Assembly: GCA_020724845.1 (NCBI GenBank)
Contig: DYGE01000002.1
Span: forward strand, 1 to 35,960
Source of the DNA: Candidatus Paceibacter sp.
GTDB taxonomy: Bacteria > Patescibacteriota > Minisyncoccia > UBA6257 > 02-FULL-45-10c
Length of the DNA: 35,960 nucleotides
Direction of reading: 5' to 3'
The notes under the pieces were generated by a model. The model searched no databases, was not told the origin of the DNA, and was given only the letters and a program-made list of their open reading frames with translations. Position 1 is the stretch's first letter. Every line of letters starts with the position of its first letter. A program made the translations under genes and the position numbers. Below, piece after piece: positions 1 through 35,960 of the stretch.

Positions 1-329
1 TCCTCTGCCTTCCGAATCTTCTCCATCATCCTTTCCTGGCCGGTTTGGCGGATCAGGCCTCTTTTGCCGGGAGTGGGAAGAAGTTTCTGTCTGGGAGTGC
101 GGAAGGTGAGCGTCAGCGGAGCGTTCCAACCAAAGTCTTCAATTCTTCCTATGACGGACACCATAAGGCCGATTGGGCCAATCAAGGCAATTACTCTCGT
201 AAAATTCTCATCTTCAGCATCATAGTGTATGTGTCTTTGCCGCCAAAGCCTTAAGAAGTTATCCTTCATCAGGCCGTATCCTAACAAGCCAGAGCCAATC
301 CACCCAAGAATCGCCAGAGCTTCAACCAT
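1..329 (-). CDS. Hypothetical membrane protein, 3' end cut by window edge
   Basis: Reading the minus strand from an ATG at 329 gives 109 codons open to the window edge, so the C-terminus is missing. The start is well supported: a strong Shine-Dalgarno AAGGAGG lies a few bases upstream. The N-terminus (MVEALAILGWIGSGLLGYGL) is a likely first membrane segment, and a second hydrophobic stretch (VIALIGPIGLMVSVIG) follows around residues 50-65. The tail is basic and hydrophilic (RTPRQKLLPTPGKRGLIRQ). I do not recognise the family. It is divergently transcribed from the M23 peptidase gene, and their promoters overlap at the -35 boxes. Confidence 0.6.
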   Translation of the reverse strand, partial: MVEALAILGWIGSGLLGYGLMKDNFLRLWRQRHIHYDAEDENFTRVIALIGPIGLMVSVIGRIEDFGWNAPLTLTFRTPRQKLLPTPGKRGLIRQTGQERMMEKIRKAE

Positions 330-363
330 ATTTCCTCCTTTCAAGGTCCTTTTGACTGCCTAT

Positions 364-392
364 ATATTATCAGAAAAAATTTGATTTGACAA
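364..392 (-). promoter_or_regulatory. Sigma-70 promoter for the partial minus-strand gene
   Basis: Minus-strand TTGTCA (392-387), 17-nt spacer, TAATAT (369-364). Its -35 overlaps the -35 of the plus-strand promoter at 386. Confidence 0.5.
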
Positions 393-415
393 GTAGGCAA
401 ATTTTGGCATACAAT
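386..415 (+). promoter_or_regulatory. Sigma-70 promoter for the M23 peptidase gene
   Basis: Consensus -35 TTGACA (386-391), 18-nt spacer, -10 TACAAT (410-415), giving a leader of about 28 nt before the ATG at 450. Confidence 0.6.
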
Positions 416-449
416 ATTTTTTAGACGCGCTACTAACAATAGTCAAACA

Positions 450-1172
450 ATGAAAAATCTTTCGGAAGCGCTCAAGGGCAATAAACATCTTTTTTCTGAT
501 GTGGTGCCGGAATCGTTTCTGGCCAAGCCGCATAAACATGCCGGCTTTTCGGAAGAGCTGATCAGATTTTTTCAGGCCCATCCGGATCTGGAATTTTCTC
601 CGGAAGACATGGTGGATCCTCACAAATGCGCCCGGTTGGTGGAAGGGGTTCATAGAGAAATGGGGTTGGCTTGGAGTTATGGCGGTTATTTGGAGGATCG
701 GTCAGTCATCTTGCAGGGCTCTTATCTTAGTGAATTGGAAAATTGGATGCATCTTGGCATAGACATCAACCTTCCTATCGGAACCGCTGTTCTAGCGGCT
801 GTTGATGGGGTTGTTTACAAAGTTGATTCCGATTATCCCGAAGAGGGCGGTTGGGGAACTTATGTAATTCTCAAACATTCCATGGATGGCGTGATATTTT
901 ACAGCATTTACGGCCATCTTCATAAGAAGGCTTTAGTGAAACCGGGGGATGATGTTATTGGAGGGCAGGTAATCGGCTCGGTCGGCGACCAAAGCGAAAA
1001 CGGGTTTTGGTTTCCGCATCTTCACTTTCAGCTGATTTCGGAACTGGAGATGAAGTCCAAAGAAAATCCTTTCACGCTGGATGGTTACGGCTCCAAGAAG
1101 GACTTGGCGTATTTGAAAGAAAATTATCCCGATCCATTGATTGTGTTGCCAATGGCGAGAGCGGCTGAATAG
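450..1172 (+). CDS. M23 family (LytM-type) metallopeptidase, no signal peptide
   Basis: The C-terminal half is an M23 peptidase core: H101-x3-D105 in HLGID, then GHLH around 156-158 and HLH at 190-192, the zinc and catalytic motifs of LytM/lysostaphin-type endopeptidases, which cut peptide cross-bridges of peptidoglycan. Residues 1-85 are hydrophilic with no signal peptide or membrane anchor, which is odd for a wall hydrolase. Either export uses another route, the protein acts on released fragments inside the cell, or the real substrate is different. It has its own promoter at 386-415 and its own terminator overlapping the stop codon, so it is probably monocistronic. The family call is firm; the role is inferred. 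Confidence 0.85.
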   Translation: MKNLSEALKGNKHLFSDVVPESFLAKPHKHAGFSEELIRFFQAHPDLEFSPEDMVDPHKCARLVEGVHREMGLAWSYGGYLEDRSVILQGSYLSELENWMHLGIDINLPIGTAVLAAVDGVVYKVDSDYPEEGGWGTYVILKHSMDGVIFYSIYGHLHKKALVKPGDDVIGGQVIGSVGDQSENGFWFPHLHFQLISELEMKSKENPFTLDGYGSKKDLAYLKENYPDPLIVLPMARAAE

Positions 1173-1186
1173 CCGCCTTTTCTTTT
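1160..1186 (+). terminator. Intrinsic terminator overlapping the M23 stop codon
   Basis: GCGGCT (1161-1166), loop GAAT, AGCCGC (1171-1176), then CTTTTCTTTT. The TAG stop (1170-1172) lies in the loop and stem. Confidence 0.65.
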
Positions 1187-1192
1187 AGCTAA

Positions 1193-1219
1193 TAAAAAAC
1201 GCCACCTGGCGAGGTGGCG
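1193..1219 (-). terminator. Intrinsic terminator of the minus-strand hypothetical gene
   Basis: CGCCACC (1200-1206) pairs with GGTGGCG (1213-1219); read on the minus strand the hairpin is followed by TTTTTTATT. Confidence 0.7.
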
Positions 1220-1226
1220 GCATTAG

Positions 1227-1763
1227 TTAGACAAGCTTCAGGCGCTTGGCGTCTTCTGTGGCAGCCGCTTCGCTTCTTTGCAATCTTTCTTGCTTTTCTT
1301 TTAGCTTCTGGCGCCCAACTTCTTGCTGTTTTTCTTTCTCGCGCCTCCCTTCCAAGACCAAGCGGAGCTTCTCCTGATTTTTCATCAGATTTTTTAAGGA
1401 CTTCTGCCAGCTTTTGGATTCGCTGAAGCTCTTAACTTCGAGCTTCTTTATATCCCACCACTGAACTTCCAATACTAAGTCTGCTTCTGTGGCTTTTCCG
1501 CGTCTTGGATGATACCAAACCTTTATATCTTCTCCACCGAACATACTGTAGGAGCCATAGTGATACAGAGAAAATCCTTTCAGATTATTCAGCTTTCTTG
1601 TGGTTTCGGTGTACCAATCGTGAACTTCGCGATCTATAACCCTGCCGCTTCTCTCTAGGGTGCTAACGACGAATCTGATGACCTCCTCCAGAAACTCCTG
1701 CCGTTCAGCTATTCTTTTAGCTAGATTCTTTGCGCTAACCATTGCGTCTCTCATACCGACCAC
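1227..1763 (-). CDS. Hypothetical protein with charged C-terminal coiled coil
   Basis: 178 codons from a GTG at 1763; an ATG three codons in (1754) is an equally good start. I do not recognise the family. There is no signal peptide or membrane segment. The middle contains an aromatic stretch (YHYGSYSMFGGEDIKVWYHP) followed by an EADLVLEVQWWD segment, which could be a small folded domain. The last 70 residues are dominated by Lys, Glu, Gln and Arg and probably form a helix or coiled coil. It has its own promoter (1798-1826) and terminator (1193-1219), supporting a real single-gene unit. Confidence 0.6.
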   Translation of the reverse strand: MVGMRDAMVSAKNLAKRIAERQEFLEEVIRFVVSTLERSGRVIDREVHDWYTETTRKLNNLKGFSLYHYGSYSMFGGEDIKVWYHPRRGKATEADLVLEVQWWDIKKLEVKSFSESKSWQKSLKNLMKNQEKLRLVLEGRREKEKQQEVGRQKLKEKQERLQRSEAAATEDAKRLKLV

Positions 1764-1797
1764 CCCATTTTTAGGAGAACTTTTATTTCTGCCTGTA

Positions 1798-1826
1798 TGT
1801 TACCAGAAAGCGGAATTTTTGACAAT
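1798..1826 (-). promoter_or_regulatory. Promoter of the minus-strand hypothetical gene
   Basis: Minus-strand TTGTCA (1826-1821), 17-nt spacer ending in TGG (extended -10), then TAAACA (1803-1798). Confidence 0.45.
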
Positions 1827-1870
1827 AAAAACTATATTAGCTTTTTACTGTCGGCGGCTGGTCTGGATTT

Positions 1871-1886
1871 TGTTACAATAAAAACA
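1871..1886 (+). promoter_or_regulatory. Extended -10 promoter giving a leaderless transcript
   Basis: TG-T-TACAAT (1871-1879) followed by only 6 nt before the ATG at 1886. A start site 7 nt after the -10 would fall on the start codon. There is no recognisable -35 and no Shine-Dalgarno site. Confidence 0.55.
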
Positions 1887-2071
1887 TGGATGAGAACGAT
1901 AAAAAGTTTGAAGCTATCTACAAAGAGTTAAAAGAAATAAGGAAGGAGCTGGACGAGAAAGAAGATAAAGTCTCCAGAAAAAGCAGATACATTAGTTGGC
2001 TGGTTATCGCCATCATTGTGATTACTTTCTACGCCTCTTATTATTTTTATATAAATAGCATATTCAATTAA
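1886..2071 (+). CDS. Small coiled-coil, single-pass membrane protein
   Basis: 61 residues. The first 30 are highly charged with heptad-like Lys/Glu spacing (KELKEIRKELDEKEDK), then one membrane helix (SWLVIAIIVITFYASYYFY) ends the protein, so it is tail-anchored with the coiled coil in the cytoplasm. The family is unknown. The extended -10 placed 6 nt before its ATG supports translation. One base separates its stop from the next start, so the two membrane proteins are almost certainly cotranscribed and translationally coupled. Confidence 0.6.
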   Translation: MDENDKKFEAIYKELKEIRKELDEKEDKVSRKSRYISWLVIAIIVITFYASYYFYINSIFN

Positions 2072-2072
2072 G

Positions 2073-2663
2073 ATGATTTGGAAATTTACGAGTATGAGCC
2101 TGGGGATTGCCGGGTTTGCTATGGCGGCTTATGGGCTAGTTGCTGCTATCGTGCAGGGAAGTGTCGTTTGGTATAGCTATTTCGTGATTGGCGGCTCATT
2201 GTTTTTGGGCCTGATAAATTATTTACTGGGACGAGAGTCTCTTTTTTCTTATTTGAGAAATAACAAGATTCGAGTTCTGAAAACTTATATTTTATACGTA
2301 CTGGGCGCTATCGTTATAGAGTTTATTGGACGATTTCTTCTAAATCTTTGGTATTATCCGGCTTTTAGCGTGACAGAAGAATTGATTCATGTATTTCTGA
2401 TCGGTTATCCATTTGCCTTTTTCTTTTTATTTGAGAGCTTTGTATTAGCCAGACATTTTATAATGAGCTTTTGGCCCGCGTTCACGTTCGTTGCCATTAT
2501 TAGCGCTTTTGCCCACGAAGTTCCGAACTTGTATGCTTTTGAGTGGGTATATACAGTTCCCTATGTTACTCTTGCCATCTTTCAAATCAACATAGTCATT
2601 TTGATCGGGTGGTTTGTTCTGGTAGCAGTTCCGATTTTCGTTGATAAATACTTGGAAGACTAG
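2073..2663 (+). CDS. Hypothetical multi-pass membrane protein
   Basis: 196 residues with about six hydrophobic segments (near residues 5-25, 30-50, 65-90, 105-125, 130-150 and 165-190). The ATG follows the stop of the small coiled-coil membrane protein after one base, so the pair forms an operon. I see no catalytic motif strong enough to name a family. A Glu-rich loop (SVTEELIH) and a His/Glu segment (AFAHEVPNLYAFEWVY) sit between helices and could be functional. Membrane location is clear; function is unknown. Confidence 0.65.
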   Translation: MIWKFTSMSLGIAGFAMAAYGLVAAIVQGSVVWYSYFVIGGSLFLGLINYLLGRESLFSYLRNNKIRVLKTYILYVLGAIVIEFIGRFLLNLWYYPAFSVTEELIHVFLIGYPFAFFFLFESFVLARHFIMSFWPAFTFVAIISAFAHEVPNLYAFEWVYTVPYVTLAIFQINIVILIGWFVLVAVPIFVDKYLED

Positions 2664-2674
2664 TCATTTCAGTT

Positions 2675-2688
2675 TATTATAGTAAGTA
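2675..2688 (+). promoter_or_regulatory. -10 box giving a leaderless transcript
   Basis: TATTAT (2675-2680), then 7 nt to the ATG at 2688. Confidence 0.4.
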
Positions 2689-2888
2689 TGAAAAACATCA
2701 TGGAACAGCCGAAGGGGGCGGATAATAAAAAAGAGGCCTTGGAGCGGGAATTTCAGGAAAACCGCAGGAAGATGGAAGAGCTGGAGGTCGAATTGGAAAA
2801 ACTAGAAGCGCGCAACCGCGAAATATATCCGGAAATAACTGGGGCGCCGGTTTTTGAACGGTCCAGCCCGGAAGAAGAAATATCCTAG
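2688..2888 (+). CDS. Small coiled-coil hypothetical protein
   Basis: 66 residues, nearly all hydrophilic. Residues 10-47 form a probable coiled coil rich in Glu, Lys and Arg (ENRRKMEELEVELEKLEA). There is no membrane segment. A second in-frame ATG lies four codons in. Its stop is 6 nt before the next ATG, so it is probably cotranslated with the downstream membrane protein, perhaps as a cytoplasmic partner. A -10 box (TATTAT) 7 nt upstream supports the first ATG. The family is not recognised. Confidence 0.5.
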   Translation: MKNIMEQPKGADNKKEALEREFQENRRKMEELEVELEKLEARNREIYPEITGAPVFERSSPEEEIS

Positions 2889-2894
2889 ACTTCC

Positions 2895-3548
2895 ATGAGC
2901 TGGAGGGATACAATCTTTTTTTCCATAATCTTATTTCTTGCCGGCCTTTTGGTTTTCAACGCAGGGAATGAGGGCGGCCTTTTATTTAATCTCGGTTTAA
3001 TAATGGCAGTTTTTTTTCCTTTGCCAATTATAGCTAAATTGGCGGCTATTTTGGCCAATCAAATTAAGTCCGCTAGGATTAAAAATTTTTTTAACAAAGA
3101 AATATCTATCCCAAACTTTTACAGGGGCTACCGCCTTCCATTGGTGGACGTCGTCGTAATCCTGTTTTTGATTATAGCGACCTATTCCATCCTCAACCGC
3201 TCTGATTTTGCCGGTCCGCCGGCTGGCCGGTCTACGGCCGGCGAGTTAAGCCCTATCATTATTAAGCCTGGCGGCATTGCCGAAGTTGCTGTTTCGACGC
3301 CGGCTTTTCCCGGTAGGCAATATTACGAGATTTATTTTTACACAGACGGAGTGAGCGTAGAATTTCAGGCCTTGCCTGGTTATGAGGACATAAATATTAA
3401 AGTTGACGAGGGGAGGCCGGGGGTTGCTCCAATTGAATTGTCTGAGAATGAAGATTTCCTATATGATCAGGAATCTGGCTTAGTCACATTGGACGAAGTC
3501 TGGCCTAATGGCGCTACGGTATATTTTCGGGGCGCCGCCAGCGAATAA
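2895..3548 (+). CDS. Hypothetical membrane protein with C-terminal extracytoplasmic domain
   Basis: 217 residues. Three hydrophobic segments near residues 5-22, 28-52 and 84-97 are followed by an extracytoplasmic region of about 115 residues with alternating beta-strand character and many Gly/Pro turns, suggesting a small beta-sandwich. The charged stretch between helices 2 and 3 (KSARIKNFFNKE) is likely cytoplasmic. It follows the coiled-coil gene by 6 nt and precedes rseP by about 85 nt. No family recognised. Confidence 0.6.
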   Translation: MSWRDTIFFSIILFLAGLLVFNAGNEGGLLFNLGLIMAVFFPLPIIAKLAAILANQIKSARIKNFFNKEISIPNFYRGYRLPLVDVVVILFLIIATYSILNRSDFAGPPAGRSTAGELSPIIIKPGGIAEVAVSTPAFPGRQYYEIYFYTDGVSVEFQALPGYEDINIKVDEGRPGVAPIELSENEDFLYDQESGLVTLDEVWPNGATVYFRGAASE

Positions 3549-3633
3549 GGGGCGAGATTCTCCTAATTTGACCGGATAAATTTTTTACTTTAGGATAAGC
3601 GTATCTTTGATAATTTAACTTTGGGAGCGGCCA

Positions 3634-4674
3634 GTGATGGTTGTGCTGGAGGTTCTTTTTATTTTCGGCTTCATTATTGCTTTCCACGAATTCGGCCACT
3701 TTATCGTAGCTCGGATGCTTGGCATGAAGGTTGATTATTTTTCTATCGGCTTTGGGCCGGTAATTTTCGGATTTAAATATCGGGGCACGGAGTTTCTTTT
3801 ATCAGCCATACCTGCCGGCGGCTATGTCAAGCCGGCCGGACCGAATTTCAGAGAGGATCTGAAAGCCGACGACCCCGACAATGGGAATTACCTTGTTTCC
3901 CGGCCTCCCTGGCAAAAGTTTCTGGTGTATGTCGCCGGGCCCTTGTTTAATCTTCTGCTGGCGATAGTTCTGGTAGCCGGCATGACTTACTGTTTCGGCA
4001 TACCGACCGAGCCTACCACGACGATTGAATCGGTGGCCGTTGGTTCTCCGGCTGAAAAAGCGGGCCTGAAAGGCGGCGACCGGATTATAGCGGTTGAAGG
4101 AAGGGGGACAGACTCTTGGGAAAAGGTAGTTTCTTCAATCCAAGAAAGCTCCGGTGAAACTTTGCGGGTAGAGATTGAGAGGCGGGGCGAGCCATTGATG
4201 GCCATCGTTAATCCGACGGTCGTCAGCAACAAAAGGATGATCGGGATAATGCCGGTTTTTAAGACGGAGGATGTCGGACTTTTTGATTCGGTTCTCGCGG
4301 GCGTCCGCGGAACTTGGGCTATGTCAAAAATGCAACTTTCCGGCCTTGTCGGATTGATTACCGGAAAGTTTTCTCCAAAAGACATGAGCGGCCCGATAGG
4401 CATAATGCAGGCGACTGGCAAAGCGGCCGAAAGCGGCTGGAAAGAGCTTATTTCGTTTGTGATAATGATTAATGTCTGCCTTGGAGTTCTTAATCTTTTG
4501 CCGGTACCGGTTCTGGATGGCGGATGGATAATGCTTGCGGGTATTGAAATGCTTTTGGGCCGGCCCTTGAGCAAGAATGTTCAGGCCTGGCTCTTGGGGA
4601 TTGGCACGATTCTTATGCTGTCGCTGATGTTTTTCGCAAGCTATATTGATATTTTGCGATTGATGGGTAAATAA
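3634..4674 (+). CDS. rseP: RIP metalloprotease RseP (site-2 protease, M50)
   Basis: Intramembrane zinc protease that cuts substrate transmembrane helices, classically anti-sigma factors and remnant signal peptides. Seen here: zinc motif HEFGH at residues 18-22 in the first membrane helix, the PAGGYVK loop, one PDZ domain around residues 125-200 (AEKAGLKGGDRI), and the second metal-ligand motif in NLLPVPVLDGG near residue 285. The length of 346 matches single-PDZ bacterial members. A GTG at 3634 and an ATG at 3637 are both possible starts behind GGGAG. No uppS/cdsA/dxr neighbours, unlike many bacteria. A terminator follows directly. Confidence 0.92.
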   Translation: MMVVLEVLFIFGFIIAFHEFGHFIVARMLGMKVDYFSIGFGPVIFGFKYRGTEFLLSAIPAGGYVKPAGPNFREDLKADDPDNGNYLVSRPPWQKFLVYVAGPLFNLLLAIVLVAGMTYCFGIPTEPTTTIESVAVGSPAEKAGLKGGDRIIAVEGRGTDSWEKVVSSIQESSGETLRVEIERRGEPLMAIVNPTVVSNKRMIGIMPVFKTEDVGLFDSVLAGVRGTWAMSKMQLSGLVGLITGKFSPKDMSGPIGIMQATGKAAESGWKELISFVIMINVCLGVLNLLPVPVLDGGWIMLAGIEMLLGRPLSKNVQAWLLGIGTILMLSLMFFASYIDILRLMGK

Positions 4675-4687
4675 GTGGATAGAAACT

Positions 4688-4713
4688 GCCCCCGCGTTGC
4701 GCCGGGGCTTTTT
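4688..4713 (+). terminator. Intrinsic terminator after rseP
   Basis: GCCCC (4688-4692) pairs with GGGGC (4704-4708) around a GC-rich inner stem, followed by TTTTTGTTTATTTTTT. Confidence 0.7.
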
Positions 4714-4715
4714 GT

Positions 4716-5105
4716 TTATTTTTTGAAAAAAGTTTTTAACTTCCCCCAGAATGATTTTTCCGGCTTGAATCCCAGCGGCCCGGCTTGCGCGCTTTCTCTG
4801 GTAAATTGGCCGGCAATTTTCATAATTCTTTCCATTTCTTTTTCCACCAACTCTCCTTGGTATTCGCCTCCGTGAGCGGCTGTTCCTTCGTAGCTTGGCT
4901 TTTTGGCGTCTAAATGCAGGCTGATGCGGGTCTGGCTCAAATCTTCCTCCAAATAAACGTGAAAGCGCGGATAAAATCTCCCTGGATCTAAGCTGCGAGC
5001 GTAGCTAATTTCAAAGTCTTTGTGAGGATTCCGAATTTCCAAATACCCGCACTTTCTAAGCAGATATTGGTTGGAGATAGTTAGTTTTGGAATTTTTGCT
5101 TTCAT
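4716..5105 (-). CDS. Conserved-looking hypothetical protein
   Basis: 129 residues from the ATG at 5105. This start is preferred to one 21 nt upstream because a perfect TATAAT lies exactly 6 nt before it, giving a leaderless message. The protein is soluble, with an alpha/beta pattern (FYPRFHVYLEEDLSQTRISL), a His/Asp segment (HLDAKKPSYEGTAAHGGEY), then a helix rich in Glu (GELVEKEMERIMKIAGQF). I recall similar unnamed proteins from Parcubacteria but cannot assign a function. The tail is Lys-rich with FWGKLKTFFKK. It is divergent from the DUF456 gene, with 20 nt between the two start codons. Confidence 0.65.
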   Translation of the reverse strand: MKAKIPKLTISNQYLLRKCGYLEIRNPHKDFEISYARSLDPGRFYPRFHVYLEEDLSQTRISLHLDAKKPSYEGTAAHGGEYQGELVEKEMERIMKIAGQFTRESAQAGPLGFKPEKSFWGKLKTFFKK

Positions 5106-5125
5106 GCTGGTATTATAATCATACA
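5106..5125. promoter_or_regulatory. Shared divergent -10 palindrome for two leaderless genes
   Basis: The sequence ATTATAAT (5112-5119) reads TATAAT on both strands (plus 5114-5119; minus 5117-5112). Each -10 stands 6 nt from its own ATG (5126 plus, 5105 minus). The plus promoter also has an extended TGG-TATTAT. RNA polymerase can hardly occupy both directions at once. Confidence 0.65.
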
Positions 5126-5623
5126 ATGGTTGGAGAAATTTTACTTATCATATTTTCTTTTGCCCTGATTTTATCCGGAGCGGCTGGCGTGCTTATGCCG
5201 TTTTTGCCCGGCGTTCCGCTTGCTTGGCTGGGGATGCTGGCATTCGCCTATGCCACCGATTTTTTATTCATTACCTGGAAAGCGCTTCTTATTTTCCTTG
5301 GCCTGACTTTATTAACGCTAGTCCTGGACGCTATCGCGCCGGTCCTTGGGGCTAAAAAATATAAGGCGACTACTTCTGGCGTTGTCGGATCAATTTTAGG
5401 CCTTTTCATCGGAGTAGCCGCCTTCGGCCCGGTAGGAATTATTTTAGGCCCTTTTCTGGGGACTTTATTCGGTGAAATCTATCACGGAAGAGACTCGGAA
5501 GAAGCTGTGCGATCTGCCAAGGGTACGGTGGTGGGATTTTTAGCCGGCAGCGCCATTAAGTTGGCCTTGGTACTGGTCATGCTTGGTTTTATGATTTCCG
5601 CTGCGTTAACAGTCATTTTTTAA
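5126..5623 (+). CDS. DUF456 family membrane protein
   Basis: 165 residues, four to five membrane segments. The pattern fits DUF456: an N-terminal helix ending in LPGVPLAWLG, a second pair of helices, then small-residue-rich GxxxG helices (GVVGSILGLFIGVAAFGPVG and ILGPFLGTLFGEI) and a charged loop (HGRDSEEAVRSAKG) before the last helix. The function of the family is unknown. The ATG at 5126 is chosen over an upstream start at 5087 because the divergent TATAAT sits 6 nt before it and the upstream extension would overlap the opposite gene. Confidence 0.75.
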   Translation: MVGEILLIIFSFALILSGAAGVLMPFLPGVPLAWLGMLAFAYATDFLFITWKALLIFLGLTLLTLVLDAIAPVLGAKKYKATTSGVVGSILGLFIGVAAFGPVGIILGPFLGTLFGEIYHGRDSEEAVRSAKGTVVGFLAGSAIKLALVLVMLGFMISAALTVIF

Positions 5624-5626
5624 TAG

Positions 5627-5659
5627 CACTCTATTACTAAGACAATAAGAGTGTTTTTT
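5627..5659 (+). terminator. Intrinsic terminator after DUF456 gene
   Basis: CACTCTATT pairs imperfectly with AATAAGAGTG, followed by TTTTTT (5654-5659). It resembles a CIRCE half-site sequence, but the spacing is wrong. Confidence 0.5.
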
Positions 5660-5663
5660 GGGT

Positions 5664-5669
5664 TATAAT
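5664..5669 (+). promoter_or_regulatory. -10 box of the DoxX-like gene
   Basis: TATAAT with the next 23 nt forming a short leader that contains AGGA 8 nt before the ATG. The leader shares an 18-nt element with the clpB leader. Confidence 0.45.
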
Positions 5670-5692
5670 AATAGGAGAACAGGATACGAACA

Positions 5693-6061
5693 ATGCGCAA
5701 CTATCAAAAACTTGGACTGTGGTCGTTAAGATTAGGGCTGGCTCTGACTTATTTATATTCCGGACCGAGCTTGATATTGTCCCCGGAGAGTTGGCTTGGT
5801 TTTTTGCCTCCGTGGTTTGCGGGTATTTTACCGGTCGCGCCGGAAACTTATTTGCAGATTCAGGGGGCTGTGGAGATTTTGCTTGCATTGAGCTTTTTGA
5901 CCGGATTTGGCATAACTTGGGCGGCCCTGATCTCCGCGGCGGAATTTTTCGGAATTTTGGTTTTTCACGGGATTGACCTGATTTCTTTCCGGGACATAGC
6001 CATCCTCGGAAGCTCTTTAGCGCTTTTCTTTTTCTGCCTTCAGAAATATGAATCCCGTTAG
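5693..6061 (+). CDS. DoxX-like four-helix membrane protein
   Basis: 122 residues with four hydrophobic segments and the DoxX-type pattern: a first helix LRLGLALTYLYSG, a loop with a Trp/Pro motif (LGFLPPWFAG), then a helix with GAVEILLALSFLTG. DoxX-family proteins are small membrane proteins of redox or unknown roles. Start at 5693 with AGGA upstream. The last codons and the stop (Glu-Ser-Arg-TAG) are written by the left arm of an inverted repeat whose right arm gives the start codon of the next gene, so the natural C-terminus may have been replaced. Confidence 0.65.
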   Translation: MRNYQKLGLWSLRLGLALTYLYSGPSLILSPESWLGFLPPWFAGILPVAPETYLQIQGAVEILLALSFLTGFGITWAALISAAEFFGILVFHGIDLISFRDIAILGSSLALFFFCLQKYESR

Positions 6062-6158
6062 AAAATTAGCAAACATGATAGCCATTTATGGAGCGATTTC
6101 TAAAGATTATAAAAAATTTTATATTAATAAGATGTTTAATTTAATTTTCTAACGGGAT
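6052..6158. repeat. Inverted repeat of the TCCCGTTAGA family between two genes
   Basis: Perfect 17-nt arms: 6052-6068 (ATCCCGTTAGAAAATTA) and 6142-6158, its exact reverse complement, with a 73-nt AT-rich spacer. The left arm holds the TAG of the DoxX-like gene; the right arm ends in the ATG of yvcK. Other copies are at 19271, 34249 and, degenerate, at 26618. Confidence 0.85.
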
Positions 6159-7128
6159 GAAGAAGAAAAATCTTAAACGAAAAAAGAAGATCGTGGTTAT
6201 TGGCGGCGGAACCGGAGTGTACACGGTTCTTAGCGCTTTGAAGCCTTATTCCGCTGACTTGAGCGCGATAGTCACAATGGCGGATGACGGCGGTTCTACC
6301 GGCATCCTGCGGGAAGAATTTGGCATTTTGCCGCCTGGCGATATTCGCAGAGCTTTAATTGCCTTATCTAATTCCGACAATAAAATGCTTTCAGATCTGC
6401 TTTCTTACCGGTTTCAGGAGGGCGTCGGCCTTACCGGCCACAACTTCGGCAACTTGCTTATCACTGCCTTGCATCGCTTGACCAATGATTTTGAATCAGC
6501 GATTGATGAGGCCGGTAAAATTTTGAGCATTCAAGGGAGGGTAATACCGGTAACTTTGGGTCATTCAAAACTGATGGCGGAATTGGAGAGCGGCGAGATT
6601 ATAAAGGGAGAGAATAATATTGATATTCCTAAACATGACGGAAGGTTGAAAATTAAAAAAGTGTGGTTGAAGCCGGCGGCAGATATTAATCCTAACGCCA
6701 GGAAGGCCATAATGGATGCCGATTTGGTGATCATCGGCCCGGGGGATCTTTATACCAGCCTGATTCCTAACTTGCTGGTGCGAGGAGTTAGGGAGGCCAT
6801 CCAGAAGTCTAAAGCAAAGGTGGCGTATTTCGTAAATATAATGACCAAATTCGGGGAAACAAATAATTTCTCCGCTATGGATTTTATCAATGAATTGGAG
6901 GCGTACATCGGCAGAGGCAATCTGGATTTTGTGGTGATAAATAACAAAAAACCTTCCCCGTCCCGATTAAGCGGATACGTGAAAGAGCGCGCTGAATTCG
7001 TGGACCCCAAACTGCCTCTATCCGGCAAGCGCAGTTTTATGCCTATTACAGCGGATCTGGTAAGGTCTAAAGGGTTGGTCCGACATGATCCGATGAAAGT
7101 AGCAAAAATAATTCAAATGCTTCTTTAA
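6157..7128 (+). CDS. yvcK: YvcK/CofD-like protein (gluconeogenesis factor family)
   Basis: 323 residues, matching YvcK. The N-terminus carries the nucleotide-binding loop VVIGGGTGVYTVL (residues 13-25), followed by MADDGGSTGILREEFGILPPGDIRRAL and GHNFGNLL, signature segments of the YvcK branch of the CofD fold. B. subtilis YvcK binds UDP-sugars and is needed for growth on gluconeogenic carbon and for cell-wall synthesis. The ATG is part of a palindrome arm; the Lys/Arg-rich first 12 residues may derive partly from it. The stop overlaps the glyA start (TAATG), so translation is coupled. Confidence 0.88.
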   Translation: MKKKNLKRKKKIVVIGGGTGVYTVLSALKPYSADLSAIVTMADDGGSTGILREEFGILPPGDIRRALIALSNSDNKMLSDLLSYRFQEGVGLTGHNFGNLLITALHRLTNDFESAIDEAGKILSIQGRVIPVTLGHSKLMAELESGEIIKGENNIDIPKHDGRLKIKKVWLKPAADINPNARKAIMDADLVIIGPGDLYTSLIPNLLVRGVREAIQKSKAKVAYFVNIMTKFGETNNFSAMDFINELEAYIGRGNLDFVVINNKKPSPSRLSGYVKERAEFVDPKLPLSGKRSFMPITADLVRSKGLVRHDPMKVAKIIQMLL

Positions 7129-8360
7129 TGCCAGACATCCAAATTAAAAATTTAATAAAAAAAGAGGTCAAGAGGCAGCAGCTATGCTTGAACCTGATTG
7201 CTTCCGAGAACTATGCCTCGCCGGAGATTCTAAGAGTCCTAGGGTCGCCTCTGGTCAACAAATATTCCGAGGGTTATCCCGGCAAGCGATATTATCCGGG
7301 CAATGAGCTTTATGATGAGATAGAGAATTTAGCGAAGGCGAGGGCTTTAAAGGCCTTTGGTCTTTCTGCTGGAAGCTGGGCAGTGAATGTCCAGCCATAT
7401 TCCGGATCTCCGGCTAATTTTGCCATTTACAGCGCCCTGATGAATCCTGGCGATACGCTGATGGGATTGGAGCTTGCCGCCGGGGGCCACCTGACTCATG
7501 GTCACAAGGTAAGTTTGTCGGGAAAACTATATGAAGCGGTTCAATACGGAGTGGAGGATTCCGGGCTGATTGATTATGAGAAGGTTGCTTATTTAGCCAG
7601 AAGGTATCGGCCGAAGGTGATTGTTTCCGGCTTGACGGCCTATCCTAGAAAAATTGATTTCCTAAGATTTGGCCGGATCGCTAAGTCTGTTGGCGCGTAT
7701 CATGTGGCTGACATATCGCACCTGGCGGGGCTGATTGCGGCTGGGCTTCACCAGTCTCCCTTCCAGCACAGCGATGTAGTTATGACGACAACTCATAAGA
7801 CCTTAAGGGGTCCGCGAGGGGCGGTGATATTTGCAAAGAGAAAAGTCAAAAACGAAAAAGGAAAAGCGATTTCGAATCTAATTGATCGTGCGGTTTTTCC
7901 GGGCCTGCAGGGCGGCCCTCATAACAATGTTACAGCTGCAAAGGCTGTTATGTTTTCGGACGTCTCCAGTTTAAAGTTTAAATCTTATCAGAGGCAGGTC
8001 CTAAAGAATGCCCAATTTTTGGCCAAGCAATTGAAAGGGCGGGGGTTCAATCTGGTGACGGGCGGCACCGATAATCACCTGATTTTACTAGATTTAAAAA
8101 ATAACAAATTAGAAGGCCTGACAGCCGAAAAGATGCTGGAAATTAGCAATATTACCGCCAACCGCAATTCAGTCCCCGGCGACGCCTCGCCTCTTAAGCC
8201 TTCTGGGGTTAGGATTGGAACTCCGGCGGTTACTGCCAGGGGTATGAAAGAGAAAGAAATGGCGGAGGTTGCGGAGTTGATTTCCAGATGCCTCTTGAAA
8301 AGGGAAAACGTTAAAAGGGAAACCGAAAAGTTATGCAGGAGATTTCCGCTGCCGTATTAG
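7128..8360 (+). CDS. glyA: Serine hydroxymethyltransferase
   Basis: PLP enzyme converting serine plus tetrahydrofolate to glycine plus methylene-THF. Seen: LNLIASENYASPEIL (20-35), YPGKRYYPG (50-58), the PLP-lysine motif TTTHKTLRGPRG with K224, and HNNVTAAKAV. The length of 410 is normal. The C-terminal tail ends in a repetitive Lys/Arg/Glu segment (KRENVKRETEKLC) encoded by degenerate AAAAGGG words and overlaps the folD start by 28 nt. It sits between yvcK and folD, so methylene-THF is made and passed to FolD by adjacent genes. Confidence 0.95.
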   Translation: MPDIQIKNLIKKEVKRQQLCLNLIASENYASPEILRVLGSPLVNKYSEGYPGKRYYPGNELYDEIENLAKARALKAFGLSAGSWAVNVQPYSGSPANFAIYSALMNPGDTLMGLELAAGGHLTHGHKVSLSGKLYEAVQYGVEDSGLIDYEKVAYLARRYRPKVIVSGLTAYPRKIDFLRFGRIAKSVGAYHVADISHLAGLIAAGLHQSPFQHSDVVMTTTHKTLRGPRGAVIFAKRKVKNEKGKAISNLIDRAVFPGLQGGPHNNVTAAKAVMFSDVSSLKFKSYQRQVLKNAQFLAKQLKGRGFNLVTGGTDNHLILLDLKNNKLEGLTAEKMLEISNITANRNSVPGDASPLKPSGVRIGTPAVTARGMKEKEMAEVAELISRCLLKRENVKRETEKLCRRFPLPY

Positions 8361-9157
8361 ACGGAAAGAAGATTGCTCGGGAAATTATTGCCGGGCTTAA
8401 AAAACAGCCGAAGCCGAAAAAATCTTTGGCGGCTGTTTTGGTTGGCGATAATTTTCAGTCAAAGAGTTTTTTGAAGCAAAAGGAGAAAGTCGCCGAAGAA
8501 CTTGGCATAGAATTCCAGCTGCGCCAATTTAGTCCAGAGATCGACCAAGTTGATCTATTAAAAGAAATAAGAAACCTTAATGAAGATGAAAAAATCGGCG
8601 GAATTATTTTACAGCTCCCTCTTCCTAACCACCTTAACCGCGGCGAGATAGTTTTCGCGATTGATCCCAGAAAAGACGTTGACGCCTTGAATCCAAGAAA
8701 TGACTTAGTTCTCCCGCCAGCAGTAGAGGCTGTGAGAGACATTCTACGAATTACGGACTACGAACTACGGACTAGAATTGCTGCCGTTGTCGGATCCAGA
8801 GGTTTTTTAGTCGGCGCCCCTATTTCCAGGTGGCTGGATGGCAGATGCCGAAAGTTAATTTTGATTGATCAGGGTGACGACTTATCAAAAACAAAAGAGG
8901 CGGATTTAATAATCTCCGGAGTAGGCAAGGCGGGCTTAATAAAGCCGGAAATGCTGAAAAGTGGGGCGGCTGTTGTTGATTTTGGCTACGATATCGAAGA
9001 TGGAAAAATCTACGGTGATTTTGACAGTAGTTCACTAAACGCTAAACGCTTAATGCCAAACGCTGGTTTTTATACCCCGACTCCCGGCGGGACCGGACCT
9101 ATTTTAGTCGCCGAACTTTTTAGGAACTTTTATCAGCTCAACGGTTTTTATGATTGA
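8333..9157 (+). CDS. folD: Bifunctional methylene-THF dehydrogenase/cyclohydrolase FolD
   Basis: Interconverts methylene-, methenyl- and 10-formyl-THF with NADP. Seen: the catalytic segment SKSFLKQKEKVAEELGI with Lys50, ILQLPLPNHL, KDVDALNP, a Rossmann region AAVVGSRGFLVGAPIS, and the C-terminal TPGGTGPIL. The length of 274 is typical. Two oddities: the active-site Tyr of the usual Y-V-x-x-K motif is Phe46, and the signatures VGRSxxVGxP and GGVGPMT are diverged. Two in-frame word repeats lie in it (8745-8775 and 9034-9064). The start overlaps glyA by 28 nt, suggesting coupling. Confidence 0.9.
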   Translation: MQEISAAVLDGKKIAREIIAGLKKQPKPKKSLAAVLVGDNFQSKSFLKQKEKVAEELGIEFQLRQFSPEIDQVDLLKEIRNLNEDEKIGGIILQLPLPNHLNRGEIVFAIDPRKDVDALNPRNDLVLPPAVEAVRDILRITDYELRTRIAAVVGSRGFLVGAPISRWLDGRCRKLILIDQGDDLSKTKEADLIISGVGKAGLIKPEMLKSGAAVVDFGYDIEDGKIYGDFDSSSLNAKRLMPNAGFYTPTPGGTGPILVAELFRNFYQLNGFYD

Positions 9158-9166
9158 AAATCGAAA

Positions 9167-9189
9167 AACCCTTGGCGAGGCCAAGGGTT
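9167..9189 (-). terminator. Intrinsic terminator of the small minus-strand gene
   Basis: AACCCTTGGC (9167-9176), 3-nt loop, GCCAAGGGTT (9180-9189); on the minus strand TTTTT follows. It sits just after folD in the convergent gap. Confidence 0.7.
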
Positions 9190-9450
9190 CTAGATAGAGG
9201 TCAGTATCGCGGGCACATGTCCAAGATCGAATTTCGCCTTGCCTCTTTCATTAAAGAGTTCAGGATACAGCTCCGAGGCTTTCAGTTGGACGTCAAGCGG
9301 GTTTTTGCTGGCGATGACTCTGTCCGCCTCATCTTTTAGAAGATCCGCGTTTTGAGTTTTCCTATTCCATAGGACGGCGATCCACATATCCTTCAGTTCC
9401 TGCAGTTCGGATTCCTTCAGGCCTAGGACATCAAGCTCTTTCGGGGTCAT
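9190..9450 (-). CDS. Small hypothetical protein
   Basis: 86 residues, soluble and mostly helical (LKESELQELKDMWIAVLW), family unknown. The start is firmly supported by GGAGG five to six nt upstream, and the gene has its own TTGCAA-17-TATAAT promoter and its own terminator. The leader immediately before the ATG (GGAGGAAAT) is identical to that of the partial gene at 329, so a minority class of Shine-Dalgarno-led genes coexists here with leaderless ones. Confidence 0.6.
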   Translation of the reverse strand: MTPKELDVLGLKESELQELKDMWIAVLWNRKTQNADLLKDEADRVIASKNPLDVQLKASELYPELFNERGKAKFDLGHVPAILTSI

Positions 9451-9479
9451 ATTTCCTCCATTTCTTGGGAGCTGGTCAT

Positions 9480-9508
9480 ATTATACAACTATTTTTGTTA
9501 TTTTGCAA
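9480..9508 (-). promoter_or_regulatory. Promoter of the small hypothetical gene
   Basis: Minus-strand TTGCAA (9508-9503), 17-nt spacer, TATAAT (9485-9480). Confidence 0.5.
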
Positions 9509-9510
9509 AT

Positions 9511-9541
9511 AAAAACACCGAGATTAACTCGGTAGTTTTTT
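9511..9541 (-). terminator. Bidirectional-looking terminator after recA
   Basis: ACCGAG (9517-9522) pairs with CTCGGT (9528-9533), flanked by A-run and T-run on both sides. In position it ends the recA transcript on the minus strand. Confidence 0.65.
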
Positions 9542-9542
9542 A

Positions 9543-10586
9543 TTACTTAGCCACAGCTATAGTTTTCTTTTTTAACTCGCTCAATAATTTCTTGTCTTCT
9601 TTAAGCATTTCTTTCACTTTTTCAAATCCAACTCCCAATTTTTGACCGTCCATAGAGTAGGTGGCTCCAGACTTTGTAACCGCGCCGTGCTTCAGGGCGG
9701 CATTCAGTACGTCGCCTTCATAAGAAATGCCTTCGCCGAACATAATATCGAATTCAGCAAGCTGAAATGGCGGAGCTACTTTATTTTTAACTACCTTCGC
9801 GCGGACTCGGCTCCCGACTACCGCTTCTCCTTTTTTGACCTGGGCGATTCTCCTAACGTCAATGCGGACAGAGGAGTAGAACTTCAGAGCCCTGCCCCCG
9901 GGGGTAGTTTCCGGGCTTCCGAACATGACGCCGATTTTCTCCCTAAGCTGGTTTATGAAAATGATCATAGTTCCGGTTTTAGCTGCTAGCGCTGTGAGCT
10001 TGCGGAGCGCCTGCGACATCATTCTGGCCTGTAATCCGACGTGGGTCGCGCCCATCTCGCCTTCAATTTCCGCTTTGGGAGTGAGGGCGGCTACGGAATC
10101 CACCACCACCACATCAATGATTCCGGACTTCACCAAGCTTTCCAGGATATTCAGAGCCTCTTCTCCGCTGTCAGGCTGGGATATCAAAAGTTCCTTCACT
10201 CGGACGCCTAATTTGGAAGCATAGTCCGGATCCATGGCGTGCTCCGCATCTACGAAAGCGGTTTTACCGCCTTTTTTTTGTGCTTGGGCTACTACGTTGA
10301 GCGCTAAAGTGGTCTTTCCGCTGGATTCCGGGCCGTAGATTTCAATTATTCTGCCTTTTGGCAATCCATTTACTCCCAGGGCTAGGTCTAAGGAAAAAGA
10401 GCCGGTCGGCACTACGTCTACATTTACTTTCTTCGCGTCCCCCAGCTTCATAATCGCGCCTTCGCCGAACTTGCCCTGCAGGTCCGACAATAGGGCGTCC
10501 AGATTTTTATTTTGATCTCCTTTATCTTGAGACTTGTCGAAAGATTTTTCCTGTTCTTTTTCCGAAGTCTTTTTTGTCTTGGCCAT
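9543..10586 (-). CDS. recA: Recombinase RecA
   Basis: 347 residues, the standard length. Walker A GPESSGKT at 85-92, FVDAEHAMD, the Walker B region [15 protein letters not shown], loop L1/L2 segments ([35 protein letters not shown]), and a Lys-rich C-terminus. It forms the ATP-dependent strand-exchange filament for homologous repair and, where present, SOS induction. The N-terminus carries a 25-residue Lys/Glu/Gln extension before the core. I saw no LexA box. It lies 23 nt downstream of the RodZ-like gene on the same strand, so it is probably in one operon with it. Confidence 0.97.
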
Positions 10587-10609
10587 ATTTTTTAATTTAA
10601 GTTTATTAT

Positions 10610-11287
10610 TTAATTCGTTTCCGGTTCTGTGTTAGCTGTTTCCGCGCTTTCCGGCTGCGGCTCATAGAGTACCCGCTTGGTTATTGTAACTTCTCTGCCC
10701 AGCAGCCTCTTAGCTTTAAATTCTATGACATTCAGCCCGGGCTGTAAATCGTATTCTTTACTGAAAGCGCCGTCAGGGCCAATAAATACTTCTTCTCCAT
10801 TAATCGTCAGCTTATCCTTTTGTTCCAGTTTGCCTGTTATCTGAAGAGGGTTTTCAGAAGTTGCTATCAGAGAATTTTCGGGGCTGGCTACTATCAGGTT
10901 AGGCTCTCCTATAAGTCGGTCTAGACTAAAGAGCGTGTATATTATCAGCAGAATCGCCAGCAGGGTCAGTAGCGCCGTTGATTTGGAGATATGCTTTATC
11001 GCGAACCGGTTGCTGGGAAGCTTGTCGTAGGCTCCGGAACGTTTGTGCTCCAGCTCCTTTTTATACAATTCCCAAAGTTCATCGTGATTTAGCTGCAGCA
11101 TCTCTGAAATCTTTTTTATGTAGCCGCGCACATAGGGAGCAGCTGGCAGTTTTTCAATATTGATATTTTGAATCGCCCAGATGTAACGTTCCGGTATTCC
11201 GGTGGCTTGGGAAAGTTTCTCGTGGTTTATATTCCTAAGCTCCAGAGCCTCATCCAATAGTGTTTTTAAATCCTTATGGGGTTCCAT
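10610..11287 (-). CDS. RodZ-like HTH / single-pass membrane protein
   Basis: From the ATG at 11287 the protein has an N-terminal Xre-type helix-turn-helix of the HTH_25 kind ([20 protein letters not shown], then [15 protein letters not shown]), a Lys-rich linker, one membrane helix ([20 protein letters not shown]) and an extracytoplasmic beta-rich domain with an Ig-like look ([20 protein letters not shown]). This order matches RodZ, the MreB-binding cell-shape protein, though no mreB is nearby. A start at 11332 adds 15 residues and cannot be excluded. The C-terminal tail is Glu/Pro/Thr-rich. Confidence 0.7.
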
Positions 11288-11375
11288 ATTCCTTGAGTTT
11301 AATAAGTCGCCTGTTTTTGGAGATAGAATCATTTTAGTACATCTGATATCTGTTTACCAGTTGCAGGCCAGAAAG

Positions 11376-11486
11376 CCGCGGACATAAGCCCGCGGATGGA
11401 TAGCTGCGAAATAAAATAGCGCGCGGTGGCGCGCTCATCTCTGGCAAAAATGCCCGGTGGTCGCCCTCGGAGATAGATGGGCGACC
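11376..11486. other. Structured intergenic region with three GC-rich hairpins
   Basis: Between ftsK and the RodZ-like gene: CCGCGG/CCGCGG (11376-11381 with 11390-11395), AGCGCGC/GCGCGCT (11418-11424 with 11429-11435), GGTCGCCC/GGGCGACC (11459-11466 with 11479-11486). No convincing gene is present. It may be a leader RNA, a small RNA or repeat debris. Confidence 0.4.
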
Positions 11487-11500
11487 CATTTTCACAAACA

Positions 11501-11522
11501 AAAAGCGGCAATGCCGCTTTTT
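11501..11522 (-). terminator. Intrinsic terminator of ftsK
   Basis: AAAAGCGGC / GCCGCTTTTT with a 3-nt loop. On the minus strand TTTTTGTTTG follows. The ftsK stop codon overlaps its edge. Confidence 0.75.
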
Positions 11523-13677
11523 ACATCTCCGGATTCTTTTCTATATAAACTTCCCTCGGCTTTGCCCCCTCTCCTGGCCCGACAACCCCGTTCTCCTCCA
11601 TCATGTCCAGCAGGCGGGCCGCGCGCGCGTAACCGACCGAAAGCCTTCTTTGCAGAAGAGAGGCGGACGCTTTTTGGGCCTGTCGAACAATTTCTACGGC
11701 CTCGTCATATAATTCGTCTTCCTCTTCGTTTTTAGTAAATGCATCAAAGTTAATTTCTCCGGATGGTTTTTCTGCTCCAGTTTCAAATCTATCAGCCATA
11801 GTAGGATTTCTTTCCTCCTCTTCGTCTTCGGGAGACAGCGGGGTTGGGCCTTCGTTTTTATCCCTAATGAAGTCGGTGACTTTGTGCAGCTCTTCTTCGC
11901 TGATATAGGCGCCCTGGATTCGCTTTGGCTTGGAAAGTTCTGAAGAAATGAAAAGCATGTCTCCGCCGCCGAGAAGCTTTTCCGCTCCAGAGGTATCTAA
12001 AATGGTTCTGGAGTCAACTTGGCTGGCGACTTGCAGGGCGATCCTGGCAGTGATGTTCGCTTTAATCAAGCCGGTGATAACTTCCACCGATGGCCGCTGG
12101 GTAGAAAGCACCAGATGAATGCCGGTGGCCCTGGCCATTTGAGCAAGTCGGACGATAGAACTTTCAATGTCTTTTCCATAAGCCGCCATCAGATCGGCGA
12201 GTTCGTCTACTACTATTACTATGTATGGCAAGGATTCGTCTGGATTCGCCTTGTTGTAACTGGAAACATCCCGCGATCCGGCCGCCTGCAATCTTTCGTA
12301 CCGCTTTTCCATTTCGTCTATCGCCCAGCGGAACACGCCCAGCGCTTTTTTGCCTTCGGTGATGACGGGGGAGATAAGATGGGGGATGTCGTTGTAAATT
12401 GTCAGCTCCACTCTCTTGGGGTCAATCATTACGAATCTTAGGGTTTCTGGGGAATTCTTATAGAGCAGGGAGATAATTAACGCGTGAATAGCCACCGACT
12501 TTCCGGATCCGGTGCTGCCAGCGATCAAAATGTGCGGCATCTTGGCTAAATTCGCTAATATTGGTTCGCCACTGACGTCTCTTCCTAAAATAAAGCCCAA
12601 GGATCCGGAGGTGTTGTAGTCTTCAAAAGCCATCAGGCTCCCCAGCCGGACAATCGCCGCGGACTTGTTTGGAACCTCTATGCCAACCAACGACTTGCCG
12701 GGGATCGGGGCTTCAATGCGGATCGGATGCGCCGCAAGCGCAAGCGATAAGTCTTGATTGAGGGCGGTAATTCTGGAAAGCTTAATTCCTTCCGCGGGTT
12801 TCAGGGTGTAACGCGTTACTTTCGGGCCGATGCTGATCTCGCCCATTTCCACCGGTATGCCAAAGCTGTCCAGGGTCCTTTTGATAATGTTGGCGTTAGC
12901 TCGCAGGTCGCCGGAAGTTGGTTTTTCAATAGAAGATTTAAGCAGGGATATTGGCGGCGCCACGTAATTGGCGATTTTTTTGCTGGCGCCTGCTGACTTT
13001 TTGGGGGCGAAAAATGCCTTCGGGTTTTGAACTTTTAGTTCCGTGCCATCTACCGGTTTTTCTTCCTCCTTGGCCGCTTCTTCTTTTTCCTCCGGCTCTT
13101 GCTTCGGATGGCTGGGGAACGATTCTGGGCTGTGAATTACTATCGGCGCTTCTTCTTTCTTCTTTTCTTGAATTCGCCGCCTTATTTTCAGCGGAACGTT
13201 CAGGGTAAGCAGCAGGGCGGCGGCTAAAATAGTCAGGGTTATTATAATGGAAGCTACGTAGCCGAAGGGCGTTTCCAGGGCGCCTACCCATCGCCCCACC
13301 ATTCCGCCTCTATCGGGGTAGAGAACATCAATTAATCCCAGGCCGGCAATTACAAAGAGGCTAGCTCCAAAAAAAATCATCCCAAAGGCCCTGTCTGCCT
13401 CCTGCTTATTTTCTGAAAGAAACACGCCCGCCATAATCAGGAATATTATCGGGAACAAGTAATAGCCGAGCCCGAAAAGAGTGGAGAGTATGTCGTAAAA
13501 GAATTCTCCGGCCGGGCCGGCATTGTGGAAACTTGCCAAGATTAGGATGGCGGCGATGCCGATAAAAAAAACTGCTAAAATGCTCCGCTCCGTTTCCGGA
13601 TGAATCTGGGATCGCAAATCTTTCAGCTTATCCAGCAAACCGGCGGCCTGATTATTTTTTTTCTTTTTTCTAGCCAT
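11521..13677 (-). CDS. ftsK: DNA translocase FtsK
   Basis: 718 residues. Four to five membrane helices (about 32-50, 65-85, 98-118, 138-160) anchor it at the septum. A Glu/Lys linker (170-210) follows, then alpha-beta domains and a RecA-like motor with Walker A GSTGSGKS at 387-394 and Walker B region IVIVVDELADLM near 475. The C-terminal winged-helix gamma domain (SLLQRRLSVGYARAARLLD) recognises KOPS-type polar sequences. It pumps chromosome ends through the closing septum. The length is that of compact SpoIIIE/FtsK proteins. TATAAT lies 11 nt before the ATG. Confidence 0.95.
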   Translation of the reverse strand: MARKKKKNNQAAGLLDKLKDLRSQIHPETERSILAVFFIGIAAILILASFHNAGPAGEFFYDILSTLFGLGYYLFPIIFLIMAGVFLSENKQEADRAFGMIFFGASLFVIAGLGLIDVLYPDRGGMVGRWVGALETPFGYVASIIITLTILAAALLLTLNVPLKIRRRIQEKKKEEAPIVIHSPESFPSHPKQEPEEKEEAAKEEEKPVDGTELKVQNPKAFFAPKKSAGASKKIANYVAPPISLLKSSIEKPTSGDLRANANIIKRTLDSFGIPVEMGEISIGPKVTRYTLKPAEGIKLSRITALNQDLSLALAAHPIRIEAPIPGKSLVGIEVPNKSAAIVRLGSLMAFEDYNTSGSLGFILGRDVSGEPILANLAKMPHILIAGSTGSGKSVAIHALIISLLYKNSPETLRFVMIDPKRVELTIYNDIPHLISPVITEGKKALGVFRWAIDEMEKRYERLQAAGSRDVSSYNKANPDESLPYIVIVVDELADLMAAYGKDIESSIVRLAQMARATGIHLVLSTQRPSVEVITGLIKANITARIALQVASQVDSRTILDTSGAEKLLGGGDMLFISSELSKPKRIQGAYISEEELHKVTDFIRDKNEGPTPLSPEDEEEERNPTMADRFETGAEKPSGEINFDAFTKNEEEDELYDEAVEIVRQAQKASASLLQRRLSVGYARAARLLDMMEENGVVGPGEGAKPREVYIEKNPEM

Positions 13678-13718
13678 TGTTAACCTAATTATAATATAAA
13701 TTCAATTTTAAATGTAAT

Positions 13719-13744
13719 AAAAAACCTGCCCCCTATTGGGCAGG
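13719..13744 (-). terminator. Intrinsic terminator containing the stop codon of the upstream gene
   Basis: CCTGCCC (13725-13731), 6-nt loop, GGGCAGG (13738-13744); TTTTTTATTA follows on the minus strand. The TAG of the gene ending at 13733 lies in the stem and loop. Confidence 0.75.
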
Positions 13745-14479
13745 CGTTGAAGTTAAGATTTCTCTTACTCTATTATCCAGAATCGTCCTCAAAGAGATTT
13801 CAATCTCTTGCAACCTTTTTAACTTCTCGGGGTTGACCTTCAGGCGGTTTCTCGCCTCGCTCAATAGCCCTTCAGCGTCCTGGATATTTTGGAGCGATTT
13901 TATCGCCGGGCCTATTTCGTTTTCCAGTCTTTTCTTTAATGAATAGTTGGAAACCAGCCCCTCCAGACAAGATCGCAGCTTCACCGCTTGCGGATAGGCG
14001 TTTTTTAAAAGCGCGTCTCTGAAGTTCAGGATAATGGTCACCGGGTGGGACTCTCGTACGATGGCTAGATGTTCAGCGCTATTCAGCGCGTTAATTAACT
14101 CATTAGCATCTTCAAAGTTCAAGAAGATCGGTTTCGCGAATCCGAAAAGGAACTCTACCCGCTTCTTGATCATTTCTTCGTCGTTTCTTACGAGGACAAG
14201 TTTCCTCATTTCCTCTCCAAGTTGGTCCAGCATATAAGTGAAGCGAACCTCTCTCTTTAGGTGTTTTTCCAGCTCGTCGCGATTTATATTACCCCTCAAG
14301 AATTCCAGATAGTAGCTGGCCACTCGCTTTGCCAGCTTAAACAAGAAGAATCTTTCTTTTTCGTTGTAGCTTAGATTCAGGCGGTTGAAAAGCCTTTCTT
14401 CAATAAAGATGTACTCCTGCGCCCGCGACATTAAATAGGCCTCCAGAATTGCCATGGTCCGCTGGCCGCTCTTTTTCAC
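13733..14479 (-). CDS. Hypothetical soluble helical protein
   Basis: 248 residues from a GTG at 14479; the ATG at 14455 (MAILEAY) is an alternative start and perhaps the better one. The protein is almost entirely helical and charged, with no signal peptide or membrane segment and no motif I can name. Several predicted amphipathic helices (KLAKRVASYYLEFLRGN, SYSLKKRLENEIGPAIKSL-like segments) suggest a helical-bundle adaptor. It precedes ftsK on the same strand but is separated from it by a terminator, so it is its own unit. Confidence 0.6.
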   Translation of the reverse strand: MKKSGQRTMAILEAYLMSRAQEYIFIEERLFNRLNLSYNEKERFFLFKLAKRVASYYLEFLRGNINRDELEKHLKREVRFTYMLDQLGEEMRKLVLVRNDEEMIKKRVEFLFGFAKPIFLNFEDANELINALNSAEHLAIVRESHPVTIILNFRDALLKNAYPQAVKLRSCLEGLVSNYSLKKRLENEIGPAIKSLQNIQDAEGLLSEARNRLKVNPEKLKRLQEIEISLRTILDNRVREILTSTPAQ

Positions 14480-14566
14480 TCCGCCCCCATATTTTCAAGG
14501 TGCCTACATTTTACCACAATTTTTTCATAAATCAAGCTCGAAGGTTACTGAAATCAGTTTTAGTTT

Positions 14567-14581
14567 GTTATATTTTTAGTA
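14567..14581 (+). promoter_or_regulatory. Extended -10 giving a leaderless transcript
   Basis: TG (14566-14567 region), then TATATT (14569-14574), then exactly 6 nt to the ATG at 14581. Confidence 0.55.
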
Positions 14582-15255
14582 TGAAGGCAGTAATTTTAGC
14601 GGCCGGGGAAGGGAAGCGGCTTCGTCCGCACACCCTAACAACGCCAAAGCCGCTTCTAAAACTCAAGGGCAAGCCGATTCTGGAACACACTCTTAATAAT
14701 CTTCCAAATAAAATTCGAGAAGTTATTTTCGTGGTCGGCTACAAAGGGGACCAAATTGAAAATTACTTCGGCGGCGAATTCGGCGGCAGAAAATTATTCT
14801 ACGTTTTTCAGCCGGAGCCGAAAGGAACCTTTAACGCTTTGGCTTGCGCGGAGAAGTATCTGGACGAGCATCCATTTCTTGGGTTGGTTGGGGATGATCT
14901 TCTTAAAAAGCCGGACCTGGAAAGGCTTGTAAGTTATAATGCGTCAGTATTAACTTCTGAAACTAAGAATCCGGAAAGGTTTGGGATTTGCAGGGTCGGC
15001 GAAGATAATTGCCTCGCGGAAATCGTGGAGAAGCCGAGTTATCCGTGCGGAAATCTGGCTCACACTGGGGCTTTTGTTTTAGATAAGAAAATTTTTCAAG
15101 AACCTATTCAATACTCCCAGAGCGGAGAAGAGCTGCTGGCGCCGATGATTGGTTCTTTGGCGAAACGGGCGCCGATTAAAGTTGTTAAGGCCTCTTTTTG
15201 GTTTCCGATCGGCTATCCGGATGATTTAAAGTTGGCGGAACGTTATGTTAGCTAG
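14581..15255 (+). CDS. Sugar-phosphate nucleotidyltransferase
   Basis: 224 residues. The N-terminus has the NTP-transferase signature AVILAAGEGKRLRPHT (residues 3-18) and PKPLLKLKGKPILEH, then VGDDLL with the metal-binding Asp. This family couples a sugar 1-phosphate to an NTP to make an activated sugar (mannose-1-P guanylyl-, glucose-1-P thymidylyl- or uridylyl-type). It is at the short end of the family and lacks a C-terminal left-handed beta-helix. The start at 14581, not the upstream 14449, is set by the extended -10 lying 6 nt before it. A sugar mutase follows 20 nt later, so the two probably act in one nucleotide-sugar pathway. Confidence 0.8.
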   Translation: MKAVILAAGEGKRLRPHTLTTPKPLLKLKGKPILEHTLNNLPNKIREVIFVVGYKGDQIENYFGGEFGGRKLFYVFQPEPKGTFNALACAEKYLDEHPFLGLVGDDLLKKPDLERLVSYNASVLTSETKNPERFGICRVGEDNCLAEIVEKPSYPCGNLAHTGAFVLDKKIFQEPIQYSQSGEELLAPMIGSLAKRAPIKVVKASFWFPIGYPDDLKLAERYVS

Positions 15256-15263
15256 ATGTGTAG

Positions 15264-15276
15264 TAGAATTGGAATA
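15264..15276 (+). promoter_or_regulatory. -10 box giving a leaderless transcript
   Basis: TAGAAT (15264-15269), then 6 nt to the ATG at 15276. Confidence 0.4.
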
Positions 15277-15737
15277 TGGGTATTAATCCTAAGATTTTCA
15301 AAGCTTACGATATTCGCGGCAAATATCCTAGCGAGATTAATGAGAAAGCGGTCGAGGAAATTTCAACCGCTCTTGCGAAACATTTTCTACGGGTTGCGGG
15401 CTACGGACTACGACCTAATGTAGTCATTGGCCACGACGCGCGGCTAAGCTCGCCTGCGCTGTATGAAGCAGTCCTAAGAGCGTTCAGCGTTCAGCGTTCA
15501 GCGGTTAGTGAAAGGGAAAATAAAAACGCCCTAAACGCTAATCGCTGTACGCTGTACCCTGCTGGTATTATTACTACGCCCATGCTCTACTTCCTGGTGA
15601 ACAAACTAAAAGCCGCCGGCGGGATTATGGTAACCGCTTCGCATAACCCGAAAGAATATAACGGACTAAAAGTGGTAGGTAAAAATGCCGAGCCGATGAG
15701 CGGGGTAGAAATAAGAAAAATAGTAATTGATGGTTAG
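15276..15737 (+). pseudogene. Phosphomannomutase/phosphoglucomutase, N-terminal part before an in-frame TAG
   Basis: Domain I of the alpha-D-phosphohexomutase superfamily: FKAYDIRGKYPSEI (8-21), VIGHDARLSS, and the phosphoserine loop TASHNPKEYNG with catalytic S122. Reading stops at TAG (15735-15737), but the same frame resumes at ATG 15744 with the rest of the enzyme; the two parts add up to about 460 residues, the normal length. It could be a fresh pseudogene, a split gene translated by reinitiation, or a stop-codon readthrough. In-frame word repeats lie at 15388-15418 and 15486-15560, the latter where the family has a GxDVxxxG-type loop. Confidence 0.75.
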
Positions 15738-15743
15738 TACTTT

Positions 15744-16658
15744 ATGGATCACCTTGGACTTTACGCGGATTTTCTGAAGCGACATTTAAAAACAAGAAGA
15801 AAGTTGAGAGTTGTTTTTGATTGCTCGAATGGCACCACGGGAATAATTCTTTCAAAATTACTAAAAGCTAAAAGCTCAAAGCTAAAAGCTTGGCTTATCA
15901 ATGATAAGCCAGATGGTCGCTTCCCCGCCCATGGCCCGAACCCGATGACTAAAGGCGCCATGAAGCAGCTAGAACGAGAAGTAAATAGACGGGGCGCGGA
16001 CCTCGGGGTCATTTTTGACGCGGACGGCGATCGGGTTTTTTTCGTTGATAATCGCGGCCGGCAAGTGGATCCGAATGAGGTGGGGTACATTTTGATGCAG
16101 GAAACTAAGCCGCCTTATGTGGTGGGAGTAACTTCTAGTTGGCGACTGAAAAGACCAACAACCAACAACCGACAACCAACAACATTTATTTCAAAAGTAG
16201 GACACTATTACTTCAAAAAACTAATGAAGGAAAAGAAGGCGAATCTGGGGGTAGAACATTCAGGCCATTATTATTTCTTATTTAAGTTCGGCAAAGAAAT
16301 AGCTTATTTTGACTCTGGCATCTTGGGGGCGATTAAAGTTATGAATTTTGTTTCGGAGCTGGATACGGATTTAGCGAGTTGGTTGGATGCGCTGTCGAAA
16401 TATTACCGATCAGGAGAAATTAATTTTGAGACAGAAGACAAGGCAGCGGCTCTGAAGGCGATTGAGAAAAAGTACGCGCGGCGCGCGGAGAAAATTTCCA
16501 AGCTGGATGGGTTAACTATTGAATTTGCTGATTACTGGTTTAACGTCAGGCCGTCTAATACCGAAAATTTTCTCCGCCTGAATATGGAAGCGATCAGCCG
16601 AAAAGTTTTAAAAGAAAAATTAAAAGAAATTAAAAGGTTGTTAGTTGTCAGTCGTTAG
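15744..16658 (+). pseudogene. Phosphomannomutase/phosphoglucomutase, C-terminal part after the TAG
   Basis: Same frame as the preceding part, 6 nt after its stop. It holds the metal-binding loop FDADGDR (domain II), the sugar-recognition loop GVEHSGHYYF (domain III) and the phosphate-binding RPSNTENFLR (domain IV). All catalytic loops outside domain I are intact, so selection has been maintained until recently or the halves still assemble. In-frame repeats: KAKSSKLKA (15861-15891) and PTTNNRQPTT (16154-16183), the latter in a loop after the SSWRLK segment. The 3' end carries GTTGTTAG words that include the stop codon. Confidence 0.75.
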
Positions 16659-16672
16659 TTGTAAGTCAATTT

Positions 16673-17506
16673 ATGCTCACAGTTTTATTTTCAACAATTG
16701 GCAGTTTTATAGACGAAGTCTCTTCCTCAATAATTAAATTTGAGACCCTGGGGAAAAGAGAAAGTATCTATACCGCCGGCTTCATTAATATGGCCTTTGC
16801 GTTAACGGCTTTTTCGGGCCTGGCTCTACTCCGCGGCAGCTTTGTTTTTGACCCGGCTTCGCTTCCCACTTTCGCGGCCAGGGCTTTCTTTGAGATTATC
16901 CAGATTCAATTGATGCTCATGGCAGTTATGAAAACTGATCGAAGTACTGACGCTTTTGTGAGAAACCTGACGATCCCGCTCCTTTTAATCGTGGATCTTG
17001 TTTTGGGATTTACCTTAAGTGTCTATCAGGTGATCGGAGTAGTGGCTGTTTTAACCATGATTGGAATTATTCTGGCATTTCATATTGTAGATGCTGCGGG
17101 CATCGGTTACTCGGTTATGGCGGCTGTGAACGCGGTAGTGACCATTTCTCTTTTCAAGTACAACATTGATAATTTTAATTCTGTGGAAGCAGAGCAAATG
17201 GGGATGATGTTTATTCTCCTGACATATTTATTCTGCGCCGCTTATTTTATAGCTAAGGAGAATCCAATATATTTTCTTAGAAAGAAATTGTTTCTTCAGC
17301 AGGGCTTAGCCCATGGGACGGCATCAGTTTTTGCCTCTTTCGCCATATTCTTTGGCAGCCCCAGCGTTGCTATTACTGCCAAGCGCGCGGCGGCAGTCTT
17401 GGCCGGTATTATTTCCGGGCACAATTATTTCCAGGAGAAAAGATTGCTTGCCAAGCTCGTCGTAAGCGGGGGGCTGATAGCGGGATTGATTCTACTTGCG
17501 CTTTGA
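16673..17506 (+). CDS. Multi-pass membrane protein, EamA/DMT-transporter-like
   Basis: 277 residues with about nine to ten hydrophobic helices, the size and two-half layout of drug/metabolite transporter (EamA) proteins. Supporting pieces: a helix ending AVMKTDRSTDAFVRNLTIPL resembling the end of the first EamA repeat, followed by LLLIVDLVLGFTLSVYQVIG. Similarity is judged by eye, and the substrate cannot be inferred. It starts 14 nt after the sugar-mutase stop, inside GTTGTTAG-word repeat sequence, and is followed by a 20-bp inverted repeat rather than a normal terminator. Confidence 0.55.
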   Translation: MLTVLFSTIGSFIDEVSSSIIKFETLGKRESIYTAGFINMAFALTAFSGLALLRGSFVFDPASLPTFAARAFFEIIQIQLMLMAVMKTDRSTDAFVRNLTIPLLLIVDLVLGFTLSVYQVIGVVAVLTMIGIILAFHIVDAAGIGYSVMAAVNAVVTISLFKYNIDNFNSVEAEQMGMMFILLTYLFCAAYFIAKENPIYFLRKKLFLQQGLAHGTASVFASFAIFFGSPSVAITAKRAAAVLAGIISGHNYFQEKRLLAKLVVSGGLIAGLILLAL

Positions 17507-17511
17507 GATTG

Positions 17512-17576
17512 ACCCCACACATAACTTGAGCCATGGGGTTTACGCGCTTAGTGCCAGCTCAAGTTATGTGTGGGGT
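17512..17576. repeat. Perfect 20-bp inverted repeat with 25-nt spacer
   Basis: Arms ACCCCACACATAACTTGAGC (17512-17531) and its exact complement (17557-17576). No T-run follows on either strand. TTGAC sits at both outer ends, and TTGACA (17576-17581) may be the -35 of the next gene. Confidence 0.8.
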
Positions 17577-17635
17577 TGACAGACGGCTAAGTTTGTTTTA
17601 GTTTTTATTAAAGTTACGCTCCGTAGGAGGTGGGG

Positions 17636-18007
17636 ATGGTAAGGAAAGTCGCGTTTTTAACTCTAGCCCTGATATTTTCCGCGCCTGGCGCGCATGCGGA
17701 GCAGGAGAAAGTTCGGAAAATTGACAATGCGGCGATTGAGTCGGTAGTTTTTACCGAGTTTAAAGACCCAAAGAGGCTTCCCAATGTCCAGATTTTTCTT
17801 AACACCAAAGAAACCCTTTACATTCCTTGCGGTGAAGCGATCCATATTTTAATAGACTCGGATTTAGACTGGTACAGTAATGGGCGGCTTAGCAGGAACG
17901 AGAAGGGACAATATTTTCTTTGGTTCAGGAGTAAGCGCGAACAGGAATTGATTATGAACGGACTTGACCGATTAAAAAGCCATCGCGCTTGCGCGAACGT
18001 TAGTTAG
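17636..18007 (+). CDS. Exported small protein of unknown function
   Basis: 123 residues with a classic signal peptide, cleavage predicted after AHA (SAPGAHA-EQEKV, around residue 20). The mature domain is about 100 residues of mixed alpha/beta, with two Cys (PCGEA and HRACANVS) that could form a disulfide outside the membrane. The ATG at 17636 is chosen over a GTG at 17630 because AGGAGG lies 5 nt before it, one of the strongest Shine-Dalgarno sites in the window. Terminator downstream. The family is not recognised; an envelope or secreted role is inferred. Confidence 0.65.
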   Translation: MVRKVAFLTLALIFSAPGAHAEQEKVRKIDNAAIESVVFTEFKDPKRLPNVQIFLNTKETLYIPCGEAIHILIDSDLDWYSNGRLSRNEKGQYFLWFRSKREQELIMNGLDRLKSHRACANVS

Positions 18008-18011
18008 GCGC

Positions 18012-18042
18012 AAAAGCCTCCGCTGTTCGGGGGCTTTATTTT
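18012..18042 (+). terminator. Intrinsic terminator of the exported-protein gene
   Basis: GCCTCCG (18016-18022) pairs with CGGGGGC (18028-18034), one G-U pair, then TTTATTTT. Confidence 0.7.
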
Positions 18043-18050
18043 GCTCGCAA

Positions 18051-18086
18051 TAAATAAATACCTCACATATGTGAGGTATTTATTTA
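18051..18086 (-). terminator. 36-bp perfect palindrome ending the YprB-like gene
   Basis: Perfect palindrome centred between 18068 and 18069 on CCTCACATATGTGAGG, with AT-rich arms. The TAA of the minus-strand gene (18086-18084) is inside the arm. It could act as a bidirectional terminator. Confidence 0.6.
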
Positions 18087-18656
18087 AAACAGCGTTTGAG
18101 CGCTGGAGGACGGTATTTTTTCTTGCCAGTTAAGCTCAACTTTGGCGACGTCTGCTCCGTAGTTGGTCGGCACTAGCAGGTAGCCCTGTTTTTTCCCGAG
18201 ATCGTACAATTCTTTAGTGACTTTGACGTCTTGCAGGCAATATTTTTCCAGTTCATCAAGGCGGCCTTCTTTGTAGTATTTAATCGCATCCAAGCCGTGG
18301 CCGGTTTTGCTGATATTAAGGTTGGCCTTGGCTAGCTGATCCAGCTTAACTCGGTGGCCGAGCTTTTCTTCTATGTCGTCCAGAATATCCAGGCTGTTTA
18401 TCGCTTTGACGTTGAAATTGAAATATTTATTTAAAATCGGAATATCAAATCGGTTAGTGCTGAATCCGATGATCATTCCCGCGTTTTGCAGAATCGGCCC
18501 CAGTTTGCCGAGATCGTTCTCAAAAAACGACAAATAAGCATTTTGTTTATAGGAATAAGCTCCGACGAAAGAGATTTCCAAATCCAAAAGTCGGTCGTAC
18601 CCGCCGACATCCTGAAAAGTATTTTTGGTTTCTATGTCTATTACTAATTTGTCCAA
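18084..18656 (-). CDS. DEDDy-type 3'-5' exonuclease (RNase H-fold, YprB-like)
   Basis: 190 residues. Exonuclease motif I is VIDIETK with D7 and E9; motif II includes GFSTNRFDIPIL; motif III is YCLQDVKVTKELYDL with the Tyr-x3-Asp pattern of DEDDy enzymes. It belongs with YprB/RNase_H_2 proteins, which degrade nucleic acid from the 3' end with two metal ions. The only in-frame start fitting the motif spacing is a TTG at 18656. The DNA just upstream is a palindromic GTTGTTAG-word repeat, so the native start region may have been overwritten. It shares its strand with a second RNase H-fold gene 71 nt upstream. Confidence 0.75.
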   Translation of the reverse strand: MDKLVIDIETKNTFQDVGGYDRLLDLEISFVGAYSYKQNAYLSFFENDLGKLGPILQNAGMIIGFSTNRFDIPILNKYFNFNVKAINSLDILDDIEEKLGHRVKLDQLAKANLNISKTGHGLDAIKYYKEGRLDELEKYCLQDVKVTKELYDLGKKQGYLLVPTNYGADVAKVELNWQEKIPSSSAQTLF

Positions 18657-18664
18657 AATTTTGA

Positions 18665-18729
18665 CTTACAACTTATAACTAACAACTAACAAAATTTTGT
18701 TGTCAGTGGTTGGTTGTTTGTTGTGAGTT
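18665..18729. repeat. Word repeat and palindrome between two nuclease genes
   Basis: Quasi-tandem ACAACTAACAACTAAC, a palindromic AAAATTTT centre, then GTTGTCAGTGGTTGGTTG. The same word family occurs at 16635-16668, 16154-16183 and 33749-33782. Confidence 0.7.
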
Positions 18730-19210
18730 AAACGTGTCTATCCGCCACTTTGCTGGCCGCGAAACTTTCCGGTTTGGTTCTGGCTTCAAAATTATGGGCG
18801 CGGACCGCTCCCACTAGCTCTTGAATCATTGACCGCGTTTCTCCGTTTTCTCCAACGTCTACATGAATTTCAAAATCGCATTTTTCTAATCCGGCCGCTT
18901 TTAACAGCTGGACCAAATCCTTGCTGACATCCAGGGATAGCAGGACTTCCTGCCACATTCGGTCTCTCAAAGAATGAATGTTTTCTCCGCCGGTGTGCCT
19001 CCAGAAATAGCGTCCGCCGTTTCCGACTCTGTGTACGACGATAGCGGTTACGAAGTCGGCCTTGCCGTCCTGTTTTCTTTCAGAATCGGTTCCGACTATT
19101 ATTTTATACTCTCGATTTGGATCGGCATTGATAAATTCGGAGATTGTCTGAACAATTTGGACTGGCGAGAGCTTTAAGCCAAAAGAGCTGTTGAATAAGG
19201 TGTTTTGCAT
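18728..19210 (-). CDS. RNase H-like nuclease, YkuK/DUF458 family
   Basis: 160 residues. The pattern IIVGTDSERKQDGKADFVTA followed by IVVHRVGNGGRYFWR matches the start of the YkuK/DUF458 family, predicted RNase H-fold nucleases; EIHVDVGENGETRSMI supplies further acidic residues. The substrate is unknown; B. subtilis YkuK is linked to spore formation only loosely. It has a good promoter (TTGACA-17-TATCCT) 11 nt before its ATG, and its stop codon touches a repeat. It is followed by the YprB-like exonuclease on the same strand, so the two may act on the same RNA or DNA substrates. Confidence 0.75.
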   Translation of the reverse strand: MQNTLFNSSFGLKLSPVQIVQTISEFINADPNREYKIIVGTDSERKQDGKADFVTAIVVHRVGNGGRYFWRHTGGENIHSLRDRMWQEVLLSLDVSKDLVQLLKAAGLEKCDFEIHVDVGENGETRSMIQELVGAVRAHNFEARTKPESFAASKVADRHV

Positions 19211-19221
19211 ATATTGTTGAT

Positions 19222-19250
19222 AGGATACTTTCTTTAAGTTAGTATGTCAA
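19222..19250 (-). promoter_or_regulatory. Promoter of the YkuK-like gene
   Basis: Minus-strand TTGACA (19250-19245), 17-nt spacer, TATCCT (19227-19222). Confidence 0.6.
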
Positions 19251-19252
19251 TT

Positions 19253-19258
19253 TATACT
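19253..19258 (+). promoter_or_regulatory. -10 box before the palindrome ahead of the desulfurase
   Basis: TATACT, 8 nt before the ATG at 19267 that opens the palindrome-encoded short frame. It is the most likely start of the desulfurase transcript. Confidence 0.4.
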
Positions 19259-19266
19259 TATTATGT

Positions 19267-19383
19267 ATGAATCCCGTTAGAAGCCGCGATCGCTTTGCCA
19301 ATATATCAACAATTACTCTACATATGTCATTAGTCGATAATAAAATAATCAACAAAGTCGCGCCGATCGCGATCTGCTTCTAA
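19267..19383 (+). CDS. Palindrome-encoded 38-codon leader frame
   Basis: ATG-AAT-CCC-GTT-AGA opens the frame (Met-Asn-Pro-Val-Arg) and TAA in the right palindrome arm closes it, 4 nt before the desulfurase ATG. The -10 box 8 nt upstream suggests it is the first frame on the message. It may be translated and may couple to the next gene, or may just be the inside of a mobile repeat. No protein resemblance is recognised. Confidence 0.3.
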   Translation: MNPVRSRDRFANISTITLHMSLVDNKIINKVAPIAICF

Positions 19384-19389
19384 CGGGAT
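19271..19389. repeat. Inverted repeat of the TCCCGTTAGA family before the desulfurase
   Basis: Outer arms ATCCCGTTAGAAGC (19271-19284) and GCTTCTAACGGGAT (19376-19389); inner arms CGCGATCG (19285-19292) and CGATCGCG (19364-19371), with a 4-nt offset on one side. The right arm supplies the AT of the desulfurase ATG. Confidence 0.85.
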
Positions 19390-20770
19390 GAAAGCCAAGA
19401 GATGCTATTTTGATTACGCTGCTTCTACGCCGGTTGATCCGGCCGTGGAAAAGGCAATGAAGCCGTATTGGTCGGGTGTTTTTGGTAATCCTGGGGCCCT
19501 GCATTCATTTGGCCAGGAAGCGTCGGCTGCCGTGTTCAAGGCGCGCGATTTGGTCGCTAAAGCGCTGGGATGCGATTACAAGGAAATTGTTTTTACCGGA
19601 TCTGCTACGGAAGCGAATAACTTGGCGTTAAGAGGCGTGGTAAAAAGAATAATGAATAAAGAATTAAGAATTAAGGGTGAAAAAAGAAACTCCATAATTC
19701 ATGATTCAAAATTCATAATTCCCAAGATAATCGTTTCTGCCATTGAGCACGAGTCTGTCTTAGACACTGCCCGCGACCTGGAAAGGGAGGGCGTGGAAGT
19801 AGTTTATTTGCCGGTTTCTAAAAAGGGAATAGTGGATCTGAAGGCTCTGGAAGGCGAATTAGACGAACGGACAATTTTGGTTTCCGTGATGTACGCAAAT
19901 AATGAAATAGGTACAATTCAGCCCATCGCTGAAATTGCGAATATGATCCGCAATTTCAGAAATTCGAAGCACGAAGCACGAAACTCGAAACAAACTCAAA
20001 ATTATAAAAATAAAATCCAAAACGTTTCGGATTTCGATATTCGGATTTCGAATTTTGAAACAATGCGCCCATTGTTTCATTGTGATGCTGTCCAGGCCTT
20101 CAACTATTTGCCGTGCAAGGTTGACGAGCTTGGCATTGATCTGCTAACGCTTTCTTCGCAGAAGATTTACGGCCCGAAAGGAGTAGGACTCCTTTACATA
20201 AGGAGAAGCACGAAGCACGAAGCACGAAGCACGAAACAAATTCAAAATTCAAAATCTCAAAACGTTTCGAATTTCGATATTCGAATTTCGGATTTACAAT
20301 TGGTTTCGCCAATTGTGACTGGCGGCGGCCAGGAATTCGGCTTTCGCTCCGGCACGGAAAATGTTCCCGGCATAGTCGGTTTTGCCAAGGCAATGGAAAT
20401 CGCGGAGAAATTAAGGAACTCGGAAAATAAAAGATTAAGCAAATTGCGGGACTATTTCATCAGTCGGCTAAAAAAGAAAATTCCGAAAGCCCAACTTAAC
20501 GGCGGCCTAAAAAAACGTCTTCCCAATAATATAAATATCCATATTCCTGGCGTAATCGGGCAAGAATTGATTATTAAGTTGGATTTAGCCGGTTTCGCTG
20601 TTTCTCCCGGCTCCGCCTGCTCGGCAAGAGTCTGCAAGCCGTCTCATGTTTTAAAGGCGATGGGATCTCCCGATGGGCGGGCGGCTAACAGCTTGAGGGT
20701 CAGCTTTGGCCGGGGCACAAAAAAGCGGGATATGGACAAATTGCTGCGCGCTGTCGTATCTCTCGTTTAA
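19388..20770 (+). CDS. Cysteine desulfurase (NifS/IscS-type) with three in-frame insertions
   Basis: PLP enzyme taking sulfur from cysteine as a persulfide for Fe-S clusters or tRNA thiolation. Seen: YFDYAASTPVDP (7-18), GSATEANNLAL (71-81), HCDAVQAF (231-238), PLP-lysine motif SSQKIYGPKG with K259, RSGTENVPGIVG, and the active-site loop SPGSACSARVC with C411. At 460 residues it exceeds the usual 380-400. The surplus lies in three low-complexity stretches at residues 88-112, 191-225 and 273-304 between conserved blocks. All catalytic residues and the frame are intact, so the enzyme is probably functional. Confidence 0.93.
   Translation: MKAKRCYFDYAASTPVDPAVEKAMKPYWSGVFGNPGALHSFGQEASAAVFKARDLVAKALGCDYKEIVFTGSATEANNLALRGVVKRIMNKELRIKGEKRNSIIHDSKFIIPKIIVSAIEHESVLDTARDLEREGVEVVYLPVSKKGIVDLKALEGELDERTILVSVMYANNEIGTIQPIAEIANMIRNFRNSKHEARNSKQTQNYKNKIQNVSDFDIRISNFETMRPLFHCDAVQAFNYLPCKVDELGIDLLTLSSQKIYGPKGVGLLYIRRSTKHEARSTKQIQNSKSQNVSNFDIRISDLQLVSPIVTGGGQEFGFRSGTENVPGIVGFAKAMEIAEKLRNSENKRLSKLRDYFISRLKKKIPKAQLNGGLKKRLPNNINIHIPGVIGQELIIKLDLAGFAVSPGSACSARVCKPSHVLKAMGSPDGRAANSLRVSFGRGTKKRDMDKLLRAVVSLV
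19649..19723 (+). repeat. In-frame insertion 1 in the desulfurase
   Basis: AT-rich DNA built of AATTAAGAATTAAG and AATTCATGATTCAAAATTC words, encoding about 25 residues (KELRIKGEK, then NSIIHDSKFIIP) between the GVVKR and IVSAIEH blocks of the family. Confidence 0.7.
19958..20062 (+). repeat. In-frame insertion 2 in the desulfurase
   Basis: About 105 bp: GAAGCACGAAGCACGAAAC words, an AAAATT-rich middle, then GTTTCGGATTTCGATATTCG. It encodes NSKHEARNSKQ...DFDIRISNFE. About 80% alike by eye with insertion 3. Confidence 0.8.
20204..20299 (+). repeat. In-frame insertion 3 in the desulfurase, paralogue of insertion 2
   Basis: GAAGCACG repeated four times, then the AAATTCAAAATTCAAAATC middle and GTTTCGAATTTCGATATTCG. 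It encodes STKHEARSTKQ...NFDIRISDL in the same reading frame as insertion 2. Confidence 0.8.
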
Positions 20771-20773
20771 TCT

Positions 20774-20781
20774 GCTATACT
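20774..20781 (+). promoter_or_regulatory. Extended -10 promoter of the exported coiled-coil gene
   Basis: TGC-TATACT, giving a leader of about 28 nt before the ATG at 20816. Confidence 0.45.
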
Positions 20782-20815
20782 TAATGGAAAGTCGCTTTGT
20801 AAAAATAACAAAAAT

Positions 20816-21799
20816 ATGAAAGACATAATAATTAATAGTATTGTTGGCGTAACTTTATTAGCCAACCCAACCTTGGTCGTTTTTGCTCAAGATGCTTCTT
20901 CGGAGCCGGTTCAGATTGCGCCGGTTAGAGAGTTGCGCGACCAGGCTATAGAAGAAAGGCAAGAATTAATGGAGAAGCAGCGCGAGTTTATGGAAGAGGT
21001 AATGGAAGAACGAAAGGGGGTCATAGATTCTTTCAGGGGAGAGCTTGAAGAGATCCGCGAATCGGCTGCTGACAGGATGGAAGTAATGGAAACGCGCGAG
21101 GAGGCCGTTCGGGCTTTAAGGACAGACTTGGGGAGGACTGCGGCTGAAAAGAGAGAATTTTTGGAAGCGCAGAGAGAGGAGCGAAAAGCGATGATTGAGA
21201 GGCAGAGAGAAGAATTAAAAACCAGGATAGAAGAAGCTCGGGAGGAGGCGAAAATGAGAGTTGAGGAACGAAAGGAGGAGCTTAGAAGAAAGCTGGAGGA
21301 GATAAGGGATGAAAGAAAAAGGGAAACGGTAGACCGCCTGGATGATAGATTTGGTGAGATTAATATCAGGTTTACCAATCATTTATTAAGCGCTTTAACC
21401 AGATTAGAAGAGCTTGCCGCAAAGATAAGCTCCCGCGCTGATAAGGCGGAGGTGAATGGCGTAGATGTTTCAGCGGCGCGCGCCGCGGTTGAGCGGGCTT
21501 ATGAGAGCATTGCCGCCGCCAGATCCGCATTGGAAGAGCAATTAGCCAAGACCTACCCAATTGAAGTGACGAGCGAAGAAGCCCTTCGTTCTGCGGTAGC
21601 GGAAGCGAGGAATCTGCTAAATCAAGACCTTAGAGAAATGAAGGAGCTGGTTCGTTCCGCGCATCAGCACTTAGTCGAAGCGTTAAGAAACCTCAAGGCC
21701 GTTCCGGAGGTTGATGAATTCAATGGCGATTCGTCAGAAGATGATTCTGATGAGGAGCAAGCAACTTCTTCAGAAGAAGAGGCCGAAGATTCTGAATAG
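20816..21799 (+). CDS. Exported coiled-coil protein with acidic tail
   Basis: 327 residues. A signal peptide (IINSIVGVTLLANPTLVVFA, cleavage before QDASS) precedes a long run of Glu/Arg-rich helix (residues 35-170; MEKQREFMEEVMEERKG), a clear coiled coil. A second helical region (180-300) contains Ala-rich segments (VSAARAAVERAYESIAAAR), and the last 25 residues are almost all Asp/Glu/Ser. It is probably a structural envelope protein; similar unnamed proteins are common in Parcubacteria as I recall. It is followed after 24 nt by a membrane-anchored small protein, likely in the same operon, with the CIRCE hairpin as the end. Confidence 0.65.
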   Translation: MKDIIINSIVGVTLLANPTLVVFAQDASSEPVQIAPVRELRDQAIEERQELMEKQREFMEEVMEERKGVIDSFRGELEEIRESAADRMEVMETREEAVRALRTDLGRTAAEKREFLEAQREERKAMIERQREELKTRIEEAREEAKMRVEERKEELRRKLEEIRDERKRETVDRLDDRFGEINIRFTNHLLSALTRLEELAAKISSRADKAEVNGVDVSAARAAVERAYESIAAARSALEEQLAKTYPIEVTSEEALRSAVAEARNLLNQDLREMKELVRSAHQHLVEALRNLKAVPEVDEFNGDSSEDDSDEEQATSSEEEAEDSE

Positions 21800-21823
21800 T
21801 CGTTAATTAGATTAAATAAAATT

Positions 21824-22126
21824 ATGGAAAATCAAACATCAAATAATCCAATGCCCGAAATGCCGTCAGCTCCGGAAACTTCCCAACCGAGTAAAAAATG
21901 GAGTTGGGTAGCCGCGGTTGTGGTGGTTCTAGTATTGCTTGGCGCCTGGCTCTGGTGGGGCTCCAGGGAGGTAGCGGCCCCGGAGGAACCGGCGCTGGAA
22001 GTAGGCGGTCCAGTCTTAAGCGAAGAGGACACAACCTCTGCTATAGAGGAGGAGCTGGAGGCAACCGACCTTGGTGACATAGAAGCCGAATTCCAAGGGA
22101 TTGAAGAAGAGCTCAACGGTCTCTAG
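21824..22126 (+). CDS. Small single-pass membrane protein with acidic outer domain
   Basis: 100 residues: a Pro/Ser-rich cytoplasmic N-terminus, one membrane helix (WVAAVVVVLVLLGAWLWW, about 28-45), then an acidic extracytoplasmic tail (EEELEATDLGDIEAEF). No family recognised. It sits 24 nt after the exported coiled-coil gene and ends 10 nt before the CIRCE element, whose hairpin followed by TTTTTT may also terminate this operon. Confidence 0.55.
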   Translation: MENQTSNNPMPEMPSAPETSQPSKKWSWVAAVVVVLVLLGAWLWWGSREVAAPEEPALEVGGPVLSEEDTTSAIEEELEATDLGDIEAEFQGIEEELNGL

Positions 22127-22136
22127 AAAATAAAAA

Positions 22137-22163
22137 TTAGCACTCTCATTGACAGAGTGCTAA
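22137..22163. promoter_or_regulatory. Perfect CIRCE operator (HrcA binding site) upstream of clpB
   Basis: TTAGCACTC (22137-22145), exactly 9 nt, GAGTGCTAA (22155-22163): the full CIRCE consensus TTAGCACTC-N9-GAGTGCTAA with no mismatch. HrcA binds it and represses heat-shock genes. The -35 box lies inside the spacer. The inverted repeat is followed by TTTTTT, so it may also terminate upstream RNA. Confidence 0.93.
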
Positions 22164-22177
22164 TTTTTTAATATACT
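22149..22177 (+). promoter_or_regulatory. Sigma-70 promoter of clpB overlapped by CIRCE
   Basis: TTGACA (22149-22154), 17-nt spacer, TATACT (22172-22177). The predicted start near 22184 gives a ~50-nt leader. A second extended -10 (TGT-TATAAT, 22216-22223) lies 12 nt before the ATG and is not covered by CIRCE, so basal expression could bypass HrcA. Confidence 0.8.
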
Positions 22178-22235
22178 GCGAGTATGGGAGAGTAGGATAC
22201 GAACCCTCCTGAAATGTTATAATTGAAGATAGAGA

Positions 22236-24893
22236 ATGAAGAATTTTAATCGTTTTACAATCAAAGCTCAAGAAGCGCTTCAAAACGCCCAGGACCTGGC
22301 CTCGCAGAGGAGTCATGGGGAGTTTAAAGCGCTTCATTTATTATCGGCGCTGCTTGAAGATGACCAATCTTTGGTAAGGCCGCTTCTTACCCGGAGCGGT
22401 GTTAACTTGGAAAAACTATACAAATCCATTGATGAAGAGTTAAAAAAGCTCCCGAAAATATTTACGACTTCCAGCGTCGGCCAGCTTTATTTATCGCAGG
22501 AACTGATGCAAATATTGGATAAGTCAGCCAAAATTGCCCAGGCGCAAAAAGACGAGTTTATCTCTTGCGAGCATCTGCTTTTGGGTATTTTGGAGACTGC
22601 TTCAATAGCAAAAATTTTGTTAGAGCGGCTTGGATTTAAGCGTGACTCGGCGCTTCGGGTTCTTGCCCAGCTTAGGGGCTCTACTCGCGTGACTGATGAG
22701 ACTCCGGAGAGCAAATTCCAGGTGCTGGACAAATACGCGATTAATTTGACGGACCAGGCCAAGGAAGGAAAGCTTGATCCGGTTATCGGGCGCGATGAGG
22801 AATTGAGAAGGGTAATTCAGGTTTTGTCTCGCCGAACTAAGAATAACCCAGTCCTAATTGGAGAGCCGGGCGTTGGCAAAACTGCCATAGTTGAAGGGCT
22901 TGCCCAGAGAATCGTTTCCGGCGATGTACCCGAGCCGTTGAAAGATAAAGAGATTATTATGTTGGACCTTGGTTCTTTGATTGCCGGGACAAAATTTAGG
23001 GGCGAATTTGAAGATCGGCTTAAGGCCTTTATAAAAGAAATCCAGAACTCCAGCGGAAGGCTGATCTTATTCATTGATGAGATACATATGATAGTAGGCG
23101 CCGGTTCCGCGGAAGGCGCTATTGACGCTTCCAATCTATTGAAGCCGGCGCTGGCAAGAGGCGAGCTGCACGCGATAGGCGCTACTACAATGAAGGAGTA
23201 CCAGAAGCATTTTGAAAAGGATATGGCTCTAGTGCGCCGTTTTCAGCCGATTTTCGTAGAAGAGCCGTCTCTGGAGGATAGCGTTACTATTCTGCGCGGC
23301 CTTAAGGAAAAATATGAAATCCATCACGGTCTGCGAATTAGCGATGAGGCTTTAGTTTCTGCCGTCAATCTATCCGCGCGGTATATTTCTGACCGCTTCC
23401 TACCTGATAAGGCGGTGGATTTGATAGATGAAGCAGCTGCCGCCAGGCGCTTGGAAACCGAGAGTTTGCCGGGGGAGATTGATAAGCTTAGGCGCATTTT
23501 AACCAGGCTAGAGATTGAGCGGTCTGCTTTGGCTAAAGAAAGCGGCCCGGAAAGCAAAAAGCGCCTTAAAGAAGTAGAAAAAGAAATAGCCGAACTAAAA
23601 GAGAAAAATGACGAGTTGTCGGCTCAATGGCATACCGAGAAGCTGGCATTCGAAAATCTTCATAATTTGAGGAAGAAGATCGAAGATTTGAAGCGAGAGG
23701 CGGAAGTTGCCGAGCGTGAAGGCGACTTGGAAAAGGTTGCCCAAATTCACTACGGCCAGCTTCCCGCCGCTGAAAAAGACTTTCAAAGCTTTGAAAAGAA
23801 GCATTTTATTAAAGATAAGCGGAATAAGTCTCAAAAAGACAATTTCCTTAAAGAGTCTGTGGATGAGGAGGATGTCGCGGCGGTGGTTTCCCGCTGGACC
23901 GGCATCCCGGTCACCAGGATGTTGGAATCAGAGAGCGATAAGCTATCTAGAATAGAAGACGTGCTTTCAAAGCGGGTCATCGGCCAGAAAGAAGGCATAG
24001 TGGCGGTTTCTAGCGCGTTAAGGAGGGCTAGAGCTGGCTTGTCGGACGAAAATAGGCCTTTAGGATCGTTTATGTTTTTGGGCCCAACCGGCGTTGGCAA
24101 GACCGAATTGGCGAAGGCTTTGGCTGAATTTATGTTTAATGACGAAAAAGCCCTGGTTCGCATTGATATGTCTGAATATATGGAGAAACACGCGGTTTCT
24201 CGATTAATCGGCTCTCCGCCGGGCTATGTCGGCTTTGAGGAGGGCGGCCAGCTTACTGAAATTGTCCGTCACAGGCCTTATAGCCTTATCCTTTTTGATG
24301 AAATTGAGAAGGCGAATCCGGACGTTTTCAACATTCTCTTGCAAGTTTTAGACAATGGTCGGCTTACCGACGGCAAAGGGAGAATTGTTAACTTCAAAAA
24401 TACGATTATTATAATGACATCCAATGTCGGCAGTCATCACCTCAAAGCGATGGCCAATTTAGGTTTTTCTTCGGAGGAAGACAGCGGCACAGAGGCCCAG
24501 GAGGATAAATTCAGGGATAAGGTGCATGAGGAGCTGAAAAACAGCTTTAAGCCGGAGTTTTTAAACAGGATTGATGAAATAGTTATCTTTAATGCGCTGA
24601 AAAAATCTGATATCGGTGATATAGTTGATAAGCAGATTTCTGAAGTCAGGCAAAGGGTATCCGACAAGGGCTTGAAGCTGGTTGTTGACCAATCGGTTAG
24701 AAAATATCTAATTGAAAACGGCTACAGTCCGGAGTACGGAGCGCGCCCTTTAAAGAGATTGATCCAAAAAGTTATCCTGGATAAGATGGCGGATAAAATG
24801 ATTAAAGGAGAACTAAACCATGGAGGGAAAGTTAAAATCAAACTTGCAAAGCCTTTATCTTCTTCCAAAGAGCCAGTTATTGCTATTTCTTAA
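22236..24893 (+). CDS. clpB: ATP-dependent disaggregase ClpB
   Basis: 885 residues, near the usual 860. Clp N-domain repeats at 1-145; first AAA+ module with Walker A GEPGVGKT (209-216) and [11 protein letters not shown]; a coiled-coil M domain around 405-540 (DNA from about 23450 to 23850) that separates ClpB from ClpA/ClpX and, by its length, from ClpC; second module with Walker A GPTGVGKT near 610 and the pore segment [13 protein letters not shown]. With DnaK it pulls proteins out of aggregates. Control by CIRCE fits a heat-shock gene. The 3' end overlaps the next gene by 74 nt. Confidence 0.96.
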
Positions 24894-25581
24894 GTCCTTA
24901 ATTTTCGGCCTTGCTTTGTTTACGGCAGTTGCGGGGAATTTTCGGATAACTTATGTTTTATTTTTCGGGATGGTTGCCGCGCTCTTGTACAGCCGTCCGC
25001 TTTTTAGCGGCTACAACACCCGTTACGCCTTTCTAATTCTTTTAGTTGCGTCGGTTCTGGGCATGGAGATAGTAGCCGGTTCTATTTTTCTTTTGCCCGC
25101 GCTATTTATTTTCTCCCTAATTTTTTATATTTTACTTGGAATTAAAGATTATCTTTTCATTAAGCGTTCCCGCTTATATTTTGTTAGCGCCCTCCTTCTC
25201 TTTTACTCGATATTCATTATTTTTTTCCTGGCCAGCAAATCGGAACTATTCTTTTTGAAATATCTTCTAGTTGCTCTTTCCAGCTTCCTCTTGTTTAAAG
25301 AATGGCTTTCTATTATTGGAAGTTTTCATTTCCCCCCCAAAGAATCTATTGCCGCTTTAGTGTCGGCGTTTTTAACCAGCCAGCTCTTGTGGGTAGTTGC
25401 TCTTTTGCCGATAGGATTCATCAGCGCGTCCAACTTTTTATTGATTTTTGTTTTCACCCTGGCCAGCCTGCTTTTCCACTATTTTTCCGGAAGCCTTTCC
25501 GGAAAGGCCGCGCTCCAACACATCCTCTTTTTTCTATTTCTTTCAGCGCTTATTTTTGGCTCTTCCAGTTGGTCTTTTTAA
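24820..25581 (+). CDS. Hypothetical multi-pass membrane protein overlapping clpB
   Basis: 253 residues with about seven to eight hydrophobic helices starting near residue 12 ([20 protein letters not shown]). No family recognised. The start lies 74 nt inside clpB in another frame; it is supported by AAAGGAG about 9 nt before the ATG, so clpB ribosomes could reinitiate here. This would put a membrane protein under heat-shock (CIRCE) control. The next in-frame ATG, 50 codons in, would remove the first helix. A terminator lies 60 nt downstream. Confidence 0.65.
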   Translation: MEGKLKSNLQSLYLLPKSQLLLFLKSLIFGLALFTAVAGNFRITYVLFFGMVAALLYSRPLFSGYNTRYAFLILLVASVLGMEIVAGSIFLLPALFIFSLIFYILLGIKDYLFIKRSRLYFVSALLLFYSIFIIFFLASKSELFFLKYLLVALSSFLLFKEWLSIIGSFHFPPKESIAALVSAFLTSQLLWVVALLPIGFISASNFLLIFVFTLASLLFHYFSGSLSGKAALQHILFFLFLSALIFGSSSWSF

Positions 25582-25643
25582 ATAACAAACTTGATTCTTA
25601 GCAAGGCTTTTCTTTATTTAAGAACATTGCGCAGGAAAGTTAC

Positions 25644-25671
25644 AAAACCCCTGCCGGCAGGCAGGGGTTTT
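25644..25671 (+). terminator. Intrinsic terminator of the clpB operon
   Basis: AAAACCCCTGCC (25644-25655), loop GGCA, GGCAGGGGTTTT (25660-25671). Confidence 0.85.
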
Positions 25672-25719
25672 GTCTATGCCGAAGCAATGGTTTGTAAATA
25701 AACTGAAGGAGGTGAGCGG

Positions 25720-25747
25720 TTGACTTAATTGCGGCAACGGATATAAA
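25720..25747 (+). promoter_or_regulatory. Promoter of the HTH regulator gene
   Basis: TTGACT (25720-25725), 16-nt spacer, TATAAA (25742-25747), then 10 nt to the ATG, giving a leader of only about 4 nt. An unused AAGGAGGTGA (25706-25715) lies just upstream. Confidence 0.55.
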
Positions 25748-25757
25748 ATAATCCTTA

Positions 25758-26603
25758 ATGTCTCCGCAATTTATTAAAGACAAATCCCGCGAAATATCTT
25801 ATGCCCTTATCCGGGTATCTTTTTATATTAAGAGGGCCGATCTCCGCTCTCGATTAGAGAAACTAGCATTTGAGCTTTTAGAGAATTCGGCAAGGGCAGC
25901 CGCTAATAATAGTTTGGAAAATTTAAATCAGGCACTGGCAAGTGTTTCGGTTCTAGATGGATTGATTAGGTTGGCTTATTCAATTTATGAAATCGAGCCA
26001 GTTAACGCTAATATTTTAGTCAAAGAATTAGAAGCGCTTAATACGGCAATTCGGCAATACGGCAATTTAGATGAAGAATTGCCGGATATTGGTAATTTCT
26101 TTTCTGATAATCCAGCAGAGCCATCTTCGCGCGTGGAGGATTTGGATTCAGAAAGAGGCGCAAACGACCCCGGGTCGGATCTAATTGAAGGGGGAAATAA
26201 GAAGAGGGAAAGATTGGTGAATCTAAATGACTTGGAGGGCGACTTGGAGGAGATAGTTTCTGATTCAGCGAATCAAGAGGTTGTCAATCGGCAAACTTCC
26301 GGAAAATCCCAAAAAGGAAGCGGCAATGGTTTTAATACGGCAATCAGGCAAGCGGAAATTATTAATAAAATTAAATCCGGCAACTTCTCTGGCAATTCTG
26401 AATCGGCAAGTATCCGCCTTAAAGATTTAGTTGCCGAATTTCCCGATGTTAGTGAGCGAACTTTGCGATATGACCTTCAAAAACTATGTGATCAAGGCGT
26501 TATAGAAAGGGTAGGCAATGGAGGGCCGTCTAGCTACTATATTCTGAAGGAAGGAGGTGGGGAGGGTGTGTCCAGAGAGAATATTTCCAGCATGAGCAGG
26601 TAG
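25758..26603 (+). CDS. Probable transcriptional regulator: helical bundle plus C-terminal winged HTH
   Basis: 281 residues. The N-terminal 115 residues form an all-helical bundle (SREISYALIRVSFYIKRADL). An acidic disordered linker (about 115-195) follows, then a C-terminal winged helix-turn-helix of the DeoR type: RQAEIINKIKSGNF, LKDLVAEFPDVSERTLRYDL, then GVIERVGNGGPSSYY as the wing. The order (sensing bundle, linker, DNA-binding tail) is unusual, since most DeoR proteins carry the HTH first. It lies next to the structured region and the S-layer gene, which could be its targets; that link is inference. AAGGAGG-like sequence near the end is coding. Confidence 0.65.
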   Translation: MSPQFIKDKSREISYALIRVSFYIKRADLRSRLEKLAFELLENSARAAANNSLENLNQALASVSVLDGLIRLAYSIYEIEPVNANILVKELEALNTAIRQYGNLDEELPDIGNFFSDNPAEPSSRVEDLDSERGANDPGSDLIEGGNKKRERLVNLNDLEGDLEEIVSDSANQEVVNRQTSGKSQKGSGNGFNTAIRQAEIINKIKSGNFSGNSESASIRLKDLVAEFPDVSERTLRYDLQKLCDQGVIERVGNGGPSSYYILKEGGGEGVSRENISSMSR

Positions 26604-26617
26604 GGTGGCGTGGCTTG

Positions 26618-26647
26618 CCCCGTTAGACGCAACGCTGTCTAATGGGG
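26618..26647. repeat. Degenerate TCCCGTTAGA-family hairpin
   Basis: CCCCGTTAGAC (26618-26628), 8-nt loop, GTCTAATGGGG (26637-26647), one G-U pair. The family core CCCGTTAGA is kept on the left arm. It may serve as terminator of the HTH gene although only weak T-richness follows. Confidence 0.65.
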
Positions 26648-26717
26648 TGTAATAAATTAATTAGATTTTCGTTATATTACTTGATAACAGCATACCGGAA
26701 TTATCCACAATTTAGGT

Positions 26718-26746
26718 TTGAGGTTATTGACTGAAAATAATATAAT
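26718..26746 (+). promoter_or_regulatory. Promoter of candidate small RNA
   Basis: TTGAGG (26718-26723), 17-nt spacer, TATAAT (26741-26746); predicted start near 26753, the first base of a hairpin. Confidence 0.5.
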
Positions 26747-26752
26747 TTATAT

Positions 26753-26875
26753 AGTGAACTCTTAGTAGAGATTCACTAAAGATTCAGAGTGAGGCTGAAT
26801 CCATGAAAAAGTTTTTCCGGTTATTTCGGAATTAACTTTTCGGGTATATTTAGTCTCGCTCGCAGCGAGATTTTT
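26753..26875 (+). ncRNA. Candidate ~120-nt structured small RNA
   Basis: A promoter is followed by four hairpins and no open frame. Hairpin 1: 26753-26777 (AGTGAA-CTCT with AGAG-a-TTCACT, 10 bp and one bulge). Hairpin 2: GATTCAG/CTGAATC (26781-26787 with 26795-26801). Hairpin 3: AAAAGTT...TTCCG with CGGAA...AACTTTT (26807-26840). Hairpin 4: TCTCGCT/AGCGAGA (26854-26860 with 26864-26870) followed by TTTTT, an intrinsic terminator. I do not recognise an Rfam-type family: it is too short for tmRNA or RNase P and not the single long hairpin of 6S RNA. It could be free-standing or a premature-termination leader of the S-layer-like gene. Confidence 0.45.
26854..26875 (+). terminator. Intrinsic terminator of the candidate small RNA
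   Basis: TCTCGCT, loop CGC, AGCGAGA, then TTTTTCATTT. Confidence 0.7.
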
Positions 26876-26895
26876 CATTTCAATTGACAACAAGG

Positions 26896-27015
26896 ACTAT
26901 TCTTTTACTAAGGTCGGTCCAGTCCGCCAGTCGGCGGACGGAACAGTAAAAGGGAATAGTTTACCGAAATTTACAAAAAATAAATTTCCGCCTTAGGCGG
27001 AGCCGCCACAGGCGG
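26896..27015. repeat. Nested hairpins and CCGCC/GGCGG palindromes in the S-layer leader
   Basis: Outer arms ACTATTCTTTTACT (26896-26909) and AGTAAAAGGGAATAGT (26945-26960) enclose GTCCGCC-AGTC-GGCGGAC (26922-26939). Then CCGCCTTAGGCGG (26988-27000) and CCGCCACAGGCGG (27003-27015) stand 2 nt apart, within TTTCCGCC/GGCGGAAA. Confidence 0.7.
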
Positions 27016-27099
27016 AAAATAAAATTAATCACTTTCTTTTTGGATAAACTTGTCGATAAGTTTTCCAAGAGGAAAAAGGTCAAAAAATTAAATTCAATT

Positions 27100-30000
27100 A
27101 TGAAAAATAAATTAGTAAGAAAAGTTTCAACAACTGTAGTATCTCTTGCTACCGTTGTTTCACTTTCAGGCGCAGGAGCCTTATTGCCGGCAACTGTCCA
27201 TGGACAAGCCGCGCTTACTGAAGCTCAGATTCAGTCTATTCTTTCATTGTTGCAATCGTTTGGGGCTGATGCCGCAACCGTCAGCAATGTGAATAGCGCT
27301 CTTCGTGGCCAAGCTACTTCTGGTACTGCTCCGTCAGCACCCGCAGCAGCGTGCAGCTTTACTCGAGACCTCACCTTGGGTTCAACTGGCGCTGATGTAA
27401 AGTGCTTGCAGCAATACTTGAACGCGCAAGGACACACTGTAGCTTCCAGCGGCGCCGGTTCTCCTGGCAATGAAACCGAATACTTCGGTTCATTATCCCA
27501 GGCGGCCTTGGCCAAGTGGCAAGCGGCAAACGGCGTTGCTCCAGCAGCAGGTTATTGGGGTCCTCTTTCCAGGGCTAAATACAATGAACTGACTGCGGCA
27601 GCTCCTTCCGCTCCTAGCGCTCCTTCAGCTCCGACTGCCCCAGCTCCAGCAGGCACCGGTTTGACAGTCACTTTGGCTCCAAACCAGCCAGCCGCAGCTT
27701 TGGCTCCGTCCGGCGCTGTTAGAGTTCCTTTCACTCGAGTAAACTTGACTGCGTCCGCCGATGGCGACGTAACTGTTAACTCCTTAACTGTTGAAAGGAC
27801 CGGTCTTGCGCAAGATTCCGCCCTTTCCGGCGTTGTTCTCTTGGATGAGAATGGCGTTCAATTGGGTATCTCCAAGACCCTGAACTCCGATCACCGAGCT
27901 ACTCCGGGTGAACCTTTCACCATTAAGGCCGGCCAAACCAGAACAATCACTGTTGCTGGTAACCGAGCCACTGGAACCAGCTTAGGCGGTCAGACTATTT
28001 CCTTGGACGTCGTAGGTGCTAACACCTCCGCGGCTGTGAATGCTACCTTCCCAATGAGGGGAACCACTCACACTGTCAACGAAACCTTGAGCATTGGTAC
28101 TGTAACCATGCTTCGCGGATCTTTGGATCCAGGAGCCGCTCAAACCAAGGAAGTCGGCACTACTGGCTATACTTTCTCTTCGGTTAAAGTAACGGCCGGT
28201 TCCGCTGAAAAGGTTTACTTAAAGTCAATCCGATGGAACCAGACTGGTTCTGCCGGAGCGTCTGACTTGGCGAACCTTAAGACTTATGTCGATGGCACTG
28301 GCTACGACATGACTGTCAGCTCCGATGGCAAGTACTACACCGCGGTCTTCCCGGGCAATGGCTTGTTAATGGACAAGGGATTCTCTAAGGAAGCTTCCGT
28401 AAAGGGAGATATCGTAGATGGATCCGCTCGAACCGTTGACTTTGACATTGCTAAGAGGTCAGATATCTATCTCGTGGGCGAAACCTACGGATATGGTATT
28501 CTTCCTCCGCAAACCGGAACTACTGCGAGCAGCGACAACTCTGCGTTCAACAACAGTGAAGACCCATGGTGGGATGCTTCACAGGTCACCGTTTCTGCCG
28601 GTACTATGACTGTCAGCTCCTGGACTAGCGTGCAAGCTCAAAACCTTGCTGTTAACTTGGAGAATCAGCCAATCGGCGGATGGACTGTTGATGTAAAGGG
28701 TGAGCCTATCTCTGTTGCTCAAATGGTCTTTAACTTCACTCTTACCGACTCTGATGGAGGCGGAGAGCCCGGATTGGGCGATCTGACTAACATCAGCTTG
28801 GTTGATGAGAGCGGGCAGACCTTGGCTGGTCCGGTTGATGGTTCTGGCGCGACTACCTTATCTGGTAGCGTAACCTTTACCGACACCGTTACCTTCCCGG
28901 TTGGCGTTACCAATATGACCCTTAGGGGCAAGTTGGGAACCGACTTTGAAAACAGCGACACTGTTAGGGCTTCCACCACTCCGAGCAGCGGATGGTCCAC
29001 TGTTACTGGTCAGACGACCGGCAATAGCATCACTCCGTCGCCAACGAGTGCGATCAGTAGTCCTACCCAAACTGTTCGTGGCTCTTCCTTGACCGTGACT
29101 GTTTCCACTCAGCCGACCGCGAGAACTGTGATTGCCGGAGCAAGTAAGTTTGAATTTGCAAGGTACTTCCTGGATGCTAACTCTTCCGGAGAAGATATCA
29201 GGCTGACTTCTTTGCCGGTAGTCTATGGTACTGACGGCTCTGCTACCAACCTGACCAACTGTCAGATGTATGATGGAACCGCGACTGACGCGACTTCCCT
29301 CACTACTGGCTCTAACGTTGTAAATCCGACTACTAGCGCTTCCTCAACGTTATTCACGTTTGACGGAACCGGACTTAGCATTGCCAAAGGAACGACCAAA
29401 ACTCTTTCCTTGCGATGTAACGTATCGGCCAGCGCTACTACCGGCAACGAAATTCGCTGGGGCCTTGACTCCGGTCAGGCAGGCAGCTTCACCGGCGCGA
29501 CTGGTTTGACCAGCGGCCAGACTGTTACCGAAACTCTTAACGAGTCCAATGGTAACTTAATGACTGTTGCGGCTAGCGGCTCTTACACTGTTGTCAGCGA
29601 CACTGCGGTTCTTTACAAGGCCGCTCAAGCTGGAACTACTGTTACCCTTGGTGTACTAAGGTTCACTGCGGATAACACTGAAGATTTGGATCTCAAGCAG
29701 GTTGCCCTAGAATTAGGCTCAACCGCTTCCAATTCTCCGGCTGACTTGGTTGGTCAGAAGGTAACGTTGTGGGATGGCAATACTATGGTTGGCGAAGGCC
29801 AATTCGGTACTGGCAACCCGGACAATGCTACTTCTACCTTAACCAGCGCGGTTAGGATCCCAAGAGGCGAAACCAAGAACATTACCATCAAGGGTGAGTT
29901 AATCACTCATAACCAGGATCAAGGCACCCCAGGTGCGTTCGTCCAGGTTAACTATGACGGTAATAACAATGGACTTAACGGCAACTACGTAACTGGCGTT

Positions 30001-30639
30001 GCTTCCGGTCAGACGATCAACGGAACCTCCGCTGATCAGACCACTAATGGCGTGAGAACTTTCCGAACTCTTCCGACCTTGGCTGATGCTACTACCAACA
30101 CTGCGTTAACCGCTGGTGCTGATATGTACGCAATCACTGTCACTGCCGGATCTGGTCGGGATGTGGGTCTTTACAAGATGACCTTCGAAATCTCCACCAC
30201 TGGCGCTCAAGTAACCGGATTCCAATTGTATGGTGATTCCGACGCGGTAAATGCCGCTGCGGTTGATGGCCCATTGGGTGTCGTAGAAATAGTCTTTGAT
30301 AACAACGCGGTTGACCGATTGGTTGCTGCGGGTACCTCAAAGACCTACAGGTTGCGAGCAAATACTATCAGCGGCTTGACTGCTAACGGTACTGAAACTT
30401 TGAACGTCAACTTGGCTGCAGATTCCGCTTACCCAGCACTTTCAACTTTGATGGGTAGCGCGGCGGGCGTTGACGGCGGATTGGATGCTGACGACCAGAT
30501 GATCTGGACTCCGTTCAGCACCACTACCCCGACAATCTCCAACACTGCTGATACCAACCTTGACTGGACCAACAGCTATGGCTTGCCTGGATTCCCAGGA
30601 CTTGGCCAAGATATGTCAGTCCGAGTGTTCAAAGACTAA
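27100..30639 (+). CDS. Giant S-layer-like surface protein with peptidoglycan-binding domain
   Basis: 1179 residues from the ATG at 27100 (a TTG at 27040 would add 20 charged residues). Signal peptide (VSLATVVSLSGAGALLPATV, cleavage near residue 35), then a PG_binding_1 domain (about 85-165) with LGSTGADVKCLQQYL, YFGSLSQAALAKWQ and YWGPLSRAKY, a Pro/Ala/Ser linker (167-190), then about 950 residues of Thr/Gly/Asn-rich beta-sandwich repeats. Cys are few and look paired (CSF/KCL; NCQ/RCN). It likely coats the cell, tethered to peptidoglycan by the N-terminal domain. Codon use is strongly biased and unlike its neighbours, as in a highly expressed gene, with unusually many CGA Arg codons. Confidence 0.85.
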   Translation: MKNKLVRKVSTTVVSLATVVSLSGAGALLPATVHGQAALTEAQIQSILSLLQSFGADAATVSNVNSALRGQATSGTAPSAPAAACSFTRDLTLGSTGADVKCLQQYLNAQGHTVASSGAGSPGNETEYFGSLSQAALAKWQAANGVAPAAGYWGPLSRAKYNELTAAAPSAPSAPSAPTAPAPAGTGLTVTLAPNQPAAALAPSGAVRVPFTRVNLTASADGDVTVNSLTVERTGLAQDSALSGVVLLDENGVQLGISKTLNSDHRATPGEPFTIKAGQTRTITVAGNRATGTSLGGQTISLDVVGANTSAAVNATFPMRGTTHTVNETLSIGTVTMLRGSLDPGAAQTKEVGTTGYTFSSVKVTAGSAEKVYLKSIRWNQTGSAGASDLANLKTYVDGTGYDMTVSSDGKYYTAVFPGNGLLMDKGFSKEASVKGDIVDGSARTVDFDIAKRSDIYLVGETYGYGILPPQTGTTASSDNSAFNNSEDPWWDASQVTVSAGTMTVSSWTSVQAQNLAVNLENQPIGGWTVDVKGEPISVAQMVFNFTLTDSDGGGEPGLGDLTNISLVDESGQTLAGPVDGSGATTLSGSVTFTDTVTFPVGVTNMTLRGKLGTDFENSDTVRASTTPSSGWSTVTGQTTGNSITPSPTSAISSPTQTVRGSSLTVTVSTQPTARTVIAGASKFEFARYFLDANSSGEDIRLTSLPVVYGTDGSATNLTNCQMYDGTATDATSLTTGSNVVNPTTSASSTLFTFDGTGLSIAKGTTKTLSLRCNVSASATTGNEIRWGLDSGQAGSFTGATGLTSGQTVTETLNESNGNLMTVAASGSYTVVSDTAVLYKAAQAGTTVTLGVLRFTADNTEDLDLKQVALELGSTASNSPADLVGQKVTLWDGNTMVGEGQFGTGNPDNATSTLTSAVRIPRGETKNITIKGELITHNQDQGTPGAFVQVNYDGNNNGLNGNYVTGVASGQTINGTSADQTTNGVRTFRTLPTLADATTNTALTAGADMYAITVTAGSGRDVGLYKMTFEISTTGAQVTGFQLYGDSDAVNAAAVDGPLGVVEIVFDNNAVDRLVAAGTSKTYRLRANTISGLTANGTETLNVNLAADSAYPALSTLMGSAAGVDGGLDADDQMIWTPFSTTTPTISNTADTNLDWTNSYGLPGFPGLGQDMSVRVFKD

Positions 30640-30663
30640 AATCTAGTATCCTTGAGACTAGTC

Positions 30664-30689
30664 AAAAACTCCCCGCAAGGGGAGTTTTT
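30664..30689 (+). terminator. Strong intrinsic terminator of the S-layer-like gene
   Basis: AAAAACTCCCC, GCAA tetraloop, GGGGAGTTTTT. Confidence 0.9.
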
Positions 30690-30694
30690 GTTTA

Positions 30695-30715
30695 CCTTGA
30701 GCTTGGTCGAAGGGC
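30695..30715. repeat. CCTTGAGC-N-TCGAAGG dispersed-repeat-like sequence
   Basis: CCTTGAGCTTGGTCGAAGGGC, a one-base variant of a short palindromic sequence (CCTTCGACAAGCTCAAGG type) that recurs in many bacterial genomes. Only one copy was seen here. Confidence 0.4.
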
Positions 30716-30765
30716 TTGCCCTGTTAATTAAAATTTGGTTATTGAAAATTGGTGATTAGCCGGGT

Positions 30766-30779
30766 TATAATATCCACCA
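30766..30779 (+). promoter_or_regulatory. -10 box giving a leaderless transcript
   Basis: Perfect TATAAT (30766-30771) followed by 7 nt to the ATG at 30779. Confidence 0.55.
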
Positions 30780-31579
30780 TGGTTAATAAATTTATTTTAA
30801 TTACCATACTTGCGGTTTTACTGGTTGGAGCCGGCTGGTTTGCTTGGCGGGGCTTGCCTAGCAGAGATTCTACCAATCTGGGCGCAGATAATTTGGCTTC
30901 TACTTCAACAAAAATAGACATCGGCGGAGTTGTGATTGATACTAGTCCTGGCGCCGGGATTAAAGTGGCTACTTTACAGGAAGAGGCCTTAGATTTGATA
31001 AATCAACAGGTAGTTTTTTATAAAAGCTTTCCTTCAGAAATAGAAGCTGATCTAAAGAGCCAAATTAGCGATCTCTATTCTTCTATACGTGAAAATTATG
31101 ACAATTTGGATGCTTGGAATTCGCTTGGGCAGTTAAGAAAAGTTATCGGCGATTATGAGGGCGCGCGGGATGCCTGGGAATTCGGAAGTTTGATCAGGCC
31201 GAAAAATTCTTTAACTTTCCATAATCTTGGCGATCTTTATGGCCTTTACCTTAATGATTTGGAAAAGGCTAAGGAAAATTACCTGCAGTCAGTTGCCAAT
31301 GATCCGGAGAATATACCCGCCTACATTAATCTGGCGGAGCTTTATTGGAATGCCGGTGAGCCAAAATACCAGAGGCAAGTTCCCGGATTTCTAATGGATG
31401 GGCTGGAGAACAATTTATTAGCAGAGAATAGGATTCCTCTACTAGCCCGCCTGGCGAAGTATTATAGCGAAATTGGCGAAAATCAGAAGGCGATAGATTA
31501 TTACGAAGAGGTATTATCCCTGGATCCTAGCGTTGCGAATATCGTACAGCCTGAAATAGACCGATTAAGAAATGAATAA
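30779..31579 (+). CDS. Membrane-anchored TPR protein
   Basis: 266 residues. One N-terminal signal-anchor helix (FILITILAVLLVGAGWFAW), then an extracytoplasmic domain with tetratricopeptide repeats: DAWNSLGQLRKVIGDYEGAR, TFHNLGDLYGLYLNDLEKAK, AYINLAELYWNAGE and ARLAKYYSEIGENQKAIDYY, roughly residues 105-255. TPR proteins scaffold other proteins. The ATG at 30779 rather than 30749 is chosen because TATAAT sits 7 nt before it and the earlier start would lie upstream of the -10. The stop overlaps the glycosyltransferase start by 8 nt, so it may help assemble that enzyme or its products. Confidence 0.8.
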   Translation: MVNKFILITILAVLLVGAGWFAWRGLPSRDSTNLGADNLASTSTKIDIGGVVIDTSPGAGIKVATLQEEALDLINQQVVFYKSFPSEIEADLKSQISDLYSSIRENYDNLDAWNSLGQLRKVIGDYEGARDAWEFGSLIRPKNSLTFHNLGDLYGLYLNDLEKAKENYLQSVANDPENIPAYINLAELYWNAGEPKYQRQVPGFLMDGLENNLLAENRIPLLARLAKYYSEIGENQKAIDYYEEVLSLDPSVANIVQPEIDRLRNE

Positions 31580-33221
31580 TCCGAGAAATCTTCTTATTGC
31601 CGCTTCGGCAGTTGTCTTGATTTTACTGTCTTGGAACATCGGCGGACAAGACATTTTGGGAGACGAAGCTGCTTATTCTTTCCGCGCGGTTGGTTATCTG
31701 GATTATTTAGGTACGAGCTTCCAGACGCAGCCGGTGGATTGGTACGTCGATGAGCCTTTGCCATTTTGGACTAAACTTTCTTTTCACGACCACCCTCCTT
31801 TAGGTTTTTTGATTTCGCATTTATTTTTTAGAGCTTTAGGCGATACGTTGTTGGTGGCAAAATTGCCTTCTATTTTGGCCGGCTTAGGCTCCCTTTTTCT
31901 TATTTATTTGGTAGCCGAAAAGTTATTTAATAACAGGCGCTTGGCGGCCATCGCGGCGCTTTTGGCTAGCGTCAATGGCCTTTTTATAGCCGTTTTTCGC
32001 AGCAGCTTGCTGGAGCCGCTGTTAATCTTCTTTATACTTTTAAATATCTATTTTTTCCTAAGGTTTCTGGAGGATAATCGGCGCTGGTGGCAGTTTGGAG
32101 CGTCATTCGGTTTGGTGATTCTCACCAAATATACCGGCGCTTTTTTGATACCGGTATATGCCGCCTATTTGCTTCTTTATAGGAGAAGCCGGCTTAAGGA
32201 TTGGCGCCTATACGCCGCCGCGATGGCCGCCATTTTACTTTTCAGCCCGGTTCTTATCTATAATTTTTATTTATATCGGGAAACCGGTCATTTTGACTTG
32301 CAGTTCGCTTATTTGCTTAGCCAGGAAACTCCGGAGTGGCAGGGTCTGCTCGGCAAAGAACAGGCGCCCTTTGCCGATGCGGGGAAAAACCTGCTCGCTG
32401 TTTTCGGCTGGCCATTTTTAATGGCGACCCTGCTCGGCTTGGCGCACGCAGTCCACAGCTCTTATAAAGATTATCTTCTTTATAAAAATTATAATTTTTG
32501 TAAATCTTATATCTTTCTTTGCCTTTATCTTTTATTTGTGACTTTGCTTTTGATAAAAATCGGAGTTGCTAGCCGCTTCTTAGCGCTTTATCTGCCGGCA
32601 TTCCTTATTTTTTCTGCCATCGCGGCCGATTGGCTTTGGGATTTTAAGAAAGAAGCCGTCTGGAAGTACGCTTTTCGGGCGCTGGTCTTAGGGCTTGTAA
32701 TTTTTGAAATCCTATTCGCTTACAACAAAAATTTTCTTCAAGCCGAAAATTTCGGGATTGCGGCGCTAGACCAATATTTCATTGAAGAGTTTAGAGGCAA
32801 GGAATCGGCGGTAATACCGCAATCTGACAATAAAAATTTAAATGAGGTGATTCAAAAGTTTGCCGCCAAAAAATCTCCTGGCGCGCAGAGCGAACCTTTG
32901 CTGATAGTTTATAACGATAATATGGCGATCGGCACGATTGAGTGGATATTTTATCGCCGGTTTTTTTACCAAAGCATTCCGACTTTATTCGTGGAGAATT
33001 TCTTGAAAACGCTGGAACTCCAGGGAGAAGATTATTTCCGAGGTTTCACGATTTATTTCGTGCAAAGCGGAAAAAATACTGTTTTGAATCCGTTCAAGCT
33101 GGACAAAGCAATCGGTTCGGAATTTGAAAACAGCTTGCTGGATCGCGGTATTTTCCCTCAAAAAATTATAACCGGCAAAGGGGGCCTGGAGATGTTCCGC
33201 GTTTATAAGTTTTCTTTGTAG
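31572..33221 (+). CDS. GT39/ArnT-like membrane glycosyltransferase
   Basis: 549 residues with about ten to eleven membrane helices. GT-C signatures: GDEAAY with D31-E32 in the first extracytoplasmic loop and HDHPPLGF (72-79), typical of dolichyl- or polyprenyl-phosphate-sugar protein mannosyltransferases and ArnT. Such enzymes move a sugar from a lipid-linked donor to a protein or lipid outside the membrane. The C-terminal 150 residues form an extracytoplasmic domain. Coupled to the TPR gene by overlap. The 3' end overlaps the convergent GT4 gene by 19 nt. A likely substrate is a surface protein such as the S-layer-like protein upstream; that is inference. Confidence 0.82.
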   Translation: MNNPRNLLIAASAVVLILLSWNIGGQDILGDEAAYSFRAVGYLDYLGTSFQTQPVDWYVDEPLPFWTKLSFHDHPPLGFLISHLFFRALGDTLLVAKLPSILAGLGSLFLIYLVAEKLFNNRRLAAIAALLASVNGLFIAVFRSSLLEPLLIFFILLNIYFFLRFLEDNRRWWQFGASFGLVILTKYTGAFLIPVYAAYLLLYRRSRLKDWRLYAAAMAAILLFSPVLIYNFYLYRETGHFDLQFAYLLSQETPEWQGLLGKEQAPFADAGKNLLAVFGWPFLMATLLGLAHAVHSSYKDYLLYKNYNFCKSYIFLCLYLLFVTLLLIKIGVASRFLALYLPAFLIFSAIAADWLWDFKKEAVWKYAFRALVLGLVIFEILFAYNKNFLQAENFGIAALDQYFIEEFRGKESAVIPQSDNKNLNEVIQKFAAKKSPGAQSEPLLIVYNDNMAIGTIEWIFYRRFFYQSIPTLFVENFLKTLELQGEDYFRGFTIYFVQSGKNTVLNPFKLDKAIGSEFENSLLDRGIFPQKIITGKGGLEMFRVYKFSL

Positions 33222-34420
33222 ACGTCCTCGGTTTCGGAGATCATCTTTGTTATTTCAAATTTCTCTTTTACCGCCTTTTTTGCTTCTTCGCCGATTCTTT
33301 TAGCTTCATTACTATTGGCAATTAGGCCCCTGATTGCTCCGGCCAGCTGTTCGGGGCTTTTTTGTGAAACCATGAGGCCATTTTCGTGGTCTTTTATTAT
33401 TTCGGGTATGCCGCCTGTTTCAGTGACGACAATCGGCAGGCCGGCAGCCATGGCCTCTAGTAGCGTGTAGGGCAGCCCTTCTTTAACCGAAGACATAACG
33501 AACACGTCAAAGGCCTTCAGGTATTTATAATCTTCGCCCGTTGGTTCAATAAAGAACAAATCAGCTTTTATCCGCCGGCTGACGGATTTTAGTTTTTCCC
33601 GCTCAGGGCCTTCCCCAATAATAATAAACACTGGTTTCTCCGTTTCTCTGTTTCTCTGTTCTTTTGTTATGAGCGCTGCCGCGCGAATGAGTGTTTCATA
33701 ATTTTTTTCTTTTACTAATCTGCCAATTGAACCGATCCAGGGCAAATCAGGTTGTAGGTTGTGAGTTGTAGATTGTGGGTTAAGTTTTTTAATAATTTCT
33801 TTTCTCGCCTCCGCTTTATTAAAAAACTTGATATTCGGATCAATTCCATTATGAACTGTTACTAGTTTTTCTTTTGGCGCTATGCCATAGCGTACGGCGA
33901 GCTTATAGTCATATTCCGATACGCAAATTATCTTGTCCTGAAAAAGGGCGGCGAATTTGTGCAGAAAGACATAAAACCAGCGTACCGGCCAGGAAAGCGC
34001 GTTTGTCGGGTTAAATACCCAGCCGTGAGCGGTAAATATTACTTTAGGGTTTAGGGTGTGGGGTTTAGGGTGTGGGGTTTTATAGATTGAGGCAGCTAAT
34101 GAGCCGATGACGCCGGCCTTTGAGCTATTCAGATGAATTATGTCCGGCTGTTCTTTTTTATAAATTTTAACTAACTCAAATACTGCTAGCCAATCATTTC
34201 CAAACAACAGCCAGGGATAAATTTTATTGGACAGCCATTTTAGTTTTATCCCGTTAGAGATAGCGAGGGCTCGCAGCTTGTCTTCGTCTCTAACGGGACC
34301 GCCATACAGGATTTTCGTTTCAAACTGATTTTTATCCAGATTTTTAGCTAGATCATTAACATATTTCTGCGCTCCGCCAACGTCCGATTTAGTTATTATG
34401 TACACAACCTTTTTCTTCAT
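33203..34420 (-). CDS. GT4 family glycosyltransferase carrying in-frame repeats
   Basis: 405 residues from the ATG at 34420 (MKKKVVYIITKSDVGGAQKY). GT-B fold: the N-terminal GGAQ motif, the hinge SIGRLVKEKNYETLIRAA, and the donor-sugar motif EGLPYTLLEAMAAGLPIVVTETGG with its E-x7-E pair. It uses an activated sugar at the cytoplasmic face. Three in-frame oddities: a palindrome encoding GPVRDEDKLRALAISNGIK (34249-34298), THPHPK-like words (PHPKPHTLNP, 34044-34080), and STTHNLQP (33749-33782). An in-frame ATG at 34465 would add 15 residues. It is divergent from the next glycosyltransferase. Confidence 0.88.
   Translation of the reverse strand: MKKKVVYIITKSDVGGAQKYVNDLAKNLDKNQFETKILYGGPVRDEDKLRALAISNGIKLKWLSNKIYPWLLFGNDWLAVFELVKIYKKEQPDIIHLNSSKAGVIGSLAASIYKTPHPKPHTLNPKVIFTAHGWVFNPTNALSWPVRWFYVFLHKFAALFQDKIICVSEYDYKLAVRYGIAPKEKLVTVHNGIDPNIKFFNKAEARKEIIKKLNPQSTTHNLQPDLPWIGSIGRLVKEKNYETLIRAAALITKEQRNRETEKPVFIIIGEGPEREKLKSVSRRIKADLFFIEPTGEDYKYLKAFDVFVMSSVKEGLPYTLLEAMAAGLPIVVTETGGIPEIIKDHENGLMVSQKSPEQLAGAIRGLIANSNEAKRIGEEAKKAVKEKFEITKMISETEDVYKENL
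34044..34080 (-). repeat. In-frame tandem TTTAGGGTGTGGGG words in GT4
   Basis: GTTTAGGGTGTGGG occurs twice with a partial third copy, encoding PHPKPHTLNPK between KT and VIFTAHG. Confidence 0.75.
34249..34298. repeat. TCCCGTTAGA-family palindrome inside a coding sequence
   Basis: Arms TCCCGTTAGAGA (34249-34260) and TCTCTAACGGGA (34287-34298) with a 26-nt spacer, open in the frame of the minus-strand GT4 gene and read there as Pro-Val-Arg ... Ser-Asn-Gly-Ile-Lys. Confidence 0.8.
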
Positions 34421-34456
34421 TTTAGAAGTTATATAAGATATCATTATTATAACTTT

Positions 34457-34469
34457 TAAAATCACCTTA
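34457..34469 (+). promoter_or_regulatory. -10 box giving a leaderless transcript
   Basis: TAAAAT (34457-34462) then 6 nt to the ATG at 34469. Confidence 0.4.
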
Positions 34470-35653
34470 TGTTTTCCAAGGAACCCAATGTAGCCGTTTT
34501 TTCTCTTGCTTTTACCCCTTTTGAAGGCGGGGCGGAGATTGCCGCCAGAGAGGTCTTAACGCGCCTAAAAGGGCTGAATTTTACGATTTTCACCTATAAA
34601 TTTGATAAAGAGTGGCTTTCTAAAGAGAGGGGCGACAACTTTGAAATTGTCCGTTTAGGGAAGGGGTCCCGCGGTGGAAAAAGATATGGGCGTATTTTTG
34701 ATAAAATCAGCTACATATTTTCTGCTTGGAGATCGGCTGAAGAGGCGCATAAGAGAAAGAGGTTTGAGGTGGCCTGGGCCATTATGGCTTCGTACGGCGC
34801 GGCGGCCGCCTTGTTATTTAAATTGAATCATCCCCGAGTGCCGCTGCTTCTGACTATTCAGGAAGGCGATTCTGAAAAACATCTGGTGTTTGGAAAATTT
34901 GGCTTGGTTGGATTGCTGGGTAAGATGGCGATCAAAAAGGCGGACCATATACATGTGATCAGCAATTATCTGAAAGATTTTGCGAAAAAAAGAGGTGCGC
35001 ATTGTTCAATATCGGTTATACCAAATGGTGTGGATATCGGCCTCTTTTCAACCGAATACACTGATTCTGAAATTAAGGCCGCCAGAGACGGGCTTGGGAT
35101 TAAAGATGATTATGTGATTGTTACGACCTCCCGGCTGGTCTATAAGAACGGCGTTGATGTCTTGATTGATGCGGTAGCTAAATTTAAAGCCAGGCGCCCT
35201 AACATCAAATGCCTAGTTATCGGCGGGGGGCCTGAAAGAAAAATGTTGGAACTAAAAACCAAAAACTTGAAATTGGAAACTAACGTAATTTTTCTCGGCC
35301 AGATTCCCCAAAAAGATTTGCCGCTCTATCTGAAAATCTCCGACCTCTTTGTTCGCCCGTCCCGCTCCGAGGGCTTGGGCAGTTCCTTTTTAGAGGCCAT
35401 GGCCGCCGGCATTCCGGTTATCGGGACGCCCGTGGGCGGGATAGTGGATTTTTTGCAGAATGATCAGACGGGTTTTTATATGAAAGTTAATGATCCAGAA
35501 AGCTTGGCGGAAAAAATTGAATACGTACTCGCGAAGCCGGACCTTAGGGAGAGAGTCGTTCAAAATGCGGAAGTTATAGTGAGAGAGAATTATTCCTGGG
35601 GGGTGGTTTCCAGGATGTTTAAGAATATTTTTGATAAGCTGGTTAATTTATGA
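34469..35653 (+). CDS. GT4 family glycosyltransferase
   Basis: 394 residues, GT-B fold. N-terminal FTPFEGGAEIAAREVLTRL (acceptor site), hinge VIPNGVDIGLFS and VIVTTSRLVYKNGVDVLIDA, donor motif RSEGLGSSFLEAMAAGIPVIGTPVGG. It transfers a sugar from an NDP-sugar, probably onto a lipid-linked glycan. A short low-complexity run (ELKTKNLKLETN, DNA 35250-35280) sits between two conserved blocks and resembles the word insertions seen elsewhere. The stop overlaps the start of the next glycosyltransferase (ATGA), so the two are translationally coupled. Confidence 0.9.
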   Translation: MFSKEPNVAVFSLAFTPFEGGAEIAAREVLTRLKGLNFTIFTYKFDKEWLSKERGDNFEIVRLGKGSRGGKRYGRIFDKISYIFSAWRSAEEAHKRKRFEVAWAIMASYGAAAALLFKLNHPRVPLLLTIQEGDSEKHLVFGKFGLVGLLGKMAIKKADHIHVISNYLKDFAKKRGAHCSISVIPNGVDIGLFSTEYTDSEIKAARDGLGIKDDYVIVTTSRLVYKNGVDVLIDAVAKFKARRPNIKCLVIGGGPERKMLELKTKNLKLETNVIFLGQIPQKDLPLYLKISDLFVRPSRSEGLGSSFLEAMAAGIPVIGTPVGGIVDFLQNDQTGFYMKVNDPESLAEKIEYVLAKPDLRERVVQNAEVIVRENYSWGVVSRMFKNIFDKLVNL

Positions 35654-35960
35654 CAAAAAGGATTTTAATTGTGACCGGAATTTATCCGCCTGATATCGGC
35701 GGTTCGGCAAGTTATTCTCATTTGCTTAAGGAAGAATTGCCGGAGCGCGGCTTTGAGGTTTCCGTTTTAACTTACGCGGGCGGGAATCCGGAGATTTCTG
35801 GATTGTTTTTTGTGTCCAACGGGTGGCCGAAGGGTATTAGGCATGTTATCTATTTGTTAAAGATTTTGGCTCTTGGGAGAAAGCGCGATTTGATTTTGGC
35901 GGCGGACTCTTCATTTGGCGCCGCGTTTGTCGGCGCCCTGGCGGCCAAATTGCTTGGGAA
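35650..35960 (+). CDS. Third GT4-like glycosyltransferase, 3' end beyond window
   Basis: ATG at 35650 overlaps the TGA of the preceding gene by 4 nt; 103 codons run open to the window edge. The N-terminus reads ILIVTGIYPPDIGGSASYSH, the classic GT4 opening with a PPDIGG acceptor loop, followed by the Rossmann strand order of a GT-B enzyme (FEVSVLTYAGG, LILAADSSFGAA). The catalytic half lies outside the window. It is in one operon with the GT4 gene before it, extending the envelope-glycan cluster. Confidence 0.85.
   Translation, partial: MTKRILIVTGIYPPDIGGSASYSHLLKEELPERGFEVSVLTYAGGNPEISGLFFVSNGWPKGIRHVIYLLKILALGRKRDLILAADSSFGAAFVGALAAKLLG

Follow-up and report, generated by a model that had tools for sequence, protein, structure and literature searches.

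The cysteine desulfurase gene in the window (the whole stretch of DNA analysed, 35,960 nucleotides) carries three in-frame insertions, all of them imperfect palindromes of 7-base units, each unit consisting of a 4-base core and a 3-base spacer. We consider it very likely that these inserts are members of several families of short, non-autonomous palindromic interspersed heptad repeats that multiply and are tolerated in protein loops. They are short and apparently mobile protein-coding palindromes which act like Rickettsia palindromic elements (RPE), but are built from heptads. We infer the movement from the copies themselves, which may have been produced by active transposition or by copying.

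The host gene encodes a cysteine desulfurase, as identified by Pfam (Table 1), by a sequence match to solved IscS structures (IscS2, PDB id 4r5f, E 2.3e-84) and by the fold of an AF2 model (pLDDT 83), for which Foldseek returned Nfs1/IscS at E 3e-40. The preliminary description of this DNA, which was made from the letters alone, had called the 460-residue protein longer than typical with K259 and C411 kept, and this holds: the listed solved cysteine desulfurases have 348-440 residues, mostly 380-406, and both residues are invariant in the 28 sequences compared. Relative to a solved protein, the surplus residues lie at about aa 88-112, 188-228 and 276-305. The active-site residues are kept and the core fold is retained in the predicted model, where the core mostly has a pLDDT above 90. 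Structure prediction had been suggested for the second and third inserts, and both come out as low-confidence loops, with pLDDT below 50 at residues 209-223 (insert 2) and 277-302 (insert 3), as well as at 102-106 within insert 1; judged from the model, the insert loops are probably disordered. Residues 311-320 also have a low pLDDT, yet lie outside any insert. The inserts are presumably translated, and would be exposed at the surface and neutral. The host itself is a tiny bacterium, with a probably parasitic lifestyle.

Table 1 Heptad elements, their host gene and flanking inverted repeats in the window
Feature	Position	Strand	Remarks
iscS/nifS-type cysteine desulfurase gene with three in-frame insertions	19388..20770	+	460 aa; PF00266 E 3.4e-64
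Element 1, palindromic heptad, core GAAT/ATTC	19645..19724	+	Site 1, aa ~87-112; RNA fold z -4.9; tsaD copy 85%
Element 2, core CGAA/TTCG, A-rich loop	19960..20055	+	Site 2, aa ~191-222; arms 19960-19991 (left) and 20024-20055 (right); fold z -5.2
Element 3, core CGAA/TTCG	20206..20295	+	Site 3, aa ~273-303; arms about 20206-20236 (left) and 20264-20295 (right), loop between; fold z only -1.0
Short inverted repeat in coding sequence 5' of element 2	19929..19959	+	CTGAAATTGCGAAT-ATG-ATCCGCAATTTCAG
Short inverted repeat 3' of element 2	20057..20078	+	GAAACAATG-CGC-CCATTGTTTC
Short inverted repeat 3' of element 3	20296..20316	+	ACAATTGG-TTTCG-CCAATTGT
In-frame palindromic heptad element, core AGCG/CGCT, phosphomannomutase domain I gene	15464..15562	+	Full-length genome copies 73-83%
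Single-arm heptad array, core AGCT, in frame, phosphomannomutase domains II-IV gene	15855..15894	+	
Single-arm heptad array, core CAAC, in frame, phosphomannomutase domains II-IV gene	16147..16188	+	
Two single-arm heptad arrays in frame in folD	8743..9063 (8743-8776, 9033-9063)	+	
Heptad array, AGGG/CCCT core, in frame in glycosyltransferase gene	34041..34080	-	
Intergenic heptad array, CAAC core	18659..18695	not assigned	

The core of each unit is the part that pairs between the arms. In inserts 2 and 3 the left arm is made up of CGAA-NNN units and the right arm of TTCG-NNN units, with an A-rich loop separating the two. Inverted arms of 32 nt showed 75% complementarity. Predicted RNA folding is far stronger than in shuffled sequences for inserts 1 and 2, and not for insert 3. 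That the second and third inserts are related segments giving matching peptides in one frame, as first described, was confirmed: they share 84% identity over 91 bp (E 3e-22), far beyond chance, and their peptides KHEARNSKQ...DFDIRIS and KHEARSTKQ...NFDIRIS are in register. The right-arm motif common to both, GTTTCGNATTTCGATATTCG, has exactly two occurrences in the 872 kb genome, both of them here. The shared frame is weak evidence alone, because any perfect heptad array whose unit contains no stop gives one seven-residue repeat in all three frames, and four of the six frames are open in copy 2 and in copy 3. For insert 1 and the insert in the phosphomannomutase gene, the frame used is the sole open one of six. 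All occur as single inserts, with peptides of 25-41 residues. The 7-base architecture, the further insert at 19645-19724 with its kinship to the other two (the same kind of element with a different core), the additional host genes and the spread across phyla all go beyond the preliminary description.

Period 7 also stands out elsewhere in the genome. A 276 kb sample contains 33 lag-7 segments, against 0-7 for the other lags from 5 to 13, and repeated 4-mer cores (triplets) occur 150 times with a 3-base spacer, against 7-30 times with other spacers; as the sample was partly placed around known matches, densities are upper estimates, and the period ratios are less biased. The excess is also present in four relatives (G010, G002, G005 and G030), weaker in G018, and was not seen in three other genomes tested (G037, G032 and G009). 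In-frame heptad elements lie in tsaD (two), ileS, tpiA, uvrC, glmS, ksgA, tsaE and uvrD-type helicase genes, and also in folD, phosphomannomutase and glycosyltransferase genes, with one at the start of dnaJ; the host genes were verified by Pfam. Long ORFs contain 27 of the 29 elements detected in the sample, a share near the coding fraction of 0.88. Whole elements, comprising left arm, loop and right arm, recur in unrelated genes. Insert 1 has a full-length copy (85%) in tsaD of the same genome (G000:C3:84958), and this same tsaD gene holds an 83% copy of the phosphomannomutase element; the tsaD copies give the same kind of peptide as insert 1 and the phosphomannomutase element. At the position of the CAAC array in the phosphomannomutase gene, G010 has a different heptad array.

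The phosphomannomutase is split into adjacent ORFs, 15276-15737 (domain I) and 15744-16658 (domains II-IV), with a stop codon between them and heptad inserts in both. The isoleucyl-tRNA synthetase (1185 aa; L053 9277-12834 on G000:C8) has a PF00300 histidine phosphatase domain at aa 498-668 between parts of the synthetase, and also carries heptad inserts.

Comparison with 28 iscS orthologues revealed a turnover of loop content. Large length differences (0-60 aa) fall almost solely at the three loops, and the heptad signal in iscS is almost confined to them; in about half of the orthologues the loops are near-empty, and the others hold different elements. All three loops of G010 contain an AGGG-core element, and site 2 of G011 has a CGAA-type element with a second repeat inside its loop. 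An element at iscS site 2 of G010 is identical at 86 of 86 positions to one at iscS site 3 of G006, that is, in two genera and at different sites; the iscS genes of G006 and G010 are each only ~60-66% identical in DNA to that of the window. Similarly, one tsaD loop is occupied by an AGCG element here and by a CGAA element in G002. Since even the closest genera are only ~60-65% identical, the insertion boundaries are not base-exact; an empty allele from the same species was not found. Two further observations concern these sites. In one genus (g8, two genomes: G007 and G012; L018 and L017) the loop sites carry what is apparently a palindrome of period 9, AGAACANNN / GTTCTANNN. Repeats are also nested in the iscS inserts of L022 (G030) and L019 (G011), one giving HPEWSEGSLRGDSSFAG and one giving SREGGNP (GTCATTCCCGCGAAGGCGGGAATCC).

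The preliminary description had left it between two insertions and a duplication within the gene, and the comparison favours the former. Copies 2 and 3 have the same orientation and frame, and are mutual best matches inside this genome, as expected if one element had been duplicated in place. However, the best match of copy 2 is the tsaD element of G002, which belongs to another genus (87.6% over 97 bp, 118 bits, against 97.8 bits for copy 3), and copy 3 matches the iscS site-3 element of G002 (86.6% over 82 bp, 96.9 bits) as well as it matches copy 2, with site 2 of G002 empty. Because copy 2 is nearer to the G002 tsaD element than to copy 3, separate insertion is favoured and duplication within the gene is unlikely. 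Taken together, the turnover of the loops, the 86-bp identity, the exchange in tsaD and the best match of copy 2 favour repeated insertion from dispersed families, in agreement with the insertion option of the earlier proposal, that of an element family tolerated in loops which has inserted more than once.

Each arm of an element has the form (4-base core + 3-base spacer)n, and the two arms are in inverted orientation on either side of an A-rich loop; the elements are 80-105 bp long here and up to ~200 bp elsewhere. In the explanation we propose, copies would multiply and insert at many places, and those landing in frame, free of stops and in flexible surface loops would survive, to be translated as disordered segments of 20-40 residues with the enzyme core intact. 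The same tolerant loops would be hit repeatedly in this lineage, so that the IscS of each genome would hold whichever family is active there.

Replication slippage together with hairpin-templated copying (quasi-palindrome correction) might instead build the heptads locally, with no transposition. Bacteria commonly have heptanucleotide repeats, which the literature places mainly in non-coding DNA and for which polymerase slippage has been proposed (PMC4679880, PMC4692102), single-arm arrays exist here, and perfect hairpins flank the iscS sites. Perfect arms of at least 8 bases were present in 15 of 84 flanks (site 2 on both sides and site 3 downstream) and in none of 112 control segments, in a test that was not blind, as the hairpins had been spotted by eye before counting; at site 1 they were absent from all 28 flanks. 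These hairpins include conserved coding sequence, and hairpins of other sequence are found at the same places in other genera. They stand in place of clear direct repeats at the iscS inserts, where no target-site duplication was found, and could be a trace of DNA synthesis templated by hairpins during insertion, or a sign that hairpins are preferred as targets. A genome-wide excess of short perfect coding hairpins was considered as a general cause and rejected, with 25 in ORFs of this genome (arms of at least 9) against 26 simulated for the whole sample. Set against local expansion are the recurrence of whole elements in unrelated genes, with 100% identity over 86 bp between genera, the identity of 75-81% over ~100 bp between phyla or distant lineages, and a spacer vocabulary (ATC, ATT, TAT, GCA) that is common across phyla and would not be expected from independent slippage. 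We therefore regard expansion in place as decidedly unlikely.

It is very improbable that the inserts are ancient, lineage-specific functional domains of IscS. The same three loop positions are indeed enlarged in many genera of the family, but from genus to genus their sequences are unrelated, their matches are repeats dispersed through other genes, and tsaD, ileS and other heptad repeats give similar peptides. According to the preliminary description, segments conserved throughout the phylum would have marked such domains; what the 28 orthologues have at these positions is near-empty loops or different elements, which largely refutes an ancient origin. Removal of the inserts from RNA or their skipping by ribosomes (self-splicing or bypass) is just as improbable, for although they form predicted hairpins and interrupt conserved genes, the frame is kept with no stops, the frame used is the sole open one of six in two of four elements, and no Rfam family scores above the cut-off.

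Elements of the kind seen in copies 2 and 3 extend far beyond this genome. Using an exact search pattern for the right arm, with 22 fixed bases, against public genomes, arms with the TTCG core were found in at least 114 genome stretches from many phyla. The taxa among the matches listed include Desulfobacterales and other Deltaproteobacteria, Planctomycetota, Omnitrophota, Aminicenantes, Acidobacteriota, Verrucomicrobia, Kiritimatiellales and many Patescibacteria; these counts are lower bounds, with many records being metagenome bins, and so are not frequencies. The canonical element obtained by aligning the matches listed has heptad arms of 32 bp and, further in, a pair of inner arms that enclose a variable centre. 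In these phyla the element is mostly intergenic, with in-frame examples in adenylation-type domains of large ORFs (judged by eye), a PHP/polymerase-beta-type protein and an M50 peptidase. Within the phylum, CGAA arrays are present in 18 of 145 sampled genomes, scattered over families. We also observed CGAA, AGCG and AGGG heptad arrays on IMG/VR contigs (L238-L251, L281-L382), which are a possible vehicle for spread or may represent host sequence in those contigs. On viral contigs the pattern gave 14 matches against 6 for the reversed pattern, which is not a clean control because it is itself of period 7 and its AAGC core is among those seen here.

The pairing of the two arms follows a rule. 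Among 55 CGAA elements with both arms, the cores pair, whereas the outer opposed spacers are complementary in none, where shuffling the arms among elements gives an expectation of 18.7%, and the inner opposed spacers in 14.5%, against 31.6% expected. The outer spacers are mostly TAT, GCA and ATC, in mixed combinations of which the complementary one never occurs; as the outer spacer was free in the search pattern, this is not an artefact of retrieval. Counting one register per element, 14 of 132 spacers are complementary in 66 CGAA elements (31.6 expected) and 1 of 42 in CAGC-type elements (6.0 expected), while GAAT (0/30) and AGCG (0/18) point in the same direction, neither being significant alone; related records among these are not independent. 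Maintenance of base pairing by spacer covariation is rejected, the opposite having been found. The pattern suggests that long perfect hairpins are selected against, in the DNA or in the RNA, with pairing of the cores kept.

Sequence analysis pointed to no mover. The Y1_Tnp profile (PF01797) found nothing in this genome or in seven of nine relatives tested, among the negative ones G002, G005, G006 and G018, though all four bear similar inserts; a Y1/RAYT transposase was therefore rejected as the mover on account of its absence from this genome. No other mobilising enzyme or cognate transposase was identified, and in 80 cross-phylum loci, outside one 3.3 kb gap, no arm pair enclosing a gene was recognised as an autonomous parent. 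The insert peptides match no NCBIfam or Pfam model and the elements no Rfam family above cut-off. Element sequences searched as text in the literature returned unrelated matches only, and no published description of the present elements was found in a literature that was thin on subscription journals.

The closest parallel is RPE, palindromic repeats of ~100-150 bp. These occur between genes and also, in frame, within conserved ones, typically in unstructured segments; a guanylate kinase that carries an RPE is both translated and active, and similar protein-coding palindromes are known from Wolbachia and Methanocaldococcus (PMC2229807, PMC10969869, PMC2996958). The present elements are likewise short stem-loop palindromes, dispersed and in frame in unrelated conserved genes with a recurring peptide. 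In contrast to RPE, they have arms of iterated 4+3 heptads, several different cores are present in one genome, many phyla have similar members, and the same loops are refilled by different families; moreover, no curated family model recognises the peptides here. The heptanucleotide repeats of bacteria (STRR-like; GGGAATC in Xanthomonas/Nostoc, TAACTGA in Beggiatoaceae; PMC4692102, PMC4679880) share the 7-base period and the dispersal, but are described as direct repeats of one unit and as mainly non-coding, whereas here only the 4-base core is constant, the spacers vary, a second arm is inverted and the positions are in-frame and coding. PARCEL elements are also palindromic, protein-coding and scattered over distant taxa, with horizontal spread proposed (PMC2996958); they consist of amphipathic tandem domains of 25 residues, and many belong to membrane-targeted proteins, while ours lie singly in loops of housekeeping enzymes and show no tandem pattern of 25 residues. 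REP/RAYT and MITE elements are similarly short, palindromic, non-autonomous and dispersed, and the canonical element resembles a MITE in its 32-bp terminal inverted repeats, but this genome lacks the Y1 transposase of the former, and neither the target duplication nor the parent transposon of the latter was recognised in the loci compared. In Borg proteins, tandem DNA repeats in ORFs create disordered regions (PMC9879509); those arrays are local, direct and tandem, unlike the dispersed palindromes described here.

More tentatively, these elements could form a palindromic class that crosses phyla and is defined by its grammar of pairing 4-base cores and pairing-averse 3-base spacers from a small vocabulary, moved without a Y1 transposase and acting as a continuing source of disordered loops in essential enzymes of small-genome bacteria; the case for and against this wider reading is nearly balanced, with the doubts slightly ahead.

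Most descriptions of selfish DNA within genes for essential proteins concern Rickettsia, Wolbachia and a small number of other organisms. In the present lineage, whose genomes are very small, such DNA appears to be common and affects enzymes that include TsaD and IleRS, with one family found in many phyla. The 4+3 architecture, in which opposed spacers tend not to pair, is a concrete rule open to testing, and it points to some specific constraint or machinery. The elements may also account for odd loops of low confidence in the proteins of these bacteria, and may provide a natural record of where enzymes tolerate insertion.
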